Source: Blautia hansenii (GTDB lineage: Bacteria; Bacillota; Clostridia; Lachnospirales; Lachnospiraceae). From it: a stretch of DNA of 64,000 nucleotides. Within the stretch, counting starts at the first letter, position 1; each line of letters opens with the position of its first letter. The translations under genes were made by a program, and so were the position numbers. The stretch lies in contig NZ_JAAITA010000007.1 in NCBI RefSeq assembly GCF_013304445.1, positions 1 to 64,000 of the forward strand, read 5' to 3'. The notes under the pieces are model-generated. The model did not search any database. It saw only the letters and a list, made by a program, of their open reading frames with translations, and was not told where the DNA came from. Shown one piece after another: positions 1 through 64,000 of this stretch.

Positions 1-75
1 GAAGAGGAAGCAGTATCAATTTAATATAGCAATTATTTAATATTCGTTATACTAGATACTGAGCATCAAACGGAA

Positions 76-2013
76 TTGGCCTATTTGCATGAACAGCTTA
101 TAGAGGGAGAACCAGTACAAGACAAGTCATGGAGATATGCAGAAGAATATCTGATGCAGTTAGGAATTTATAATGTGATATTAGTAGAAGAAAATGATGT
201 TCGAAATTATAAAAGGTTTCTGCTTGAGGACAGGGACTGTACGATCAGGGCAGCAAATAGTATGACATCATTTCTCAGAAACAAAAAAGCATACTGGATC
301 GAACAAGAATATGGTGATCTACTGGAAGAAATTCGGCAGTGCGAAGGCATCGAAATGCCATTGACGGGTAATATCAAAAATTTTCTTATTCGGGAAGGGA
401 TACACCATATCCGAGAAATCGATTATTCTATCCGAGAAAAATATGAACAGTATCTTATGAAGGAAAAGAAGCCAGAACAGGTACTTCGGTATTTAAAGAC
501 ATTGGATCGAATCAAGCAATATCATATCAGACAGGAAATGAAACAATTTGCAAACATAAAAAAATTTTATTTGAAATACGAACAGCAGATCCTTTTCCTG
601 CCATATCTGCCAGATCAGAAACTGGCTATGGAATTTGATAAGGTACGTGATAAGACAGAATTGGTATGGGACTTTAGTGTCAAGGCTTCAGAAAAGATGA
701 AACAGCAGATTTTTCAACTACTCATACATATTCTTGAGAATGTAAAGGATCCAAAGGATCGGAGAGTACGATTCCTGCTTCCTATGCAGTGGATGTATCA
801 ATATTGCATCAAGCAAGGGATAGTAGATATAGAAACCATAGAACAGGAAGAGATTGAAAAATTAGAAGAGATAGTAAAGCAGAAGGTGGTTAACTATAAA
901 AACTCCATGCAGATTGTGGATAACAGTCGAAAAATTCTCTTTATGAGTGGAAAGCAGATCCACTGGCATGCAAATGTATGGTACATGGAAAGATTCCACC
1001 TTGCGCCAGAAAGAGTGAATCCATGTAATCCGGTGAATAGGTTATCTTTTTACCAAGTAGAAAATTTAAACAATAGAAAGCTGCTACAGGAATATGCAAG
1101 ATATCAGATAGGAATCACAGGTCTGACCATTGGAAATATTCGAAGCCAGCAAAACTATGTGAAAAAATTTCTAAAGTATTTAGGGCCTGACGTATGTGCT
1201 CTTGATGTAACTGAAAAACAGATAGGTGCATATTTTAAGGAAATCCAGCAACAAGAAATTCAAGCAGAAACTGTGAACCGGCAGATACTGGATATCACAA
1301 AATTCTATGAGTACCTAAAGATAAAAAAACATATTAAGGCAATTCCGTTTCACCCGGAGTACTATGAGCAGAAAGTATATCCTATACATCATGACAGGAG
1401 CGTTGATGAAGATATTTATATGGAAATACTTCACAAACTGAATTTATTTCCAGAAGAATTGCGGTTGATCTTCCTGCATCTATGGGCAACAGGGTTAAGG
1501 ATCAGCGAAGTATGTACGCTAAAAGGAGATGCATACTACTGGGATGGAGAGGATGCCTGGATCAAAGTGTATCAGATCAAAATGAAGGCAGATAAAATGA
1601 TTCCTGTTCCATTTATGCTGTATGAGGTTATGCAACAATACATAAAGAAAAATCATATTCATGCAAACGATTATGTTTTTCAAGCTGAACAGGGAGGAGC
1701 ATATAGAATAGGTTCATTTGTAAAACGTTTTCGAACGCAATGTAAAAAACACAAAATAGCAGATTGTGAGTATGTATTTAAAACACATGATTACAGACAT
1801 ACGCTGGCAACCCAATTTTATGATGATGGTGTACCGATACAAACAATTCGTGATTACCTTGGACATGTAGCAGAAGAAATGACTAAACAGTATGTGGACT
1901 ATATGCCTAAGAAGATTGAAAAAGCAAATGACAATTACTTTGATAAACCAGAAAATAATATTGCTTTGACAATCACACCAAAGAAGCGGAGATATAGACA
2001 TGAAAAAGGATAG
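76..2013 (+). CDS. Large tyrosine recombinase, TnpB-like
   Basis: A 645-residue protein close in length to Tn554 TnpB (about 630). The C-terminal third is a tyrosine recombinase catalytic domain: Arg475 in GLRISEV, His571 and Arg574 in HDYRH, His597 in LGH, and nucleophile Tyr606 in KQYVDY. An N-terminal SAM-like core-binding segment (around 335-430) precedes it, and the first 300 residues are a long basic/acidic extension typical of this subfamily. It would cut and rejoin element ends together with partner recombinases. The start is uncertain: position 76 is a TTG with no clear ribosome site, and the frame is open back to a stop at 22-24, so translation may be coupled to an upstream recombinase outside the window. 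The stop overlaps the next gene by 14 bases. Confidence 0.85.
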   Translation: MAYLHEQLIEGEPVQDKSWRYAEEYLMQLGIYNVILVEENDVRNYKRFLLEDRDCTIRAANSMTSFLRNKKAYWIEQEYGDLLEEIRQCEGIEMPLTGNIKNFLIREGIHHIREIDYSIREKYEQYLMKEKKPEQVLRYLKTLDRIKQYHIRQEMKQFANIKKFYLKYEQQILFLPYLPDQKLAMEFDKVRDKTELVWDFSVKASEKMKQQIFQLLIHILENVKDPKDRRVRFLLPMQWMYQYCIKQGIVDIETIEQEEIEKLEEIVKQKVVNYKNSMQIVDNSRKILFMSGKQIHWHANVWYMERFHLAPERVNPCNPVNRLSFYQVENLNNRKLLQEYARYQIGITGLTIGNIRSQQNYVKKFLKYLGPDVCALDVTEKQIGAYFKEIQQQEIQAETVNRQILDITKFYEYLKIKKHIKAIPFHPEYYEQKVYPIHHDRSVDEDIYMEILHKLNLFPEELRLIFLHLWATGLRISEVCTLKGDAYYWDGEDAWIKVYQIKMKADKMIPVPFMLYEVMQQYIKKNHIHANDYVFQAEQGGAYRIGSFVKRFRTQCKKHKIADCEYVFKTHDYRHTLATQFYDDGVPIQTIRDYLGHVAEEMTKQYVDYMPKKIEKANDNYFDKPENNIALTITPKKRRYRHEKG

Positions 2014-3496
2014 GATACATATTTACGAAATGGAAAGCTATAAGCATGCCTCAGAAGAACAAAGAAATTCTATGAGAATATGTAAGATCCGTTATTTTGA
2101 TCTGGAAGGGCTACCATCTAAGGAAGTGAAAGAAATCTTAGAAGCCTTTATATGGGAACGGGGGAAGACTTTAGCATTATCGAGCCTTGCTACTGAACTA
2201 ACCACCTATAACAATATACGGAAGTTTTTGATAGAGAAGAATATAACAGTATTGCAGAATGCTGGTCCAGAAAAGACGGTCAGAATTTTAAAGGGGTGGA
2301 TGTTAGAAAAGGGATTGGCCTTGTCCAGCATGAAATACCGGGCTGCTTACGATATAACAGCCAGAGAAACACCAGCATTGGAAAGAAAACTGCGTCAGAT
2401 TCTAAAATTTGCTGAAGTGAAAGATGAACGGGAAGAACAGGAAAAAGATATATGGGAGTTGGAGAAATTTGAATTTCCAATCAGAAGAAATCCCATAAAA
2501 AATGTGAAGACCCTTAACTTCACCGATATTTTACAGCCGGATATCAGAGAAGAGGTAAAAAGAACCATATTCTTACATTTAAAATATTCCGCACTTGGCA
2601 CAATACATTCAGAGATGACTGCAGTAAAGAGATTTAGCCGCTTTTTAAATGTAAGAAAGCCAGAGCTGGAATCATTACAGGAATTGAGTCGAGAAGATAT
2701 TGAAGACTATTTGATATACTTACAGACGGAGACAACCGAAAGAAAGAACTATCGTTCCGATCTGTATGGCTTAAAACGTGTGATTGAAGATGTGGGGAAT
2801 ATATATGAGAGAAGGCATCTTCTGCAACTTTTCTTAAATAATGATTTTCCAAGTACACCACGATATCAGTTTAAATTTTATTCAGATGCTACAATTAAGC
2901 GATTGAATTCCCACATTTTTAATATGGACGAGCAGATAGCCAGGGCATTGATCGTTCACCAGCTTTTGGGAACACGCATTTCCGATACGCTTACTTTAAG
3001 AATGGATTGTCTTAGAGAGAAAGAAGGGAGATATTTTGTCCGGATTGATCAAGTGAAATCCATTACTTATGAAAAGGCAGTTAGTAATGAGGTGGGGCGC
3101 TTGATTTTAAAAGCCATGGAATATACCAAAGAGCGTTACGGGGAAACAGAATATGTTTTTGTAAAAAAAGATGATCCCACGAAACCATATCAATATGGAA
3201 TGATCCAGGCACAAGTTATGAGGATGATCCGGCAGAAAGATATACGGGATGATAATGGGGAACTGCTGAAATTCGGGACACATATTTTTAGACACTGTTA
3301 TGGGAAAAAATTGACCGAGCTTCATATCGAGGATTGGATGATAGCAAGACTACTTGGACATAAAACATTACAGAGTGTCCACCACTACCGGAGAATCGGG
3401 AATAAAGTTATGGCTGATGAAACGAGAAAAACCAGAGAAAAAATGGACCTTATATTAATGGACATAATAAAAGGATGGGATGGATATGAATTATGA
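2000..3496 (+). CDS. Tyrosine recombinase/integrase, third member of the trio
   Basis: A 498-residue tyrosine recombinase with an intact catalytic set: Arg326 in GTRISDT, His428 and Arg431 in HIFRH, His454 in LLGHK, and Tyr463 in HHYRRI. Residues about 185-290 look like a core-binding domain. The start ATG lies inside the 3' end of the preceding recombinase gene, which implies translational coupling, and the 3' end overlaps the first small HTH gene by 11 bases. In trio elements all recombinases are thought to be needed together for excision and integration; this one is probably the last of three. It shows no frameshift or lost catalytic residue, so the element could still be active. Confidence 0.85.
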   Translation: MKKDRIHIYEMESYKHASEEQRNSMRICKIRYFDLEGLPSKEVKEILEAFIWERGKTLALSSLATELTTYNNIRKFLIEKNITVLQNAGPEKTVRILKGWMLEKGLALSSMKYRAAYDITARETPALERKLRQILKFAEVKDEREEQEKDIWELEKFEFPIRRNPIKNVKTLNFTDILQPDIREEVKRTIFLHLKYSALGTIHSEMTAVKRFSRFLNVRKPELESLQELSREDIEDYLIYLQTETTERKNYRSDLYGLKRVIEDVGNIYERRHLLQLFLNNDFPSTPRYQFKFYSDATIKRLNSHIFNMDEQIARALIVHQLLGTRISDTLTLRMDCLREKEGRYFVRIDQVKSITYEKAVSNEVGRLILKAMEYTKERYGETEYVFVKKDDPTKPYQYGMIQAQVMRMIRQKDIRDDNGELLKFGTHIFRHCYGKKLTELHIEDWMIARLLGHKTLQSVHHYRRIGNKVMADETRKTREKMDLILMDIIKGWDGYEL

Positions 3497-3908
3497 AAAG
3501 ATGATAGCCGTGAATCGGATCGAAAGTGAGCAGAAAATTAAGCTGGCCACGATGGCTATAGAACAGTTGATAGAAAGGGGGGAATATCCATCGGTAACTC
3601 TGCTGGTGAAAAAAACTGGCTTATCAAGAGGGTTCTTTTATAAAAATCCAGAAGTGAGAAGCAGGTTGGATGCAGCCGTGCAATCGCCCAATGTATCATG
3701 TCGAAGAATTTGGAGTGAGAGTAAAGATTCAAAGAATGACAACACCGAGGCACTGCAGATGGATATCATGGAATATAAGGTCAGAAACCGAAGTTTGTCT
3801 CAGGAAAACGAGGAATTGCGAGGTCAGATAGAGGAACTTAAGGTTCAAGTGGAGAAACTAAAAAGCAGGATTAAAAAGAAAGAGCTTTCCATGCTGAAAA
3901 AATTATAA
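3486..3908 (+). CDS. Small HTH/coiled-coil transposition protein, copy 1 (DUF6262-like)
   Basis: A 140-residue protein resembling Tn554 TnpC / DUF6262. The N-terminus (MNYEKMIAVN) aligns with the start of the three following paralogues (MKYDK...), so ATG 3486 is preferred to ATG 3480. Residues about 17-62 form a helix-turn-helix-like unit (VTLLVKKTGLSRGFFYKN). Residues about 93-135 are a heptad-rich charged coiled coil ending in a Lys-rich tail. TnpC of Tn554 affects the orientation and efficiency of transposition, and a DNA-end-binding accessory role is inferred here. The gene overlaps the upstream recombinase by 11 bases. Confidence 0.7.
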   Translation: MNYEKMIAVNRIESEQKIKLATMAIEQLIERGEYPSVTLLVKKTGLSRGFFYKNPEVRSRLDAAVQSPNVSCRRIWSESKDSKNDNTEALQMDIMEYKVRNRSLSQENEELRGQIEELKVQVEKLKSRIKKKELSMLKKL

Positions 3909-3929
3909 TTAAAGGAAAAGGTATCTGAT

Positions 3930-4283
3930 ATGAAGTACGATAAGATTGTAGAGATAAGTAAAGAAAGATCAAGACAGAATACGGAAGTGGCACTTAGGGC
4001 AATAGAGGAAATGCTGAGAGAAGGGGAATGGATTACCGTTGCCGAGCTTGCCAAGAGAACAAAATTATCAAGAGCAAATTTTTATGTGAATAAAGACATT
4101 AGAAAGTCACTTGATGATGCTAGATACAGGCAACAGCGTATGTTAAAAATAAACTTTGACAGCGTGATGGAAATCGAAGATTTGCAACAAAAATTGCGAA
4201 AACTTAATTTGGAAATGGTGAAACTGAGAGTTGAAAATCAAGAACTACAAGTAATCAACCGGAATCTTCAGAAAGAAATATAA
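3930..4283 (+). CDS. Small HTH/coiled-coil transposition protein, copy 2 (DUF6262-like)
   Basis: A 117-residue paralogue of the preceding gene, starting MKYDKIVEIS. The HTH-like block includes VAELAKRTKLSRANFYVN (about residues 37-54), followed by a Leu-heptad coiled coil (about 82-115). It is preceded by an AAAGGAAAAGG ribosome site and lies 21 bases after copy 1. It shares the pattern VT/VA-x-L-x-K/R-x-T with the other copies, but most other positions differ, so the duplication is not recent. The predicted role is an accessory DNA-binding protein of the transposon, possibly acting as a hetero-oligomer with its neighbours (inference). Confidence 0.68.
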   Translation: MKYDKIVEISKERSRQNTEVALRAIEEMLREGEWITVAELAKRTKLSRANFYVNKDIRKSLDDARYRQQRMLKINFDSVMEIEDLQQKLRKLNLEMVKLRVENQELQVINRNLQKEI

Positions 4284-4298
4284 GTGAGGATGGACGGC

Positions 4299-4706
4299 AT
4301 GAAATACGATAAAGTAGTTGAAATGAATCAGAAAATTGGTAAGCAAAATGCCCGTATCGTGGAAAAAGAGATTGAAAGAATGATAGAAAATGGTGAAAGA
4401 GTTACGGTAGCAGCATTACAAAGATATACTGGATTTTCAAATTCATTCTTTTACAAAAATAAACTTGTTCGTGAAATTTTGTATGAAGCAATTCGAAAGC
4501 AGAATCAGTGTTATAAAAATAACCTTACTTCGATGTGTACTCAACAAGAGATAGAAGAAAAGATGATAAAACAACAAAAACAAATTTTACAGCTGGAGTT
4601 AGAGAAGAGGAAGTTGCTTGAGGAGAATCAAAGGTTGAGAGAGGTGTGTGGGATTTTAGGAAAGGAGAAAAGAGAAAATGAAATACGACAAAATAGTCGC
4701 TATTAG
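4299..4706 (+). CDS. Small HTH/coiled-coil transposition protein, copy 3 (DUF6262-like)
   Basis: The third paralogue, 135 residues from ATG 4299 (MKYDKVVEMN). An upstream GTG (4284) and ATG (4290) are in frame, but family alignment and the GTGAGGA ribosome site favour 4299. The HTH-like block contains VAALQRYTGFSNSFFYKN, and the C-terminal half is a Gln/Glu/Lys-rich coiled coil. The 3' end overlaps copy 4 by 29 bases in another frame, so the two are probably translationally coupled. Confidence 0.66.
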   Translation: MKYDKVVEMNQKIGKQNARIVEKEIERMIENGERVTVAALQRYTGFSNSFFYKNKLVREILYEAIRKQNQCYKNNLTSMCTQQEIEEKMIKQQKQILQLELEKRKLLEENQRLREVCGILGKEKRENEIRQNSRY

Positions 4707-5055
4707 TCAAGAAAAAAGTAAGGTTAAAGCTGAGATTGCAAAGCAAGAAATTCAAAATATGCTGGATAGAAAAGAAAAAGTGACAATGGCTGCACTGATA
4801 AGAAAAACAGGATTTTCTAAAACACTTTTTTACAGAAATATAGAAGTTAGGACAGCACTAGATAAGGCATATAGGGAACAAGGTGCGTGTTATAATCCGA
4901 AGCAGATTATTGTTGATAAAGTTATGGAAGAAAAGTTAAATACATTGAAGATTGCAGTTACCAAGCTTAAGAAGGAAAATATAAAATTAACATTACAAAA
5001 TGAAGAACTTTTAAAAGAGATTGAAAGATTAAAATTGCAGCTAGAAAAGAAATAA
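4678..5055 (+). CDS. Small HTH/coiled-coil transposition protein, copy 4 (DUF6262-like)
   Basis: The fourth and last paralogue, 125 residues, the same length as Tn554 TnpC. It starts MKYDKIVAIS with a strong ribosome site (AAAGGAG) embedded in the 3' end of copy 3. It has an HTH-like block (MAALIRKTGFSKTLFYRN) and then a long Leu/Lys/Glu coiled coil (about 80-125). It is the last intact gene of the element before its inferred right end. Confidence 0.66.
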   Translation: MKYDKIVAISQEKSKVKAEIAKQEIQNMLDRKEKVTMAALIRKTGFSKTLFYRNIEVRTALDKAYREQGACYNPKQIIVDKVMEEKLNTLKIAVTKLKKENIKLTLQNEELLKEIERLKLQLEKK

Positions 5056-5086
5056 ACATATAAAAATAAAATAGAAAATTATGGAC

Positions 5087-5131
5087 AATACGGTGGCTTG
5101 ATTGGGAAATTAAGGTTGCCGTATTTCTTTA
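5087..5131 (+). terminator. Possible terminator at the end of the transposon operon
   Basis: The inverted repeat AATACGG (5087-5093) / CCGTATT (5119-5125) is followed by a T-rich stretch just after the last small HTH gene. The loop is long (25 bases), so the hairpin is weak. It could instead be a subterminal binding site for the recombinases. Confidence 0.35.
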
Positions 5132-5157
5132 TTTAATAGATAAAATGACCAAGGTGC

Positions 5158-5319
5158 ATGCAGGAGGCTGTGGTTACGCCCAGTATCCATGCGGTTTCCA
5201 GAGATGGGGCTAGATTTATAGTTATATTAATCGGTCTTGTCATCATCTTTAAAGAGCAGCTCAATAGTCTGGTAAAAAATATTCTTTCAAAAATCACAAA
5301 ACAAAGCAATAGTATATAA
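5158..5319 (+). pseudogene. Truncated Flp (type IVb) pilin, 3' remnant
   Basis: From ATG 5158 the frame encodes 53 residues whose last 33 or so (IVILIGLVIIFKEQ followed by LNSLVKNILSKITKQSNSI) match the membrane helix and tail of clostridial Flp1 pilins. The pilin N-terminus (basic leader, processing Gly and Glu, first half of the helix) is missing. It is replaced by unrelated sequence, and in-frame stops lie upstream of 5158. It sits exactly where flp is expected, just before the DUF5702 gene of the tad operon. The likely cause is the transposon insertion on the left, with the junction near 5205-5220. The rest of the pilin gene and the pilus ATPase/TadBC genes would then lie left of the element, outside the window. 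Confidence 0.7.
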
Positions 5320-5331
5320 GGCGGTGAAGGC

Positions 5332-6702
5332 ATGAAGCAAAAAGGAAGTATGACAATCGCCATGAGCCTGATGCTTCTGGCCTTTCTGCCCTTGATAGCG
5401 GTGACTATCCGTGCGTCGCAGACAGCCTGTGCCAGAGTACAGTCTGTCAATGGAATAGATACAGCTTTGTACTCTCTTTTTTCAGAATACGATAAGGAAC
5501 TTCTGGAAACGTACAATCTGTTCTTTCTTGACGCCGGATATGGCACCGGAAAACTGGATATCGGACAGATGATTAGTCAGGCAGAGCATTATGCCAAGCC
5601 GGTATTATCTTCCGGCATGACAAGGTGCAGTATACAGGCTTGTGGGGCGGAGGGCTTTCGCCTTGCCTCAGACAGAAAAGGCAAAGCGGTAGAACAGCAG
5701 ATAATTCGGTATATGAAAGGCAATCTTGGAGCTGCAGGTATAGAAAAATTAAAAGATAAATTGGAAGAAAACAGAACAATCCTCCAGCAGCAGGAGGAGA
5801 TTCAGGCACAGGGCATGGAAGAAACAGTTCCGGAAAATGCTGCACCCATGGAAGGGATTTCAGCAGAAAACAATCCTCTGGAGATTATAAAAAGTTTGAA
5901 AAACAATGGATTTCTGGGATTGGTGCTGCCTGCAGATACCCAGGTGTCAGAAAAAGTGCAGCCGCTGGGGGAAGTTCTTTCTCACAGAACCATAGAAACC
6001 GGTCAGGGAGATTTTGCTCAGATGGATGTGAAAAGTTCTGTGACGGATAAACTGCTGATACAGGAGTATGTGTTGGAAAAGCTGGGTACTTTTACAGAAC
6101 CGGGAAAGGAAGGTGCCCTGGATTATCAGGCAGAGTATGTACTAGGTGGAAAAGCAAGTGATAAAGAAAATTTATCCTATGTAGTAAACAGGCTTTTACT
6201 CATTCGGGAACCGGCCAATCTGGCATTTTTGTATACGGATGCGCAGAAGCGGGCAGAACTGGAGGCTTGTGCAGCAGCTTTGTCGTTTCTTCTTTTGATA
6301 CCGGAAGGCATGGAACTGGTGCAGGGTGTGCTGGCAGCAGGCTGGGCTTATGTGGAAAGTTTGTCAGATGTGAGGATTCTGCTGTCTGGCGGAAAAGTGC
6401 CATTGATAAAGGATAGCACAGCCTGGAAGACACAGTTGGAAAATCTGAATCAAAATACTTCCATTACAGGTGGAAGAGGGCAGGATTATGAGGAGTATCT
6501 TCGCATTTTGTTTACATTTGCACCAAAGGAAAAGAGCCTTATGAGAACTATGGATATGATAGAACAAAATATATGTAAAACAGAAGGACGGGAAAACTTC
6601 CGCTTTGATGTTTGTGTGGATGCGGTTTCCTTATCTTTTCTGATAAAAGGTCCAAACAATATGACCTGGCAGGCAGACAGATTTTATACATATGATATGT
6701 AA
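5332..6702 (+). CDS. DUF5702 protein of the Tad pilus locus
   Basis: A 456-residue protein beginning MKQKGSMTIAMSLMLLAF, a short basic leader and one hydrophobic helix (about 6-26). That is the TadG-like arrangement of pseudopilins that keep most of their mass outside the membrane. The rest is a mixed extracellular domain with a conserved SLFSEYDKELLETYNLFFLD segment (residues 47-66) and a second hydrophobic stretch near 320-340. The family is found in clostridial tad operons between the flp pilin and TadE genes, as here. The exact function is unknown; a minor pilus component or assembly factor is inferred. A GGCGGTGAAGG ribosome site precedes ATG 5332. Confidence 0.75.
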   Translation: MKQKGSMTIAMSLMLLAFLPLIAVTIRASQTACARVQSVNGIDTALYSLFSEYDKELLETYNLFFLDAGYGTGKLDIGQMISQAEHYAKPVLSSGMTRCSIQACGAEGFRLASDRKGKAVEQQIIRYMKGNLGAAGIEKLKDKLEENRTILQQQEEIQAQGMEETVPENAAPMEGISAENNPLEIIKSLKNNGFLGLVLPADTQVSEKVQPLGEVLSHRTIETGQGDFAQMDVKSSVTDKLLIQEYVLEKLGTFTEPGKEGALDYQAEYVLGGKASDKENLSYVVNRLLLIREPANLAFLYTDAQKRAELEACAAALSFLLLIPEGMELVQGVLAAGWAYVESLSDVRILLSGGKVPLIKDSTAWKTQLENLNQNTSITGGRGQDYEEYLRILFTFAPKEKSLMRTMDMIEQNICKTEGRENFRFDVCVDAVSLSFLIKGPNNMTWQADRFYTYDM

Positions 6703-6724
6703 AAGTAAGAAAGAAGGGCAGAGT

Positions 6725-7558
6725 ATGGTGCGGATACGCAGACAGATGAAAATATGGAATGAGGAGGAACGGTTTCTTTGGCGTAAAGGGAGCATCACTG
6801 TAGAAAGTGCTTTTATTCTGCCTCTTTTCTTTTTTGCCATAACGATGATTGCCGGAATGTTGGATTTATATCATACAACTGTTCTGGTGCAGACGGCCTT
6901 GTGTGAAGGGGCAAAGGAATTGGGTATGTATGCCTATTGTATTTCCGGGGACAGGGAATCTCCGGTAGGTGTGGTGGATGACGGGATTTGTATGGCTTAT
7001 GGAACCAGAAAAGTCAGAGAAGTGCTGAAAAAGGAATCGTTGCCTCAAATAGCAGGAGGTATACAGGGTATCAGTCTTTTGGGCTCTGCTTATGAAGGGG
7101 ATATAGTTTCTTTAGAAGCTGTTTTTCTGTATCATATGCCAGCAGATATTTTCAGAAGTTTTCCGGTAAGGATAAAGGCGGAAGGAGCGGCAAGAGCCTG
7201 GGTCGGTTACAACGGAGAGAAATATGGAACAGGTAAAAGTGAAGAGATGGTGTATGTGACGGAATGGGAGAGTGTATATCATGAAAGTCAGTCCTGCAGC
7301 TATCTGCACCTTTCTCTGGAGCAGGTGTCCAGCGACCGTTTGGAAGAGAGAAAAAATCAGTATGGAGAATCTTATCATAAATGTGACAAGTGCTGGGGCG
7401 GAGAACCTGTCCGCGGAAATGTTTATATCACGGAAAGCGGAAGTCACTATCACAGCAGCAGTCAATGCAGTGGGCTTACCAGACATGTAAAACTTATAAA
7501 AAAATCGGAGTTAAAAAATCTGAAAGTATGTACCAGATGTGGAGGGGGACATTCATGA
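6725..7558 (+). CDS. TadE-like pseudopilin with duplicated His/Cys module
   Basis: A TadE-family protein of 277 residues from ATG 6725, which has GAAGGG upstream; an in-frame ATG at 6692 would add 11 residues. The TadE signature KGSITVESAFILPLFFF with its membrane helix is near residues 20-50. The C-terminal third contains two copies of a short unit, at about residues 176-225 and 233-275. Each begins VYVTE or VYITE, carries an S-x-YH-x-S-x2-CS core and ends C-x2-C, a possible zinc site. The 3' end overlaps the prepilin peptidase gene by 4 bases. The protein is presumably a minor pseudopilin processed by that peptidase. Confidence 0.78.
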   Translation: MVRIRRQMKIWNEEERFLWRKGSITVESAFILPLFFFAITMIAGMLDLYHTTVLVQTALCEGAKELGMYAYCISGDRESPVGVVDDGICMAYGTRKVREVLKKESLPQIAGGIQGISLLGSAYEGDIVSLEAVFLYHMPADIFRSFPVRIKAEGAARAWVGYNGEKYGTGKSEEMVYVTEWESVYHESQSCSYLHLSLEQVSSDRLEERKNQYGESYHKCDKCWGGEPVRGNVYITESGSHYHSSSQCSGLTRHVKLIKKSELKNLKVCTRCGGGHS

Positions 7559-8004
7559 TGGAAAAATGGATACTGCATATGCTTATGTTGGGGCTGTGCA
7601 GCGCAGAGGATTATAGAGAAAAGAAAATTTCCATGTGGAAATTTATATTATATGCAGGAATTGCAGTGGGGTATGGAATATGGGAGTACAGCACTGCAGA
7701 TAGTCAAAGAAGCGTATGGATGGTACAAAGTGTTTTGGGCAGTCTTCCAGGTCTTCTCATGCTTTGTATGGGGAAATTATCTCAGGAAGCGGTGGGATAC
7801 GGGGATGGACTTCTGGTACTTATTATGGGAGTATCTATAGGATTTTGGGAAACGATGGGAATTCTTTTTACTGCCAGTATAGGAGCCGGTGCTGCAGCAT
7901 TGTACACATTGTTGAGGCACAAAGGCGGAAGAAAGAAACAGATAGCTTTTGCGCCTTTTTTATTCCTGGGAATGGCAGGTGGAAGAGTATGGCTGGGAAT
8001 TTAA
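7555..8004 (+). CDS. Prepilin peptidase, A24 family (TadV/CpaA-like)
   Basis: A 149-residue membrane protein. The aspartyl-protease pair of type IV prepilin peptidases is present: Asp19 in SAEDYREKKI and Asp84 in the GYGDG motif. It lacks the N-terminal methyltransferase half, as is normal for TadV. About four to five membrane helices are visible. It would cleave leaders of Flp pilin and TadE/F pseudopilins at the cytoplasmic membrane face. The start at 7555 overlaps the previous stop (ATGA) behind GGAGGGGG; a longer in-frame ORF upstream is only a shadow of tadE. Confidence 0.82.
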   Translation: MMEKWILHMLMLGLCSAEDYREKKISMWKFILYAGIAVGYGIWEYSTADSQRSVWMVQSVLGSLPGLLMLCMGKLSQEAVGYGDGLLVLIMGVSIGFWETMGILFTASIGAGAAALYTLLRHKGGRKKQIAFAPFLFLGMAGGRVWLGI

Positions 8005-8411
8005 AAAACTTTAAGCTGAGAGGAAGCTGCACGGTAGAAATGGCTATGATAAGTGGTGTATGGCTGTTGGTGATTTTTGCATCCCTGCTCTTGGTTGTGG
8101 GAAGCATGGAAAAGATAATAAATACAGCGGATGGCGTGGAAGCTGCTGTGTATGGGAGTGGGAAAGCGGTTAGCAGGATTTATGACGGTGTGGGAGAGGC
8201 GAAAAGAAAAGGGCAGAGCACAGGAAAGGCATACCGTGTGTCCGGCAGTAAACGGGAAATTACGGTATCGGCGGAAAACAGACTGCAGATACCTTTTCAA
8301 AATTTGGAATGGAAGCAGTCAGAGGTGATAAAAAGTAAAGTAGTTCGTCCTGTATTGTTTATAGAAAAAGTACAGAGAGCCAGAAAAATACGGGATACTT
8401 TTGAAGGATAG
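7989..8411 (+). CDS. TadE/TadF-like small pseudopilin
   Basis: 140 residues from ATG 7989, behind AGGTGGA and overlapping the peptidase gene by 16 bases. The N-terminus has a basic leader followed by GSCTVEMAMISGVWLLVIFA, the TadE-type Glu+5 and helix arrangement (CTVEMAM, then a membrane segment). The remainder is a small soluble domain. It is predicted to be a minor pseudopilin of the Tad system; no specific role can be read from it. Confidence 0.7.
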   Translation: MAGNLKNFKLRGSCTVEMAMISGVWLLVIFASLLLVVGSMEKIINTADGVEAAVYGSGKAVSRIYDGVGEAKRKGQSTGKAYRVSGSKREITVSAENRLQIPFQNLEWKQSEVIKSKVVRPVLFIEKVQRARKIRDTFEG

Positions 8412-8429
8412 GGAGAGGAGGCAAAGTAC

Positions 8430-9710
8430 GTGGAGGTTTCCTATAAGAGAAGCATGAGTTGCAGCTATCTTGTTCTGCAGGAACCAGATGAAGAATTTCA
8501 GAATACATATCAAACCCACATTTTATTGGAAAACCAGATAGTAGGTCTCTGTTCCTGTAAGATACAAAAAATAGACGGAAAGGAATTTTTTTATTATGAA
8601 ATTACAGGGGGTCAGACCTTGTGTAATTTATTTGAAAATAAAAAGTTTAAGAGAAAGGATTTGGAGGAATTGTTTTTGGCGGTTGTCCGGGTAATGGAAA
8701 ATCTGGATGAGTATTTAATGAACAGAGATTTTCTGCTGCTGCATCCTTCTTATATATATCGAAATCTGGACAGTGGAGCATATCTTTTTATTTGGTTTCC
8801 CCAAGGCAGCAGGATGGCGGATCTGGAATTTCAGAATTTGACAGAATACATTCTTCCGCGCATTGACCATCAGGATGAGGCGGCTGTAACCCTGGGATAC
8901 GGGGTATATAAAGAATCTGTAGAAAGCGGACTGCGGACAGAAACGTTAAAAACATATATTTATACGGAAGTTCAGGAAAAAAAGGACGAATGGCGGGAAA
9001 ATCCTGTGTATGAGGAGGAAACTGAGAAAGAAAAGGAACGACAGAAAATTCTGGATGATTTTTATAATACAGAAGAAGAGGAGGAACAGGGGATTTCCTT
9101 GAGAGAAAAGGTTCTTGCCTGTACCGGAATGATTCTTTTGATCGTTTTGTTTCTGGCAATACGGAACTTTACAAATATATCTGTGGGATATCTTTGTCTT
9201 GGAGCAGTTGCGCTCCTGGCGGTAATAGGAGGGGGAGCAGCAGTATGGTATTTGCTTCGAAAAGGTGTACGGGTGGAAAAGAAAAAAAGTATATCTTCCT
9301 GGGAAGGGGAACCGGCAGAAGATGAAGCGGAGAAAATAGAAATGCCGCTGCAGGAAAAAGAAGAGCAGGAAGAAGTGGGAAAAACGGTGGTACTGCATGG
9401 GGAAAATGCCGCAGTGCCTTATCTGCAGCAGGATGATAATGAATTTGGCAGACAGTATTTCCTGCAGAAAGAAGTGAACGTAATAGGAAAGAAAAAAGAT
9501 TGTGTGGATATATGGCTGAATGTTGCCACTATCAGCCGCATTCATGCAAAAATTGTAAGAAAGACGGAAGGGGATTTTCTTATTGACTTAAACTCCAGAA
9601 ATGGAACTCTTTTAAACGGCAGATATATTAATCCGGAAGAGGAATATCTTTTGGAAGATAAAAGTATCATTGTTTTTGCAGAAAGCCGCTTTTGCTATTA
9701 TTGCTCATAG
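8430..9710 (+). CDS. DUF6382-FHA membrane protein of the Tad locus
   Basis: A 426-residue protein with GTG start behind GGGAGAGGAGG. Residues 1-170 or so form the DUF6382 region, which in clostridia is almost always joined to FHA. Two membrane helices follow near 228-248 and 250-275, then an acidic linker, then an FHA domain (about 345-425) with the signature IGKKKD, SRIHAKI and LNSRNGTLLNG. FHA domains bind phosphothreonine, so the protein probably links Tad assembly to a Ser/Thr kinase signal (inference from family). It closes the surviving tad operon; a new promoter follows. Confidence 0.78.
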   Translation: MEVSYKRSMSCSYLVLQEPDEEFQNTYQTHILLENQIVGLCSCKIQKIDGKEFFYYEITGGQTLCNLFENKKFKRKDLEELFLAVVRVMENLDEYLMNRDFLLLHPSYIYRNLDSGAYLFIWFPQGSRMADLEFQNLTEYILPRIDHQDEAAVTLGYGVYKESVESGLRTETLKTYIYTEVQEKKDEWRENPVYEEETEKEKERQKILDDFYNTEEEEEQGISLREKVLACTGMILLIVLFLAIRNFTNISVGYLCLGAVALLAVIGGGAAVWYLLRKGVRVEKKKSISSWEGEPAEDEAEKIEMPLQEKEEQEEVGKTVVLHGENAAVPYLQQDDNEFGRQYFLQKEVNVIGKKKDCVDIWLNVATISRIHAKIVRKTEGDFLIDLNSRNGTLLNGRYINPEEEYLLEDKSIIVFAESRFCYYCS

Positions 9711-9726
9711 TATACTTTGGTATATC

Positions 9727-9755
9727 TTGCATTGAGAAATAAAAAGTTCTATAAT
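9727..9755 (+). promoter_or_regulatory. Sigma-A-type promoter for the rhomboid gene
   Basis: TTGCAT (9727-9732) and TATAAT (9750-9755) with a 17-base spacer, about 50 bases before the rhomboid start. Spacing is ideal and the -10 is perfect. Confidence 0.7.
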
Positions 9756-9806
9756 GTTAATACATTAATACTGCAAATGTTTATATAAAACGAAAAGGCG
9801 GAAAAA

Positions 9807-10469
9807 ATGGAACAAAATAACAGATACAGGCAGCCGCCTGCGTCAGGGACAGGAGAAGAAATCCGGCAGTTTCTCCGACAAAGAAAAAGAGTGCCGGTTA
9901 ATACGGGACTTATTATTCTTAATTTGTTGGTATTTCTGGGAGTGGAAGTAACCGGATCAGCGTTAGATACCAATCATATGCTCCGTTGGGGCGCTATGTA
10001 TGCCCCTGATATTTTTCAGCAGGGAGAATATTATCGTCTGATAACTTCTATGTTTCTGCATTTTGGAATACAGCATTTGGGAAATAATATGCTGGTCCTT
10101 CTCTTTTTGGGAGATTGTCTGGAACGTAATGTAGGAAAAGTGCGATATTTTCTGGTCTATTTGCTGGGAGGATTTGGAGCCAACTGTCTTTCTTTATGGT
10201 TGGAACTGCAGAATGGAGAATATTTCGTTTCTGCAGGAGCGTCAGGTGCAGTATTTGCCGTTATTGGCGCACTCATCTATGTGGTGCTTATCAATAAAGG
10301 AAAAATTGAAAATTTTACGACAAGGCAGCTTTTGCTTATGGCAGCGCTGAGTCTCTACTTCGGTGTTACCAGTACAGGAGTAGACAACGCTGCTCATTTT
10401 GGAGGATTTATCTGTGGATTTTTCCTGGGACTGCTGCTTTATCGGAGACCACGAAAACGAGTCTTTTGA
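9807..10469 (+). CDS. Rhomboid family intramembrane serine protease
   Basis: A 220-residue polytopic membrane protein with a soluble N-terminal tail of about 30 residues and six to seven helices. The catalytic dyad is visible as Ser146 in the GASG motif and His197 in AHFGG. The conserved HFGIQHLGNN loop near 85-94 supplies oxyanion residues. It would cleave membrane-anchored substrates within the bilayer; the substrate is unknown. The gene stands alone with its own promoter, and a minus-strand kinase gene begins just after its stop. Confidence 0.9.
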   Translation: MEQNNRYRQPPASGTGEEIRQFLRQRKRVPVNTGLIILNLLVFLGVEVTGSALDTNHMLRWGAMYAPDIFQQGEYYRLITSMFLHFGIQHLGNNMLVLLFLGDCLERNVGKVRYFLVYLLGGFGANCLSLWLELQNGEYFVSAGASGAVFAVIGALIYVVLINKGKIENFTTRQLLLMAALSLYFGVTSTGVDNAAHFGGFICGFFLGLLLYRRPRKRVF

Positions 10470-10475
10470 GGGGTG

Positions 10476-11174
10476 TCAGGCAACCGGAAGAAGAATTTCA
10501 AACTCGGTTCCCTTGTGAGGCATAGAGGTATAGGAAATGGTGCCGTTATGGGCCAGGACAATACGCTTGCATATGGCTAATCCAAGCCCGGTTCCCTCCT
10601 GCTTATGGGTGATGAACGGTTCAAAGAGAGTATTTCGATAGTCATCGGGAATACCTTCACCGGTATCTTTCACGGATATATGTACATTCTTTTCATCGGA
10701 CTGTAAGGTGCAGATGATGGAGCCCTTTGTACTCATTGCCTCCATAGAATTTCGGAGCAGATTTAAAATGAGCTGCTGGATTTTGGTTTTGTCTGCATAT
10801 ACTAAGGGAATAGGGGAAACTATTTCCAGGGAGATACAGATATCCTGTTTTTGGCAGGCAGGTGTAACAGAAGTAACGATTTCACGAAACAAGGATGTAA
10901 GTTCTAATTTCTGCATACGAAGCTTTCCCGAATTATTGAAAGAGGGAAATTCGTCCAGCAGGGTTTTTAAAAAGTCCATATTTTCCATGATTTTATTCCA
11001 ACAGTAGTCCTGGGAAATTTCCGGATGATGACTTTCCAAAAGCTGCAGAAAACTGTTTATCAGTGCTACCGGGTTTCTGATTTCATGAGAAATTTGTGAT
11101 AAAGTGAATTGGTGCTGTGCCTGAAGTTCCTGATATAATGTTTTATAATCAGGAGTAGTATTTGGTGAAGACAT
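10476..11174 (-). CDS. Orphan sensorless histidine kinase
   Basis: 232 residues, little more than the catalytic core. The phospho-acceptor His30 lies in SHEIRNP. The ATPase domain shows the N-box (LLRNSMEAM), G1 (DTGEGIPDD) and G2 (GTGLGLAICKRI). There is no membrane segment, PAS or other sensor domain, and no response regulator next door. Such cytoplasmic orphan kinases in Clostridia often feed Spo0A-type regulators, which is only a possibility here. The gene converges on the rhomboid gene and is divergent from the HIT gene. Confidence 0.85.
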   Translation of the reverse strand: MSSPNTTPDYKTLYQELQAQHQFTLSQISHEIRNPVALINSFLQLLESHHPEISQDYCWNKIMENMDFLKTLLDEFPSFNNSGKLRMQKLELTSLFREIVTSVTPACQKQDICISLEIVSPIPLVYADKTKIQQLILNLLRNSMEAMSTKGSIICTLQSDEKNVHISVKDTGEGIPDDYRNTLFEPFITHKQEGTGLGLAICKRIVLAHNGTISYTSMPHKGTEFEILLPVA

Positions 11175-11285
11175 AAAGTAAAAACCCCTTTCTTTTTTTC
11201 AATAGTAGTGTATCACCGATAATTTTAAATAGCAACGAATTTCATGTAACAAAAAAAGTCAAAATTCGACAAAAGAGGAGTAATA

Positions 11286-11308
11286 ATATCCGTTCCAAAT
11301 TCGGATAT
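11286..11308 (+). promoter_or_regulatory. Inverted repeat before the HIT gene, possible operator
   Basis: ATATCCG (11286-11292) and CGGATAT (11302-11308) with a 9-base loop, lying within a nearly symmetrical 32-base A+T-rich block just before the GAAAGGAG ribosome site. It could be an operator or a 5' UTR hairpin. No regulator is identified. Confidence 0.35.
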
Positions 11309-11330
11309 ATTAGTGAAAGGAGATATAAAA

Positions 11331-11738
11331 ATGAAGGACTGTATTTTTTGCAAAATTGCAAACGGAGAAATTCCATCTGCCACTTTGTATGAGGATGAGG
11401 AGTTCAGAGTGATTCTGGACTTGGGGCCGGCCAATAAAGGTCATGCGCTTATCTTGCCCAAAGCTCATTATGAAAACTTATATGAATTACCGGATGAAAC
11501 TGCAGGACATGCTATGATTCTTGCAAAAAAAGTAATTACGAAAATGAAGGAGGTTGTGGACTGCGACGGTTATAATGTGGTGCAGAACAATGGAGAAGCA
11601 GCGGGGCAGACTGTATTCCATTTTCATATGCACCTGATTCCCCGGTACAAGGGAGATAACGCAGGAATTACATGGAACGCAGGCACTTTAACTTCGGAAG
11701 ATAGAGACGATATCTTGGCGAAGTTTTCTATGAAATAA
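11331..11738 (+). CDS. HIT family nucleotide hydrolase/transferase
   Basis: 135 residues from ATG 11331, which has AAAGGAG at good spacing (a GTG at 11313 is in frame but less likely). The histidine-triad signature HFHMHLIP gives His97, His99 and His101. Cys4 and Cys7 (CIFCK) with later His residues form the usual zinc site of the Hint/HIT group. Family members hydrolyse adenosine phosphoramidates or dinucleotides. The sigma factor gene follows after 16 bases, so the two are probably cotranscribed. Confidence 0.88.
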   Translation: MKDCIFCKIANGEIPSATLYEDEEFRVILDLGPANKGHALILPKAHYENLYELPDETAGHAMILAKKVITKMKEVVDCDGYNVVQNNGEAAGQTVFHFHMHLIPRYKGDNAGITWNAGTLTSEDRDDILAKFSMK

Positions 11739-11754
11739 AGTTGGATATACTGAG

Positions 11755-12315
11755 ATGACAGAGGAAAAATTTCACGAAATCTATCATCAATATTATCAGC
11801 TGGTGAAAAAAGTTGTATATAACGTACTGCGGGATGAAGGCTTTTCGGAAGATGTTTGCCAGGAGGTATTTCTCGCTTTCTTGGATAAAGCGGATACCAT
11901 GGAAGCGAAGTATTATAAACAGTGGCTGTTGGTAAACGGAAAAAGGAAGGCAATAGATTTTTGCAGGAAGTCGTATCAGGTACATGAAACAACAGCAGTA
12001 CCTTCACAAGATGAAAATGGACTTCGGATAGAAAATGTTCCTTGGATTTCCGACAGAAATGGCATGTACAAGTCTGCGGAAGATGAGGTGACTCGTAGAA
12101 TGGCATTGAACGAGCTTACAGGGAGACTATTTGAAGATTTGGCAAAAAAGAACAGCACCTGGTACGAAATTGTTATGCGAATGAATGTGGAAGGAGAAAG
12201 TGCAGAAGAAACAGCCCGTTCTCTTGGCATCTCTATAGAAAGTCTGAGAGCCAAGAGACACAGGATAAAAGTTTGGATAAACAAATATTACAGAGAACAA
12301 TTTGAAAATCTCTAG
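11755..12315 (+). CDS. ECF-type sigma-70 family sigma factor
   Basis: 186 residues with sigma region 2 near residues 5-75 (YYQLVKKVVYNVLRDEGFSEDVCQEVFLAFL, then the region 2.3-2.4 stretch around KQWLLVNGKRKAIDFCRKS). Region 4 lies near 120-180, with the helix-turn-helix ESAEETARSLGISIESLRAK. The anti-sigma partner is not adjacent. A DUF4367 membrane protein with an N-terminal cytoplasmic domain lies 1.1 kb downstream, past the oppositely oriented murG, and is the best candidate. The stop lies one base from the convergent murG stop. Confidence 0.82.
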   Translation: MTEEKFHEIYHQYYQLVKKVVYNVLRDEGFSEDVCQEVFLAFLDKADTMEAKYYKQWLLVNGKRKAIDFCRKSYQVHETTAVPSQDENGLRIENVPWISDRNGMYKSAEDEVTRRMALNELTGRLFEDLAKKNSTWYEIVMRMNVEGESAEETARSLGISIESLRAKRHRIKVWINKYYREQFENL

Positions 12316-12316
12316 A

Positions 12317-13384
12317 TTATTTGTTCACTGCATTCTCAAATAATTGAACAATCTGCTCGATAGAGTTCTGTTGTTTGCTGGAAGACATGGCCATCATATA
12401 AGTTTCGCGGTTTTCATATAAATCGCGAACAGCGTCTAAAAGAGCTTCGTTTGTAAGTTCTTCTTCTTCCAGAACTTTACTGTAACCCAGATGTTCAAAG
12501 GAACGTGCATTTAGAATCTGGTCTCCGCGGCTTGCGCGGGCAGAAAGCGGAATCAAAAGATTTGGTTTATTCAATGCGCTGAGCTCGCAGATGGCGTTGG
12601 CGCCTGCGCGGGAAATTACAAGATCAGCCAGAGCGAATAAATCGGCCAGTTCTTTTTTGATGTATTCATATTGTACATATCCTTTGGTCTCTTTTAGGGA
12701 TTCGTCCAGTTTGCCTTTTCCGCAAAGGTGAACAATCTGGAAATCTTTCAAAAGTTCAGGAAGGACAGTCCGTACAGCGTCATTGACAGCAGCGGCCCCT
12801 AGACTTCCTCCGATAATCATAATCACTGGTTTATCAGAGGTCAGTCCCGTGAATTTCCTTGCACGGTCAGGGTTTCCGGACAATAATTCCTGGCGGATAG
12901 GCGTACCGGTAAGGACAGCCTTGGAAGCCGGAAGGTGCTCTACAGTTTCAGGAAAATTACAGCAGACTTTGGTTGCAAAAGGAATGGAAAGTTTATTAGC
13001 AAGTCCCGGTGTCATGTCCGATTCATGAATAAAAGTAGGGATTTTTTTCCTGCTTGCGGCAATTACCACAGGGACAGTTACAAATCCCCCTTTGGAAAAT
13101 ACAACATCGGGTTTTAATTGTTTCATAAGTTTTTTTGCTTCAAGGAAACCTTTCATAACTTTGAACGGGTCAGTGAAGTTCTTTACATCAAAATAACGTC
13201 TCAGCTTACCTGAGGAAATGCCATAATAGGGAATTCCCAGTTCTTCGATGAGCTTTTTTTCGATTCCTTCATAAGAACCGATATAAGAAATTTGATATCC
13301 CAGTTCTTTTAAACGTGGAATCATAGCTATATTCGGGGTAACGTGTCCGGCAGTACCTCCACCGGTAAGTACGATATGTTTCAT
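12317..13384 (-). CDS. murG: UDP-GlcNAc:undecaprenyl-PP-MurNAc-pentapeptide GlcNAc transferase
   Basis: 355 residues from ATG 13384, behind AGGAGGC; the longer ORF upstream is discarded because [15 protein letters not shown] is the classic MurG start. The glycine loop GGGTAGH (8-14), the lipid-facing KGGFVTVP segment, HESDMTPG and the UDP-GlcNAc site with IIGGSLGA and [11 protein letters not shown] are all present. It makes lipid II from lipid I at the inner face of the membrane. It stands outside any division and cell-wall cluster, single on its strand, between a sigma factor and its probable partner. Confidence 0.95.
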
Positions 13385-13470
13385 GGTGTGCCTCCTGATT
13401 GGTTCATAATAGTAACTATAAGATAATATGATACACTTGTCAGGAAAAGTCAAGGAAAGATAGGAGTTTC

Positions 13471-14403
13471 ATGGGTAAATTAAAAGAAAATAAAAACGAT
13501 AAAATATCTTCTTTACCCCGGGAATTAAGTGATGAGGAGTTTAACCAGTGGATTCATGGACGATTTCTGGAAGAGGCTGCAGATATTGAAAAAGAACTGG
13601 ACAGTATTCCTGATTCCGAAGACTGGAAGCCGACAGAAGAAAAGTTCCAGCGGTTGATGAGCAAAGCCAGAGAGCAGGGATTTTTTACAGAGGCGGACAA
13701 TTCTGCAAGCAATGTAAATGTAGATGATAGAGAAAAAAGTACAAAAGAAGAAAAATTAAGAGAAGAAAAACTGAATATGGAAAAGAAGAAAGACAGGAAT
13801 GTCTACAGGAAAGAAAAAGGATATTGGAGAAGGAGAGTGATGAAATATGCGGCTTATGCGGCTGTGACGTTGATTGGAATTTTCGGCGTCAGCATGAGCA
13901 GCGAAGCGAACAGAACTTATGTTATGCAGGAAGTGAATAGGTTAGTTGGGAATGATGTGAGTACAAAAGTTAATAATAGCGATGTTGTTCAGTCTAATAG
14001 GACAGAGGCGGAAGCGTTTAAAAATATTGAGGATACTTTTGGTATAACATTGCCACAGTTGTTTTACAAACCTAGCGGATTGAAATACGAAATTTGTAGT
14101 ATTGATGCGGAAGCTCAAATAGCTATTTTTCAATATAATTATAATGGTGAACTCATAAGCTGGTTGATTTACGCTAGTGATAAGCAATCAAGTAAGCTTT
14201 CATCAGGTGATAGTGGAAGGTATGTAGACAGTATCGTTAGTACTTTGACGCCAAATCTTGAGGTGAAGTTGTGGGAAATAGAAGAAAATGATGAGAAAAA
14301 TACATATATGCTACAATGGAAATATAAAAATGTCTATTATGAGGTATTAGGGAAAATAAGTGTGGAAGAGATGAAAAAAATAGCTGAAAAAATTATGTAT
14401 TAA
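13471..14403 (+). CDS. DUF4367-type membrane protein, probable anti-sigma factor
   Basis: 310 residues. The acidic cytoplasmic N-terminus (1-115) is followed by one membrane helix (about 123-141) and an extracellular C-terminal domain resembling DUF4367 (about 175-310). The MSSEANRTYV segment after the helix is a recurring feature of these proteins. The topology fits an anti-sigma or sensor partner of an ECF sigma factor. The sigma gene at 11755-12315 has no other candidate partner nearby. The 3' half of the gene is noticeably more A+T rich than the 5' half, which hints at mosaic origin. The secreted-protein gene follows after 15 bases. Confidence 0.65.
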   Translation: MGKLKENKNDKISSLPRELSDEEFNQWIHGRFLEEAADIEKELDSIPDSEDWKPTEEKFQRLMSKAREQGFFTEADNSASNVNVDDREKSTKEEKLREEKLNMEKKKDRNVYRKEKGYWRRRVMKYAAYAAVTLIGIFGVSMSSEANRTYVMQEVNRLVGNDVSTKVNNSDVVQSNRTEAEAFKNIEDTFGITLPQLFYKPSGLKYEICSIDAEAQIAIFQYNYNGELISWLIYASDKQSSKLSSGDSGRYVDSIVSTLTPNLEVKLWEIEENDEKNTYMLQWKYKNVYYEVLGKISVEEMKKIAEKIMY

Positions 14404-14418
14404 GGAAAAGGAGTAAAA

Positions 14419-14892
14419 ATGAAAAGAGTAAAAAAAATAGTAGCACTATTGACTATGGTATTAGTTATGACTAATATTAGTATGAAAGCAGATGTCGTGC
14501 AAGCAAAAAGTATAGATGATTCTAAATTGCTTGAAACTCCTAGTTCAACCGTTTCACTTGAAGGCATTACAAGGGGAAAGTTATTAAATAGAGGAACTGC
14601 TAGTGTGACAAATAATGGTGGAGGTAGTGTCAATGTATATGGAGCAGTTATAGGAAGTGTTGTTTGTGATAAAATGATTTTAGAGTTAACTTTACAGAGA
14701 TATTCAAATGGTTCTTGGATAAATGTGAAGTCGTTTTCTAATACTGCATATAATACTTCATTATTAACAAAGAGTTATAATGTATCGGTAACAAAAGGAT
14801 ATTATTATCGAGTAAAGGCAGCATGTGTAGCGCAAAAGAATGGTGCTTCAGAAAGTCAAATGCCGGTTACTGATGGTATTTTAATTAACTAA
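14419..14892 (+). CDS. Small secreted protein (DUF6147-like)
   Basis: 157 residues with a clear signal peptide: MKRVKKIV, a hydrophobic run, and a likely cleavage after VVQA-K near residue 30. The mature part contains a beta-rich domain (RGKLLNRGTASVTNNGGG, CDKMILELTLQRY, GSWINVKSF) resembling the DUF6147 family of clostridial exported proteins; this assignment is from memory and moderate. It is A+T rich and cotranscribed with the DUF4367 gene, so it may be an output of that sigma/anti-sigma module. The remaining 177 bases to the next gene hold that gene's promoter and nothing else recognised. Confidence 0.6.
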   Translation: MKRVKKIVALLTMVLVMTNISMKADVVQAKSIDDSKLLETPSSTVSLEGITRGKLLNRGTASVTNNGGGSVNVYGAVIGSVVCDKMILELTLQRYSNGSWINVKSFSNTAYNTSLLTKSYNVSVTKGYYYRVKAACVAQKNGASESQMPVTDGILIN

Positions 14893-15069
14893 TGGACTTT
14901 GTATTTTTAGAGAAATCCACACCCTCTTCGCAAACTGTCTATTAATTCACAACAATTTTAAAACTCAGCTTATTTCTTTCTAAAAACTTAATAAATTTCT
15001 GTCAAAACCCTCTTTGTTGGGGTATAATGAGTATAGCAATATTCATTTTACCACAAAGGGGGTTTTCTT

Positions 15070-16677
15070 ATGAGACTGACTTTTATAGGGGCTGCTCATG
15101 AGGTGACGGGAAGTTGTTATTACCTGGAAGCAGCGGGGAAGAAATTTATTGTTGACTGTGGTATGGAACAGGGGCCGGACCAGTATGAAAATCAGGATAT
15201 TCCGGTAGCGTTTTCAGACTTGGATTTTGCACTGCTGACCCATGCGCATATTGACCACTCCGGTGATTTTCCTCTGGCTTATGCAAGAGGATTCAGGGGA
15301 CCGATTTATGCAACGGCAGCGACCTGTGATTTGTGTGACATTATGCTTCGTGACAGTGCACATATTCAGATGTTTGAGGCAGAGTGGAGAAACCGAAAAG
15401 CCAGAAGAAACGGGCAGCCGGAATTTGTGCCGGCCTACACCATGGAAGATGCGTTAGGGGTGATTCAACAGTTCGTTCCATGCAATTACAGTACCGAGAT
15501 TCAACTGGCAGAGGGAATTAAAGTGCGGTTTACAGATGCCGGGCATTTGCTTGGTTCTTCCAGCATTGAACTTTGGATTCAGGAAGAGGATGAAGAACGG
15601 AAACTGGTATTTTCCGGAGATATTGGAAATACAGAACAGCCTTTGATTAAAGACCCGGAATATCTGGAAAGTGCGGATTATGTGATTATGGAATCCACTT
15701 ATGGAGACAGAAGTCATGGAGAAAAGCCGGATTATGTCAATGAACTGGTAAACATCTTGAGGAAAACGTTTGCAAGAGGCGGAAATGTAGTGATTCCTTC
15801 TTTTGCAGTAGGCAGAACGCAGGAAATGCTATACTTTTTCAGGAAAATCAAAGAAGATAACCTGCTCCCGGAGTACGCGGGATTTGAGGTTTATGTAGAC
15901 AGTCCGCTGGCTGTTCAGGCTACCAGTATTTTTAAGGACCACTACAAAGAGTGTTATGACGAAGAAGCGATGGAGTTAATCAATAAGGGCATCAACCCTA
16001 TAACATTTCCGGGCTTGAAGCTGTCCATTACCAGTGACGAATCCAGAGCCATTAACTTTAATGAACATCCTAAAGTCATTTTGTCTGCCAGTGGTATGTG
16101 TGATGCCGGACGTATCAAACATCACCTGAAACATAATCTCTGGAGACGGGAATCTACGATTTTATTTGTGGGATATCAGGCTATTAATACCCTGGGAAGG
16201 GCATTGGTAGAAGGGGCAAAGGATGTCCGTCTTTTTGGAGAAGATATTCATGTCAACGCAGAAATTGTCCGTTTGCCCGGCATCAGCGGTCATGCAGATA
16301 ATGAAGGATTAATGAAATGGGCGGCGTCTTTTCAAGAGAAACCGCAGAGAGTGTTTGTGGCTCATGGAGATGACCAGGTATGTGACATTTTTGCACAGCG
16401 TCTGGAAAACGAACTGGGATATTCGGCTATGGCGCCTTACAGCGGAACGGAAGTAGACTTACTGACCAATGAGATTGTGAAGGAAACCGTGGGTGTTGTG
16501 GTAACGCATGCACGGGAGAAAGCCAAAACCAGGAAAGCAGCAGGAGTATTTGCCAGACTTGTGGCAGCAGGGCAGAGGCTTATGGCAGTTATTCGTCACA
16601 ATGAAGGAGGAAGCAACAAGGATTTGGCGAAATTTGCCGACCAGATTAATACGCTTTGTGATAAATGGGATAGATGA
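15070..16677 (+). CDS. MBL-fold beta-CASP RNA-metabolising hydrolase
   Basis: 535 residues. The metallo-beta-lactamase motifs THAHIDHSG (57-65) and DAGHLLGSSS, a beta-CASP insert, and the C-terminal SGHAD motif with a final His-rich region (VAHGDDQVC) identify the CPSF-73/Ysh1-like group of RNA nucleases. The usual length is about 530. The extra 60 residues at the end are charged. It is expected to bind two zinc ions and process RNA in the cytoplasm. A perfect -10 TATAAT lies at 15023-15028 with a poor -35 (TGTCAA, 15000-15005). The ribosome site AAAGGGGG precedes ATG 15070. Confidence 0.88.
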   Translation: MRLTFIGAAHEVTGSCYYLEAAGKKFIVDCGMEQGPDQYENQDIPVAFSDLDFALLTHAHIDHSGDFPLAYARGFRGPIYATAATCDLCDIMLRDSAHIQMFEAEWRNRKARRNGQPEFVPAYTMEDALGVIQQFVPCNYSTEIQLAEGIKVRFTDAGHLLGSSSIELWIQEEDEERKLVFSGDIGNTEQPLIKDPEYLESADYVIMESTYGDRSHGEKPDYVNELVNILRKTFARGGNVVIPSFAVGRTQEMLYFFRKIKEDNLLPEYAGFEVYVDSPLAVQATSIFKDHYKECYDEEAMELINKGINPITFPGLKLSITSDESRAINFNEHPKVILSASGMCDAGRIKHHLKHNLWRRESTILFVGYQAINTLGRALVEGAKDVRLFGEDIHVNAEIVRLPGISGHADNEGLMKWAASFQEKPQRVFVAHGDDQVCDIFAQRLENELGYSAMAPYSGTEVDLLTNEIVKETVGVVVTHAREKAKTRKAAGVFARLVAAGQRLMAVIRHNEGGSNKDLAKFADQINTLCDKWDR

Positions 16678-16684
16678 GAAATAT

Positions 16685-16740
16685 AGAGGGCAGCTGCATA
16701 AAATAACAGAAAGCAACTACCCTCTTTGTGACTGTTTTTT
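16685..16740 (+). terminator. Possible intrinsic terminator after the beta-CASP gene
   Basis: AGAGGG (16685-16690) pairs with CCCTCT (16720-16725), extended by an AG/CT pair past one mismatch, and a run of six T follows at 16735-16740. The T run is ten bases away from the stem, so efficiency is doubtful. It also lies between convergent genes. Confidence 0.45.
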
Positions 16741-16749
16741 GGAAAAGAT

Positions 16750-18111
16750 TTAGAAATCTGTCTGTTTTTCCAGTCCGTGAAGCCAGTCCGATTTTACAAA
16801 ATACAGGATAAAGGCAATGGAGCTTAAAGTCCAGGTGAGGGGATAAGCCCAGAAGATGACTCTTATATCGGGAATAAATTTCACGGCAACGGAAATATAG
16901 GTTACGCGGATAATGCACCAGCACACCAGCATAACAAACATGGGAACAGTAGACTTTCCCGCACCTCGCAGAATTCCCGCCATACAGTGGGAAAAGGCAA
17001 GGAGAAAATAAAACAGTGTGACCACATGAGCCTGGGCTACACCGTAAGAAACCACCTGCGGTGTAGCGTTAAAGGCAGCAATAAAGTAAGGGGAGAAAAA
17101 GTAAATCAGCACACCTACCAGTTCTGCAATGCTGATAGAGCAGATGACGCCAAATACGGCGCCTTTTTTTGCCCGCTGGTATTCTTTTGCCCCAAGATTC
17201 TGGCTGATAAAAGTTGTTAAAGCCATGGCAAAGCAGGTAATGGGGAGAAAGCCGAATCCCTCAATCTTAGAATAAGAACCGCAGCCGGCCACGGCCATTT
17301 GTCCGAATTTGTTAATGTTGGACTGTACCACTACATTTGCCAGAGAAATGATAGAGTTCTGCAGCCCCGCAGGAAGACCATTGCTGATAATCTGTTTTAA
17401 CATGAGCCAGTCTATGCGAATATTGGAAAGATGTACCCGGTATTCCCGGGGACTTTTCAAAAGCTGGCGCAGGCAGAGGAAAGCGCTGATAAACTGGGAA
17501 ATAATCGTTGCCAGAGCAGCCGCGCCCACACCGAAATGAAAACCTGCCACCAGAACCAAATCCAGTACAATATTAATAATAGAAGAAATAATCAAATAAA
17601 TCAGGGGGTGCTTGCTGTCGCCCACAGACTGTAAAATTCCCACCAGAAAATTGTACATGACAAAGGCCAGTGAGCCGCAGAAGTAAATGCGGAAGTAGGT
17701 CACCGAGTTTGGCAGTACGTCAGCCGGTGTTCCCATAAGCACCAGAATCTGAGGAGCGGCCAGAACACCTACGACCGTCAGCAAAAGACCGGATACAATG
17801 CCCAGAGCCACAATGGTATGTATGGCTCTCTGCACCATATCAAATTTTTTTGCACCGAAATATTTTGCTACCACGACTCCGGCGCCGATGGCGATACCGT
17901 TAAAGAATCCCACCATAAGAAAAATCAGGTTTCCGGAAGAACTGACCGCAGCCAGAGCGCTGCTTCCCAGGAAATTTCCTACAATCAGCGAATCCGCAGT
18001 GTTATAAAGCTGCTGAAACAGATTTCCGAAGAAAAGGGGAATGGCAAAGGCGATAATTCTTTTCCAGATAGGCCCGTTTGTCATAAGTGTAGCAGAAGAA
18101 TTTTTATTCAT
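16750..18111 (-). CDS. MATE family efflux transporter
   Basis: 453 residues with twelve predicted membrane helices in two similar halves. Typical MATE segments include PLFFGNLFQQLYNTADSLIVG near the start and QNLGAKEYQRAKKG in the middle. It exports cationic compounds in exchange for Na+ or H+; substrates cannot be predicted. ATG 18111 is preceded by GGAGG. It is divergent from the endonuclease Q gene with overlapping promoters. Confidence 0.9.
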   Translation of the reverse strand: MNKNSSATLMTNGPIWKRIIAFAIPLFFGNLFQQLYNTADSLIVGNFLGSSALAAVSSSGNLIFLMVGFFNGIAIGAGVVVAKYFGAKKFDMVQRAIHTIVALGIVSGLLLTVVGVLAAPQILVLMGTPADVLPNSVTYFRIYFCGSLAFVMYNFLVGILQSVGDSKHPLIYLIISSIINIVLDLVLVAGFHFGVGAAALATIISQFISAFLCLRQLLKSPREYRVHLSNIRIDWLMLKQIISNGLPAGLQNSIISLANVVVQSNINKFGQMAVAGCGSYSKIEGFGFLPITCFAMALTTFISQNLGAKEYQRAKKGAVFGVICSISIAELVGVLIYFFSPYFIAAFNATPQVVSYGVAQAHVVTLFYFLLAFSHCMAGILRGAGKSTVPMFVMLVCWCIIRVTYISVAVKFIPDIRVIFWAYPLTWTLSSIAFILYFVKSDWLHGLEKQTDF

Positions 18112-18113
18112 AA

Positions 18114-18173
18114 TTGTGAAGCCTCCGTTTTGATACTATAATATAGTATAAGAGCAGGAATGAAGAAAAGCAA
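18114..18173. promoter_or_regulatory. Overlapping divergent promoters with shared palindromic -10 region
   Basis: Plus strand: TTGTGA (18114-18119), 17-base spacer, TATAAT (18137-18142) toward the endonuclease Q gene. Minus strand: TTGCTT (complement of 18168-18173), 17-base spacer, TATACT (complement of 18145-18150) toward the MATE gene. Both -10 elements fall within a 17-base palindrome (18133-18149) with perfect 8-base arms around one central base. The two promoters face each other and cannot easily be occupied together. Confidence 0.6.
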
Positions 18174-18202
18174 GATTCAAACATCATAAGGAGAGCATAT
18201 TC

Positions 18203-19426
18203 ATGTTGATATCAGATTTACATATACATTCCCGGTTTTCCAGAGCCACCAGCAAGGAAAGTGACCTGGAGCATCTGGACCTTTGGGCCAGAAAAAAGGG
18301 GATTCACATTATCGGAACCGGAGATTTTACCCATCCCGTCTGGAGAGAAGAACTGAAAGAGAAGCTGGAACCAGCAGAAGAAGGGCTTTACAGGCTGAAA
18401 AAGGAATACCGGATACAGGATGAAAATACGCCGGACACCATAGATCCGCGATTTGTATTGTCCGGAGAAATCAGTTCTATCTACAAAAAGAAGGATAAGG
18501 TGCGAAAAGTACACAGCCTGCTTCTGCTTCCCGGGCTGGAAGCGGCGGACATGCTGTCTGCCAGATTGGAATTGATTGGAAATATTCACTCCGACGGGCG
18601 GCCCATTCTGGGTCTGGACTGCAGAGACCTTCTGGAAATTATGCTGGAAACCACGCCGGAGGGGATTTATGTACCGGCACACATCTGGACTCCGCATTTT
18701 GCCATGTTTGGAGCCTTTTCCGGTTTTGATTCCGTAGAGGAATGTTTTGGAGATTTGACGCCCTTTGTCCACGCGGTGGAAACCGGCTTGTCTTCTGACC
18801 CGCCTATGAACTGGAGAGTTTCTGGCCTGGATAACTATCAGCTGATTTCCAATTCTGATGCCCATTCTCCCGGTAAGCTGGGACGTGAGGCAAATCTGCT
18901 GGAAATAGAACCTTCTTATGCGAATTTGAAAAAAGCCATAGAAACAGGAGAAGGTTTATACGGAACCATTGAATTTTTCCCGGAGGAGGGAAAGTACCAT
19001 TATGACGGACATCGAAAATGTCATCTCTGTCTGACTCCTGACCAGACAAAGGCTTATGGTGGAAAATGCCCCGTGTGCGGAAAAAAGATTACCATAGGTG
19101 TGGAACATCGGGTAGAAGTTCTTGCAGACCGTTCGGAAGGTTATTGGGACAGCAGCAGGAAACCTTTTGAGAATCTTATGCCTCTTCCGGAAGTCATTGC
19201 TGAGGCAATGGGATATTCTTCTCCTGGTGTAAAAGTGCAGAAAGAATTTCATCATATGCTCAGAACCCTGGGAACGGAATTTGAGATTCTCAGGAATGTT
19301 CCAATGGAGGATATCCAGAGTGCGGCAGGTACGAGGATTGCAGAAGGTATCAGCCGTCTGAGACGGGGGCAGGTGGAGCGTCACCCCGGCTTTGACGGAG
19401 AATACGGTACCATCCGCTTGTTTTAG
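18203..19426 (+). CDS. Endonuclease Q-like protein (PHP domain)
   Basis: 407 residues. The N-terminal PHP domain begins MLISDLHIHSRFS, with metal-binding His7 and His9, and later NSDAHSPGKLG. A four-cysteine zinc site follows at Cys273, Cys276, Cys289 and Cys292 (CHLC and CPVC). Together these match the EndoQ/YqxK family. Known members cut DNA 5' to uracil, hypoxanthine or abasic sites. It starts at ATG 18203 behind AAGGAGAG and is followed at once by a membrane protein gene that may be cotranscribed. Confidence 0.82.
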   Translation: MLISDLHIHSRFSRATSKESDLEHLDLWARKKGIHIIGTGDFTHPVWREELKEKLEPAEEGLYRLKKEYRIQDENTPDTIDPRFVLSGEISSIYKKKDKVRKVHSLLLLPGLEAADMLSARLELIGNIHSDGRPILGLDCRDLLEIMLETTPEGIYVPAHIWTPHFAMFGAFSGFDSVEECFGDLTPFVHAVETGLSSDPPMNWRVSGLDNYQLISNSDAHSPGKLGREANLLEIEPSYANLKKAIETGEGLYGTIEFFPEEGKYHYDGHRKCHLCLTPDQTKAYGGKCPVCGKKITIGVEHRVEVLADRSEGYWDSSRKPFENLMPLPEVIAEAMGYSSPGVKVQKEFHHMLRTLGTEFEILRNVPMEDIQSAAGTRIAEGISRLRRGQVERHPGFDGEYGTIRLF

Positions 19427-19493
19427 AAGCATAAACTTGAAATGAGGCTGTTTGATTTTCTTTGAGATAATGGAATAAAGGAGAGAAAGAGAC

Positions 19494-20234
19494 ATGAAAA
19501 AACGGGAATGGACGAAGGTTTTTCTCATCTTATATGGTGTGTTGGCAGCAGCGGGAGTCACGGTTCTTTTCCTTTGCAAAAGCAGGGGGTATCCGTGCAG
19601 GCAAATGGCTTCCGCTTTTGGCTATCTTTTGCTGTGTCTGGCAGGGATTTATATAGGGGGTCTGGGTATCAGCAATCTGATTCGGTATAAGGTACGGTAT
19701 CCGGATAAAAGTATTGCAGGCGGTTTTACGCTGCTGCTTTTTTACGGCATTGCGGCCGTGACGGCTTTGGGATTTACCATTCCCGGAAAAGCAGAGCTGC
19801 AGAATCTTCGGACAGAGATTTCCAATGCGGTGCTCTTGGCCGGAGAGGGCAGGAGTTTCACACAGGAAGAAGAGAAACCGAAAGAAGAGCCGAAGCAGGC
19901 GGTGCCTTATGAAAAGGTGGAAGATGCCTATGGGAAATTATATGAGGAGGTGCTTTCCATGTATTATCCCTCCTGCACAATGCAGTACAATGCAAAAGGG
20001 AATTTTTATGCCACGATGGAGGAAGGAATCGAGACGTACCAGGGAACCGCAGACGTTCCTTATGAGGTAACCGTGGTGTATGACAGGGTTTCTGACGACG
20101 GACAGAGCCATATGTTTATTCAGTACAAAATTTACAGTACCTCGGAAGGAACGGTTACGGATTTCGGGCTTCGCTATTATGTGAATATGTACACCGGTGA
20201 AGTTCGGGCAGAAGAGGTTCCATGGGGAAATTAG
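19494..20234 (+). CDS. Uncharacterised membrane protein
   Basis: 246 residues, not assigned to a named family. Three membrane helices are visible near 8-28, 40-62 and 75-97. A Glu/Lys/Pro-rich linker (about 115-135, EEEKPKEEPK) and a C-terminal soluble domain follow. That domain (about 140-246, TMQYNAKGNFYATMEEGIETYQG) has alternating strands reminiscent of small NTF2-like or cystatin-like extracellular domains (speculative). The gene has its own ribosome site (AAAGGAGAGA). Confidence 0.6.
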   Translation: MKKREWTKVFLILYGVLAAAGVTVLFLCKSRGYPCRQMASAFGYLLLCLAGIYIGGLGISNLIRYKVRYPDKSIAGGFTLLLFYGIAAVTALGFTIPGKAELQNLRTEISNAVLLAGEGRSFTQEEEKPKEEPKQAVPYEKVEDAYGKLYEEVLSMYYPSCTMQYNAKGNFYATMEEGIETYQGTADVPYEVTVVYDRVSDDGQSHMFIQYKIYSTSEGTVTDFGLRYYVNMYTGEVRAEEVPWGN

Positions 20235-20235
20235 G

Positions 20236-20278
20236 CAAAAAGATACCGCAGAATGTACCGGGCGGTATCATTCTGCGG
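20236..20278 (-). terminator. Intrinsic terminator for the TSCPD gene
   Basis: CCGCAGAATG (20246-20255) and CATTCTGCGG (20269-20278) form a perfect ten-pair stem. Read on the minus strand it is followed by TATCTTTTT, immediately after the TSCPD stop. It may also slow transcription from the convergent membrane-protein gene. Confidence 0.75.
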
Positions 20279-20284
20279 CAGCTA

Positions 20285-20530
20285 TTACTGTGCCATTGCT
20301 TCTTCCAGCGCTCTGGCCAGCTGATCCGGACATGAAGTGCCTCTGCCGTTACAGTCTGTTCCTTTTAATCTGGTGATGACATCGTCTACTTTCATGCCTT
20401 TTACAAGGCTTGCGATTCCCTGGGTGTTGCCATTGCAGCCACCGTTAAATTTTACGGATTTTACCGTATCGTTTTCTATTTCAAATTCAATAGAGCGTGA
20501 ACATACGCCTTTTGTTTTGTATACAGCCAT
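20285..20530 (-). CDS. TSCPD domain protein (TIGR03905-like)
   Basis: 81 residues matching the short stand-alone TSCPD family. It has a GGCNGNTQGI loop and the defining block GRGTSCPDQLA near residues 63-73, with conserved Cys residues that suggest metal binding. TSCPD domains also occur at the end of some ribonucleotide reductases. The function of the stand-alone protein is unknown. It is divergent from mtnN. Confidence 0.82.
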   Translation of the reverse strand: MAVYKTKGVCSRSIEFEIENDTVKSVKFNGGCNGNTQGIASLVKGMKVDDVITRLKGTDCNGRGTSCPDQLARALEEAMAQ

Positions 20531-20675
20531 GCTGATGTCCTCCTTTGTTTTCTTTCAAAAGTTTCCAAAAGCATTATAGCATGGCTGTTTTGAAAGGTAA
20601 AGGAAAGTGTAGCCAAAAAAAGAAAAACAGTGTACAATAAGGACATTATGAAATCCAGAAGATGAGGTAAAAGAC

Positions 20676-21374
20676 ATGAACAAAATTGGAATTATCGGAG
20701 CCATGGAAGAAGAAGTGGCGATTTTAAAAGACAAGATGACAGAAGTTTCCGTATTGGAAAGAGCAGGCATGGAGTTTTTCAGCGGAAAGTTAAGCGGACA
20801 TGAGGTTGTAGTAGTTCGTTCCGGAATCGGAAAAGTCAATGCGGGTATCTGCACACAGATTCTGGCAGATAAATTTGAAGTGGAAGCAGTTATTAACACA
20901 GGTATTGCAGGTTCTCTGAAAGCAGAAATTAACATCGGGGATATTGTATTATCCACAGATACCATGCAGCATGATGTAGACGCAAGAGAATTTGGCTATG
21001 CCATCGGTCAGGTTCCGCGTATGGATACCCTGGCTTTCCAGGCAGATGAAGGACTTCGGAAACTGGCTGCAGAAGTATGCCGCAGAGTGAACCCGGAGAT
21101 TCAGGTGTTTGAAGGAAGAGTGGCAAGCGGGGACCAGTTTGTGGCTGACCGTGAGACAAAAGAAAACATTATTCAGAATACAGAGGGCTTCTGTACAGAA
21201 ATGGAAGGAGCAGCCATTGGGCAGGCCGCTTATTTAAACAAAATTCCATATCTGGTTATCCGCGCGATTTCGGATAAGGCAGACGACAGCGCGCATATGG
21301 ATTATCCGGCTTTTGAAAAAGAAGCCATCCGCCACACGGTAAACCTGGTGGAAAATATGATGAAAGAACTGTAA
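20676..21374 (+). CDS. mtnN: 5'-methylthioadenosine/S-adenosylhomocysteine nucleosidase
   Basis: 232 residues, the normal length. It starts MNKIGIIGAMEEEVAILK, with the catalytic-base Glu in the AMEEE motif, and continues NTGIAGSL, the purine-site segment FVADRETKENI, EMEGAAIGQ (ribose binding) and AISDKAD with the catalytic Asp. It cleaves MTA and SAH to adenine plus the thio-sugar, recycling methionine and removing methyltransferase inhibitors. It appears to be a single-gene unit. Confidence 0.94.
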   Translation: MNKIGIIGAMEEEVAILKDKMTEVSVLERAGMEFFSGKLSGHEVVVVRSGIGKVNAGICTQILADKFEVEAVINTGIAGSLKAEINIGDIVLSTDTMQHDVDAREFGYAIGQVPRMDTLAFQADEGLRKLAAEVCRRVNPEIQVFEGRVASGDQFVADRETKENIIQNTEGFCTEMEGAAIGQAAYLNKIPYLVIRAISDKADDSAHMDYPAFEKEAIRHTVNLVENMMKEL

Positions 21375-21573
21375 AAAACAGGAGAGATGTCGCAGACACT
21401 ATGGATTTGTCGACCGATTTTTGTTTTCAAACAGGAGAGGGTGCTATATAATAGTTTCATAGACAAGGGGGATATGGCGTTAAGTATGCAATGGGAAGCT
21501 TTTCGATTGCGGCTTAAAGCAAAGTCCCATGTCAGAAAAAGCAGGAAAAACCTGCTGAGAAAGAGGAGGAACT

Positions 21574-22317
21574 ATGGAGCACCTGATTTTCTATTTTGGT
21601 GCCTGCCTTATGGGACTGGCAAGTTTCGTAAGTATGCTGGCGGTTTACAACAGTAACAAAAGAGTATTGGGAGATTTGAAAAATCCGTCGGAGACAAAAG
21701 ATAAATGGTTAAGCGGCTTTGTACAGGAGTATCAGAAGCTGGCAAAAGACAATATAGAGATACATAACCCTTCTGTTTATGTAACGAAACGAATGAGAGG
21801 ACGAAAGATAGCACTATGGAATATGCGCCAGATAAAGGGCATTTCCTGGGGAACTTTTATCCTCTCTTTTTTATTGATGGGAGTGGAGATTCTGCTTTTG
21901 CGGCAGCAGGGCGGCAAAGCGGACCAGTTTTTGGTTCTGGGAAGGGAACTGCCATTGATGAGTGTGGCGGTCTTTACGGGAATCGGCATGGGAATTGTCC
22001 TGCTTCTTTGCAGACTTTTGATTGGTACGGGCTATCAGGAGGAGGAACTGGAAACCAATCTTCTGGATTATGTGGAAAACTGCCGAAGTGGGACTGCAAA
22101 AATTATCTCTATGGAAAATGCCAGAACTTCCGGAAGCAGGGAAAACCGGGGCAGCAGAAAAAAGGAAAACCAGACAGGAGAGAAGAAAGAAAAAGCGGCC
22201 CGGCAGATAGAACAGGGAATCATGGAGGCTGCAGCCACAGACAGCCGTTACAGCCATCTGCTCAGTAAAGAGGAAGAGGAGATTGTAAAAGATGTGGTGA
22301 AAGAATTTCTAACTTGA
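21574..22317 (+). CDS. Uncharacterised membrane protein
   Basis: 247 residues, no family recognised. A helix at about 4-23 is followed by a basic cytoplasmic loop (KSS-poor, with KRMRGRKIALW near 70). Two more helices lie near 90-108 and 130-151. The C-terminal tail is highly charged and lysine/glutamate rich (about 175-215), followed by a helical end (SHLLSKEEEEIVKDVVKEFL). Start ATG 21574 follows GAGGAGG. The 199-base gap before it holds a possible promoter (TTTTCA 21423-21428, TATAAT 21447-21452, spacer 18) and no convincing small gene. Confidence 0.6.
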   Translation: MEHLIFYFGACLMGLASFVSMLAVYNSNKRVLGDLKNPSETKDKWLSGFVQEYQKLAKDNIEIHNPSVYVTKRMRGRKIALWNMRQIKGISWGTFILSFLLMGVEILLLRQQGGKADQFLVLGRELPLMSVAVFTGIGMGIVLLLCRLLIGTGYQEEELETNLLDYVENCRSGTAKIISMENARTSGSRENRGSRKKENQTGEKKEKAARQIEQGIMEAAATDSRYSHLLSKEEEEIVKDVVKEFLT

Positions 22318-22377
22318 TAAACTATTATGAACCTGCTAAACTAAAGAAGAAATCTAAAAGTCAAAGGAGAAGAGAAA

Positions 22378-23727
22378 ATGGGAAATAAAGTTACATTTGA
22401 CTATTCAAAGGCAGCAAACGTTGTGGGCGCTGAAGAAGTAGCAGCAATGGAAAAAATGGTGGAGACAGCCAAAGAAGTGCTGGTATCCAGAACAGGACTT
22501 GGAAACGATTTTCTGGGGTGGATTGACCTTCCTGTAAATTATGATAAGGAAGAGTTTGACAGAATAAAAAAAGCAGCGGACAAAATTCAGAAGGATTCCG
22601 ACGTACTTCTGGTAATCGGTATCGGCGGTTCCTATCTGGGAGCAAGAGCGGCCATTGACTTTCTGAATCATCCATTTTATAACAATCTGAGCAAAGAAAA
22701 CCGTAAGACACCGGAAATTTATTATGTAGGAAACAACATCAGCGGTGCCTATGTAAAAGGACTGGCAGAGGTAATCGGCGACAGAGACTTCTCCATTAAC
22801 GTAATTTCAAAATCCGGAACAACGACAGAACCGGCTATTGCCTTCCGTGTTTTCAAAGAAATGATGGAAGAAAAATACGGCAAAGAAGAGGCAGCAAAGA
22901 GAATTTACGCAACTACAGATAAAGAGAAGGGTGCATTGAAAACCCTTGCAACAGAAGAAGGCTATGAAACCTTCGTAGTGCCGGACGATGTTGGCGGACG
23001 TTTCTCTGTACTGACAGCGGTAGGTCTTCTGCCAATCGCAGTCAGCGGCGTATCCATTGACAAATTAATGGAAGGCGCAGCGTCCGGAAGAGAACTGGCT
23101 TTGCAGGCTCCATATGCAGAAAACGACGCTCTGCAGTATGCAGCAGTGCGCAACATTCTTCACAGCAAAGGAAAATCCGTGGAAATTCTGGCGGATTATG
23201 AACCGACTCTGCACTATGTAGCAGAATGGTGGAAACAGCTTTACGGAGAAAGTGAAGGAAAGGACCAGAAAGGTATTTATCCGGCGTCTGTAGACTTTAC
23301 CACAGACCTGCATTCTCTGGGACAGTTTATCCAGGACGGTTCCAGAATTATGTTTGAGACAGTTCTGGCTATTGAAGAACCGAAAGAAGATGTTGTAATC
23401 AAAGCAGCAGAAAACGATTTGGACGGACTGAACTATCTGGCAGGCAAAGGTATGGACTTTGTAAATAAGAGCGCTATGAACGGAACCATTCTGGCGCACA
23501 CAGACGGAAATACACCAAACCTTATGGTGAAAATTCCGGAGCAGAACGAATTCTATCTGGGACAGCTGTTTTATTTCTTTGAATTTGCATGCGGCGTCAG
23601 CGGATACCTTACCGGGGTAAATCCATTTAACCAGCCGGGTGTGGAAAGCTACAAGAAAAACATGTTCGCACTTCTTGGAAAACCGGGATACGAAGAGCAG
23701 AGAGAAGAATTGCTGAAAAGATTATAA
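22378..23727 (+). CDS. pgi: Glucose-6-phosphate isomerase
   Basis: 449 residues, the usual length for the Firmicutes form. Visible motifs are [14 protein letters not shown] (phosphosugar loop), [24 protein letters not shown] (the PGI signature) and [15 protein letters not shown] near the end. It interconverts glucose-6-phosphate and fructose-6-phosphate in glycolysis. It has an AAAGGAGAAG ribosome site and is followed by a strong terminator. Confidence 0.96.
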
Positions 23728-23738
23728 TAGAAAAGAGC

Positions 23739-23787
23739 AGAACATCGCCGTATGTGGGACAAGCCCTGTGCGGCGGTGTTCTTTTTG
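23739..23787 (+). terminator. Intrinsic terminator after pgi
   Basis: AGAACATCGCCG (23739-23750) pairs with CGGCGGTGTTCT (23771-23782) with one T-G wobble, followed directly by TTTTTG. Confidence 0.88.
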
Positions 23788-23847
23788 TGTTGAACCCTGC
23801 CCGGTCTGCATATATTCTATAGACAAGGGGAATTTTTCGGAGAAGTT

Positions 23848-24546
23848 ATGCGGAGAAAGTGGCTGAAAAGAATCATGGCGCTGTGTATGCTCTGCGCCAT
23901 ATATATGCTGGGCAGGGAAGGGGCTGTGCTGGTGGATAAAACAGCGGAAAACAGCAAAGGCGTGATAGTCATTGACAGCGGACACGGGGGCATTGACCCC
24001 GGCGTAGTGGGAATCGGAAATCTGGAGGAGAAAGAGGTCAACTTAAAAATTGCCGGATACCTGGCAGAATATCTGGAAAAAGAAGGCTATGAAACCGTGC
24101 TCACCCGGAAAACGGACGCAGGGCTTTATGAGGAAAACAGCCGGAATAAAAAAGTGCAGGATATGCAGAAGCGCTGTGCCATTATAAAAGAAACAAAGCC
24201 GATTCTTACGGTGAGCATTCACCAGAACAGCTATCCGGATTCGTCGGTGTGCGGGCCTCAGGTATTTTACTATACCAATTCGGTGCAAGGCTCTAAGCTG
24301 GCAAACTGTATTCAGGGTGAGTTAAACACACAGTTGGAGGTAAGCAAGCCCAGAACCGAGAAGGCGAACCAGACCTATTATCTTTTAAAACGCAGCGAGG
24401 GAATTTTAAACATTGTAGAAACGGGATTTCTGACAAATCCCAGGGAAGCAGAACTTCTGGGAACGGAAAAGTACCAGAAAAAGTGCGCAAAAGCCATTTG
24501 CGACGGAATTTTAAATTTTCTAAAAACGGTAGAAAAGGACGCATAA
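23848..24546 (+). CDS. N-acetylmuramoyl-L-alanine amidase, CwlD-like
   Basis: 232 residues. An N-terminal signal anchor (about 8-28) precedes an amidase_3 domain with zinc ligands His46 (DSGHGG), Glu60 or Glu61 (NLEEKEVNL) and His125 (SIHQN), and catalytic Glu191 (IVETGFLTNP). The length and anchor match CwlD, which in sporulating Firmicutes removes peptide side chains on the way to muramic-delta-lactam in spore cortex. A general cell-separation amidase is the alternative. The tsaC gene follows after 62 bases. Confidence 0.85.
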   Translation: MRRKWLKRIMALCMLCAIYMLGREGAVLVDKTAENSKGVIVIDSGHGGIDPGVVGIGNLEEKEVNLKIAGYLAEYLEKEGYETVLTRKTDAGLYEENSRNKKVQDMQKRCAIIKETKPILTVSIHQNSYPDSSVCGPQVFYYTNSVQGSKLANCIQGELNTQLEVSKPRTEKANQTYYLLKRSEGILNIVETGFLTNPREAELLGTEKYQKKCAKAICDGILNFLKTVEKDA

Positions 24547-24608
24547 AGTGTGTTATGATAGGAGAGCGTAAGAGAAACGAAACTTATGAAGGAAGAAGAG
24601 GGTGCGGA

Positions 24609-25658
24609 TTGAATACAAGAGTAGTCAGGGTAGATAAAGACAACCCGGACAAAACAGTGCTTCAGGAAGTAGGAGAAGTTATAAAAAAGGGCGGTCTGGC
24701 TGCGTTTCCCACGGAAACCGTGTACGGTCTGGGCGGTGACGGACTGAATGCAGGTTCTTCACAGAAAATTTATGCCGCAAAGGGCAGGCCTTCCGACAAT
24801 CCGCTGATTATACATATCGCGGATATGGAAAGTCTGGCGCAGATTACAGAGGACGTACCGGAAAAAGCAAAAAAACTGGCAGAAAAATTCTGGCCAGGGC
24901 CTCTGACCATGATTTTCAAAAAGAGTGACCGTGTACCTTATGAAACTACGGGAGGCTTGGAAAGTGTAGCTGTGCGTATGCCCAGTCACCAGACTGCGTT
25001 GGCGCTCATTCGGGCAGGCGGCGGTTTTATCGCAGCCCCCAGTGCCAATACCTCCGGACGGCCCAGCCCTACCAGCGCGGCTCATGTGGCTGAGGATTTG
25101 ACCGGGAAGATAGAGGTGATTGTAGACGGCGGTGAAGTAGGTATCGGGCTGGAATCCACTATTGTGGATTTTACAGAGGAAGTGCCGGTGATTCTGCGTC
25201 CCGGTTACATCAACCAGTCCATGATAGAAGAAGTGATTGGTCCGGTTCGCATGGACAGAGGGCTTCTGATTACGGATGAGAAGGTGAAGCCCAAGGCGCC
25301 TGGCATGAAATACCGTCATTATGCGCCAAACGCCGAACTGACCATTGTGCAGGGAAGCACAGAAAAAGTGGTGCAGTATATTAATGAGCAGTGTCTTGCG
25401 CTGCAGGCTCAGGGAAAGAGAACCGGGGTTATCGGTACAGATGAAACCCGGAAATTCTATCAGGGAACTGTGGTGAAAAGCATTGGCACCAGACAGGATG
25501 AAGAGGGAATCGCAAGGCATCTTTTCGGTATTTTAAGAGCGTTTGATGAAGAGAAGGCGGACTGTATTTTTTCGGAATCTTTTGATACCCCCCGTATGGG
25601 ACAGGCCATTATGAACAGGCTGTTAAAGGCAGCGGGACATCATATTATTTATCTTTAA
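24609..25658 (+). CDS. L-threonylcarbamoyladenylate synthase, Sua5 type
   Basis: 349 residues from TTG 24609, which has GGAAGAAGAGG upstream; an ATG at 24555 is in frame but would overextend the family N-terminus. An N-terminal YrdC domain has GLAAFPTETVYGLG, KGRPSDNPLIIHI and SANTSGRPSPT. The C-terminal Sua5 domain (about 230-349) follows a linker beginning KPKAPGMKYRHYAP. It forms threonylcarbamoyl-AMP for the t6A tRNA modification. It is probably cotranscribed with rpiB, upp and the dCMP deaminase gene, a pairing common in Firmicutes. Confidence 0.92.
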   Translation: MNTRVVRVDKDNPDKTVLQEVGEVIKKGGLAAFPTETVYGLGGDGLNAGSSQKIYAAKGRPSDNPLIIHIADMESLAQITEDVPEKAKKLAEKFWPGPLTMIFKKSDRVPYETTGGLESVAVRMPSHQTALALIRAGGGFIAAPSANTSGRPSPTSAAHVAEDLTGKIEVIVDGGEVGIGLESTIVDFTEEVPVILRPGYINQSMIEEVIGPVRMDRGLLITDEKVKPKAPGMKYRHYAPNAELTIVQGSTEKVVQYINEQCLALQAQGKRTGVIGTDETRKFYQGTVVKSIGTRQDEEGIARHLFGILRAFDEEKADCIFSESFDTPRMGQAIMNRLLKAAGHHIIYL

Positions 25659-25669
25659 GGAGGAAAAAC

Positions 25670-26098
25670 ATGATAGCATTAGGGTGTGACCACGGCGGTT
25701 ACGAACTGAAACAGGAGATTATCAAGTATCTGGAAGAGCACCATTTGCCCTATAAGGATTTTGGGTGCGACAGTACAGAAGCAGTGGATTATCCTGTGTA
25801 TGCAAGAAAAGTAGGAAAAGCCATTCAGGACGGAGCGTGCGATAAGGGAATCCTCATCTGTGGCACCGGAATCGGTATTTCCATTGCAGCAAATAAAATG
25901 AAGGGTATCCGTGCGGCGCTTTGTACAGACTGCTTCTGTGCAGAGGCAACCAGAGAGCATAATGATGCCAATGTACTGGCTTTGGGCGGCAGAGTGGTAG
26001 GCCCGGGGCTTGCGGTGAAAATCGTAGATACCTTTTTAAATACAGAATTCTCTCATGCAGAGAGACACCAAAAGAGAATTGACCTGATTGAAGAATAA
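25670..26098 (+). CDS. rpiB: Ribose 5-phosphate isomerase B
   Basis: 142 residues with the RpiB/LacAB hallmarks: ALGCDHGGYELK at the start, the catalytic Cys in ILICGTGIGISIAANK, and REHNDANVLALGGR. It interconverts ribose-5-phosphate and ribulose-5-phosphate. It lies 11 bases after the tsaC gene with an AAGGAGG ribosome site, and upp follows. Confidence 0.94.
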   Translation: MIALGCDHGGYELKQEIIKYLEEHHLPYKDFGCDSTEAVDYPVYARKVGKAIQDGACDKGILICGTGIGISIAANKMKGIRAALCTDCFCAEATREHNDANVLALGGRVVGPGLAVKIVDTFLNTEFSHAERHQKRIDLIEE

Positions 26099-26140
26099 GA
26101 AAGAAAACCAACGAGATACTAAACACAAAGGAGAAGAAAA

Positions 26141-26770
26141 ATGGCAAAAACATTAGTTATGGAACATCCGCTGATTCAGCATAAGATTGGAATTATCCGC
26201 AGAAAGTCTACAAGCTCAAAAGAATTCCGGGAACTGGTCAGCGAAGTTGCCATGTTCATGGCTTATGAAGCAACCAGAGAATTAAAACTTGCAGATGTGG
26301 AAATTGAAACGCCCATTACGAAAACTACCGTAAAAGAACTGGCAGGAAAGAAAATGGCAGTTGTGCCCATTCTCCGTGCAGGTCTTGGTATGGTAGAAGG
26401 TATGCTGACCATGGTTCCGGCTGCAAAGGTAGGTCATATCGGACTTTACAGAGACCCGGAAACTTTAAAACCAGTGGAATACTACTGTAAACTCCCGGCT
26501 GACTGCGGGGAAAGAGAAGTCTTTGTCACAGACCCTATGCTGGCAACCGGCGGTTCCGCTGTGGCAGCGATTACCATGCTGAAGGAAAAAGGCGTAAAGA
26601 ACATTCACTTTATGTGTATTCTGGCAGCGCCGGAAGGTGTAAAAGCTCTTTCTGAAGCACATCCGGACGTCGATATTTACATCGGTGCGCTGGATGACCA
26701 CTTAAATGACCACGGCTACATTGTACCGGGTCTGGGAGACGCAGGAGACCGTATTTTCGGAACCAAGTAA
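26141..26770 (+). CDS. upp: Uracil phosphoribosyltransferase
   Basis: 209 residues, full length. The PRPP-binding loop [14 protein letters not shown] and the uracil-site segment near [16 protein letters not shown] at the C-terminus are both present, and the N-terminus [18 protein letters not shown] is standard. It salvages uracil to UMP. Next to the dCMP deaminase gene it forms a pyrimidine-salvage pair. Confidence 0.96.
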
Positions 26771-26782
26771 GAGGTGAAGCTT

Positions 26783-27268
26783 ATGAAAGGAAAACGAGAC
26801 GGTTATATCTCCTGGGATGAGTATTTCATGGGAGTGGCAAAGCTTTCCGGCATGCGTTCCAAAGACCCTCATTCACAAGTGGGAGCCTGCATTGTCAGTC
26901 CGGATAATAAGATTTTGTCCATGGGATATAACGGATTTCCTATGGGGTGTTCAGACGATGAATTTCCCTGGGCCAGGGAAGGTGATGAGCTGGATACCAA
27001 GTATTTTTATGTGACACACAGCGAACTGAATGCGATTTTAAACTACAGGGGCGGCTCCCTGGAAGGCGCCAAGCTGTATGTGTCGCTGTTTCCCTGCAAT
27101 GAATGTGCCAAAGCCATTATTCAGGCGGGAATTAAAACGATTGTCTATGAATGTGATAAATATGCGGATTCTCCGGCAGTGAAGGCGTCCAAGCGTATGC
27201 TGGATGCAGCGGGAGTTCGTTATTATCAGTACAATCACACAGGCAGAAAGCTAGAAGTAGAAGTATAG
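26783..27268 (+). CDS. dCMP deaminase, ComEB-like
   Basis: 161 residues from ATG 26783, behind AGAGGTGA; a GTG at 26774 is also in frame. The zinc cytidine-deaminase motifs are THSELNAI (His and catalytic Glu) and PCNECAK (two Cys). The substrate loop with MGYNGFPMG supports dCMP rather than cytidine. It makes dUMP for thymidylate synthesis. It is followed directly by an intrinsic terminator that ends this operon. Confidence 0.9.
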   Translation: MKGKRDGYISWDEYFMGVAKLSGMRSKDPHSQVGACIVSPDNKILSMGYNGFPMGCSDDEFPWAREGDELDTKYFYVTHSELNAILNYRGGSLEGAKLYVSLFPCNECAKAIIQAGIKTIVYECDKYADSPAVKASKRMLDAAGVRYYQYNHTGRKLEVEV

Positions 27269-27277
27269 AAAAGGAAA

Positions 27278-27314
27278 GCCAGTTATAGGAAAAAACTATA
27301 ACTGGCTCTTGTTA
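27278..27314 (+). terminator. Intrinsic terminator after the dCMP deaminase gene
   Basis: GCCAGTTATAG (27278-27288) and CTATAACTGGC (27296-27306) form a perfect eleven-pair stem with a seven-base A-rich loop, followed by TCTTGTTATTT. Confidence 0.88.
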
Positions 27315-27401
27315 TTTCATATTAGACAATTGCCTCTTGTCATATTAAAATAACCTTGTAAACAGATAGGAATTATAATGATATGAACCGGAGGTAAGGA
27401 T

Positions 27402-28706
27402 ATGAGCATAAAGACAAGAGAAGAAAGAAAATTCAGATTTGAGACACTGCAGCTGCATGTAGGACAGGAAAAACCAGACGTGGCAACAGGAGCCAGAGCA
27501 GTACCGATTTACCAGACATCCTCTTATGTATTTGAAAACTCCAAACAGGCTGCAGACAGATTCGGTTTATCAGACCCGGGAAACATCTATGGAAGACTGA
27601 CAAATCCCACGGAAGATGTTTTTGAAAAGAGAATCGCAGCATTAGAGGGCGGTGTGGCTGCTTTGGCTGTAGCGTCAGGCGCAGCAGCGATTTCCTATAC
27701 ATTCCAGAATCTGACACAGGCAGGAGACCATATCGTTTCCGCAAAAAATATTTATGGAGGCACTTATAATCTGCTGGCCCATACACTTCCGCAGTATGGA
27801 ATTTCATCTACCTTTGTAGACATTTTTAATAAGGAAGAGATACAAAAGGCCATTCAGGAGAATACAAAGGCTATTTTCATCGAAACTTTGGGAAATCCTA
27901 ATTCAGAGGTAGTAGACATTGAGGAAATTGCAAAAATTGCCCATGCGAATAAAATTCCTCTGGTGGTGGACAATACCTTCGCAACTCCGTATCTGGTGCG
28001 TCCCATTGCCTACGGCGCAGATATTGTGGTACATTCTGCAACGAAGTTTATCGGGGGACATGGAACGGCCATTGGCGGTGTGATTGTAGACAGCGGAAAC
28101 TTTGACTGGGAGGCATCCGGGAAATTCCCGTCTCTGACAGAGCCAAATCCAAGCTATCACGGAATCAGCTTTACAAAAGCAGTGGGAGCAGCCGCATTTG
28201 TGACAAAAATCCGGGCTATTTTGCTGAGAGATACAGGAGCAACCATTTCCCCGTTTCATTCTTTCCTGTTCCTGCAGGGGCTGGAAACACTTTCTCTGAG
28301 AGTAGAGCGTCATGTGGAAAATGCAGTGAAGACGGCAGAATTTTTAAATAACCATCCATTGGTGGAGCGTGTACATCATCCCAGTGTGACAGAAGAGGAA
28401 GAGCAGAAAAAACTCTATAAAAAATATTTCCCAAATGGCGGAGGTTCTATTTTTACCTTTGAAATAAAAGGAGACGCAGCGACTGCGCAGAAATTCATTG
28501 ATCAGTTGCAGCTGTTTTCTCTGTTGGCCAATGTAGCGGATGTGAAATCTCTGGTCATTCATCCGGCTACCACAACACACAGCCAATGCACAGAGGAGGA
28601 ACTGGAAAGCCAGGGCATAAAACCAAATACCATTCGTTTATCTGTGGGTACAGAGAATATTGCAGATATTCTGGAGGACTTGGAAGAGGCATTTGCAAAC
28701 TTATAA
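27402..28706 (+). CDS. O-acetylhomoserine aminocarboxypropyltransferase/sulfhydrylase
   Basis: 434 residues of the Cys/Met-metabolism PLP family, long form. The Schiff-base lysine is Lys215 in [11 protein letters not shown]. Other blocks are [31 protein letters not shown] and [11 protein letters not shown]. This subgroup (MetY/Met17) makes homocysteine from O-acetylhomoserine and sulfide, and some members can make cysteine. The gene sits just before an Fe-S-type Rrf2 regulator, which suggests sulfur-responsive control. GACAA/TTGTC arms (27324-27340) upstream are a weak operator candidate. Confidence 0.93.
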
Positions 28707-28727
28707 GAAGCAATTCTATAAAACATA

Positions 28728-28756
28728 TTGAAATAGTAGGTTAATTTGAGTATAAT
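28728..28756 (+). promoter_or_regulatory. Sigma-A-type promoter for the Rrf2 gene
   Basis: TTGAAA (28728-28733), 17-base spacer, TATAAT (28751-28756). It would drive the Rrf2 regulator and the three genes after it. Autoregulation is likely for this family. Confidence 0.75.
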
Positions 28757-28777
28757 CAGACGTATGGAGGAAGAAAT

Positions 28778-29212
28778 ATGAGAATATCAACGAAAGGAAG
28801 ATATGCAGTTCGCCTGATGTTGGATTTGGCAACCAATTATTCCGGGAGTCCCATACGTCTGAAGGATGCAGCAGGAAGACAGGGAATCTCTGAGAAGTAT
28901 CTGGAGCAGATTATCAGCGTCCTGAACAAAGCAGGATATGTGAGAAGTATACGGGGACCTCAGGGAGGCTATGTACTGCAGCGGACACCGAAGGAATATA
29001 CCGTGGGAATGATATTGAGACTTACAGAAGGAAGTCTGGCCCCGGTAGAGTGTGCAGAGCAGGAGTTCGCTGGCTGCAGCCGTGAAAATGATTGTGTGAC
29101 GAGAATCCTGTGGAAAAAATTGAATGATGCCATAAACAGTGTAGTCGATGAGGTTACGCTGGAAGATTTAATCAGCTGGCAGGCGGCAAAAGCAGACGAA
29201 TATATCATATAA
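28778..29212 (+). CDS. Rrf2 family regulator with Fe-S cysteine triad
   Basis: 144 residues. The winged-helix N-terminus MRISTKGRYAVRLMLDLA is typical of Rrf2/IscR/CymR. The wing RGPQGGYVL is present. Three cysteines at 92, 100 and 106 have the positions and spacing of iron-sulfur-binding members (IscR, NsrR) and are absent from the plain cysteine regulator CymR. It therefore probably senses Fe-S status, oxidants or NO and may control the adjacent sulfhydrylase gene and the repair glycosylase that follows after one base. Confidence 0.88.
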   Translation: MRISTKGRYAVRLMLDLATNYSGSPIRLKDAAGRQGISEKYLEQIISVLNKAGYVRSIRGPQGGYVLQRTPKEYTVGMILRLTEGSLAPVECAEQEFAGCSRENDCVTRILWKKLNDAINSVVDEVTLEDLISWQAAKADEYII

Positions 29213-29213
29213 G

Positions 29214-30041
29214 ATGATAAAAAAGACATTAAAAAACTTTGATATGAGGCAGATATGCAATTCCGGCCAGTGTTTCCGTATGGAACTGCTGGAGAATGGA
29301 AATTATAAGGTTATTGCTGGAGACAAATATCTGGAAGTGGGACAAAAGGGGGAAGACTGCACCTTCTTTTGTCAGGAGGCAGATTTTGATTCGTTTTGGA
29401 AAACGTATTTTGATTTGGACAGAGATTATGCTTCCTGTATTTCGCAAATTGCAGTGGAAGATGTATATTTGATGAAAGCAGCCCGGTTCGGCAGCGGCAT
29501 CAGAATTTTAAAACAGGATTTATGGGAAATGATTGTTTCTTTTTTGATTTCCCAACAAAATAATATTGTGAGAATACGCCGTTGTATTGCGAATATCTGC
29601 GAGAAATACGGAGACGAGAAGAGGGACATTCACGGAAATGTGTACTATGGATTTCCGAAAGCAGAGGTATTGGCAAAGCTGGAAGAGGATGCTTTAAAAC
29701 CATGTAATCTGGGCTACCGCAGCAAATATGTGGTGCGGACAGCCAGAAGCATTGTAAACGGAGAGGTGAACCTGGAAGCCCTTGGAAGTATGAAGTATGA
29801 GGAAGCAAAGGCAGAACTTTTAAAGCTGTTTGGTGTAGGAGTAAAGGTGGCAGATTGTATCTGCCTGTTTGCATTGCATCAAATGGAGGCGTTTCCGGTA
29901 GATACCCATATCCGGCAGGCCCTGGATGCAAATTATGTGAAAGGATTTCCTATGGAGCAGTATCAGGGAATGCAGGGCATTATGCAGCAATATATTTTTT
30001 ATTACGAGTTGGAAGGCAAGAAAGAACAGGAGAACACATGA
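29214..30041 (+). CDS. 8-oxoguanine DNA glycosylase/lyase, OGG1-like
   Basis: 275 residues. The helix-hairpin-helix with catalytic Lys211 (FGVGVKVADCICLF) is almost the same as in OGG1, and catalytic Asp230 lies in FPVDTHI. The N-terminal beta domain (CNSGQCFRM) also matches. It excises oxidised guanine and nicks the strand. The start ATG 29214 is one base after the Rrf2 stop, and the stop overlaps the next start (ATGA). Confidence 0.9.
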   Translation: MIKKTLKNFDMRQICNSGQCFRMELLENGNYKVIAGDKYLEVGQKGEDCTFFCQEADFDSFWKTYFDLDRDYASCISQIAVEDVYLMKAARFGSGIRILKQDLWEMIVSFLISQQNNIVRIRRCIANICEKYGDEKRDIHGNVYYGFPKAEVLAKLEEDALKPCNLGYRSKYVVRTARSIVNGEVNLEALGSMKYEEAKAELLKLFGVGVKVADCICLFALHQMEAFPVDTHIRQALDANYVKGFPMEQYQGMQGIMQQYIFYYELEGKKEQENT

Positions 30042-30964
30042 ATTTAGAATTTAAACCTATTGATGTTGAGGCCATTGAGGAATTAACCCCTTATTTTTGT
30101 AAAAGACCGAATAAAACATGCGACAGTGTGATTTTGGACAGCTATTTATGGAGAACGTATTATCAGGTGCGCTATGCAGTCAGTGACAACAAAGCTATAC
30201 AGTGGCTGATGGAGCACGAAAATGTGGTGAGCAGTGCTATGCCTGTCTGTGAGGAGCAGGATTTGGAGCATTACTTTGAAGAACTGGTGACATATTTTAA
30301 TGAAGTGCTTCATAAACCGCTGCTGATTCATCTGGCAGATGAAGAGGCTGTCAAGGCTTTGAAGCTGGAAGAGCACACAGACCGGTTTCTGGTGACAGAG
30401 CAGGAGGATTTAAAAGATTATTTGTACGAGGGCGATAAACTGCGGACGCTTTCCGGGAAAAAGCTTCACAAAAAGAAAAACAACCTGAACTACTTCATGA
30501 AAAATTATGAAGGCAGATTTGAGTACCGCAGCCTTTGCTGCTCGGACAGAGATGATGTTTGGAAGTTTCTGGACCGCTGGAGAGAGGCAAAAGGAGAGGA
30601 AACGGAAGAACATCTGGACTATGAGGTACATGGAATCCATGATATTCTGAAAAACTGTTCCAGTTTTCAGGTACGCATGGGTGGTGTGTATGTGGATGAT
30701 AAACTGGAAGCGTTTACTATCGGAAGCTACAATTCTTTTGAGGATATGGCCGTGATTCATATTGAAAAGGCAAATCCGGAAATCAGGGGACTGTATCAGT
30801 TTATCAATCAGCAGTTTTTGCTTCATGAATTTCCGGAAGTACCGTTGATTAACCGGGAAGACGATTTAGGGATTGAAGGGCTGAGAAAGGCAAAAATGTC
30901 GTATTCTCCCCTGGATTTTGCCCGAAAATATGAAGTGAGACAGATTGATTTTCACGAAAGCTGA
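30038..30964 (+). CDS. DUF2156 (PG lysyltransferase-like) protein
   Basis: 308 residues from ATG 30038, which overlaps the previous stop; the longer ORF is a shadow of the glycosylase gene. The double GNAT-like fold of DUF2156 is indicated by LSGKKLHKKKNNLNYFMKNY in the middle and HIEKANPEIRGLYQFINQQF near the end. There is no membrane domain, so it is not a full MprF. The soluble form is thought to transfer acyl or aminoacyl groups, but the substrate is unknown. A GNAT gene follows 25 bases later. Confidence 0.82.
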   Translation: MNLEFKPIDVEAIEELTPYFCKRPNKTCDSVILDSYLWRTYYQVRYAVSDNKAIQWLMEHENVVSSAMPVCEEQDLEHYFEELVTYFNEVLHKPLLIHLADEEAVKALKLEEHTDRFLVTEQEDLKDYLYEGDKLRTLSGKKLHKKKNNLNYFMKNYEGRFEYRSLCCSDRDDVWKFLDRWREAKGEETEEHLDYEVHGIHDILKNCSSFQVRMGGVYVDDKLEAFTIGSYNSFEDMAVIHIEKANPEIRGLYQFINQQFLLHEFPEVPLINREDDLGIEGLRKAKMSYSPLDFARKYEVRQIDFHES

Positions 30965-30989
30965 CCTTTACAGGGAAAGGACGGAGAAG

Positions 30990-32033
30990 ATGATACATTA
31001 TCTGCAAGGAGAAGAGAAAGCGAGAAGCCGGAAACTGTGGGAAGAGGCCTTTCCGGAGGATTCTCAGGCGTTCCGGGATTATTATTATACAGAAAAAACA
31101 AAGGATAATGAAATACTGGTCCTGGAGGAGCAGGGAAAAGTGATGTCCATGCTTCATCGAAATCCCTATGACCTGGCCCTTGGAAAGCAGACGGCAAAAT
31201 GTGATTATATCGTGGGAGTTGCCACAGATAAAGAACACAGAAGAAAAGGGTATATGCGGCAGTTAATGGAACGGGCTTTAAAAGATATGAACGCAGAAAA
31301 AATGCCGTTCTGCTTTCTCATGCCGGCCTTTGAAGCGCTTTACCTGCCCTTTGATTTTACCTATATTTATAAAAAGCAGAACCGGGTTCTTACGGATAAA
31401 GGTCTCTCTGCTTTTAAAAGCAGAGAAGCAACGCATGGGGAATTAAAGGAAGCTGCCGCTTACATGAACCAATGGCTTGCGAAAAGATATGAAGTGTATG
31501 CAAAGAGAGATTTTGCCTACATGGCCCGGCTGAAAAAAGAACTGGAAAGTGAAAACGGCTGCATGGAACTGCTTTACAGTGAAAATACCCTGGCAGGAAT
31601 CAAAGCCCGATGGGGTATGGAAAAGCCGGAAGAAAGGATGCTGTTCTGTGAAGAAAGTTATGCAAGAAACACAGGAGAAGCAGTTCCCTGTATCATGGGC
31701 CGGATTGTAAATTTTGCAGAATTTGTTCGGTCCATCCGGCTGCAAAAGGGTGTGAAGGCAGGGCATGATACGATTCTTTTGGAACTGCAGGATGACATTC
31801 TGCAGGAAAATGCGGGACTCTGGCGCTGGACTTTAACCCAGGACGCCTCTGCGGCTGAAAAAATTTCCGGCACGGCCGTTGGGAAAAACGGAGAAAAGGC
31901 GGAACCGGATATGAGACTTACGGTTTCGGAACTGACGGCCTGGCTTTTGGGGTATGCCCTGCCGGGGGCAGCAGAAAAGTGGGCCCATGTGGTGCGCCCG
32001 CTTACCGGCGTGTTTTTAGACGAAATTGTATAA
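30990..32033 (+). CDS. GNAT family acetyltransferase, Eis-like
   Basis: 347 residues from ATG 30990 (a TTG at 30945 is possible). The N-terminal GNAT motif A is VGVATDKEHRRKGYMRQLM, with the acetyl-CoA pyrophosphate loop RRKGYM. The length and the C-terminal SCP2-like part (about 240-347) match Eis-type acetyltransferases, which modify amines on diverse substrates. It is the last gene of the Rrf2 unit and converges on the AraC gene. Confidence 0.82.
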   Translation: MIHYLQGEEKARSRKLWEEAFPEDSQAFRDYYYTEKTKDNEILVLEEQGKVMSMLHRNPYDLALGKQTAKCDYIVGVATDKEHRRKGYMRQLMERALKDMNAEKMPFCFLMPAFEALYLPFDFTYIYKKQNRVLTDKGLSAFKSREATHGELKEAAAYMNQWLAKRYEVYAKRDFAYMARLKKELESENGCMELLYSENTLAGIKARWGMEKPEERMLFCEESYARNTGEAVPCIMGRIVNFAEFVRSIRLQKGVKAGHDTILLELQDDILQENAGLWRWTLTQDASAAEKISGTAVGKNGEKAEPDMRLTVSELTAWLLGYALPGAAEKWAHVVRPLTGVFLDEIV

Positions 32034-32041
32034 AGTGCTGC

Positions 32042-32791
32042 TTAGGCAGAAGTGTGACGATATTTTCCGGGAGACAAACCTGTTGTCTGCCGGAAAATTT
32101 TGATAAAGTGGCTTTCACTGGAAAAGCATAAAATGGTACTGATTTCAGAGACGGAATAATCGGTGTAAAGCAGCATATTTTTGGCAGTGTCGATTTTTTC
32201 CTGCCGGACATAAGCCATGGGGCTTAGACCTGTCTCCTCCCGGAACAGGTGGGAAAAGCGGCCCGTACTCAGCCCGGAAAGTTCCCCCAGTTCTTTTAAC
32301 GTGATTTTGTCCTGGACATGGCTCTGAATATAGTTTATTGCTTTTCGGACAGAACGGGAAAAGGCAGGAGAGAGTTTCCGGTGCTTTACTGCATTGGCAA
32401 AGTCCCGTATGGCTCTGGTCTGGAGTTTTTGAATCTGTTCCACGCAGGTACAGGACTCAGAGGTCTGAATATAACTGTCACTCATGGCATAAGCCAAATT
32501 TTCGGGTACTCCGGCGTCCATAGCTGCCCGGGTAACCTGTGTAGTAAAGGAAATCATGATAATCTGCGCCTGACGCAGAGGGTTTTGGGACAAAGTTCCC
32601 GCTTTTCCTGTAGTTCCCATTAAGCGCAGGCGTTCTTCAGCCAAATCAGCGTCGCCCATACGGACGGCTTCCAGCATATTTTTTTCATATAAATAAGGCG
32701 TATGGGGGATAAAGGATTCCCTGCTCTCCAGCAATATTTTTCTTGTTTTCTTATCTAAAAAATCAAAAGAATCCGTATTGAAAATTTCCAT
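32042..32791 (-). CDS. AraC family transcriptional regulator
   Basis: 249 residues from ATG 32791, behind GGAGT. The C-terminal 100 residues hold the two AraC helix-turn-helix units (LKELGELSGLSTGRFSHLF and VSEISTILCFSSESHFIKIF) with the closing GLSPGKYR. The N-terminal 140 residues are a helical effector domain without a cupin signature. Divergent from the GH3 beta-glucosidase gene with 149 bases between starts, so it probably activates that gene in response to a sugar. Confidence 0.88.
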   Translation of the reverse strand: MEIFNTDSFDFLDKKTRKILLESRESFIPHTPYLYEKNMLEAVRMGDADLAEERLRLMGTTGKAGTLSQNPLRQAQIIMISFTTQVTRAAMDAGVPENLAYAMSDSYIQTSESCTCVEQIQKLQTRAIRDFANAVKHRKLSPAFSRSVRKAINYIQSHVQDKITLKELGELSGLSTGRFSHLFREETGLSPMAYVRQEKIDTAKNMLLYTDYSVSEISTILCFSSESHFIKIFRQTTGLSPGKYRHTSA

Positions 32792-32940
32792 AAAAAATCC
32801 ACTCCTTTTTTGTACAGTATACCAGAGAATTATCAGCATGAATATGATAAAAATAGCAAAAAAATAATATTTTTATTTGCAGAAGTGTGTTAAGTTTATT
32901 TCATAAAATATCAGTTTATCATAAGGAGCGATGAGACAAT

Positions 32941-35223
32941 ATGAAACGTGATGTAAAAGCGATTGTAAAGGAAATGACTCTGGAAGAGAAAGCCGGAATG
33001 TGTTCCGGTAAGGATTTCTGGCACTTGAAAGGAGTAGAACGTCTGGGTATTCCGGAGGTCATGGTGAGCGACGGACCTCATGGGCTGAGAAAGCAGGCAG
33101 AGGAAGCGGACCATCTGGGATTAAATGAGAGCATTAAAGCCGTATGTTTTCCTACGGCCTGCGCAACGGCCTGCTCTTTTGACCGGGATTTGCTGCAGGA
33201 AATGGGAGAGAGACTGGGAGAAGAATGTCAGGCAGAAGACGTGTCTGTGATTTTAGGCCCGGCTGTCAATATCAAACGTTCCCCTCTGTGCGGAAGAAAT
33301 TTTGAATATTTCTCAGAAGACCCCTATCTGGCTTCTCAGATGGCAGCTGCACATATTAAGGGTGTGCAGTCTAAGAATGTGGGAACTTCTATTAAGCACT
33401 TTGCCGCAAACAATCAGGAACACAGGAGGATGTCCTGTTCTTCAGAAATTGATGAGCGTACCTTTAGGGAAATTTACCTGGGCGCTTTTGAGACAGCCAT
33501 TAAAGAAGCAAAGCCGGACACAGTGATGTGCTCTTACAACAAAATCAACGGAGAATTTGCCTCTGAAAACCATCGGCTTCTCACAGAAATTTTGAGAGAC
33601 GAATGGGGATTTGAAGGTTATGTGATGTCTGACTGGGGCGCTGTCAATGAGCGGGTAAAAGGTTTAAAGGCGGGGCTGGATTTGGAAATGCCGGGAAGCG
33701 GCGGCTATACAGATAAAGAAATTGTGGAGGCTGTGAAAAACGGAACCATGGACGAATCCGTTCTGGATACAGCTGTGGAAAGAATTTTAAATGTGGTGTT
33801 CCATTATGTGGACAACCGCCAGGAAGGAACCTTTGACCGTGAGGAAGACCATAAGCTGGCAGCGAAAATCGCAGCAGAGTCCATGGTACTTTTGAAAAAT
33901 GAGGGAATTCTGCCTTTGAAACCGGAAGGAAAGAAGATTGCCTTTATCGGAAAATTTGCAGAACAGCCAAGATTCCAGGGCGGCGGAAGTTCTCATATTA
34001 ACTCTTTTAAAATCACCAGTGCATTAGACGCAGTAAAGGAAGTTACAGAAGTGACTTATGCCCAGGGATATGACATAAAGGAAGATAAAACAGATGAAAA
34101 GCTTCATAAGGAAGCCGTGCGGGCGGCGAAGGAGGCTGATGTTGCCGTGATTTTTGCAGGTCTTCCGGATGCGTTTGAGTCAGAAGGATATGACAGAACA
34201 CATATGAGAATGCCCCAGTGCCAGAATACTTTAATTTCAGATATTACAAAAGTGCAGAAAAATGTAGTTGTAGTGCTGCATAACGGCTCTCCGGTAGAAA
34301 TGCCCTGGGCGGATGACATTCAGGGGATTCTGGAAGCTTATCTGTGCGGAGAAGCCGTAGGACAGGCAGAAGTAGATTTGCTCTTTGGCAAGGCTAACCC
34401 GTGCGGTAAACTGGCTGAAACGGTTCCTTATAAGCTGTCAGACAACCCGTCTTACCTGTATTTCCCGGGAGACGGAAAGACGGTGGAATATAAGGAAGGC
34501 GTCTTTGTAGGCTACCGTTATTATGATACCAAGGAAATGCTGGTGCGCTATCCTTTTGGATATGGATTAAGCTATACAACGTTTGCATACAGCGATATGC
34601 AGATTTCCGCAGAGGAAATCAAAGATACGGATACGCTGAAGGTATCTCTGAAGGTGAAAAATACAGGAAATGTGGCAGGAAAAGAGATTGTACAGCTTTA
34701 TGTAGCGGATAAGACAGGCGCAGCCAGCCGTCCGGTGAAAGAACTGAAAAACTTTGTGAAGGTAGAATTGCAGCCACAGGAAGAAAAAACCGTGGAAATG
34801 GAACTGGATAAGAGAAGTTTTGCGTGGTACTGCACGGAACTTCAGGACTGGTATGCGGCAACCGGAGAATATGAAATTCTGGCGGCAGCGTCTTCTCAGG
34901 ATGTGCGTCTTAGAAAAACTGTCCGAGTGGTTTCTTCCCAGGAAATACCGCTGCATGTACACATGAACACTACCATCAGTGAACTGATGGAAAATCCAAA
35001 AACCAACAGTGTGATTCAGGAACTGGCCAGCAGCCTCATGGAACATATGGGCGGTTCTCAGGACGGAGAAGAAGGAACAGCAGCAGCAGAAGCGATTACC
35101 CCGGAAATGTCCATGAAAATGATGGAGAACGCGCCTCTTCGCGCTATGCGCAGTTTCATGGGAATGAATGGAGAGGAACTGGAGGCGTTGATTAAAAAAT
35201 TGCAGGAAGCAGCGTCAATGTAG
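32941..35223 (+). CDS. Glycoside hydrolase family 3, beta-glucosidase-like
   Basis: 760 residues without a signal peptide, so cytoplasmic. The (beta/alpha)8 domain has KHFAANNQE and the nucleophile Asp231 in VMSDWGAV. The second alpha/beta domain has FQGGGSSHIN and SEGYDRTHM. A fibronectin-III-like domain (about 540-640) and a Met/Glu-rich C-terminal tail (about 675-760) follow, as in many clostridial GH3 enzymes. It probably removes terminal beta-linked glucose or similar sugars from imported oligosaccharides. The adjacent AraC gene suggests substrate induction. Confidence 0.9.
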   Translation: MKRDVKAIVKEMTLEEKAGMCSGKDFWHLKGVERLGIPEVMVSDGPHGLRKQAEEADHLGLNESIKAVCFPTACATACSFDRDLLQEMGERLGEECQAEDVSVILGPAVNIKRSPLCGRNFEYFSEDPYLASQMAAAHIKGVQSKNVGTSIKHFAANNQEHRRMSCSSEIDERTFREIYLGAFETAIKEAKPDTVMCSYNKINGEFASENHRLLTEILRDEWGFEGYVMSDWGAVNERVKGLKAGLDLEMPGSGGYTDKEIVEAVKNGTMDESVLDTAVERILNVVFHYVDNRQEGTFDREEDHKLAAKIAAESMVLLKNEGILPLKPEGKKIAFIGKFAEQPRFQGGGSSHINSFKITSALDAVKEVTEVTYAQGYDIKEDKTDEKLHKEAVRAAKEADVAVIFAGLPDAFESEGYDRTHMRMPQCQNTLISDITKVQKNVVVVLHNGSPVEMPWADDIQGILEAYLCGEAVGQAEVDLLFGKANPCGKLAETVPYKLSDNPSYLYFPGDGKTVEYKEGVFVGYRYYDTKEMLVRYPFGYGLSYTTFAYSDMQISAEEIKDTDTLKVSLKVKNTGNVAGKEIVQLYVADKTGAASRPVKELKNFVKVELQPQEEKTVEMELDKRSFAWYCTELQDWYAATGEYEILAAASSQDVRLRKTVRVVSSQEIPLHVHMNTTISELMENPKTNSVIQELASSLMEHMGGSQDGEEGTAAAEAITPEMSMKMMENAPLRAMRSFMGMNGEELEALIKKLQEAASM

Positions 35224-35250
35224 CAAAAACGTACTTTTCGTTGTGTCATA

Positions 35251-35290
35251 ATGTTAAATCTATGTAAAATATGTTAAATCTCTGTATAAA
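35251..35290 (+). repeat. Tandem 20-bp repeat in the Na/Pi transporter promoter
   Basis: Two adjacent 20-base units (35251-35270 and 35271-35290) are identical at 17 of 20 positions, each beginning ATGTTAAATCT. They contain four TTAAAT-like hexamers starting at 35254, 35265, 35274 and 35285, about one helical turn apart, and overlap the likely -10 (TATAAA). The layout resembles PhoP/OmpR-family direct-repeat operators such as the TTAACA boxes of phosphate genes. Confidence 0.55.
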
Positions 35291-35380
35291 ATATTGCGGA
35301 ATTTGCTCATAAAAGGTATAAAAGTAAGGAAGAGATTAATAAAACGTAAAAATTGCATGAATTGCAATGGGAGGAAAAAC

Positions 35381-37021
35381 GTGAAGATTACAGATTTTTT
35401 CAGTCTTTTAGGAGGACTGGCATTATTCCTTTACGGAATGCAGATGATGAGCAACGGACTTGAGGCAGCAGCAGGAAACAAGATGAAACAGATTCTGGAA
35501 AAGCTGACTGCAAACCGTTTTCTGGGTGTTTTGGTAGGTGCCGGAATTACAGCCGTTATTCAGTCTTCATCAGCCACCACAGTTATGGTCGTGGGCTTTG
35601 TAAACTCAGGCATGATGACTTTAAAACAGGCCGTATGGATTATTATGGGTGCCAATATCGGTACCACAATTACCGGACAGTTAATTGCCCTTGATGTCGG
35701 TCAGCTGGCGCCGCTTTTTGCTTTTGCAGGTGTGGCTTTGATTGTGTTTGTGAAGAAACAAAAGGTACATCACTATGGTTTGATTGTAGCCGGACTCGGT
35801 ATTCTGTTTATTGGTATGGAAATGATGAGCGGCGCAATGATGCCTCTTAGAGAGTCTGAGGCTTTCGTCTCTCTTATGACGAAATTCTCCAACCCGGTAC
35901 TGGGCATTCTGGCAGGTATGATATTTACAGCTCTTATTCAGTCTTCTTCTGCGTCTGTAGGTATTCTGCAGGCCCTTGCATCCAGCGGACTGATTGGACT
36001 GCCAAATGCAGTATTCGTACTGTTCGGACAGAACATTGGTACTTGTATTACAGCAATTCTGGCTGCTATCGGCACAAACAGAAATGCAAAACGTACTACA
36101 GTGATTCACCTGATGTTCAACATTATCGGTACGACTATCTTTACCATCGTATGTATTCTGACTCCGCTGACCTCACTGGTGGAAAACTGGACACCGGGAA
36201 ATGTTTCAGCACAGATTGCAAATATGCATACATTATTTAACATTGTAACAACACTGCTCCTTCTTCCATTTGGAACTTATCTGGCAAAACTTGCTGTCAA
36301 GATTCTTCCGGAGAAACAGGAAGAAATGGAAGGTGTTATGCACATGGAGTTCATTCATCCAATGGAAACCAAAAGAGATACTCAGATTGGTCTTTCCGCT
36401 ATTGCGGTTACGGGTATTAAGAACGAACTTCACCGTATGATTGGCATGGCAAAAGAAAATGTAGAAAAGAGTTTTGTATGTGTGAAAGATGGAAAGAGAG
36501 AACTCTTAGAGGAAGTCAGAGAGCGAGAGGAATATATTGATTATCTGAACAAAGAGATTTCCAAATATATTTCCAAGGTGCTGGTAAATGAAAGCAATCC
36601 GGGAGATTCCCAGTACATCAGCGCGCTTTTTAAAGTGTGCGGAAACGTAGAGAGAATCGGCGACCACGCCATGAATATCTGCGAATATACCAAGATGATT
36701 GAAAAACAGGGAATTACCTTCTCTGCAGAAGTAAAAGAAGAAATGGATGAAATGCGTGAAATTTGTGGAAAAGCTTTAGATTTTCTGTCACAAATTGAGG
36801 ATAACTCCGGAAAGAACATTCAGGCTATCGAAGACTTTGAGCAGAAAATTGACGATATGACAGAGGACTACAGACAGAAGCAGATGGTTCGTATGCAGAA
36901 AGGAACCTGCTCAGAGGAAGGCTGTATTATCTACTCTGAAATGCTGACAGATTTTGAACGTATTGGTGACCATATTCTGAACATTGGACAGGAAATGGGC
37001 ATGGGAAAAGTCGGAGCATAA
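35381..37021 (+). CDS. Na+/phosphate cotransporter with PhoU-like domain
   Basis: 546 residues from GTG 35381, which has GGGAGGA at ideal spacing; an ATG at 35357 is in frame. Two inverted membrane repeats carry the family QSSS motifs (IQSSSATTVMVVGF and IQSSSASVGILQAL). A cytoplasmic C-terminal region (about 350-546) with two PhoU-like units contains the repeated signature ERIGDHAMNI and ERIGDHILNI. It imports inorganic phosphate with sodium. The tandem repeat in its promoter suggests phosphate-dependent control. Confidence 0.92.
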   Translation: MKITDFFSLLGGLALFLYGMQMMSNGLEAAAGNKMKQILEKLTANRFLGVLVGAGITAVIQSSSATTVMVVGFVNSGMMTLKQAVWIIMGANIGTTITGQLIALDVGQLAPLFAFAGVALIVFVKKQKVHHYGLIVAGLGILFIGMEMMSGAMMPLRESEAFVSLMTKFSNPVLGILAGMIFTALIQSSSASVGILQALASSGLIGLPNAVFVLFGQNIGTCITAILAAIGTNRNAKRTTVIHLMFNIIGTTIFTIVCILTPLTSLVENWTPGNVSAQIANMHTLFNIVTTLLLLPFGTYLAKLAVKILPEKQEEMEGVMHMEFIHPMETKRDTQIGLSAIAVTGIKNELHRMIGMAKENVEKSFVCVKDGKRELLEEVREREEYIDYLNKEISKYISKVLVNESNPGDSQYISALFKVCGNVERIGDHAMNICEYTKMIEKQGITFSAEVKEEMDEMREICGKALDFLSQIEDNSGKNIQAIEDFEQKIDDMTEDYRQKQMVRMQKGTCSEEGCIIYSEMLTDFERIGDHILNIGQEMGMGKVGA

Positions 37022-37051
37022 GAAAACATTTATGAATACCTTGTAAATTAG

Positions 37052-37098
37052 AGGCTGTGGCATTAAGCACACTATGTGTTTCTTGCCACAGCCTTCAT
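37052..37098 (+). terminator. Probable intrinsic terminator after the Na/Pi gene
   Basis: AGGCTGTGGCA (37052-37062) pairs perfectly with TGCCACAGCCT (37084-37094), with a 21-base loop. The T-tract after it is short (TCATTG). Confidence 0.6.
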
Positions 37099-37114
37099 TG
37101 CTGACACAAAGAAA

Positions 37115-37148
37115 CCCCTAATTCCCTCAAGATTAAGGGAATTAGGGG
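37115..37148 (-). terminator. Intrinsic terminator for the ABC permease operon
   Basis: CCCCTAATTCCCT (37115-37127) and AGGGAATTAGGGG (37136-37148) form a perfect thirteen-pair stem. On the minus strand it is followed by TTTCTTTG, just beyond the permease stop at 37173. Confidence 0.8.
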
Positions 37149-37172
37149 AGTTGAATAGGCGAATCCTATTTT

Positions 37173-39707
37173 TTATTCGCTTGTTCTTATTCTGTCCACC
37201 AGACTGCCTGTTTGCATTCTCTTATAAAGCAGTGGTGGAATCAGAGCACAGATTCCAAAGGCTATCATAAAGAGCAGGAGATTTTTTAGGACAGGAACGC
37301 AGAACGTCATACCGTAAATGTTCATAAAATGAAAAATCACATATCCCAAAGGCACTCCCGCCAGAAGGGAAAGCAAGACGGAGATTACGCCGTATCCGAG
37401 ACCTTCTGTCATAAGTACCCGTCTTATTTGCTTTTGCGTCATCCCCAGGCTTTCCAGTACAGCGAATTCTCTGGAACGCTCCTGCACGCTGGCAGTCATC
37501 ATATTAAAATAATTCATGAGCGTCAGAAGCGCCAGAATCAGTCCCAGGCCATTTCCAAAGACTTTTATTTGAGTTTCCGTTTTTGACATATTTTTATAGG
37601 ATTCCAGCTTGGATTGGAAACCAACGCGCTTTTCACCTGCGAAGATTTGCTTTATCTGTGCTTCTGTTTCTTTGGAAAAAGGTTTCTCATAATCTGCATA
37701 AACTACTTCAATGGGGAACTCGCCTGCAAGTTTTTCCGCAAATTTTTCACTGACTATAATCTGTGGGTTGTAGCCACCGGAAAAAGAGGCGGGAGAATTC
37801 GAAAGAGCAGCGATTTTTACAGAATACATCTGCTGGCTTTTTCCGGGAAAGTAAAAAGTCAGATTTTTTCCCACGGCTTCTTTTGGGGATACCCAGTAGT
37901 TCTTTTCCAAGAGGGCAATTTTTCCTTCAAGAAACAGGGTTTTATCCAGCGTATTTCCCAGTTCTTCGTTTAATACGTCAAATTCTGTTTCGCTGATACC
38001 CACCAGACGGCTTCCAAACATGTTATTCATAGTTTCCGTATCTTTTTTATAGGCGTCCATGGTTTCATTATAATTGCCGCCCGGTGTCATTCTGGACTCA
38101 AACAGCCGTTTCAGATACCCTCCCAGTGCCTCTTTCTGATAAGGAATACAGATATCTGTGGTTTTGACTGTTCGTATATTCTTTACACCGGGAACGGATT
38201 TTAGCTTCTGCAGTTTCTCAGAGGTAAAAAGCTGTGTTTCATCTTCGCGGAGCATGGTATTATTTTCCAATGCAATATCGCTGTCAGAAATAGTATTCAG
38301 TACGCGTTTGGAATCATATTCCATCAAAAGTATACTTACAATCAGAAAAAGCGAAAGCACAAGAAAGAACGAGGTTAAAATAGCAAAGGTCTGTTTTTTT
38401 CGACGGAACATATTTCGCCATGCCATGGCTCTTATGCTGTTGCTGCCTTTGGCTTTTGTTCTTTTGGACTGGAATTTTAAATCGGCTTCTGTATAACGTA
38501 CAGCCTCCATAGGAGCACATTCCCCTACAATTTTTGCAGGTTTTCTGGCACTGATAAAGACAGTAAAAGCAGAGAAAATCCCTGCACACAGACAGATAAT
38601 TCCATAGAGGAGAGGGGTATGTACGGCTTTTATCCCATCTCCGGGATCCAACAGGCGGATGGCCTGGGGCAGAATCTGATTTAACATAATCAGTCCCAGG
38701 AGAAGCCCCAGTGGAATTCCTCCTGCGGCATTCCAGAAGGCTTGAAGATAAACCAGGTGCCGAAGCTGGGGAGTCGTCATGCCAAGAGTCCGTAACTGCC
38801 CAAAGTAACGGATATCTTTGGCAATGGAAATATAAAGCGTATTGTAAATAAACAGATACCCTGCGCTGAAAATCATGAAAAGTAAAAAAATGATGCCTGC
38901 CGCTGTTTTCAGGTAGTAGAAAATTAAATCCGGGTCCGATTCCAGAATCTGGCGGTCGGACAGATTCAGCTGTTTTTCCAGGGCTGAAATATTTTTCTGG
39001 GTATACAGAGAATGTTTTAAGGAAAGGAACAGGTAACCTTGTCCATAGCTTGTCTGGTCAGCGCCCGTAGTTTCGTAAAAAGCTTTTGATACAAACCCTT
39101 TGGACTGTCCCGTATAATCTTTGAAATAGCCGGAAAGAGTAAAGGTTTCCGTAAAAATACTCTGGTCTGCTTCCTGGGCAGTCTTTGGCTCTTCTTCTGT
39201 AATATTGTAATAGGTGACAGGAATTTTCATGCCAAGGGTGGGATTCTGAATACCCAGTTCCTTCAGGGCGTCTAAAGAGAGCATGATTTCGTCCTTGTTC
39301 TTTGGAAAACATCCCTTTACAGATTCAAAAGCAGGAAGAAGCTGTTTTTTCCACCCTTCTTTGTCACTGTAAAACAGTTTCACCATACTGGAATATTGGC
39401 CGTTTCCCTGGGTAATCATGGCACACTTCACTTCCAGCCCCGAGGCGCGGATATAATCCAGTTGTTTTACTTTTTCTATCTGGTCAGGGCGGGGCTCTGT
39501 CAGGGCGATGTCGTAATCTCTGCCGGACATCATAAGGTTTCGCCTGGAAAGCGCCTGGGTGTACTGGATTCCGATTCCGATAACGGTTATCAACAGGAAG
39601 GAAGTCAGAATAATGGCAAGGATGGTAAGGAGGTTTCGCTTTCTGTTTGCCTGATAAGTGGTGCGGGCTATGCGGGAAATGGTCTTTTTATTGTTTACTT
39701 TAATCAT
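37173..39707 (-). CDS. FtsX/MacB-type ABC transporter permease
   Basis: 844 residues from ATG 39707, behind GGAGGTGGG (a GTG at 39716 is in frame). The layout is one N-terminal helix (about 24-44), a large extracellular domain, an FtsX module of helices around 260-400, another helix near 440-465, a second extracellular domain, and a final FtsX module of three helices (about 725-835). The two-module plan is shared by exporters and lipoprotein or peptide-antibiotic handling systems. The ATPase gene overlaps it by 8 bases, and a kinase/regulator pair lies upstream. Confidence 0.85.
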   Translation of the reverse strand: MIKVNNKKTISRIARTTYQANRKRNLLTILAIILTSFLLITVIGIGIQYTQALSRRNLMMSGRDYDIALTEPRPDQIEKVKQLDYIRASGLEVKCAMITQGNGQYSSMVKLFYSDKEGWKKQLLPAFESVKGCFPKNKDEIMLSLDALKELGIQNPTLGMKIPVTYYNITEEEPKTAQEADQSIFTETFTLSGYFKDYTGQSKGFVSKAFYETTGADQTSYGQGYLFLSLKHSLYTQKNISALEKQLNLSDRQILESDPDLIFYYLKTAAGIIFLLFMIFSAGYLFIYNTLYISIAKDIRYFGQLRTLGMTTPQLRHLVYLQAFWNAAGGIPLGLLLGLIMLNQILPQAIRLLDPGDGIKAVHTPLLYGIICLCAGIFSAFTVFISARKPAKIVGECAPMEAVRYTEADLKFQSKRTKAKGSNSIRAMAWRNMFRRKKQTFAILTSFFLVLSLFLIVSILLMEYDSKRVLNTISDSDIALENNTMLREDETQLFTSEKLQKLKSVPGVKNIRTVKTTDICIPYQKEALGGYLKRLFESRMTPGGNYNETMDAYKKDTETMNNMFGSRLVGISETEFDVLNEELGNTLDKTLFLEGKIALLEKNYWVSPKEAVGKNLTFYFPGKSQQMYSVKIAALSNSPASFSGGYNPQIIVSEKFAEKLAGEFPIEVVYADYEKPFSKETEAQIKQIFAGEKRVGFQSKLESYKNMSKTETQIKVFGNGLGLILALLTLMNYFNMMTASVQERSREFAVLESLGMTQKQIRRVLMTEGLGYGVISVLLSLLAGVPLGYVIFHFMNIYGMTFCVPVLKNLLLFMIAFGICALIPPLLYKRMQTGSLVDRIRTSE

Positions 39708-40380
39708 AAATCCCACCTCCGCAGATTCGTCCGTCTTCCAGCCGGATTATCCGCTGGGACATCTGGGCAATTTCTTCATCATGGGTAATCATGACCACAG
39801 TCTGGTTCAATTGTTCCTGGCTGATTTTTAAAAGCCCCAGAACGTCCTGTCCGGTTCGGGTATCCAGATTACCGGTGGGTTCGTCGGCCAGTACAATGGC
39901 AGGTTTGGCCGCCAGAGCTCTGGCCAGAGCGGTTCTCTGTTGTTGGCCGCCGGAAAGCTGGCCGGGCATGGCATAGCGCTTTTCAGACAATCCCAGCATG
40001 TCCAGAATGTGGTTTACATAATCCTTGTCCGGCCGGATACCATCCAACTGAATGGGAAGCACCACATTTTCATACACATTCAGCAGGGGCAGGAGGTTGT
40101 AATTCTGAAAAACAAAACCGATTTTTCTGCGCCGGAAAATGGTCAGGGAATCTCTGTCCATCTGGGAAATATCCTGTCCGTCTGCCAGCACCCGTCCCGA
40201 AGTGGGGTTGTCCAGACCGCCCAGCATGTGCAGCAGCGTGGATTTGCCGCTGCCCGATTTACCTACAATAGAGAGAAATTCGCCTTTTTCTACGGAGAGA
40301 TTGACGCCGTCCAGGGCTTTCACAACCGTGTTTCCCAGCGGATAATATTTTTTCAGATTTTCTGCTTTTAAGATAGTCAT
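39700..40380 (-). CDS. ABC transporter ATP-binding protein, MacB/LolD type
   Basis: 226 residues from ATG 40380, behind GAAAGGAG. Walker A is GKSGSGKST, the signature LSGGQQQR, Walker B IVLADEPTGNLD and the switch His in MITHD. The subgroup pairs with FtsX-type permeases. It would power the permease encoded next. The 97-base gap before it holds a repeat cluster that may bind the operon's response regulator. Confidence 0.92.
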   Translation of the reverse strand: MTILKAENLKKYYPLGNTVVKALDGVNLSVEKGEFLSIVGKSGSGKSTLLHMLGGLDNPTSGRVLADGQDISQMDRDSLTIFRRRKIGFVFQNYNLLPLLNVYENVVLPIQLDGIRPDKDYVNHILDMLGLSEKRYAMPGQLSGGQQQRTALARALAAKPAIVLADEPTGNLDTRTGQDVLGLLKISQEQLNQTVVMITHDEEIAQMSQRIIRLEDGRICGGGIYD

Positions 40381-40447
40381 AGAAATACTCCTTTCGATTT
40401 CTGTATTTTGCATTACAGTAACTATAGCAGAATAATCTTTCCACATT

Positions 40448-40474
40448 CTGTCTCAAAAGTGACAGTTTTGACAG
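40448..40474. promoter_or_regulatory. TGACAG repeat cluster upstream of the ABC genes
   Basis: On the plus strand CTGTC (40448-40452) is inverted relative to GACAG (40461-40465), and TGACAG occurs twice nine bases apart (40460-40465 and 40469-40474). It lies between the kinase stop and the ATPase start, where a response regulator would bind to induce the transporter. Confidence 0.4.
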
Positions 40475-40477
40475 ATT

Positions 40478-41413
40478 TCAAAAGTATACGGAATTCGAAA
40501 GAGCATGTCTGGAAAGAAACACCGAGAAGTCGCTGCCTTTGCCTGGGGAAGAATCCACTTTGATATACCCGCCCTCCTTCGCCAGAATTTCCCTGGCAAG
40601 ATACAGCCCGATTCCCAGACCTTTTTCTTGAGACACAGAAGGGGAGCGGTAAAACCGCTGAAAAATCATGCCCTGTTCTTTCTCTGAAATTCCCGGTCCC
40701 TGGTCCCGGACATGAATACGGATAAAGGAATCGTAGCTTTCTGCAAAAAGCTGAATTTCAGAACCTTTGGGGGCATATTTTACAGCGTTGTTCAGTATAT
40801 TTCCCAGGGCTTCTGCTGTCCACTTCATATCGAAAAATGCCTGGAAATCTTCGCTAGAAATCTGAAAGGAAATATGTTTTTTCATGGCCTGCAGCTCTTC
40901 CGCCTGGCAGACAAGCCCCAGAAGCTCTGCTGTACCGGAAAAGGCGGGATGAAGAGCAAGCATGTCACTTTCCAGATAAGAAGAATGTACCAGTTCTTTC
41001 ATAAAGAAATCCAGTTTTTCTGTCTGTGCCTGTATTTTCTGCGTCAGGGCTCTGCTCTGGTCATCGATTTCCGCCTCGGCCAGAAGTCCGGTGTACAGCA
41101 TGATATTGGTCAGGGGAGTACGTACCTGATGAGAGATGTCAGCAATCAGAGATTTTACCACATTGCGCTCTTCATCTGCCTTTCGATAACTGGCATTGGA
41201 AATATCTAAAAGACGGTTTATCCGCTCAGAAATGGCAGCATCTGCAGATTCATCAAAAACAGCCAAAGTCTTCTGGCCGTCCAGGGCTCTGTCCAGGATT
41301 TCCAGTATATGATTCATTTGTTTGTCCAGATTTTTCCGATACTGAACCATGGCGAACAGGCACACAGACAGCAGCAGAAGCAGAACAAGGATTCCCAAAA
41401 GCAATAGTTTCAT
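40478..41413 (-). CDS. Sensor histidine kinase of the ABC exporter module
   Basis: 311 residues from ATG 41413 (ATGA overlap with the regulator stop). A single N-terminal membrane helix (about 3-25) without any extracellular domain leads into HisKA with His95 (ISHQVRTPL). An ATPase domain with NNAVKYAPKG, DQGPGISEKE and GLGIGLYLAREI follows. The lack of an input domain suggests that the signal comes through the transporter or the membrane, as in BceS-like kinases (inference). Confidence 0.88.
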   Translation of the reverse strand: MKLLLLGILVLLLLLSVCLFAMVQYRKNLDKQMNHILEILDRALDGQKTLAVFDESADAAISERINRLLDISNASYRKADEERNVVKSLIADISHQVRTPLTNIMLYTGLLAEAEIDDQSRALTQKIQAQTEKLDFFMKELVHSSYLESDMLALHPAFSGTAELLGLVCQAEELQAMKKHISFQISSEDFQAFFDMKWTAEALGNILNNAVKYAPKGSEIQLFAESYDSFIRIHVRDQGPGISEKEQGMIFQRFYRSPSVSQEKGLGIGLYLAREILAKEGGYIKVDSSPGKGSDFSVFLSRHALSNSVYF

Positions 41414-42090
41414 TTCGCATTCTCCCACATATACCCTTTTCCGTAAATCGTTTTGATGTACTGGGGATTGGAAGGTTTTTCTTCCAGTTTATCCCGCAGT
41501 CTGCGGATACCTACAGACAGGGCGTTGTCCTCTACATATTCGGTTCCGTCTTCCCAGACCCATGCCAGAAGCCGCTCCCGGGTGAGGATTTTTCCCTGGT
41601 TAAATACGAGAAGATAGAGAATTTTCTGCTCAGTGCGGCTTAATTCTATGGCTTTTCCGTCCTTGTAAAATTCCATGGTGGAAAAGGAGAAGCGAAAAGG
41701 TTCCTGCATATACTCTGATTCCTGTTTGGGACTGATTCTGCGCAGCAGCGCCCGAATACGCGCCCGAAGTACCATGGTGCTGAAGGGTTTGGTGATATAG
41801 TCGTCTGCTCCGCATTCCAGCCCCCGTACAATGTCCAGTTCCATGTCACGGGCAGTCAGGAGGATAATGGGAACCTTGCTTTCTCTGCGGATGTCCTGGC
41901 AGAAGGCGAAGCCGCTGCCGTCAGGAAGATTGACGTCTAAAAGCAGCAGGTCAAAGGTCTGGCTTTTTAAGGCTGCCGCCGCGTCTTTGACTGTGCTGCA
42001 TACGGTAAAGGAAAAATCTTTGTCTTTTAAAGCCATCTCCATGCCAAACGCCAGTTCCTCATCATCTTCCAGTATCATGATATAGTTCAT
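41410..42090 (-). CDS. OmpR-family response regulator of the ABC exporter module
   Basis: 226 residues. The receiver domain has acidic pocket Glu8-Asp9-Asp10, phospho-acceptor Asp52 (LLLLDVNLPDGSG) and Lys in ITKPFS. The winged-helix DNA-binding domain (about 128-226) has RTEQKILYLLVFNQGKILTRE and the terminal YIKTIYGKGYMW. Its gene overlaps that of the kinase by 4 bases. It probably activates the ABC genes downstream, where TGACAG repeats lie. Confidence 0.92.
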   Translation of the reverse strand: MNYIMILEDDEELAFGMEMALKDKDFSFTVCSTVKDAAAALKSQTFDLLLLDVNLPDGSGFAFCQDIRRESKVPIILLTARDMELDIVRGLECGADDYITKPFSTMVLRARIRALLRRISPKQESEYMQEPFRFSFSTMEFYKDGKAIELSRTEQKILYLLVFNQGKILTRERLLAWVWEDGTEYVEDNALSVGIRRLRDKLEEKPSNPQYIKTIYGKGYMWENAK

Positions 42091-42159
42091 AGTCCTGTTT
42101 TATCCTTTCCCATTGTTCTTGCAAAACGTTGCTCTATTGGGATTATTGTACCTGTCTTG

Positions 42160-42189
42160 TTGTACATTTTCAAGTGTGTGTGGTATGAT
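42160..42189 (+). promoter_or_regulatory. Probable promoter of the esterase operon
   Basis: TTGTAC (42160-42165), 18-base spacer, TATGAT (42184-42189), 60 bases before the esterase start. The divergent regulator gene starts at 42090. Confidence 0.5.
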
Positions 42190-42248
42190 TAAGAAACACA
42201 AAGCCAAATGCCAGGCTGGCAGACTGAGAAAAATGAGGACAAAAAGAC

Positions 42249-43217
42249 ATGAATAAAGCAAAACAGATACTTTTAAAAGCCCTTTCTTCGCCGGATTCCA
42301 GGCTGGATGTGGAGAAATCCAGAAAGCTGATGAATCTGAAAGCCTTAGACCCGTTAAAGCCTTTTTACCGGACTTTAGATACAAAGTTTTACCGGGAAGG
42401 ACGGGAGATTCCCCTTCGGATTTATTTTCCGGACAGTGAATCTTATCAGACTGCAGAGGCAGTGCAAAAGGGCGACATGACGGATAACATTTACCCTGTG
42501 CTGCTGTATATTCACGGCGGTGGGTTTGTGACGGAAAGTGTGGATTCCTACAGCCGGGTATGCCGGAATCTTGCAAAGCACACCCGTCATGTAGTGGTAG
42601 CTATTGACTATCCCCTGGCGCCGGAACACCGGTTTCCTACACAGGTGGAGGACTGTTACGCTGTGGCAAAAGCGGTTTTTGCGGACAGGAATCTGCTGAA
42701 TGCAGACCCGGACTCCATTACCATTATGGGAGACAGCGCAGGAGGAAATCTGACTGCGGCTGTGACCTTAATGGCAAGAGACAGAGGGGAGTTTGCGCCG
42801 CCCAGACAGATACTGATTTACCCCTGTGTCAACAACAATTACCGGGAGAACAACGGCTTTGCTTCCCTTATGGAGAACGGGCAGGATTACCTGTTGACAC
42901 GGCAGAATATGGCGGATTATCTGGACTATTACCAGTCTTCAGAGAGGGACAGAGAAAACCCTTATTTTGCTCCCCTTCTGGCAGAGGATTTCACCAATCT
43001 GCCGAAAACTCTGATTATTACCGGGGAATTTGACCCGTTAAGAGACGAAGGAGAGGCCTTTGCTGCAAAACTGGCAAAAGGGGGAAACCAGGTGGAATGT
43101 CATAGAATTGCAGACGGGATTCATGGATTTTTTCTGCTGGAAACCTTTCATCCGGCAGTGAAGAAGACTTATGAATATATAAATGAATTTCTGGAAACAG
43201 AGGGGATACAGGATTAA
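42249..43217 (+). CDS. Alpha/beta hydrolase, HSL-type esterase
   Basis: 322 residues. The oxyanion-hole motif HGGGFV is near residue 90, nucleophile Ser163 lies in GDSAGG, and catalytic Asp (EFDPLRDEG) and His (DGIHGFF) follow in order, as in hormone-sensitive-lipase-type esterases. There is no signal peptide, so it is cytoplasmic. It is the first gene of a three-gene unit with an acyltransferase-like protein and a zinc-ribbon membrane protein, suggesting turnover of an acylated compound. Confidence 0.87.
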   Translation: MNKAKQILLKALSSPDSRLDVEKSRKLMNLKALDPLKPFYRTLDTKFYREGREIPLRIYFPDSESYQTAEAVQKGDMTDNIYPVLLYIHGGGFVTESVDSYSRVCRNLAKHTRHVVVAIDYPLAPEHRFPTQVEDCYAVAKAVFADRNLLNADPDSITIMGDSAGGNLTAAVTLMARDRGEFAPPRQILIYPCVNNNYRENNGFASLMENGQDYLLTRQNMADYLDYYQSSERDRENPYFAPLLAEDFTNLPKTLIITGEFDPLRDEGEAFAAKLAKGGNQVECHRIADGIHGFFLLETFHPAVKKTYEYINEFLETEGIQD

Positions 43218-43234
43218 AGAAGGGGGAAAAAATT

Positions 43235-44515
43235 GTGCCAGGAAGAGGAAGAAAATGGCGCTCACTGGAGAATACAGCCAAAATATTTCCGGCTACCAGC
43301 GGGAAAAAGGATGAGAGGGTGTTTCGGATTTCCTGCCAGATGAAGGAAGCTGTAGAGCCGGAAAAGCTGCAGAGGGCGCTGGATTTATGTGTGGAAGACT
43401 ATGCGCTTTTTCTCTGTGTACTGCGGGGCGGACTCTTTTGGAACTATCTGGAGGAAACTCATTTAAGACCGGTGGTGAGGGAGGAATACAAGCCGCCCTG
43501 CAGTCAGATTTATGTCCGGGATCAGAAGAATCTGCTGTTTGAAGTGACTTACTACCGGAAGCGGATTAACTTTGAAACTTATCATGCCCTTACAGATGGA
43601 ACCGGGGCTATGCAGTTTGTAAAATCTTTGCTTTATTATTATCTCAAAGAACTGCACCCGGATAAGGTGAGCGGTACGGCGGACCAGGTAAGGCCTGACG
43701 CCACAGCGGCAGAGATGTCGGAAGACAGTTTTGAGAAATACTATTCCGACCGGGGAAAAGAGGAAAAAATCCCGAAATACCGGGCGCATCAATTACATTA
43801 CCGGAAGACGGAATACCACATGCTGCACCTGACAGAAGGAATCTTGTCAGTGAAGGAACTGCTGGAAACGGCTCGTTCTTACGGCACGACGCTGACTGTA
43901 TATCTCACGGCTGTCTATTTGTGCGCCATTGCACAGGATATGAGTGAAAAGCAGAAGAAAAAGCCGGTGGCCTTAATGATTCCCGTGAACCTGAGAAACT
44001 ATTTTCCCTCGGATTCGGTACGAAACTTTTTCGGGTGGATTGATATTGGATATGATTTTTCCAGCCAGAGTGAAAAGCTGGAAGATGTTATCGCGTTTAC
44101 GGCAAAATTTTTTAAAGAAGAGCTGACGCCCCAGCGGATTGCGGCCAGAATGAACGGTTTTATGCGTATGGAGAAAAATCCTTTTATGCGGGCGCTTCCC
44201 CTGCCTTTGAAACTGTGGGGCATGCAGGCCGGAGCCAGACTGTCTTCTGCCAATGGAACCGCTGTGTTTTCCAATATCGGAAAGATTACGATGCCGAAAG
44301 AATGCAGGGAATATATAGACTGGTTTGATTTTTATACCACGACGCCCAAAATGGAAATTTGTATGTGTTCCTTTGAAGATAATCTGACTATCAGCTTTAC
44401 TTCCCAGTTTGCAGAAAGCCATGTGGAGCGGAATTTCTTCCGTATGCTGACAGAACAGGGGACAGCGGTGCGTATTATTTCCTGGAATGAGGAAGACTGG
44501 AAAGGGGGAGAATGA
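43235..44515 (+). CDS. Condensation/alcohol-acetyltransferase-like protein
   Basis: 426 residues with GTG 43235 behind AGGGGG. The motif HALTDG (His117 to Gly122) is the HxxxDG active-site motif of CoA-dependent acyltransferases, condensation domains and WS/DGAT enzymes. A downstream PVNLRNYFPSDSVRNFFGW block and a beta-rich C-terminus fit the two-lobe fold. The acceptor is unknown. It lies 17 bases after the esterase gene and overlaps the next gene, or nearly so, which implies a joint function. Confidence 0.72.
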   Translation: MPGRGRKWRSLENTAKIFPATSGKKDERVFRISCQMKEAVEPEKLQRALDLCVEDYALFLCVLRGGLFWNYLEETHLRPVVREEYKPPCSQIYVRDQKNLLFEVTYYRKRINFETYHALTDGTGAMQFVKSLLYYYLKELHPDKVSGTADQVRPDATAAEMSEDSFEKYYSDRGKEEKIPKYRAHQLHYRKTEYHMLHLTEGILSVKELLETARSYGTTLTVYLTAVYLCAIAQDMSEKQKKKPVALMIPVNLRNYFPSDSVRNFFGWIDIGYDFSSQSEKLEDVIAFTAKFFKEELTPQRIAARMNGFMRMEKNPFMRALPLPLKLWGMQAGARLSSANGTAVFSNIGKITMPKECREYIDWFDFYTTTPKMEICMCSFEDNLTISFTSQFAESHVERNFFRMLTEQGTAVRIISWNEEDWKGGE

Positions 44516-44517
44516 GT

Positions 44518-45183
44518 ATGCAGTACTGCAGTAAGTGCAAAGTTTCCATAGAGACGCCTCATAAGAGATGTCCCCTTTGCCAGGGAAAGCTGGAGGGAGA
44601 AGGTGAGGAGGAGAGCAAGCTGTTTCCCGACTTGTCGGGAGAGAAATCCAGAGTGTTTCTGGGATTTAAGGTGTTTACCTTTTGCTGTATAGCGATTCTT
44701 GTTCTGGGGTTGGTGGTCAATCTCATGTTTCCCGCACCGGTATTCTGGGCAGGCTTTCTGGCGGCGGCTGTTGTCTGTATGTGGATTCTCACGGCAGCGG
44801 CCTTTATCAAAAGACGGAATCTGCTGAAAAATACGTTGTGGCAGATGGTGCTTTTGTGTGTGGTGTTTCTGTTCTGGGATTTTCTGACCGGGTATCGGGG
44901 CTGGTCTTTAGAGTACGGAATTCCTGTGGTAATTCTTCTGGTATTTCCTGTGCTTACGGTCATTGTGAAGCTGATGAAGCTGCCGGCATCTTATTATATG
45001 ATTTACTATCTGCTGGCCTGTGCAGCAGGGCTTTTGCAGCTTCTGTTCTGGCCTGCGGGACTGGTGCAGATGCATAGAGTCTGTGTGCTCTGCGGTGCGG
45101 TATCGGCCCTTGTTTTTGCGGGGCTTGGGATTTTCCAGGGGAAATATGTCTGGGAAGAAATGAGGAAAAAGACTCATATGTAA
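44518..45183 (+). CDS. Zinc-ribbon membrane protein (DUF6320-like)
   Basis: 221 residues from ATG 44518 (ATG 44512 overlaps the previous stop but sits too near the GGGGGAG site). The N-terminus holds a zinc ribbon, CSKC then CPLC (residues 4-7 and 19-22). Six to seven membrane helices fill residues 45-210. The family regularly accompanies the two preceding genes in Lachnospiraceae. No activity is known. Confidence 0.72.
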   Translation: MQYCSKCKVSIETPHKRCPLCQGKLEGEGEEESKLFPDLSGEKSRVFLGFKVFTFCCIAILVLGLVVNLMFPAPVFWAGFLAAAVVCMWILTAAAFIKRRNLLKNTLWQMVLLCVVFLFWDFLTGYRGWSLEYGIPVVILLVFPVLTVIVKLMKLPASYYMIYYLLACAAGLLQLLFWPAGLVQMHRVCVLCGAVSALVFAGLGIFQGKYVWEEMRKKTHM

Positions 45184-45193
45184 GAAAAAATAA

Positions 45194-45254
45194 GAATGTC
45201 ATATCAAGCACAGGGAGAAAATTCCTGATATCAGCTTGATATGGCATTCTTTTT
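45194..45254. terminator. Strong hairpin terminator between convergent operons
   Basis: GAATGTCATATCAAGC (45194-45209) pairs with GCTTGATATGGCATTC (45234-45249), with one T-G wobble, followed by TTTTTC on the plus strand and preceded by A-rich sequence. It can therefore stop transcription from both sides. Confidence 0.85.
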
Positions 45255-45257
45255 CGA

Positions 45258-47480
45258 TTATTTTAGAAAAGTAATTTCAACGGTAAACAAGTCTGCGTCT
45301 GTCAGCACCTCCAGCCGTCCGCCCTGGAGCTCTGTGAAGCTCTTGGCAATAGCCAGGCCCAGTCCGCTGCCTTCTGTGTTTCTGGAAGAATCTCCCCGGA
45401 CGAACCGCTCGGTAATCTCGCTGGGATTAAAGTTCAGCTCTGTTGCAGAAATATTCTTCATAATAATTTTTACATGATTTTCTGTGTTTTCCATGTTGAC
45501 GTATACCCTGGTGCCGGGCATGGCGTACTTGGTAATGTTTACCAGAAGATTTTCAAAAACCCGGTAAGTGCGCTGGCTGTCCAGCGGGAGAATCACTTTT
45601 TCTTCCGGAAGCTGCCACCGGAATACCAAATCCGTAGCGTCAATTTTGTCCTGCAGTTCCAGTTTGACCTGACGCAGAAGACTGACAATATCAATGTCCA
45701 TAATGTTTAAGGTAACGGTCTTGCTGGTGGCCTTGCTGATTTCAAACAAATCTTCAATCAGAATTTTCAGCCGGTTGGCTTTCTGGTCCAGAATCTGAAT
45801 GTAGCGTTTCCGTTCTTCCTCCGGCAAATCCTCCTGTTTCAGCAAATCCACATAAGTGATAATGGCCGTCAGAGGGGTTTTTAAATCGTGGGAGACATTG
45901 GTAATCAAATCTGTTTTCATCTTTGTGCTTTTCACCTCTTCGTCAACAGCTTTGGAAAATCCTGTCTGAATCTTGGAGATTTCCTCACGGAAAGGCTCGA
46001 ATACCCCTAAGTCCTCGGGAATGGTACCGTTTAAGTTTCCTTTTGCCAGTTCATTGGTGGCTTCCAGGAGAAGCTGGTACTGGTCCTGGATTCTTCGCAG
46101 GTACTTCCGCAGCAGGAAGAACAGGGCAATGGAATAGACCACCAGTGCGCCGATTCCGAAGAACCACATCAAGCTGATAAAGCCCAGGATAATAAAGTTA
46201 ATCAGCACGATTTTCAGTAGAGCACGGTTGCTGTCATCCTTTAAGTTTATATGAAGGAGTCCGTCATAAGTATTCCGGCAGAGCTTGCACAGCCAGGGCC
46301 AGATACGGTAAATCAGTACCCGTTTTTTGATATAGCGTTTCAGTCCCATGGTAAGCATGGTACGCAGGCAGCCTACAGTCCAGTAAACTACAGCAAAGAG
46401 GGCAATCCAGCCAAAGAGTCCCCAGGTGTATTGCAGAATAGTTGCCGGAAGTTCCGGTGTGCCGATGCTGGTAAGCACATTGTAAATGGCCTGTGTATTC
46501 AGCGCAGAAGGGTCTGTGAGAATGGATTCTGCGATACTGATGGCACAGATACCTGTTACAAAGATAATTTCAAAAGGCGTATGGAAGATTTTTTCTTCTC
46601 CTGTCTGCAGCGGCTGAACAAAAGGAAGCAGAAGAGCGCCCAGAGCGACAAAACCGGCCAGAGCCAGGCACAGAACCAGCAAATCGCCATTGTAAGAGCC
46701 TGTTTCCAGATAATAAGAGTAATCGCTTTCCAGGAAATCGGGAAGCACGGCGTTGATCATAGCGAAGCAGTAAATGCGGCTCTGCGGTTTCTGGAAGGTA
46801 CGGCGGAAATTGTAGTAATCGCTGAATTCCTCTGTGGGATTCTGTTTGGCAATCTCATTTAACATCTGAGATTCTGCGCCTTTTTGCTGAGACAGGAAGG
46901 AAGTAGACTTTACAGTGCCGTTTTCGTTGTATTCCACAATAGCGGCAAAGGCATATTCAGAATCCTCGTCTAAGACACCGCGCGTCCGCATATTGGAAAG
47001 CGCCGTATAGAGAGAATTTTTCTCCTCCGTGCTGCCACGGTTGGTGTCGATAATATCCTTGCTTTCTCCGTCCAGTACGTCGTATTCCAGATAAGTACGA
47101 AGATGAGAAAAATCAGACTGCCAATCGTTGTATTTTTCTTCCATGTCGTAAACTACAGAGTCGATGTCCGTGTAATCCTGAGAGTCCGTAGTCTCCGATG
47201 AGGTACTTTCTGCAGTCTTTGTCTCTCCGGTAGAGAAGAACATGTCGTAAGCGCTTAACGTATTGTTGTTTTTGCTCTGCAGTTCTTCCCCGTAGAGCAC
47301 ATAGCAGTTTTCTACCAGTTGGTTTAGCAGGCCGGACTCTGTAAAAGACAGGTTCTCCTGTTTGTTTTGCTGCCGAATATAATGGGGCCGTATAATCATC
47401 ATGGCCAGAGACGGCAGCAGAATAACCAGCGCCACGATAACTTCTGTCAGTTTATGATAATTTTTCAATTTTGTATCCAA
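45258..47480 (-). CDS. Large multi-helix sensor histidine kinase
   Basis: 740 residues from a TTG start at 47480 behind a GGTGGTGTGGGGAG stretch; the next Met codons fall inside the first helix. The first helix (about 12-34) is followed by an extracellular region of about 230 residues. A cluster of further helices follows (about 270-295, 300-325, 345-370 and 420-460), then a HAMP-like linker, HisKA with His531 (NVSHDLKTPL), and an ATPase domain with GSGLGLAIAKSF. The 29-base overlap with the regulator gene implies coupling. The signal is unknown; the outer domain has no recognised fold. Confidence 0.87.
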   Translation of the reverse strand: MDTKLKNYHKLTEVIVALVILLPSLAMMIIRPHYIRQQNKQENLSFTESGLLNQLVENCYVLYGEELQSKNNNTLSAYDMFFSTGETKTAESTSSETTDSQDYTDIDSVVYDMEEKYNDWQSDFSHLRTYLEYDVLDGESKDIIDTNRGSTEEKNSLYTALSNMRTRGVLDEDSEYAFAAIVEYNENGTVKSTSFLSQQKGAESQMLNEIAKQNPTEEFSDYYNFRRTFQKPQSRIYCFAMINAVLPDFLESDYSYYLETGSYNGDLLVLCLALAGFVALGALLLPFVQPLQTGEEKIFHTPFEIIFVTGICAISIAESILTDPSALNTQAIYNVLTSIGTPELPATILQYTWGLFGWIALFAVVYWTVGCLRTMLTMGLKRYIKKRVLIYRIWPWLCKLCRNTYDGLLHINLKDDSNRALLKIVLINFIILGFISLMWFFGIGALVVYSIALFFLLRKYLRRIQDQYQLLLEATNELAKGNLNGTIPEDLGVFEPFREEISKIQTGFSKAVDEEVKSTKMKTDLITNVSHDLKTPLTAIITYVDLLKQEDLPEEERKRYIQILDQKANRLKILIEDLFEISKATSKTVTLNIMDIDIVSLLRQVKLELQDKIDATDLVFRWQLPEEKVILPLDSQRTYRVFENLLVNITKYAMPGTRVYVNMENTENHVKIIMKNISATELNFNPSEITERFVRGDSSRNTEGSGLGLAIAKSFTELQGGRLEVLTDADLFTVEITFLK

Positions 47481-48165
47481 CTCCCCACACCACCTTTAAA
47501 TATTTTGGTTCCTTCGGATTAATCTCAATCTTTTCGCGGATATTCCGGACATGCACCATAACGGTTTCTGTGTTAATGGCTCTTTCATTCCATACCCGCT
47601 CATAAATTTCATCAGCTGAGAATACTCTTCCGGGATTTTTGATAAGCAACAGAAGAATTTTAAATTCCATGGGTGTCATCTTGACAGGCGCGTCATCCAC
47701 ACGGACTTCAAAGGTATTTTCATTGACCTCCAGACCGCCCATGGTGTAGACCGTTTCCGTGCGTTCCTGCTCTTTTGCCTGGAGTTTTTCCATAAACCGC
47801 CGGTAGCGGCGCATCTGGGAATTGACTCTGGCCATAAGCTCCATAGGAGTAAAGGGTTTGGTGACATAATCGTCTGCGCCGATGTTCAGCCCCATAACTT
47901 TATCTACTTCTTCAGATTTGGCAGAGAGCATAATCACCGGAAAATCGTGTTTTTCCCGCAGCTTCATAGTCATGGTAATACCGTCCATGCGGGGCATCAT
48001 AATATCCACAATGGCCAGATGAATTTCTTCCTTTTCCAGTACTTCAAGACCTTTCATGCCGTCTTCTGCCATAAAGACCTCATATCCCTGGCTCTTTAAG
48101 TAAATGGCAACGCCCTCCCGTATGTCTTTGTCATCTTCTACAATTAAAATGTGATTCATATCCAT
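47452..48165 (-). CDS. OmpR-family response regulator, VanR-like
   Basis: 237 residues from ATG 48165, behind AGGAGAA. The receiver has Glu10-Asp11-Asp12, phospho-acceptor Asp54 (AIVDIMMPRMDG) and YVTKPF. The winged helix (about 135-237) has MTPMEFKILLLLIKNPGRVFS and ends YLKVVWGVGYKIE. Sequence style is that of the VanR/PhoP subgroup, but no resistance genes are adjacent. Partner of the large kinase whose gene overlaps its 3' end. Confidence 0.92.
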   Translation of the reverse strand: MDMNHILIVEDDKDIREGVAIYLKSQGYEVFMAEDGMKGLEVLEKEEIHLAIVDIMMPRMDGITMTMKLREKHDFPVIMLSAKSEEVDKVMGLNIGADDYVTKPFTPMELMARVNSQMRRYRRFMEKLQAKEQERTETVYTMGGLEVNENTFEVRVDDAPVKMTPMEFKILLLLIKNPGRVFSADEIYERVWNERAINTETVMVHVRNIREKIEINPKEPKYLKVVWGVGYKIEKLS

Positions 48166-48249
48166 GGTTTTCTCCTGTTCCTCTGTCTATGCTACAGATA
48201 ATAAAGTACAAATTGAAAAAGTGGTGTGTAAAAAAGCAAAAGAATTTCT

Positions 48250-48296
48250 AAAGAAAACCCTCGCAGAAAACTCAAGAAAGAAGAGGAGTCTGCGAA
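48250..48296 (-). terminator. Intrinsic terminator after aroC
   Basis: On the minus strand TCGCAGA (complement of 48289-48295) pairs with TCTGCGA (complement of 48261-48267), with a further GACTC/GAGTT stretch inside, and is followed by GGGTTTTCTTT. It is 16 bases beyond the aroC stop. Confidence 0.7.
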
Positions 48297-48311
48297 GGCA
48301 AAAAAATACTG

Positions 48312-49415
48312 TTATTTGTCAAAAAACTCTTTGATTTTATCCAGGCGTGTGGTCATGCTTCCCAGCATGGCGTCCAAAATCACCAGTGCAGCCATGGATT
48401 CCACTACGACTACAGCTCTGGGAACAATAATGGGGTCATGGCGGCCTTTAATACGGATTTCGATTTCCTCCCCCTGGCGGTTGACGGTTTCCTGTGGTGC
48501 GGCAATGGAAGGGGTGGGTTTAAAAGCTGCCCTGAAAAGAATGGGGGCTCCGTCGCTGATACCTCCGGTAATGCCGCCGGAGTGGTTGGTTTTCTTCATA
48601 ATCTGCCCCTCTGTGTCCATGCGGTAGGCATCGTTGTTTTCCAGTCCGGTCAGGCGGGCTGCTTCCATGCCTTCGCCGATTTCAAAGCCTTTCACAGCCC
48701 CGATGGAAAACATGGCTTTTGCAAGGGCAGCGTCCAGCTTTTCAAAGGCAGGTTCTCCGATTCCGGCAGGAACGCCGGTGATTTCACATTCCACCATACC
48801 GCCGGAGGAGTTGGTTTCCCGCATACATTTGTCCAGATACTCCTGTGCCGCCTGAGCTGCCTGTGTGTCCGGCATGTACAGGGCATTGTTTGAAATCTCT
48901 TCTTTGGAGAAATTGGCCCGGTTAATCTGTACGGGACCAATGGAATAGGTATAGGCGGAAACCGTGATTCCCAGTTCTTTTAACAGCTTTGCGGCAATGG
49001 CCCCTGCGGCCACACGTCCAATGGTTTCCCGGCCGGAGGAACGTCCGCCGCCTCTGTAATCCCGGAAACCGTATTTGCGGTCATAGTTTAAATCTGCATG
49101 ACCGGGACGGTAGCAGTTGGCAATTTCGCTGTAGTCATGAGAGCGCTGGTCCGTGTTTGCCACCATAAGGGAAATGGGATGCCCTGTGGTTTTTCCCTCA
49201 AAGACGCCGGAAAGGATTTCCACCTGGTCGGCTTCCTTTCGCTTGGTGGTGAAACGGGACTGTCCAGGTTTTCTCCGGTCTAAAAAGGCCTGAATGTCCT
49301 CCTCGCAAAGAGAAAGTCCGGCAGGGCAGCCGTCTACCACAACACCGATACCTCTGCCGTGGGACTCCCCCCATGTTGTAATGCGGAAAATGTTTCCAAA
49401 TGTTGAACCGTACAT
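48312..49415 (-). CDS. aroC: Chorismate synthase
   Basis: 367 residues from ATG 49415, behind GGGAGGTAAGG. It has the FMN and substrate motifs GESHGRGIG, RPGHADLNYDRKYGFRDYR and GGRSSGRETIGRVAAGA, and KPTPSIAAPQ near the end. It converts EPSP to chorismate, the last step of the shikimate pathway. It is downstream of asparaginase and DUF1294 genes in one minus-strand unit. The pabABC genes that use chorismate are about 2.6 kb away on the other strand. Confidence 0.96.
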   Translation of the reverse strand: MYGSTFGNIFRITTWGESHGRGIGVVVDGCPAGLSLCEEDIQAFLDRRKPGQSRFTTKRKEADQVEILSGVFEGKTTGHPISLMVANTDQRSHDYSEIANCYRPGHADLNYDRKYGFRDYRGGGRSSGRETIGRVAAGAIAAKLLKELGITVSAYTYSIGPVQINRANFSKEEISNNALYMPDTQAAQAAQEYLDKCMRETNSSGGMVECEITGVPAGIGEPAFEKLDAALAKAMFSIGAVKGFEIGEGMEAARLTGLENNDAYRMDTEGQIMKKTNHSGGITGGISDGAPILFRAAFKPTPSIAAPQETVNRQGEEIEIRIKGRHDPIIVPRAVVVVESMAALVILDAMLGSMTTRLDKIKEFFDK

Positions 49416-49436
49416 AACCTTACCTCCCATTTCCAT

Positions 49437-49715
49437 TTATAAGTTGAATACCGTGTATGCAACAATCGCCGCAATGGCCTGAATCAGCAGAATTGCCGGC
49501 AGTCCTACGGCGAATTTTCTGTGCTGTGTCTTATGTCTGAAGATACGCATACCGCAGATGGCGCCCAGAGAACCGCCGCAGACGGCAATTCCCAGCAGGG
49601 TTTTCTCTGAAATTCGCCACTGATGAAGTTTGGCTTTCTGCTTGTCTATACCGAAGCAGAGAAAGGCCAGCAGATTCACAGCTATGAGATACATCACAAT
49701 ATTTTTCACAATCAA
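49437..49715 (-). CDS. DUF1294 small membrane protein
   Basis: 92 residues with TTG start at 49715 behind AGGAGTG. It has three hydrophobic segments and the family pattern FGIDKQKAKLHQWRISEKTL, then GGSLGAICGMRIFRHKTQH. DUF1294 proteins are short inner-membrane proteins of unknown function. It lies 3 bases after the asparaginase stop and 21 bases before aroC. Confidence 0.85.
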   Translation of the reverse strand: MIVKNIVMYLIAVNLLAFLCFGIDKQKAKLHQWRISEKTLLGIAVCGGSLGAICGMRIFRHKTQHRKFAVGLPAILLIQAIAAIVAYTVFNL

Positions 49716-49718
49716 AAA

Positions 49719-50747
49719 TTACACTCCTTTGTAACTGTTCCCCGCCACATCCGGAAGGGTGATTTCCCCTGCCAGATTGCGGTAGAACATTTCCTCTATT
49801 TTTTTGCGCTCCCAGTGTTTGCCCAGAATCCACATAACTTTGGTAACCACGGCTTCTGTGCTCATGTCATAAGCCTGGAACACACCGGCATCCAGCGCGA
49901 TTTTTCCTGTTTCGTAGAGAGAAAGATTGCTGCCCTCGTAAGGACACTGGCTTTTCACTACTACAATCATTCCTTTCTGAATGACGTCTTTTAAGTCGTC
50001 AATGACCTCAGAAGACAGGGTGGGAATTCCGCCCATGCCAAAGGCCTCAATAATCAGCCCCCGGTAGCCCTGTTCATACAGAAGCTGAAAAATTTTTCCG
50101 TCAAAGCCGGGTACTAATTTAATAAGAAAGACTTTTTCTTCCAGTTTGGTTTCCAGAGTACATTTGCCTCTTGGTCCCGGTATATAAGAGCGCCGCAAAT
50201 CCAGCCCCCAGGAATTTACCTCGCCCACATAGGGATAATTAATGCTTTCAAAGGCATGAAAACTGGTAGTGCGTACCTTTGAAGCCCTGGTTCCCAGAAT
50301 CACCTTGCGGTTAAAGGCAAGGAAAATACCGGGCATGCCGCTTCCGGCCATGTGAATGGCGCAGCGGCAGTTTTCCACTGCGTCTGCCAGTGGATTTAAA
50401 ATAGAAAGCTGGCTTCCGGTAATGACTATGGGAATGGGGATATTCGGCAGCATGAAGGACAGTGCGGAAGAGGTATATGCCATGGTATCCGTCCCGTGGA
50501 AAATCACAATGCCGTCATAAGTCATATACTGCTCGTAAATCGTTTTTGCCATGGCCTGCCAGTTGGAAGGCTGGATATTGGCGCTGTCCAACTGGAACAG
50601 TTCCAGAAAATCCACGTCGTACAAATCCGTAATATCGGAAATGTAGGAGAGGATATCCTTGCTGGAAAGTCCCGGCACCAGTCCTTTTTCGTCCTGCACA
50701 CAGGCCAGGGTTCCGCCTGTGGTAATAATGAGAATTTTCTTTTTCAT
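49719..50747 (-). CDS. Type I L-asparaginase
   Basis: 342 residues. The two catalytic threonine motifs are TTGGT (9-13) and HGTDT (near 84-88). The C-terminal half has IEAFGMGGIPT. No signal peptide is present, so it is the cytoplasmic AnsA type. It hydrolyses asparagine to aspartate and ammonia. It starts 3 bases after the methyltransferase stop. Confidence 0.92.
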   Translation of the reverse strand: MKKKILIITTGGTLACVQDEKGLVPGLSSKDILSYISDITDLYDVDFLELFQLDSANIQPSNWQAMAKTIYEQYMTYDGIVIFHGTDTMAYTSSALSFMLPNIPIPIVITGSQLSILNPLADAVENCRCAIHMAGSGMPGIFLAFNRKVILGTRASKVRTTSFHAFESINYPYVGEVNSWGLDLRRSYIPGPRGKCTLETKLEEKVFLIKLVPGFDGKIFQLLYEQGYRGLIIEAFGMGGIPTLSSEVIDDLKDVIQKGMIVVVKSQCPYEGSNLSLYETGKIALDAGVFQAYDMSTEAVVTKVMWILGKHWERKKIEEMFYRNLAGEITLPDVAGNSYKGV

Positions 50748-50750
50748 CCT

Positions 50751-51614
50751 TTATTTCCCTGCTTCCCACCGTCCCGAAGCGCCGCAGGGCAGTACCAGTC
50801 CGCTCTGGGTTACGGGAAGTCCGATTTCCTGTGAATCCACGGTTCCGTTGAATTTCTTTAATTCCGTTGCCAACATGTAGGTCAATACTGCAGGAGCAAG
50901 TCCTGTGGTGTAGGAGTTGACAAGGAAGAACAGCGGGTTGTCAGAGAGAATCTGGGTACACAGCTGAATGAGCGGGTGAATGGCATCTTCAATTTTCCAG
51001 ATTTCTCCTTTTGGTCCTCTGCCGTAAGACGGCGGGTCCATGATAATGGCGTCGTATTTGTTTCCTCTGCGGATTTCCCGCTCTACAAATTTTACGCAGT
51101 CGTCCACCAGCCAGCGGATGGGGGCGTCTTTTAAGCCGGAAGACACGGCATTTTCCTTTGCCCAGGCAACCATTCCCTTGGAAGCGTCCACATGAGTGAC
51201 AGAAGCGCCGGCTGCAGCCGCAGCCAGGGTGGCGCCTCCGGTGTAGGCAAAGAGGTTTAATACTTTGATGGGGCGTCCGGCTGTACGGATTTTTTCAGAA
51301 AACCAATCCCAGTTGGCTGCCTGTTCCGGGAAAAGTCCGGTGTGCTTGAAGCTGAAAGGCTTTAAGTTAAAGGTCAGACTTTTGTACTGGATGGTCCACT
51401 GTTCCGGTAAGTCGAAGAATTCCCATTCGCCGCCTCCCTTTTTGCTGCGGTGGTAGTGGCCGTTCATTTTTTTCCAGCCTTTGTGTGTCTTAGGAGTGTC
51501 CCAGATAACCTGAGGGTCCGGACGCACCAGAAGATAATCTCCCCAGCGTTCCAGTTTTTCCCCTTTTGAAGTATCTATAATTTCATAATCTTTCCATTGA
51601 TTGGCAATCCACAT
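50751..51614 (-). CDS. Class I SAM methyltransferase, RlmI/RlmK-like
   Basis: 287 residues. SAM-binding motif I is VLNLFAYTGGATLAAAAAGA, then THVDASKGMVAWAKEN, and the catalytic-type motif IMDPPSYGRGPKGE. This resembles the methyltransferase half of RlmI/RlmK/L (23S rRNA m5C or m7G), but without a PUA domain. The target is uncertain. It is the first gene of a minus-strand unit with asparaginase, DUF1294 and aroC. Confidence 0.82.
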   Translation of the reverse strand: MWIANQWKDYEIIDTSKGEKLERWGDYLLVRPDPQVIWDTPKTHKGWKKMNGHYHRSKKGGGEWEFFDLPEQWTIQYKSLTFNLKPFSFKHTGLFPEQAANWDWFSEKIRTAGRPIKVLNLFAYTGGATLAAAAAGASVTHVDASKGMVAWAKENAVSSGLKDAPIRWLVDDCVKFVEREIRRGNKYDAIIMDPPSYGRGPKGEIWKIEDAIHPLIQLCTQILSDNPLFFLVNSYTTGLAPAVLTYMLATELKKFNGTVDSQEIGLPVTQSGLVLPCGASGRWEAGK

Positions 51615-51855
51615 ATTAGAATCCTTTCTGCTGAACTATCGTTCGTTTATAGCCAGTATGTGATTTTTATTAAAATAAAGCATATTCAGTATAACAGAAG
51701 GAAGGAAAGCAGGCAACCGGGGAATGGTATTTTAGAGCGGTATTTTGGAGAGCGGAGCAGGGAAACAGAAAGATGGAATCTGGAAAACAAATTTCGGCAG
51801 AAAAGAAGAGGTCGTTGCGTATGGCATAGGGCTTCTTGTTTTTCTCGAAAAACAG

Positions 51856-51884
51856 TGGAAATGCGGGAATGCCTATGTTACAAT
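51856..51884 (+). promoter_or_regulatory. Candidate promoter of the pabABC leader
   Basis: TGGAAA (51856-51861), 17-base spacer, TACAAT (51879-51884), with an extended -10 (TGT before TACAAT). The expected transcription start is near 51891, only about 30 bases before a terminator hairpin. The rest of the 385-base gap 51615-51999 shows no convincing gene; a weak TATAAC at 51690-51695 is the only other signal. Confidence 0.5.
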
Positions 51885-51921
51885 GAGACAACGAAAATAT
51901 CAGGTGTGCCCGATAATCGGA

Positions 51922-51978
51922 AGACTGCCGGAAAAGGTTCTTGAAGAAAGAGCCTTTTCGGCAGTCTTTTTCTGTTTT
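51922..51978 (+). terminator. Terminator-like hairpin in front of pabA (possible attenuator)
   Basis: AGACTGCCG plus AAAAGG (51922-51937) pairs with CCTTTT plus CGGCAGTCT (51953-51967), with one unpaired base, followed by TTTTTCTGTTTTT. There is no plus-strand gene upstream for it to terminate, and pabA starts at 52000. An attenuator or the end of a short RNA is therefore suggested. Confidence 0.7.
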
Positions 51979-51999
51979 TAAGAAGGGGCTGCCAGGGAA

Positions 52000-52626
52000 A
52001 TGGAGCACAGTATGTATTTAATGGTTGATAATTACGATTCTTTTGTGTATAACCTTGCCTGTTATCTGGAAGAATGTGGAGAACGGGTAGAATTGGTGCG
52101 AAATGATAAGATTTCAGCAAAAGAGATAGAAGGTATGCTGAAAACCGGGGCTTTGGAAGGGGTGGTAATTTCTCCCGGTCCCAAAAGTCCAAAGGATTGT
52201 GGAAACTGTAAGGAAATTGTGGAAAAGCTGGCTGGAAAAGTCCCCATTCTGGGGATATGTCTGGGGCACCAGATTATCGGTCACGTATTCGGGGCAGAAG
52301 TGGAGAAAGGGGAAAGGCCCATGCATGGAAAAGTCAGCACGATTGAGACGAACCAGAAAGGCTTGTTTGGGGGGCTTCCAAAGACCTATGAAGTCACCCG
52401 GTATCATTCTCTGGTAGTCAGCAGTGAAAACTTTCCGGCTGCTTTAGAGGTGGATGCCCGCACAGAGGACGGGGTGATTATGGGACTGCATCACCGGGAA
52501 TTTCCAATCTACGGCGTACAGTTTCATCCGGAAGCCGTATTAACCCAATACGGTCATGAATTGTTGGAGAATTTTGTAAAAATAAGTAAGGAGTGGTGGG
52601 GAGCGCATGAAAACAAAGGTTTATAA
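52000..52626 (+). CDS. pabA: Aminodeoxychorismate synthase glutaminase subunit
   Basis: 208 residues from ATG 52000 (ATG 52012, MYLMVDNYDSF, is an equally plausible start). A class I glutamine amidotransferase with nucleophile Cys87 (GICLGHQ), His176 and Glu178 (FHPEAVLT), and the start motif VDNYDSFVYNL. It supplies ammonia to PabB for 4-amino-4-deoxychorismate, the folate branch. In some bacteria the same subunit also serves anthranilate synthase. It overlaps pabB by 20 bases. Confidence 0.92.
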   Translation: MEHSMYLMVDNYDSFVYNLACYLEECGERVELVRNDKISAKEIEGMLKTGALEGVVISPGPKSPKDCGNCKEIVEKLAGKVPILGICLGHQIIGHVFGAEVEKGERPMHGKVSTIETNQKGLFGGLPKTYEVTRYHSLVVSSENFPAALEVDARTEDGVIMGLHHREFPIYGVQFHPEAVLTQYGHELLENFVKISKEWWGAHENKGL

Positions 52627-53965
52627 GCTGAATTTTTACCGGAAGGCAGAGGATATTTTTGAGTGTTACAAGGAAGAAAATATGGCGATTTTTCTGGATT
52701 CTTCCCTGGAAAACCAACTGGGGCAGTATTCCGTTATCGGTCTGAATCCGTATCTGATTTTAAAAGAAGAAGACGGCACTTTTTATGAAAATGGGAAGCC
52801 TCAGAAGGGTACACTGGAGACTGCTTTAAAGGGATATCTGGAAAAATACCGGGAGGAAAATTCCACACATCTGCCGCTGGTTTCCGGGGCATTGGGGTAT
52901 TTTTCCTATGATTACGGCAGGAAATTTGAGCAGATAGAAAGCCGCCACGAAAAGAAGCTGGATATCCCGGAGGCTTTGTTTGTGTTCTATGACTTCCTTA
53001 TTATAGAGGACAAGCAGGAGAAAACTTTGTATCTCACGGCCAGAGGCGAGACAGAAGATGCAGATCAGGGCATTTGCCGTCTGGAGGCGGAAATACGAAG
53101 TTGTACTCCCGCCGTGAAACCGGCAAAACACAGTCAGCTTGCTGCCTTTTCTCCGAACTTTACAAAAGAAGACTATAAGCAGGCCATTGACCGAATGATT
53201 TCCTATATCATAGAGGGAGACATTTACATTGCCAATATGACCCAGCAGCTGACGGTGGACAGTCAAAAAGAGCCTTACGAAGTGTACCGCTATCTGCGGA
53301 CGCACAATCCCGCACCCTTTGGGGGATTTTTTCAATGCGGGGATTTCCAGGTGGTCAGCGCTTCGCCGGAGCGGTTCATGCAGGTGAAAGACGGACAAAT
53401 CGAAACACGTCCCATTAAGGGAACCAGAAAGCGGGGAGAGACGCCCCGGGAAGATGCCAGTCTGAAAGAAGAACTGAAAAATTCTGCCAAGGACCGCAGC
53501 GAACTGCTGATGATTGTGGACTTGGAGAGAAATGATTTGAACCATGTGTGCCAGTCGGGCAGCGTGCAGGTGACGGAACACTTTGCAGTGGAAACTTATG
53601 CCACAGTCTTTCATCTGGTTACAACCATTGTGGGAAAATTAAAGGAGGGACTCGGCGCGGCAGATTCTATTCCCGCAGCTTTTCCCGGCGGTTCCATTAC
53701 CGGAGCGCCCAAAATCCGAGCCATGGAAATTATTGACGAACTGGAGCATGACCGACGCAACCTTTACACCGGTTCTATGGGATATTTTTCTTTTGACGGA
53801 AACTGCGATTTGAATATTGTCATCCGCACAGCTATTCATAAGGACAACCGATATTATCTGGGAGTGGGAGGCGGTATTACCTGCGAATCGGATTTGGAAT
53901 TTGAATACGAAGAAACTTTGCAGAAAGCAAGGGCAGTATTGGAAGCACTTTGGGAGGAAGCATAG
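52607..53965 (+). CDS. pabB: Aminodeoxychorismate synthase component I
   Basis: 452 residues. The chorismate-binding domain has the PIKGT motif with Lys271, which marks PabB; anthranilate synthase has Ala there. Other blocks are ELLMIVDLERNDLN, FPGGSITGAPKIRAMEII and GVGGGITCESD. The N-terminal 170 residues are the usual regulatory half. It makes aminodeoxychorismate with PabA. The gene overlaps pabA and abuts pabC without a gap. Confidence 0.94.
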   Translation: MKTKVYKLNFYRKAEDIFECYKEENMAIFLDSSLENQLGQYSVIGLNPYLILKEEDGTFYENGKPQKGTLETALKGYLEKYREENSTHLPLVSGALGYFSYDYGRKFEQIESRHEKKLDIPEALFVFYDFLIIEDKQEKTLYLTARGETEDADQGICRLEAEIRSCTPAVKPAKHSQLAAFSPNFTKEDYKQAIDRMISYIIEGDIYIANMTQQLTVDSQKEPYEVYRYLRTHNPAPFGGFFQCGDFQVVSASPERFMQVKDGQIETRPIKGTRKRGETPREDASLKEELKNSAKDRSELLMIVDLERNDLNHVCQSGSVQVTEHFAVETYATVFHLVTTIVGKLKEGLGAADSIPAAFPGGSITGAPKIRAMEIIDELEHDRRNLYTGSMGYFSFDGNCDLNIVIRTAIHKDNRYYLGVGGGITCESDLEFEYEETLQKARAVLEALWEEA

Positions 53966-54697
53966 ATGTTTACAGCAGATGAGGGATATTATTTTGGCCT
54001 GGGGGCATTTGAAACCATAGCCGTAGAAGAGGGAAAACCTGTTTTTCTGGAAGAGCATTACCAGCGTCTTTTGCAGGCTTTGCAGTTTTTTGAATTGCAG
54101 GTGGATTTTGAAAAAATTCAGCAAAAGGTGCAGGAAGCCCTTGGGGAAGAGCCGGTGAAAATCGGGAGAAAGGTGCTGAAAATCACGGTTTCCCAGAAAA
54201 ATATAGTAGTGAGCACAAGGGAAAATACTTATAGGGAGGAGGACTACAGGCAGGGATTTACCGCAGCATACGCAAAAATCCGCAGAAATGAAACCTCCCC
54301 GCTGACGTATCACAAAACGCTAAATTACGGAGACTGTATTCTGGAAAAACGCAGGGCAAAAGCCCAGGGAATTCAGGAACCTGTCTTTTTGAATACCAGA
54401 GGCGAAATCGCAGAGGGGGCTGTCTCCAATGTGTTTTTCGTCAAAGACGGACAAATCATGGCGCCGCCCCTGTCCTGTGGTATGCTGCCGGGGATTCTGC
54501 GGCAGTATTTGTATCAGAACTACGAAATCCATGAGCGGATAATTTTGCCCGGGCAGGTGCCGGAGTTTCAGGAAATGTTTGTGACGAACTCTTTGCTTGG
54601 AATTATGCCCGTGAGACAGATGGAGGATTTTGTATTTCCAAGTATGGAGACGGGGCGGAGGTTGAGGGAAGAGTACCGCAGCCGCTATGTTCTCTAG
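53966..54697 (+). CDS. pabC: 4-amino-4-deoxychorismate lyase (class IV aminotransferase fold)
   Basis: 243 residues. The PLP lysine is Lys117 in TYHKTLNYG. The fold-type IV motifs AEGAVSNVFFVKDG and MLPGILRQ are present, with MFVTNSLLGIMPV near the end. It releases pyruvate to give p-aminobenzoate. Immediately after pabB with no spacer, it completes a pabA-pabB-pabC operon. Confidence 0.9.
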   Translation: MFTADEGYYFGLGAFETIAVEEGKPVFLEEHYQRLLQALQFFELQVDFEKIQQKVQEALGEEPVKIGRKVLKITVSQKNIVVSTRENTYREEDYRQGFTAAYAKIRRNETSPLTYHKTLNYGDCILEKRRAKAQGIQEPVFLNTRGEIAEGAVSNVFFVKDGQIMAPPLSCGMLPGILRQYLYQNYEIHERIILPGQVPEFQEMFVTNSLLGIMPVRQMEDFVFPSMETGRRLREEYRSRYVL

Positions 54698-54775
54698 GAA
54701 CTGGGAAACCATGTATATCCCACATACCCCCTGCATACATTGAGTTAGAGATTTTGTCCTTGCAGGAGGTACGGC

Positions 54776-57367
54776 ATGTACGAAACTTTAACGCCCAAAG
54801 AACTGTGCAAAGCCCTGCACACAGATGAAAAAAACGGTTTGTCCGGAGCGGAAGCAGAGAAGCGCCTCCAGCGGGATGGCCAAAATGTGCTGAAAAAAGC
54901 CAAAGAGCAGACCGTATGGGATATGATACAGGAACAGATAAACGACCCCATGATTTTCATTCTCTTCATTGCTGCTTCCATTTCCATACTGCTGCGGGAA
55001 TTCAGCGATACGGGAATTATCCTGGCAGTCATTGCCTTAAATACCACGGTAGGAGTCATACAGGAAGGGAAAGCCAGGAAAGCCATGGAGGCGCTGAAAA
55101 AGATGACAGCGCCCTCTGCCATTGTCAAAAGAGACGGCGTGTATCAGAAAATTCCTGCCGCCCGGCTGGTAAAAGGAGACGTGGTACAGCTAAAAGCCGG
55201 AAATCAGGTGCCCGCAGACCTTCGCCTTTTGCAGGTACAAGGGCTCTCCGTGAATGAATCTGCCCTTACAGGAGAATCCCTGCCGGTTGCAAAGACAGCG
55301 GCAGCCATGAGACCGGACCTTCCGGCTGCAGAGAAGCGAAACATGGTTTATATGTCCTGTGAAATTATGAAAGGCAGTGGAGAAGGCATTGTGACGGCCA
55401 CGGGCATGGACACGGAACTGGGCAAAATTGCGGGTATGATTAACGAGGTTACCGGAGAACTGACGCCGCTGCAGAAACGACTGGGTGACCTGGGGAAACT
55501 GCTGAGCATTGTGGCAGTGGTTCTGTGTGCGGCGCTGTTTCTTTTGGGGCTGGTGCAGCACAGAAATCTCCTGCAAATGCTTCTCCTTGCCATTTCCCTT
55601 GCTGTGGCGGCCATTCCTGAAGGTCTGCCTGCGGTGGTTACCATTGTTCTGGCGCTGGGAGTGGCCCGCATGGTAAAGGTGAATACCATTATCCGCAAGC
55701 TGCCCGCAGTGGAAACATTGGGTTCCGTAGGTGTGGTGTGTTCAGATAAAACAGGAACCCTGACGGAAAATAAGATGAAAGTTACGGCTCTTTATGCCAA
55801 TGATATCATTCTGCCTTTGTCCAGAGTGCGGAAACGGGAATTTCCCAGACTGTTGGAAGGCTTTCTTCTATGTAATAACAGTATGCTGGGAGAACAGGAA
55901 ATCGGTGATGCCACAGAACTGGCGCTTCTGCATATGGGGAAAGAACTGGGCTATGACCGGGAACGCCTTTTGCAGCAATATCCCCGAACTTTTGAAATCC
56001 CTTTTGATTCCGAAAAAAAATATATGGCAAGCGTACACAGAACGGGCGGCTATGAAACGGTTTATGTCAAAGGCGCCTGCGACTATATTCTGGAGAAATG
56101 CGCCTTTGTGGAACTGCGGGATGGGACAGAGCCAATGACCCAGGCAAGAAGAATGAAAATCCGTATGGCAATGGAAAGTATGGCAAGAGACGGACTTCGG
56201 GTGCTGGCTCTGGCCTATCGTGAACGGGTTTTGGAAAAGACAGAAAAAGGACTTGCCGGAAATCTGATTTTTGCAGGAATGGCAGGTATGATTGACCCGC
56301 CCAGAAAGGAAACGGCCCAGTCCGTGAAGACGTTGAAGCAGGCAGGAGTACAGGTCGCCATGATTACCGGAGATTACAAGGACACAGCCTTTGCCATAGC
56401 CCGGAAGACGGGAATTGCCCAATCTATGGACCAGTGCATTACGGGACAGGAACTGGATGAAATGACCGAAGAGGAATTTGCCGCAAAAATGAAAAATATC
56501 CGTGTCTTTGCCAGAGTAACCCCTGCCCATAAGGTAAAAATTGTACAGAGATTCCGAAGAGGAGGAGAAATCGTAGCCATGACCGGGGATGGCGTCAATG
56601 ATGCGCCTTCTCTCCAGGCGGCGGATATCGGGATTGCCATGGGAAAAAGCGGCACGGACGTGGCAAAAAACGCCGCAGACATGATACTGACGGACGACAA
56701 TTTTTCTACCATAGAAAAGGCCATGGAAGAGGGACGGAGCATTTATGTAAACATTAAAAAATCCATTCTCTTTCTGCTGTCCTCCAATTTTGGGGAAATT
56801 ATTACCATGTTTGCCGCAGTTTGCCTGGGACTGCCTACGCCCCTGAAAGCCTGCCACATTCTCTGGGTCAATCTGATTACAGATTCGCTCCCGGCCCTGG
56901 CTCTTGGCGTGGACAAAAACGATGCCAAAGCCCTGATGGAAGAAAGTCCCCGAAATCCCCAGGAAGGGCTTTTTGCTCATGGCGGCTGGCTGTTTACTGT
57001 GTTTTACGGATTTCTCATAGCGGGCATTACCCTGTATGCCTTTTACAAAGGAGGGCAGACCTATGCCTTTACTGTGCTTGGAGTTTCCCAGCTTTTCCAT
57101 GCCATTGGCATGAGAGATAAGAATAAATCCATTTTTTCCATGAATCATCTGGAAAATCCCTTTATGATTCTTGCATTCTGCCTGGGGCTGGCGCTCCAGC
57201 TTATGGTGACGGAAATTCCCTGCTTCGTGCAGGCCTTTGGAACCGTGCGCCTGTCCTGGGGGCAGTGGCAATTTCTTCTGGGACTCTCCGCAGTACCGCT
57301 TCTGATGCATGAACTTCTGCTGATTCCCGGGAAATGCCTTTCGGGGCGAAAAGCGGGCAAGGACTGA
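54776..57367 (+). CDS. P2A-type cation (Ca2+) transporting ATPase
   Basis: 863 residues. It has an N-terminal cation-ATPase domain, TGES in the actuator, the ion-site motif [12 protein letters not shown] in helix 4, phospho-acceptor Asp324 ([11 protein letters not shown]), [11 protein letters not shown] in the nucleotide domain, and the hinge [13 protein letters not shown]. Helix 6 carries [16 protein letters not shown]. The family normally pumps Ca2+ (sometimes Mn2+ or Na+) out of the cell. It stands alone with GGAGG before ATG 54776. Confidence 0.92.
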
Positions 57368-57487
57368 AAAACGTTGCTAATACTTTATTATCCTAAATAA
57401 AATGCAGGCGTAAGTACAAAAAATTGCATATATAAAAAGTTGGCAAGGCATTTATTGGGTGGAATACGACAAAAATGCAGGAAGTGC

Positions 57488-57517
57488 TTGACACAAAGTC
57501 ATATATTGGCATACAAT
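57488..57517 (+). promoter_or_regulatory. Sigma-A-type promoter of the aminotransferase gene
   Basis: Perfect TTGACA (57488-57493), 18-base spacer, TACAAT (57512-57517), about 40 bases before the start codon. This is the strongest -35 seen in the window. Confidence 0.8.
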
Positions 57518-57557
57518 AGGAAGCAACGAATGAAAATAAAATGCCGGGAGGAGAGCC

Positions 57558-58850
57558 ATGACATCTTACAGAGAACTTAGTCAGGAACAGTTGCAGGCCA
57601 TGAAAGCCGATTTAGAAATGCAGTTTGAAGAAGTGAAAGCAAAAGGATTAAACCTTGATATGTCCAGAGGAAAACCGTCCAAGCAGCAGTTAGAGCTTGC
57701 CATGGATATGCTGGAAGAACTGAAAAGCACCGATAAGCTGAAATGCGAAGCAGGAATTGACTGCCGTAACTACGGACTTTTGGACGGAATACCGGAAGCA
57801 AGACGCCTGTTAGGTGAAATGACAGAAGTACCCCCCGAAAACATTATTATTTTCGGAAATTCCAGTCTGAACGTGATGTTTGACACCATTTCCCGCTCCA
57901 TGACTCATGGTGTATGCGGAAGCACTCCTTGGTGCAAGCTGGATAAGGTGAAATTTCTCTGTCCGGTCCCTGGATATGACCGTCACTTCCGTATTACGGA
58001 ATACTTTGGAATTGAAATGATTAACGTGCCTATGACACCGGAAGGTCCGGATATGGATATGGTAGAAGAACTGGTAAGCACAGACCCGGCTATTAAGGGA
58101 ATCTGGTGTGTGCCGAAATATTCCAATCCGCAGGGATATACCTATTCCACAGACACAGTGAAGCGGTTTGCAAGGCTGAAACCGGCAGCAGAAGACTTCC
58201 GTATCTTCTGGGATAATGCATACTGTATTCACCATTTATATGACGACAAACAGGACTTCCTTCTGGAACTTCTGTATGAATGTGAAAAAGCAGGAAATCC
58301 GGATATGGTTTACAAATTTGTTTCCACATCCAAAGTCAGCTTCCCGGGTTCCGGTATTGCGGCGGTAGCTGCTTCTCAGAGAAACCTGGATGATTTCCGG
58401 AAACATATGTCTGTGCAGACCATTGGACACGACAAGATTAACCAGCTTCGTCATGTGCGCTTTTTCGGCGGCATTGTAGGTATGCACAAGCACATGAAAA
58501 AACATGCGGAAATTCTCCGTCCTAAATTTGAAATCGTAGAGCATACACTGGAGAAAGAACTGCAGGGAGCAGAAATCGGTACCTGGACCGCTCCGAGAGG
58601 CGGATATTTTATCTCCTTTGAGTCCATGGACGGCTGTGCGAAGAAGATTATTGCAAAGGCAGCGGAAGCAGGCGTGAAGATGACAGACGCAGGAGCTACG
58701 TATCCGTACGGAAACGACCCTCATGACAGCAATATTCGTATTGCGCCAAGTTTCCCGACTGTGGAAGAGTTGAAGCTGGCTACAGAAATTTTTGTGCTCA
58801 GCGTGAAACTGGTGAGCATTGAGAAGATTTTAGAAGAGATGGCGGCATAA
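57558..58850 (+). CDS. Aspartate aminotransferase, class Ic
   Basis: 430 residues. The PLP lysine is Lys259 in STSKVSFPGSG. DMSRGKPSKQQLELAMD near the start, CVPKYSNPQGYTYS and FFGGIVGMHKHMKKHA are characteristic of the Ic subgroup (PF12897, formerly annotated as MocR-like or GntR-type aminotransferase). It lacks any DNA-binding domain, so it is an enzyme only. It probably interconverts aspartate/2-oxoglutarate and oxaloacetate/glutamate. It has its own strong promoter and a downstream terminator. Confidence 0.9.
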   Translation: MTSYRELSQEQLQAMKADLEMQFEEVKAKGLNLDMSRGKPSKQQLELAMDMLEELKSTDKLKCEAGIDCRNYGLLDGIPEARRLLGEMTEVPPENIIIFGNSSLNVMFDTISRSMTHGVCGSTPWCKLDKVKFLCPVPGYDRHFRITEYFGIEMINVPMTPEGPDMDMVEELVSTDPAIKGIWCVPKYSNPQGYTYSTDTVKRFARLKPAAEDFRIFWDNAYCIHHLYDDKQDFLLELLYECEKAGNPDMVYKFVSTSKVSFPGSGIAAVAASQRNLDDFRKHMSVQTIGHDKINQLRHVRFFGGIVGMHKHMKKHAEILRPKFEIVEHTLEKELQGAEIGTWTAPRGGYFISFESMDGCAKKIIAKAAEAGVKMTDAGATYPYGNDPHDSNIRIAPSFPTVEELKLATEIFVLSVKLVSIEKILEEMAA

Positions 58851-58875
58851 AGAGAAGAGAGCAGCAGAGAAGAAC

Positions 58876-58914
58876 CCCCCCGTGAGTTTGTACCTCATGG
58901 GGGCTTTTCCTTAA
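58876..58914 (+). terminator. Intrinsic terminator after the aminotransferase gene
   Basis: A C-rich arm ending GTGAG (58876-58886) pairs with CTCATGGGGG, with one G-T wobble, and is followed by CTTTTCCTT. Confidence 0.8.
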
Positions 58915-58987
58915 CTCCAATGTATTGCACAGTCCACCAGATGATAAGTAATAATAAGACCAATCAGGAATTTCAGCACTCTTCATA

Positions 58988-59016
58988 TTGGTATATCCGG
59001 AAAAATGTGTTATACT
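58988..59016 (+). promoter_or_regulatory. Sigma-A-type promoter of the L,D-transpeptidase gene
   Basis: TTGGTA (58988-58993), 17-base spacer, TATACT (59011-59016), with TG just upstream of the -10, 35 bases before the start codon. Confidence 0.65.
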
Positions 59017-59050
59017 GAAACGCACAGAAAGAAATAAGGGGTAGATAAAT

Positions 59051-60454
59051 ATGGCAAAAAAGAAAACAAAGAAACGCAACTATAAAAAAGCCAAGAAAAT
59101 CGTGCTGGGTATTCTGATTGCCTATATTGTAGTGCTGGCAGTTGTTTACGCAGGCGGAGTGTTCTATTATTCCGGGCACTTTTATCCCGGCTCTAAGATT
59201 AACGGGCTAGACAGCGCCGGAAAGACTGTAGAAGAGGTGGAACGTGATATAGAAGGCCAGATTGCCTCCTATGAATTGGTAATTCAGGAGCGGGAGGACA
59301 AGACGGAAAGTATTACAGCATCCCAAATCCGGATGAAATACGAAAATGACGGCACTGTGAAAAAATTGAAAAAGCAGCAGAATCCATTTACCTGGTTTTT
59401 GTCCTTTGCACATCAAAAGGATTATACCATGTCAGCAGCAACTTCTTACAGTGAAGAGGCGCTGAACCAGGCTGTAGAAGCTCTGGATTGCATGCAGGAC
59501 GCCAATATGGTGAAGCCTGTGGACGCACATCTGGAAGTTACGGAAAACGGCTATGAAATCATTCCGGAAACCCAGGGTACAGAACTTGACAAGGATAAGG
59601 TGAAGGAAGCTGTCAAAAATGCCATTGAAAGCGGCGCACAGGAGGTTAATCTGGACGAAGCAGGCTGCTATACAAGCCCTTCTGTTCTAAGTACAGATGA
59701 AAACCTGGCAAAAGAGAGAAACCAGGGAAATGCATTCCTGAATGTAACGGTGACTGTGGATTTTGCAGACCGTCAGGAAGTTATCAATAAAGATGTAATG
59801 AAAGACTGGCTCACAACAGATGACAGCGGAAATGTAACATTAGATGAAGCCAAGGTGAAGGAATATGTGCAGCAGTTGAAATATAAGTACGATACCTTCG
59901 GAAGTTCCCGTCAGTTTAAGACAGCTACGGGAGAGACCATTACCGTATCGGGAGGGGATTACGGCTGGCTTATTGCACCTAATGACACTACTGCGAAAAT
60001 TATCGAAGCAATCAAAAGCGGACAGTCCCAGACCATTGAGCCGGAATACACTTATACCGGCTACCACAGAGAGACAGATGAAATCGGCAATACCTATGTA
60101 GAAATCAGTCTCTCCAAGCAGCATATGTGGTTCTTTAAGGACGGACAGCTTCTGGTAGATACCGATGTGGTAACCGGAAATCACAACAAGGGATGGGATA
60201 CCCATACCGGTGTATACGCCATTATGTACAAAGAGCGTGACGCAACTCTGGTAGGAGAAGACTACAGTTCTCCGGTAAAATACTGGATGCCGTTCTATGC
60301 CAATACGGGTATTCATGACGCAAGCTGGAGAAGCAGCTTCGGCGGTTCGGAGTATCTGAACAATGGTTCCCACGGTTGTGTGAATACACCGCCTGCCAAT
60401 GCAGAAAAGATTTTCAATAACATTGAAAAAGGGGTTCCCGTAGTGGTATATTGA
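59051..60454 (+). CDS. L,D-transpeptidase (YkuD) with peptidoglycan-binding region
   Basis: 467 residues. A basic N-terminus and a signal anchor (about 18-40) are followed by a PG_binding_4-type region (about 55-320). The YkuD domain (about 340-467) has His441 and catalytic Cys443 in GSHGCVNTP. It would make 3-3 cross-links, or attach proteins, outside the membrane. It stands directly before ddl and murF. Confidence 0.92.
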   Translation: MAKKKTKKRNYKKAKKIVLGILIAYIVVLAVVYAGGVFYYSGHFYPGSKINGLDSAGKTVEEVERDIEGQIASYELVIQEREDKTESITASQIRMKYENDGTVKKLKKQQNPFTWFLSFAHQKDYTMSAATSYSEEALNQAVEALDCMQDANMVKPVDAHLEVTENGYEIIPETQGTELDKDKVKEAVKNAIESGAQEVNLDEAGCYTSPSVLSTDENLAKERNQGNAFLNVTVTVDFADRQEVINKDVMKDWLTTDDSGNVTLDEAKVKEYVQQLKYKYDTFGSSRQFKTATGETITVSGGDYGWLIAPNDTTAKIIEAIKSGQSQTIEPEYTYTGYHRETDEIGNTYVEISLSKQHMWFFKDGQLLVDTDVVTGNHNKGWDTHTGVYAIMYKERDATLVGEDYSSPVKYWMPFYANTGIHDASWRSSFGGSEYLNNGSHGCVNTPPANAEKIFNNIEKGVPVVVY

Positions 60455-60500
60455 GATAGTATGCAAGCATAAGAAAAATCCAATCAAAGGAGTTTGAGAT

Positions 60501-61529
60501 ATGAAGATAGTAGTTTTAGCAGGAGGAAACAGTACAGAGAGAGAGGTTTCCATTGCATCGGGACAGGGAATCTGCAAAGCCTTGAGAGAGAGAAATCACC
60601 GTGCCATTATGATTGACCCGTATTTCGGCAGAGAGACGCTGGAGGAAGATTTATTTCCGGCAGAATATGACATAGAAAAAGAAGCAGAGCAAATGCGCAG
60701 AAACAGCGCCGGACTGGAAGCAACCATGAAATCCCGCAGAGGCTTTTTTGGCCCCAATGTACTGTCGGTATGTGAAAAAGCAGACATTGTATTTCTGGCT
60801 CTTCATGGTTCCAACGGAGAGGATGGAAAGGTGCAGTCTGTGTTGGACTTAATGGGTATTAAATACACAGGCTCGAATCCTTTAAGCAGCGGCATGGCCA
60901 TGGACAAAGGCATTACGAAAATGGTATTTGAAGCCAAAGGTGTTCCTACACCAAAGGGAACCACTCTGGAAAAGGGAGACAACAGCCGTCTTACTGACTA
61001 CGGCATGGAGTTTCCGGTGGTTGTGAAACCGTGCTGCGGTGGTTCCAGTGTAGGCGTATTTATTGTAAAGAATGAGTCAGAGTATGCCCAGGCTCTTTTA
61101 GAAGCTTTTTCCTATGAGGATAAGGTGGTTGTAGAGCAGTATATTACAGGAAGAGAATTTTCTGTGGCCGTTGTGGACGGCAAGGCCTATCCGGTTATCG
61201 AAATCGCACCTCTGCAGGGCTTTTACGATTATAAAAATAAATATCAGGCAGGCTCCTGCGTGGAAACCTGTCCGGCGGAAATTTCTGCGTCACTGACAAA
61301 GGAAATGCAGCGTTATGCGGAACAGGGCTATGAAGCACTGAAACTGCAGGCCTACGCCAGACTGGACTTTATTATGGACGAAGAGGGAAATATGTACTGT
61401 CTGGAAGCGAATACTCTGCCGGGGATGACACCTACCAGCCTGATTCCTCAGGAAGCGAAAGTCATTGGAATGAATTATCCTCAGTTGTGCGAAAAACTCA
61501 TTGAGGTTTCTCTGAAAAAATATCAGTAA
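60501..61529 (+). CDS. ddl: D-alanine--D-alanine ligase
   Basis: 342 residues with ATP-grasp motifs: GGNSTEREVSIASG at the start, LHGSNGEDG, VVKPCCGGSSVGV, the omega loop FYDYKNKYQAGS, and LEANTLPGMTPTSL at the end. The Tyr-containing FYDY loop indicates D-Ala-D-Ala rather than D-Ala-D-Lac specificity. It supplies the dipeptide used by MurF, whose gene is 13 bases downstream. Confidence 0.95.
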   Translation: MKIVVLAGGNSTEREVSIASGQGICKALRERNHRAIMIDPYFGRETLEEDLFPAEYDIEKEAEQMRRNSAGLEATMKSRRGFFGPNVLSVCEKADIVFLALHGSNGEDGKVQSVLDLMGIKYTGSNPLSSGMAMDKGITKMVFEAKGVPTPKGTTLEKGDNSRLTDYGMEFPVVVKPCCGGSSVGVFIVKNESEYAQALLEAFSYEDKVVVEQYITGREFSVAVVDGKAYPVIEIAPLQGFYDYKNKYQAGSCVETCPAEISASLTKEMQRYAEQGYEALKLQAYARLDFIMDEEGNMYCLEANTLPGMTPTSLIPQEAKVIGMNYPQLCEKLIEVSLKKYQ

Positions 61530-61542
61530 GGGGGCATAAGCC

Positions 61543-62919
61543 ATGAAAAATCTCACGTTAGAGCACATCGCAGAAGCCTGCGGCGGCATTTACCGGGGAA
61601 CAGAGGAGCAGAAAAAAGAGGAAGTTACCTGTATCTTTACGGACAGCAGAAAAGCAGAAAAGGGCGGTCTTTTCGTACCCATTAAAGGAGCCAGAGCGGA
61701 CGGACACGCTTTCATTGAGCAGGTCATGAAGCAGGGAGCCCTGGCCACATTGTCAGAAAAGGATTTGGGAGAGCAGCCCTATCCCTATATTCAGGTGAAG
61801 TCTTCCCTTACCGCAGTGAAAGACATTGCAGAATATTATCTGAAACAGCTTTCTGTTCCCGTTGTGGGAATTACGGGAAGCGTGGGAAAGACCAGCACAA
61901 AGGAAATGATTGCAGCCGTTCTTTCTCAGAAATACAATACACTGAAGACCCAGGGGAATTTTAACAATGAGCTGGGACTTCCACTGACGGTATTCCGACT
62001 GCGGGATGAGCATGAAATGGCAGTGCTGGAAATGGGTATCAGCGATTTTGGAGAAATGCACCGGCTGGCGAAGATTGCCAGACCGGATACTTGCGTGATT
62101 ACCAACATTGGTCTGTGTCATCTGGAATTTCTCAAATCCAGAGACGGTATTTTAAAGGCCAAGACGGAAATTTTTGATTATCTGCGGGAAGACGGTCACA
62201 TTCTTTTAAACGGAGATGACGATAAACTGGTAACCGTACAGGAAGTAAAAGGGATTCAGCCGGTATTTTTCGGGATTGAGAATCACCAGGGTATCTGGGC
62301 AGATGAAATCAAGCCGGAAGGTTTGAAGGGCATTTCCTGCCGGATTCATGCAGGTGAGGACAGTTTTGCCGTGCTCATTCCGATTCCCGGTCATCATATG
62401 GTTTACAATGCCCTTGCAGGAACAGCCGTGGGTCTGACCTATGGTTTAACCTTGGAGGAAATCAAGGCAGGAATTGAAAGTCTGCAGCCGGTCAGCGGAA
62501 GATTTCACATTATGGAAACCGACCGTTATACAGTGATAGACGACTGTTATAATGCAAATCCGGTTTCCATGCGGGCGTCTCTGGATGTACTGGCAGACGC
62601 TTTGGGCAGGAAAGTGGCGCTGCTGGGCGACATGGGAGAACTGGGGGCTGATGAAGTGGAAATGCACCGGGAGGTAGGCGAATACGCGGTGTCCAAAGAC
62701 ATTGATGTGCTGCTTTGCGTAGGTGATTTGTCTGCCCATATGGCCAATGCGGCGAAGGCGAAAGCGCCGGATAAAGAAGTGCTGCACTTTGCAGATAAAG
62801 AAGCCTTGCTGGCGCAGCTTTTCCAGATTCTAAAAAAGGGAGATACCATTCTGGTAAAGGCATCTCATTTTATGGAATTCGGTAAGCTGGTGGAAGCGCT
62901 GTCAGAGAAAACGGTTTGA
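61543..62919 (+). CDS. murF: UDP-MurNAc-tripeptide D-alanyl-D-alanine ligase
   Basis: 458 residues with three Mur-ligase domains: an N-terminal UDP-binding region with FTDSRKAEKGGLFVPIKG, the ATP loop GITGSVGKTSTKEM, the substrate segment NFNNELGLPLTVF, and a C-terminal domain with DDCYNANPVSMRASLD and LLGDMGELG. It adds D-Ala-D-Ala to the muramyl tripeptide. It is cotranscribed with ddl and possibly with the L,D-transpeptidase gene. Confidence 0.95.
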   Translation: MKNLTLEHIAEACGGIYRGTEEQKKEEVTCIFTDSRKAEKGGLFVPIKGARADGHAFIEQVMKQGALATLSEKDLGEQPYPYIQVKSSLTAVKDIAEYYLKQLSVPVVGITGSVGKTSTKEMIAAVLSQKYNTLKTQGNFNNELGLPLTVFRLRDEHEMAVLEMGISDFGEMHRLAKIARPDTCVITNIGLCHLEFLKSRDGILKAKTEIFDYLREDGHILLNGDDDKLVTVQEVKGIQPVFFGIENHQGIWADEIKPEGLKGISCRIHAGEDSFAVLIPIPGHHMVYNALAGTAVGLTYGLTLEEIKAGIESLQPVSGRFHIMETDRYTVIDDCYNANPVSMRASLDVLADALGRKVALLGDMGELGADEVEMHREVGEYAVSKDIDVLLCVGDLSAHMANAAKAKAPDKEVLHFADKEALLAQLFQILKKGDTILVKASHFMEFGKLVEALSEKTV

Positions 62920-63057
62920 AAATTTCCCTGATACAAAGTTGGATAGAAGAATTTACAAGAAGAATATTTATGTCTTTTCCATGCAGTGGTATGTTGGAGG
63001 CATAGATATTCTTTTTTTATAAAAATACATTGCGTTATGATAAATACTTTGTAATTC

Positions 63058-63086
63058 TTGCGAAATGCTTTGTTTTCTGTTATAAT
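63058..63086 (+). promoter_or_regulatory. Sigma-A-type promoter of the amino-acid symporter gene
   Basis: TTGCGA (63058-63063), 17-base spacer, TATAAT (63081-63086), 62 bases before the start. A second TATAAT at 63125-63130 lacks a good -35 and sits next to the ribosome site. Confidence 0.6.
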
Positions 63087-63148
63087 TTCAGGAGCGTGCA
63101 TGGCTGTATGGCTATGGAAGATACTATAATATAAGGAGGACATGATAT

Positions 63149-64000
63149 ATGCTGAATGATATTTTAAGTGCAGTAAATGACTTTATGTATACCTATCTGT
63201 TATTGTTTCTGTTGGTAGGAACGGGCATTTACTTTACGGTTCGTACGCGTTTTGTACAGGTAAGGCTTCTGAAGGAGTCCTTTCGTGTATTAAAGGAAAA
63301 GGCAGGAGAAGAAAATGGGAAGAAACAGGTTTCTTCTTTTCAGGCTCTGATGATTTCCACAGCTTCCCGGGTGGGAACGGGAAATATTGCCGGAATTGCT
63401 ACTGCTATAGCAGCGGGAGGCGCAGGTGCAGTGTTCTGGATGTGGCTTATGGCTGTAATCGGAGGCGCGTCTGCATTTGTTGAAAGTACCCTGGCACAGG
63501 TTTATAAGGTAAAGGATAAAGATGAATTTCGAGGGGGCCCTTCTTACTACATGGAAAAGGCTCTGGGAAAACGGTGGGTTGGCATTCTGTTTTCCATCCT
63601 GTTGATTATCTGTTTTGCCTATGGATTTAATGGGCTGCAGTCCTTTAACATGTCATCCTCTCTGGAATATTACATTCCGGGATACAGCGATACCATTTAT
63701 CCAATGATAGTAGGACTCGTTCTTGCAGCAGGTACAGCTTTTGTTATTTTCGGAGGCGTACACAGAATCGGCTTTATTACATCTGTGCTTGTGCCTATTA
63801 TGGCAGGTACTTATCTGCTTATCGGACTTGTTACGATTTTAATGAATCTTACGGAACTGCCTCATGTGTTTTCCATGATTCTGTCTCAGGCCTTTGATTT
63901 GCAGGCTTTTGCAGGAGGAATGGCCGGAAGCGCAGTGGTTATCGGTATTAAGAGAGGTCTTTTTTCTAATGAAGCGGGTATGGGAAGTGCGCCCAATGCT
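63149..64000 (+). CDS. Alanine/glycine:cation symporter (AgcS), 5' part
   Basis: An open frame of 284 codons running off the window end, starting at ATG 63149 with AAGGAGGA eight bases upstream. It has the family motifs STASRVGTGNIAGIATAIA, EFRGGPSYYMEKAL and IKRGLFSNEAGMGSAPNA, with six or more membrane helices so far. Family members are about 450-480 residues, so 60 percent is present. It imports alanine or glycine with sodium. Its place after ddl and murF, which consume D-alanine, is suggestive, although it has its own promoter. Confidence 0.92.
   Translation, partial: MLNDILSAVNDFMYTYLLLFLLVGTGIYFTVRTRFVQVRLLKESFRVLKEKAGEENGKKQVSSFQALMISTASRVGTGNIAGIATAIAAGGAGAVFWMWLMAVIGGASAFVESTLAQVYKVKDKDEFRGGPSYYMEKALGKRWVGILFSILLIICFAYGFNGLQSFNMSSSLEYYIPGYSDTIYPMIVGLVLAAGTAFVIFGGVHRIGFITSVLVPIMAGTYLLIGLVTILMNLTELPHVFSMILSQAFDLQAFAGGMAGSAVVIGIKRGLFSNEAGMGSAPNA

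What the first reader, a model, noticed from the sequence alone, without database searches (positions are those of the whole stretch)
1..5055. Recombinase-trio element carrying four tandem TnpC-like genes
Tn554 has one TnpC-type gene after its recombinases. Here four divergent paralogues (140, 117, 135 and 125 residues) follow two recombinase genes, all overlapping or closely spaced. All four keep the MKYDK-type start, an HTH block with a T-x-x-S-x-x-x-F-Y pattern, and a C-terminal coiled coil, but differ elsewhere. Old duplication plus retained coiled coils suggests a hetero-oligomeric set, perhaps with each member reading a different end, target or orientation signal. Sequence shows the array; the hetero-oligomer idea is inference.
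Basis: partly seen in the sequence, partly recalled or inferred. Interest (0 to 1): 0.72.

Follow-up and report, generated by a model that had tools for sequence, protein, structure and literature searches.

The report
Gut mobile element's TnpC-like gene array
A mobile DNA element that sits inside a pilus gene of a gut-type bacterium carries four related copies of a small helper gene that distant relatives carry once; one copy keeps the ancestral form and the others are a second, derived type, which suggests a division of labour among the helpers.

Summary
All four small proteins belong to DUF6262, the family of Tn554-type TnpC, and follow two tyrosine recombinases. Corrections: bases 1-55 are the end of a multicopy IS that cuts off the first codons of recombinase B; the first recombinase (A) lies on another contig, and a 98% identical metagenomic record shows A and B uninterrupted; the element's right end is base 5218, inside a tad-locus pilin gene, followed by a six-base footprint as in Tn554 and SEs.

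Relatives explain the array. Elements with a close C recombinase carry two copies (11 of 14 loci), three (2) or four (this window); more distant ones carry one. Each of the 14 arrays has one copy (alpha) with a C-terminal tail also found in the closest single-copy relatives, plus one to three tail-less copies (beta). From mid-alpha to the right end, sister elements can differ strongly although their recombinases are nearly identical. So "four equal paralogues" becomes one alpha plus three betas. Hetero-oligomers are plausible but untested; pilin targeting does not need beta, since a single-copy element sits in the same kind of gene. New variant of a known kind; this copy is probably immobile now.

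The parts
1..55 (.). End of a multicopy insertion sequence; same 55 bases at ends of contigs C34, C23, C16, C9, an 85-86% variant at C44 and C40; CTAG at all 7 junctions
   Evidence: DUF6262 in this genome only on C73
56..2013 (+). Tyrosine recombinase B (TnpB-size), 5' end cut off by the IS; longest ORF from TTG at 76
   Evidence: Pfam Phage_integrase 89.8 bits; 56% identical to the 658-aa B of L071/L072, alignment starts at their residue 6
2000..3496 (+). Tyrosine recombinase C, 498 aa, R..HxxR..H..Y complete
3486..3908 (+). D1 = alpha DUF6262 protein, 140 aa, keeps the C-terminal tail KKKELSMLKKL
   Evidence: model HTH + long helix
3930..4283 (+). D2 = beta DUF6262 protein, 117 aa, no tail
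4299..4706 (+). D3 = beta DUF6262 protein, 135 aa, no tail (GTG at 4284 is an alternative start)
4678..5055 (+). D4 = beta DUF6262 protein, 125 aa, no tail; overlaps D3 by 29 bases
   Evidence: model
5056..5218 (.). Non-coding right end of the element; terminal GGGGCTAGATTTA is an imperfect inverted repeat of the left end GAAATTTCACCCC on contig C25
5219..5224 (.). Six-base footprint TAGTTA, different from the six bases left of the element (TGGTGG) and from the empty site in G007
5225..5319 (+). 3' part of the interrupted Flp-type pilin gene of the host tad locus (target)
   Evidence: uninterrupted pilin genes in G007, G004, G008, G013
5332..6702 (+). Host tad-locus gene next to the target (DUF5702), outside the element
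   Evidence: a match in 20 of 20 genomes of the genus

Best explanation
This is the operon end of a site-specific integrative element of the Tn554/GInt/SE kind, with three tyrosine recombinases (A 372, B about 650, C 498 aa) and an array of TnpC/GinD/Srap-like accessory proteins, inserted in a tad pilin gene. Shown by sequence: identity of the genes, both junctions, the inverted ends, the six-base footprint, the alpha/beta split of the arrays, and replacement of the array together with the right end between close sister elements. Inferred: the accessory proteins bind DNA through the HTH near the element's right end and pair through their coiled coils. Alpha carries the ancestral role, and its C-terminal tail is the likely contact to a recombinase. 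Beta proteins have lost that contact and act as extra DNA-binding partners of alpha, so that alpha plus beta together recognise this element's own end. The window copy has multiplied beta to three. The array looks intact, but this copy is likely silent because an IS cuts the start of B.
For: DUF6262 membership of D1-D4 and of the TnpC-position protein of a Tn554-type operon. Array size by lineage: one copy in distant elements, two or three in close ones, four here. Tree of 37 D proteins (22 from 9 of the 14 arrays, 15 single copies): array copies apart from single copies (100/98), beta 97/89, alpha 91/86. One tailed copy per array in 14 of 14 (13 by strict pattern, L148 by eye). Sisters L153 and L155: 86-99% identical per 150-base window through B, C and the first part of alpha, then 48-63% through the end of alpha, beta and right end. 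Third-position difference C 0.14, beta 0.53 (L155/L153); C 0.23, alpha 0.54, beta 0.62 (L072/L149); single-copy controls C 0.16-0.18, D 0.16-0.24. Junctions, inverted ends, footprint. Catalytic pattern: A 13 of 13, B 12 of 13, C 13 of 13. GinD and Srap are needed for recombination and are compared with TnpC in print (PMC5385486, PMC10214605, passages).
Against: No direct evidence of DNA binding, heteromers or tail-recombinase contact. Foldseek gave no significant match; TetR-like HTHs are among the top hits but with E of about 1 or worse. The replaced block can be one ordinary crossover in which neighbouring sequence travels together; its donor is unknown, and L153 is as similar to L151 before the break (72-87%) as after it (71-85%). 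Not every pair shows it: L155 and L147 agree throughout (C 0.09, alpha 0.09, beta 0.11), and alpha is no more diverged than C in 6 further pairs of the 15. Pilin targeting needs no beta (L086). The tail is clear in only 8 of 14 single-copy relatives looked at, L165 being cut off. No second four-copy array was found, so conservation of D2 and D3 could not be tested; their place inside beta is weakly supported (81/73). B is truncated here.
Confidence: 0.55

Rival explanations
1. Redundant duplication: beta copies are extra doses of a TnpC-like protein or decaying relics with no separate role; tandem homology lets copy number drift up and down.
For: Copy number varies 2-4 within one clade; the extra window copies D2 and D3 have long branches and no orthologue was found.
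Against: Each of 14 arrays keeps exactly one tailed and at least one tail-less copy. dN/dS of beta is 0.09 in the 2 of 8 pairs where it could be computed (L155/L147, L153/L151); in the others dS was saturated or zero. Neutral drift to 40% identity closes the frames of D2-D4 in 996-1000 of 1000 runs.
Confidence: 0.2
2. Beta proteins are regulators (repressors of the operon or of a sister element, an immunity function) rather than parts of the recombination complex; their exchange reflects competition for one pilin site.
For: TetR-like HTH hints; replaced blocks and strong divergence; 12 of 14 clade elements occupy the same kind of site.
Against: The window's right end has no direct repeats and one 13-base inverted pair, so no operator array is evident there; promoter regions were not compared. 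Single members of this kind in GInts and SEs are needed for recombination (PMC5385486, PMC10214605, passages).
Confidence: 0.15
3. Each D reads a different signal (left end, right end, target, orientation).
For: Four divergent HTHs.
Against: Same target codons and similar terminal right-end bases with 2, 3 or 4 copies, and a pilin target also with one copy.
Confidence: 0.1

Closest known systems
Tn554 family transposons (TnpA, TnpB, TnpC)
   Same: Tyrosine recombinases of ordinary and large size, DUF6262 gene downstream, site specificity, imperfect inverted ends, six-base footprint
   Different: Three recombinases instead of two, 2-4 DUF6262 genes, D genes next to the right terminus with cargo on the other side, DinG-like helicase gene before A
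GInts (ginABCD)
   Same: Three recombinase genes plus a small TnpC-like gene in one operon; large cargo; site-specific insertion
   Different: GinC lacks catalytic residues and GinD is single (PMC5385486 and PMC10214605, passages); here A, B and C show R..HxxR..H..Y and D is an array
SEs (intA, tfp, intB, srap)
   Same: Six-base footprint, inverted ends, small coiled-coil accessory protein with a low-confidence TetR-like hint
   Different: Tfp is non-catalytic, Srap single, reported only in Gammaproteobacteria (PMC10214605, passages)
RIT elements
   Same: Three adjacent recombinase genes
   Different: Archetype RIT recombinases are 315-410 aa (PMC10214605, passage); here B is about 650 and C about 500 aa, and a DUF6262 array follows

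Membership tests
DUF6262 (Pfam PF19776) | Score above the curated cut-off of 29 bits | tested here: met
   97.2, 87.4, 102.1 and 116.5 bits for D1-D4
Tn554 family | TnpC-like DUF6262 gene after the recombinase genes | tested here: met
Tn554 family | Two recombinases and one TnpC | tested here: not met
   Three recombinases and four DUF6262 genes
Tn554 family / SEs | Six-base footprint without target duplication | tested here: met
   G000: left TGGTGG, right TAGTTA; G225: left TCGTGG, right TGGTGG; G211: TGGTCG on both sides, so uninformative; 2 of 3 elements with both ends read differ
GInt | Three recombinases plus small TnpC-like gene in one operon | tested here: met
   Gene order A-B-C-D in relatives L072, L145-L149, L151-L155; in the window genome A is on another contig
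GInt | Non-catalytic third recombinase and a single GinD | tested here: not met
   C has the pattern in 13 of 13; D is an array
SE | Non-catalytic Tfp between intA and intB | tested here: not met
   Order A-B-C with the catalytic pattern in A 13 of 13, B 12 of 13, C 13 of 13
SE | Strand-biased circular copy, no empty site left | not testable with these tools
   Needs PCR or long reads on cells
RIT elements | Three recombinases of 315-410 aa | tested here: not met
   B about 650 and C 498 aa

The most novel reading that the evidence does not exclude
The tail-less beta proteins, the coil of alpha and the element's right end form one exchangeable recognition cassette: alpha and beta pair through matching coiled coils into hetero-oligomers that act only on their own element's end, so that related elements competing for the same pilin site do not mobilise each other. 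A combinatorial, swappable specificity system of this sort is not something I know for tyrosine-recombinase transposons (from memory; the listings showed none). Odds lowered from 0.25 on recheck, because the donor and direction of the replaced block are not settled.
Probability: 0.22. Interest if true: 0.78.

Novelty: new variant of a known kind. Interest (0 to 1): 0.56.

Why it matters
What TnpC, GinD and Srap do beyond 'stimulates and influences orientation' or 'essential' is still open. A clade in which the single accessory protein has split into a tailed alpha and tail-less betas, in varying numbers and naturally replaced as a block, gives ready-made separation-of-function material: tail, coil, HTH and right end can be tested apart. 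It also shows a family of large elements (about 55 and 64 kb in two relatives) that repeatedly interrupts the tad pilin gene of Lachnospiraceae and related gut bacteria, with a conserved DinG-like helicase as a possible further core gene.

Tried and rejected
Tried without gain: plasmid search with D3 (no match); viral contig scans with the C alignment, D3 and D2 (1, 0 and 0 relatives); distant DNA search of the array in phage records (one 49-base match); Foldseek on both models (best E 2.3 and 0.99); PHROGs (no hit for D1, D3, D4 and an unknown family for D2); repeats in right ends that might track copy number (6 stretches, nothing consistent; L148 alone has a 121-base tandem); genus of G211 (2 genomes, no new array); order-level search (392 genomes; besides G000 and G225 only G1113 at clade level, whose contig length equals that of L153).

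Considered and rejected: array as an assembly artefact (open, divergent genes, and two- and three-copy arrays in other genomes); D proteins unrelated to TnpC; beta needed for pilin choice (L086). Pairwise coiled-coil complexes were not predicted: the structure tool models single chains, and I made no heptad scoring.

Full report
The observation. The window opens at the start of contig C73 of a 75-contig genome. Six co-directional genes fill bases 76-5055: recombinases B (645 aa) and C (498 aa) and four small genes, here D1-D4. B and C are Phage_integrase proteins; D1-D4 score 97, 87, 102 and 117 bits against DUF6262, cut-off 29. They are 27-38% identical in pairs. In a simple neutral simulation D2, D3 and D4 (D1 not tried) are open in 4, 0 and 2 of 1000 runs when drift has brought them to 40% identity. 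AlphaFold models of D4 and D1 show an HTH followed by a helix of about 50 residues.

Bases 1-55 are identical to the ends of contigs C34, C23, C16 and C9 and 85-86% like those of C44 and C40, each time followed by different sequence; CTAG stands at all 7 junctions. This is the end of an insertion sequence, not of the first recombinase gene. B lacks about its first eight codons compared with relatives. The first recombinase, A, is on contig C12, 71% identical to A of L072, next to a DinG-like helicase gene. A metagenomic record, MT837298, is 98% identical to both contigs and shows A and B uninterrupted. So a trio is correct, but this copy appears to be broken by an IS and is probably immobile; the assembly does not show the IS in place.

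Ends and target. In genome G007 the pilin gene just upstream of the DUF5702 gene of the tad locus is uninterrupted; in the window it is split. The left junction lies on contig C25...CTGGTGG then GAAATTTCACCCC. The right junction is ...GGGGCTAGATTTA (ends at 5218), TAGTTA (5219-5224), then native TATTAATCGG. The two ends are imperfect inverted repeats, and the six bases at the right differ from those at the left, as described for Tn554 and SEs (PMC10214605, passages). Of three elements with both ends read, G000 and G225 differ on the two sides (G225: TCGTGG and TGGTGG) and G211 has the same six bases (the exact base of the junction was set by eye). Of 14 distinct clade loci, 12 sit at the same codons of a pilin gene (by eye from the translations; L148 alone); L147 has cargo after D and L090 runs into other sequence. 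From the position of the next tad gene and the left ends, the element is about 55 kb in G211 and 64 kb in G225.

Array sizes. A scan of species genomes with the C alignment returned 46 loci, 12 of them with C at 64-70% identity. With the window, L072 (G211) and L090 (G466, whose C is only a fragment), and without L156, which ends inside C, 14 loci can be read: four D in the window, three in L148 and L152, two in eleven. Outside this clade I counted 60 loci: 59 with one D and one (L095) with two about 5 kb apart on opposite strands. DUF6262 searches of 145 relatives and 398 genomes of the phylum listed no other tandem of matches over the cut-off; G011 has one gene in two overlapping pieces, and G554 has six copies, none adjacent.

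Alpha and beta. A tree of 37 D proteins, 22 from 9 of the 14 arrays and 15 single copies, separates array members from single copies (100/98) and, inside, a beta group (97/89) from alpha (91/86) (midpoint root). Alpha ends in a tail such as RKEISLLKRL. Of 15 single copies, 8 end clearly alike (for example NKRDLNLLKNL, SKKELNLIKQI), among them most of those with the closest C; L165 is cut off and 6 end otherwise. Bacilli and Tn554-type members end in other short tails (RGMVYDKF, GDLYIRE). No beta has the tail. Each of the 14 arrays has exactly one tailed copy: 13 by a strict pattern, and L148 (SHKELSILKNL) by eye. In L152 alpha stands second of three, so position is not what defines it. In the window D1 is alpha and D2-D4 are beta; the placing of D2 and D3 within beta is weak (81/73). 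Alpha is the likely keeper of the ancestral function, beta a derived class that multiplied.

Exchange. Sister elements L153 and L155 are 86-99% identical in 150-base windows through B, C and about the first 290 bases of alpha, then only 48-63% through the end of alpha, beta and the right end. L153 stays about equally like L151 throughout (72-87% before, 71-85% after), so the simplest reading is that the block was replaced in the L155 lineage by one of unknown origin; the direction is not settled. Third-position differences over 15 pairs of six arrays agree: L155/L153 C 0.14, alpha 0.20, beta 0.53; L072/L149 C 0.23, alpha 0.54, beta 0.62; L151/L072 C 0.15, alpha 0.07, beta 0.00. But L155/L147 are even throughout (0.09, 0.09, 0.11), and in the six pairs of L155, L147 or L153 with L151 or L072 alpha (0.36-0.43) is about as diverged as C (0.39-0.43). 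Four single-copy pairs, of which three are diverged and two of these nearly the same comparison, have C 0.16-0.18 and D 0.16-0.24. So the block of alpha end, beta and right end has been replaced at least twice by this measure. That fits a recognition cassette, but a crossover next to the end would look the same.

How it probably works. [quoted passage not shown] My reading is that alpha does this basic job with its tail as recombinase contact, and that beta proteins join alpha through coiled coils to bind the element's own end. The family, the split, the tail and the block replacement are shown; binding, pairing and contact are inferred. Beta is not needed to choose the pilin gene, since L086 with one D sits in one too (by eye).

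What it is called. It is not a Tn554 member in the strict sense (three recombinases, several D), not a GInt or SE as described (one of their three recombinase-like proteins is non-catalytic, whereas here the pattern R..HxxR..H..Y is found in A 13 of 13, B 12 of 13, the miss being L151, and C 13 of 13), and not an RIT (sizes). It works like them. I file it as a new variant of a known kind. Paper searches listed nothing on arrays of this family or on pilin-specific elements of this sort; two papers hold the word DUF6262 (listing only, not read); the library holds open-licence papers only. The Tn554 paper of 1988 was not held.

Noticed in passing
L127 1374-3347 (contig C12); L072 13003-14970 and others: A DinG/XPD-like helicase gene lies next before recombinase A in 13 of 13 clade loci where A can be read (L145 only its end) and in 9 of 12 single-D loci checked: a possible further core gene of these elements.
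   Followed up: partly
L127 8975-11576 (contig C12): Likely cargo: a penicillin-binding protein with a MecA_N domain beside a divergently oriented penicillinase-repressor-type regulator gene. That it lies inside the element is probable, not proven.
   Followed up: no
L197 1789-9375 (contig C25): The left end of the element carries a large protein with weak, below-cut-off STAND/AAA matches, a UmuC-like polymerase (named by eye) and a ParM-like actin gene, a plasmid-like set.
   Followed up: no
L148 10819-11053: The right end of this three-D element holds a 121-base tandem duplication (1.9 copies, 83% matches) of end-like sequence, perhaps the relic of an earlier insertion.
   Followed up: partly
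L158, L080, L161 right flanks; L100: Some single-D relatives appear to interrupt other conserved coding motifs: ABC-transporter ATPase genes at the DEPTSGLD motif and, in L100, a ComEC-like gene (by eye).
   Followed up: no
G211:C1:1446000-1463000 (L093): A second recombinase element with one D lies beside the same tad locus that holds the two-D element.
   Followed up: no
L217 (MT837298), L219 (MT835648): Two records named Bacteriophage sp. carry recombinase genes of this element type: L217 is a near copy (98%) of part of this element, and L219 encodes a C relative at 45% identity.
   Followed up: partly
L145, L148, L149, L154 right flanks; window 5161-5319: In several array elements the right end runs in frame into the rest of the pilin (for example ...RQGANF then VVLI), so a chimeric membrane protein could be made; it seems to lack the usual prepilin start (by eye).
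   Followed up: no
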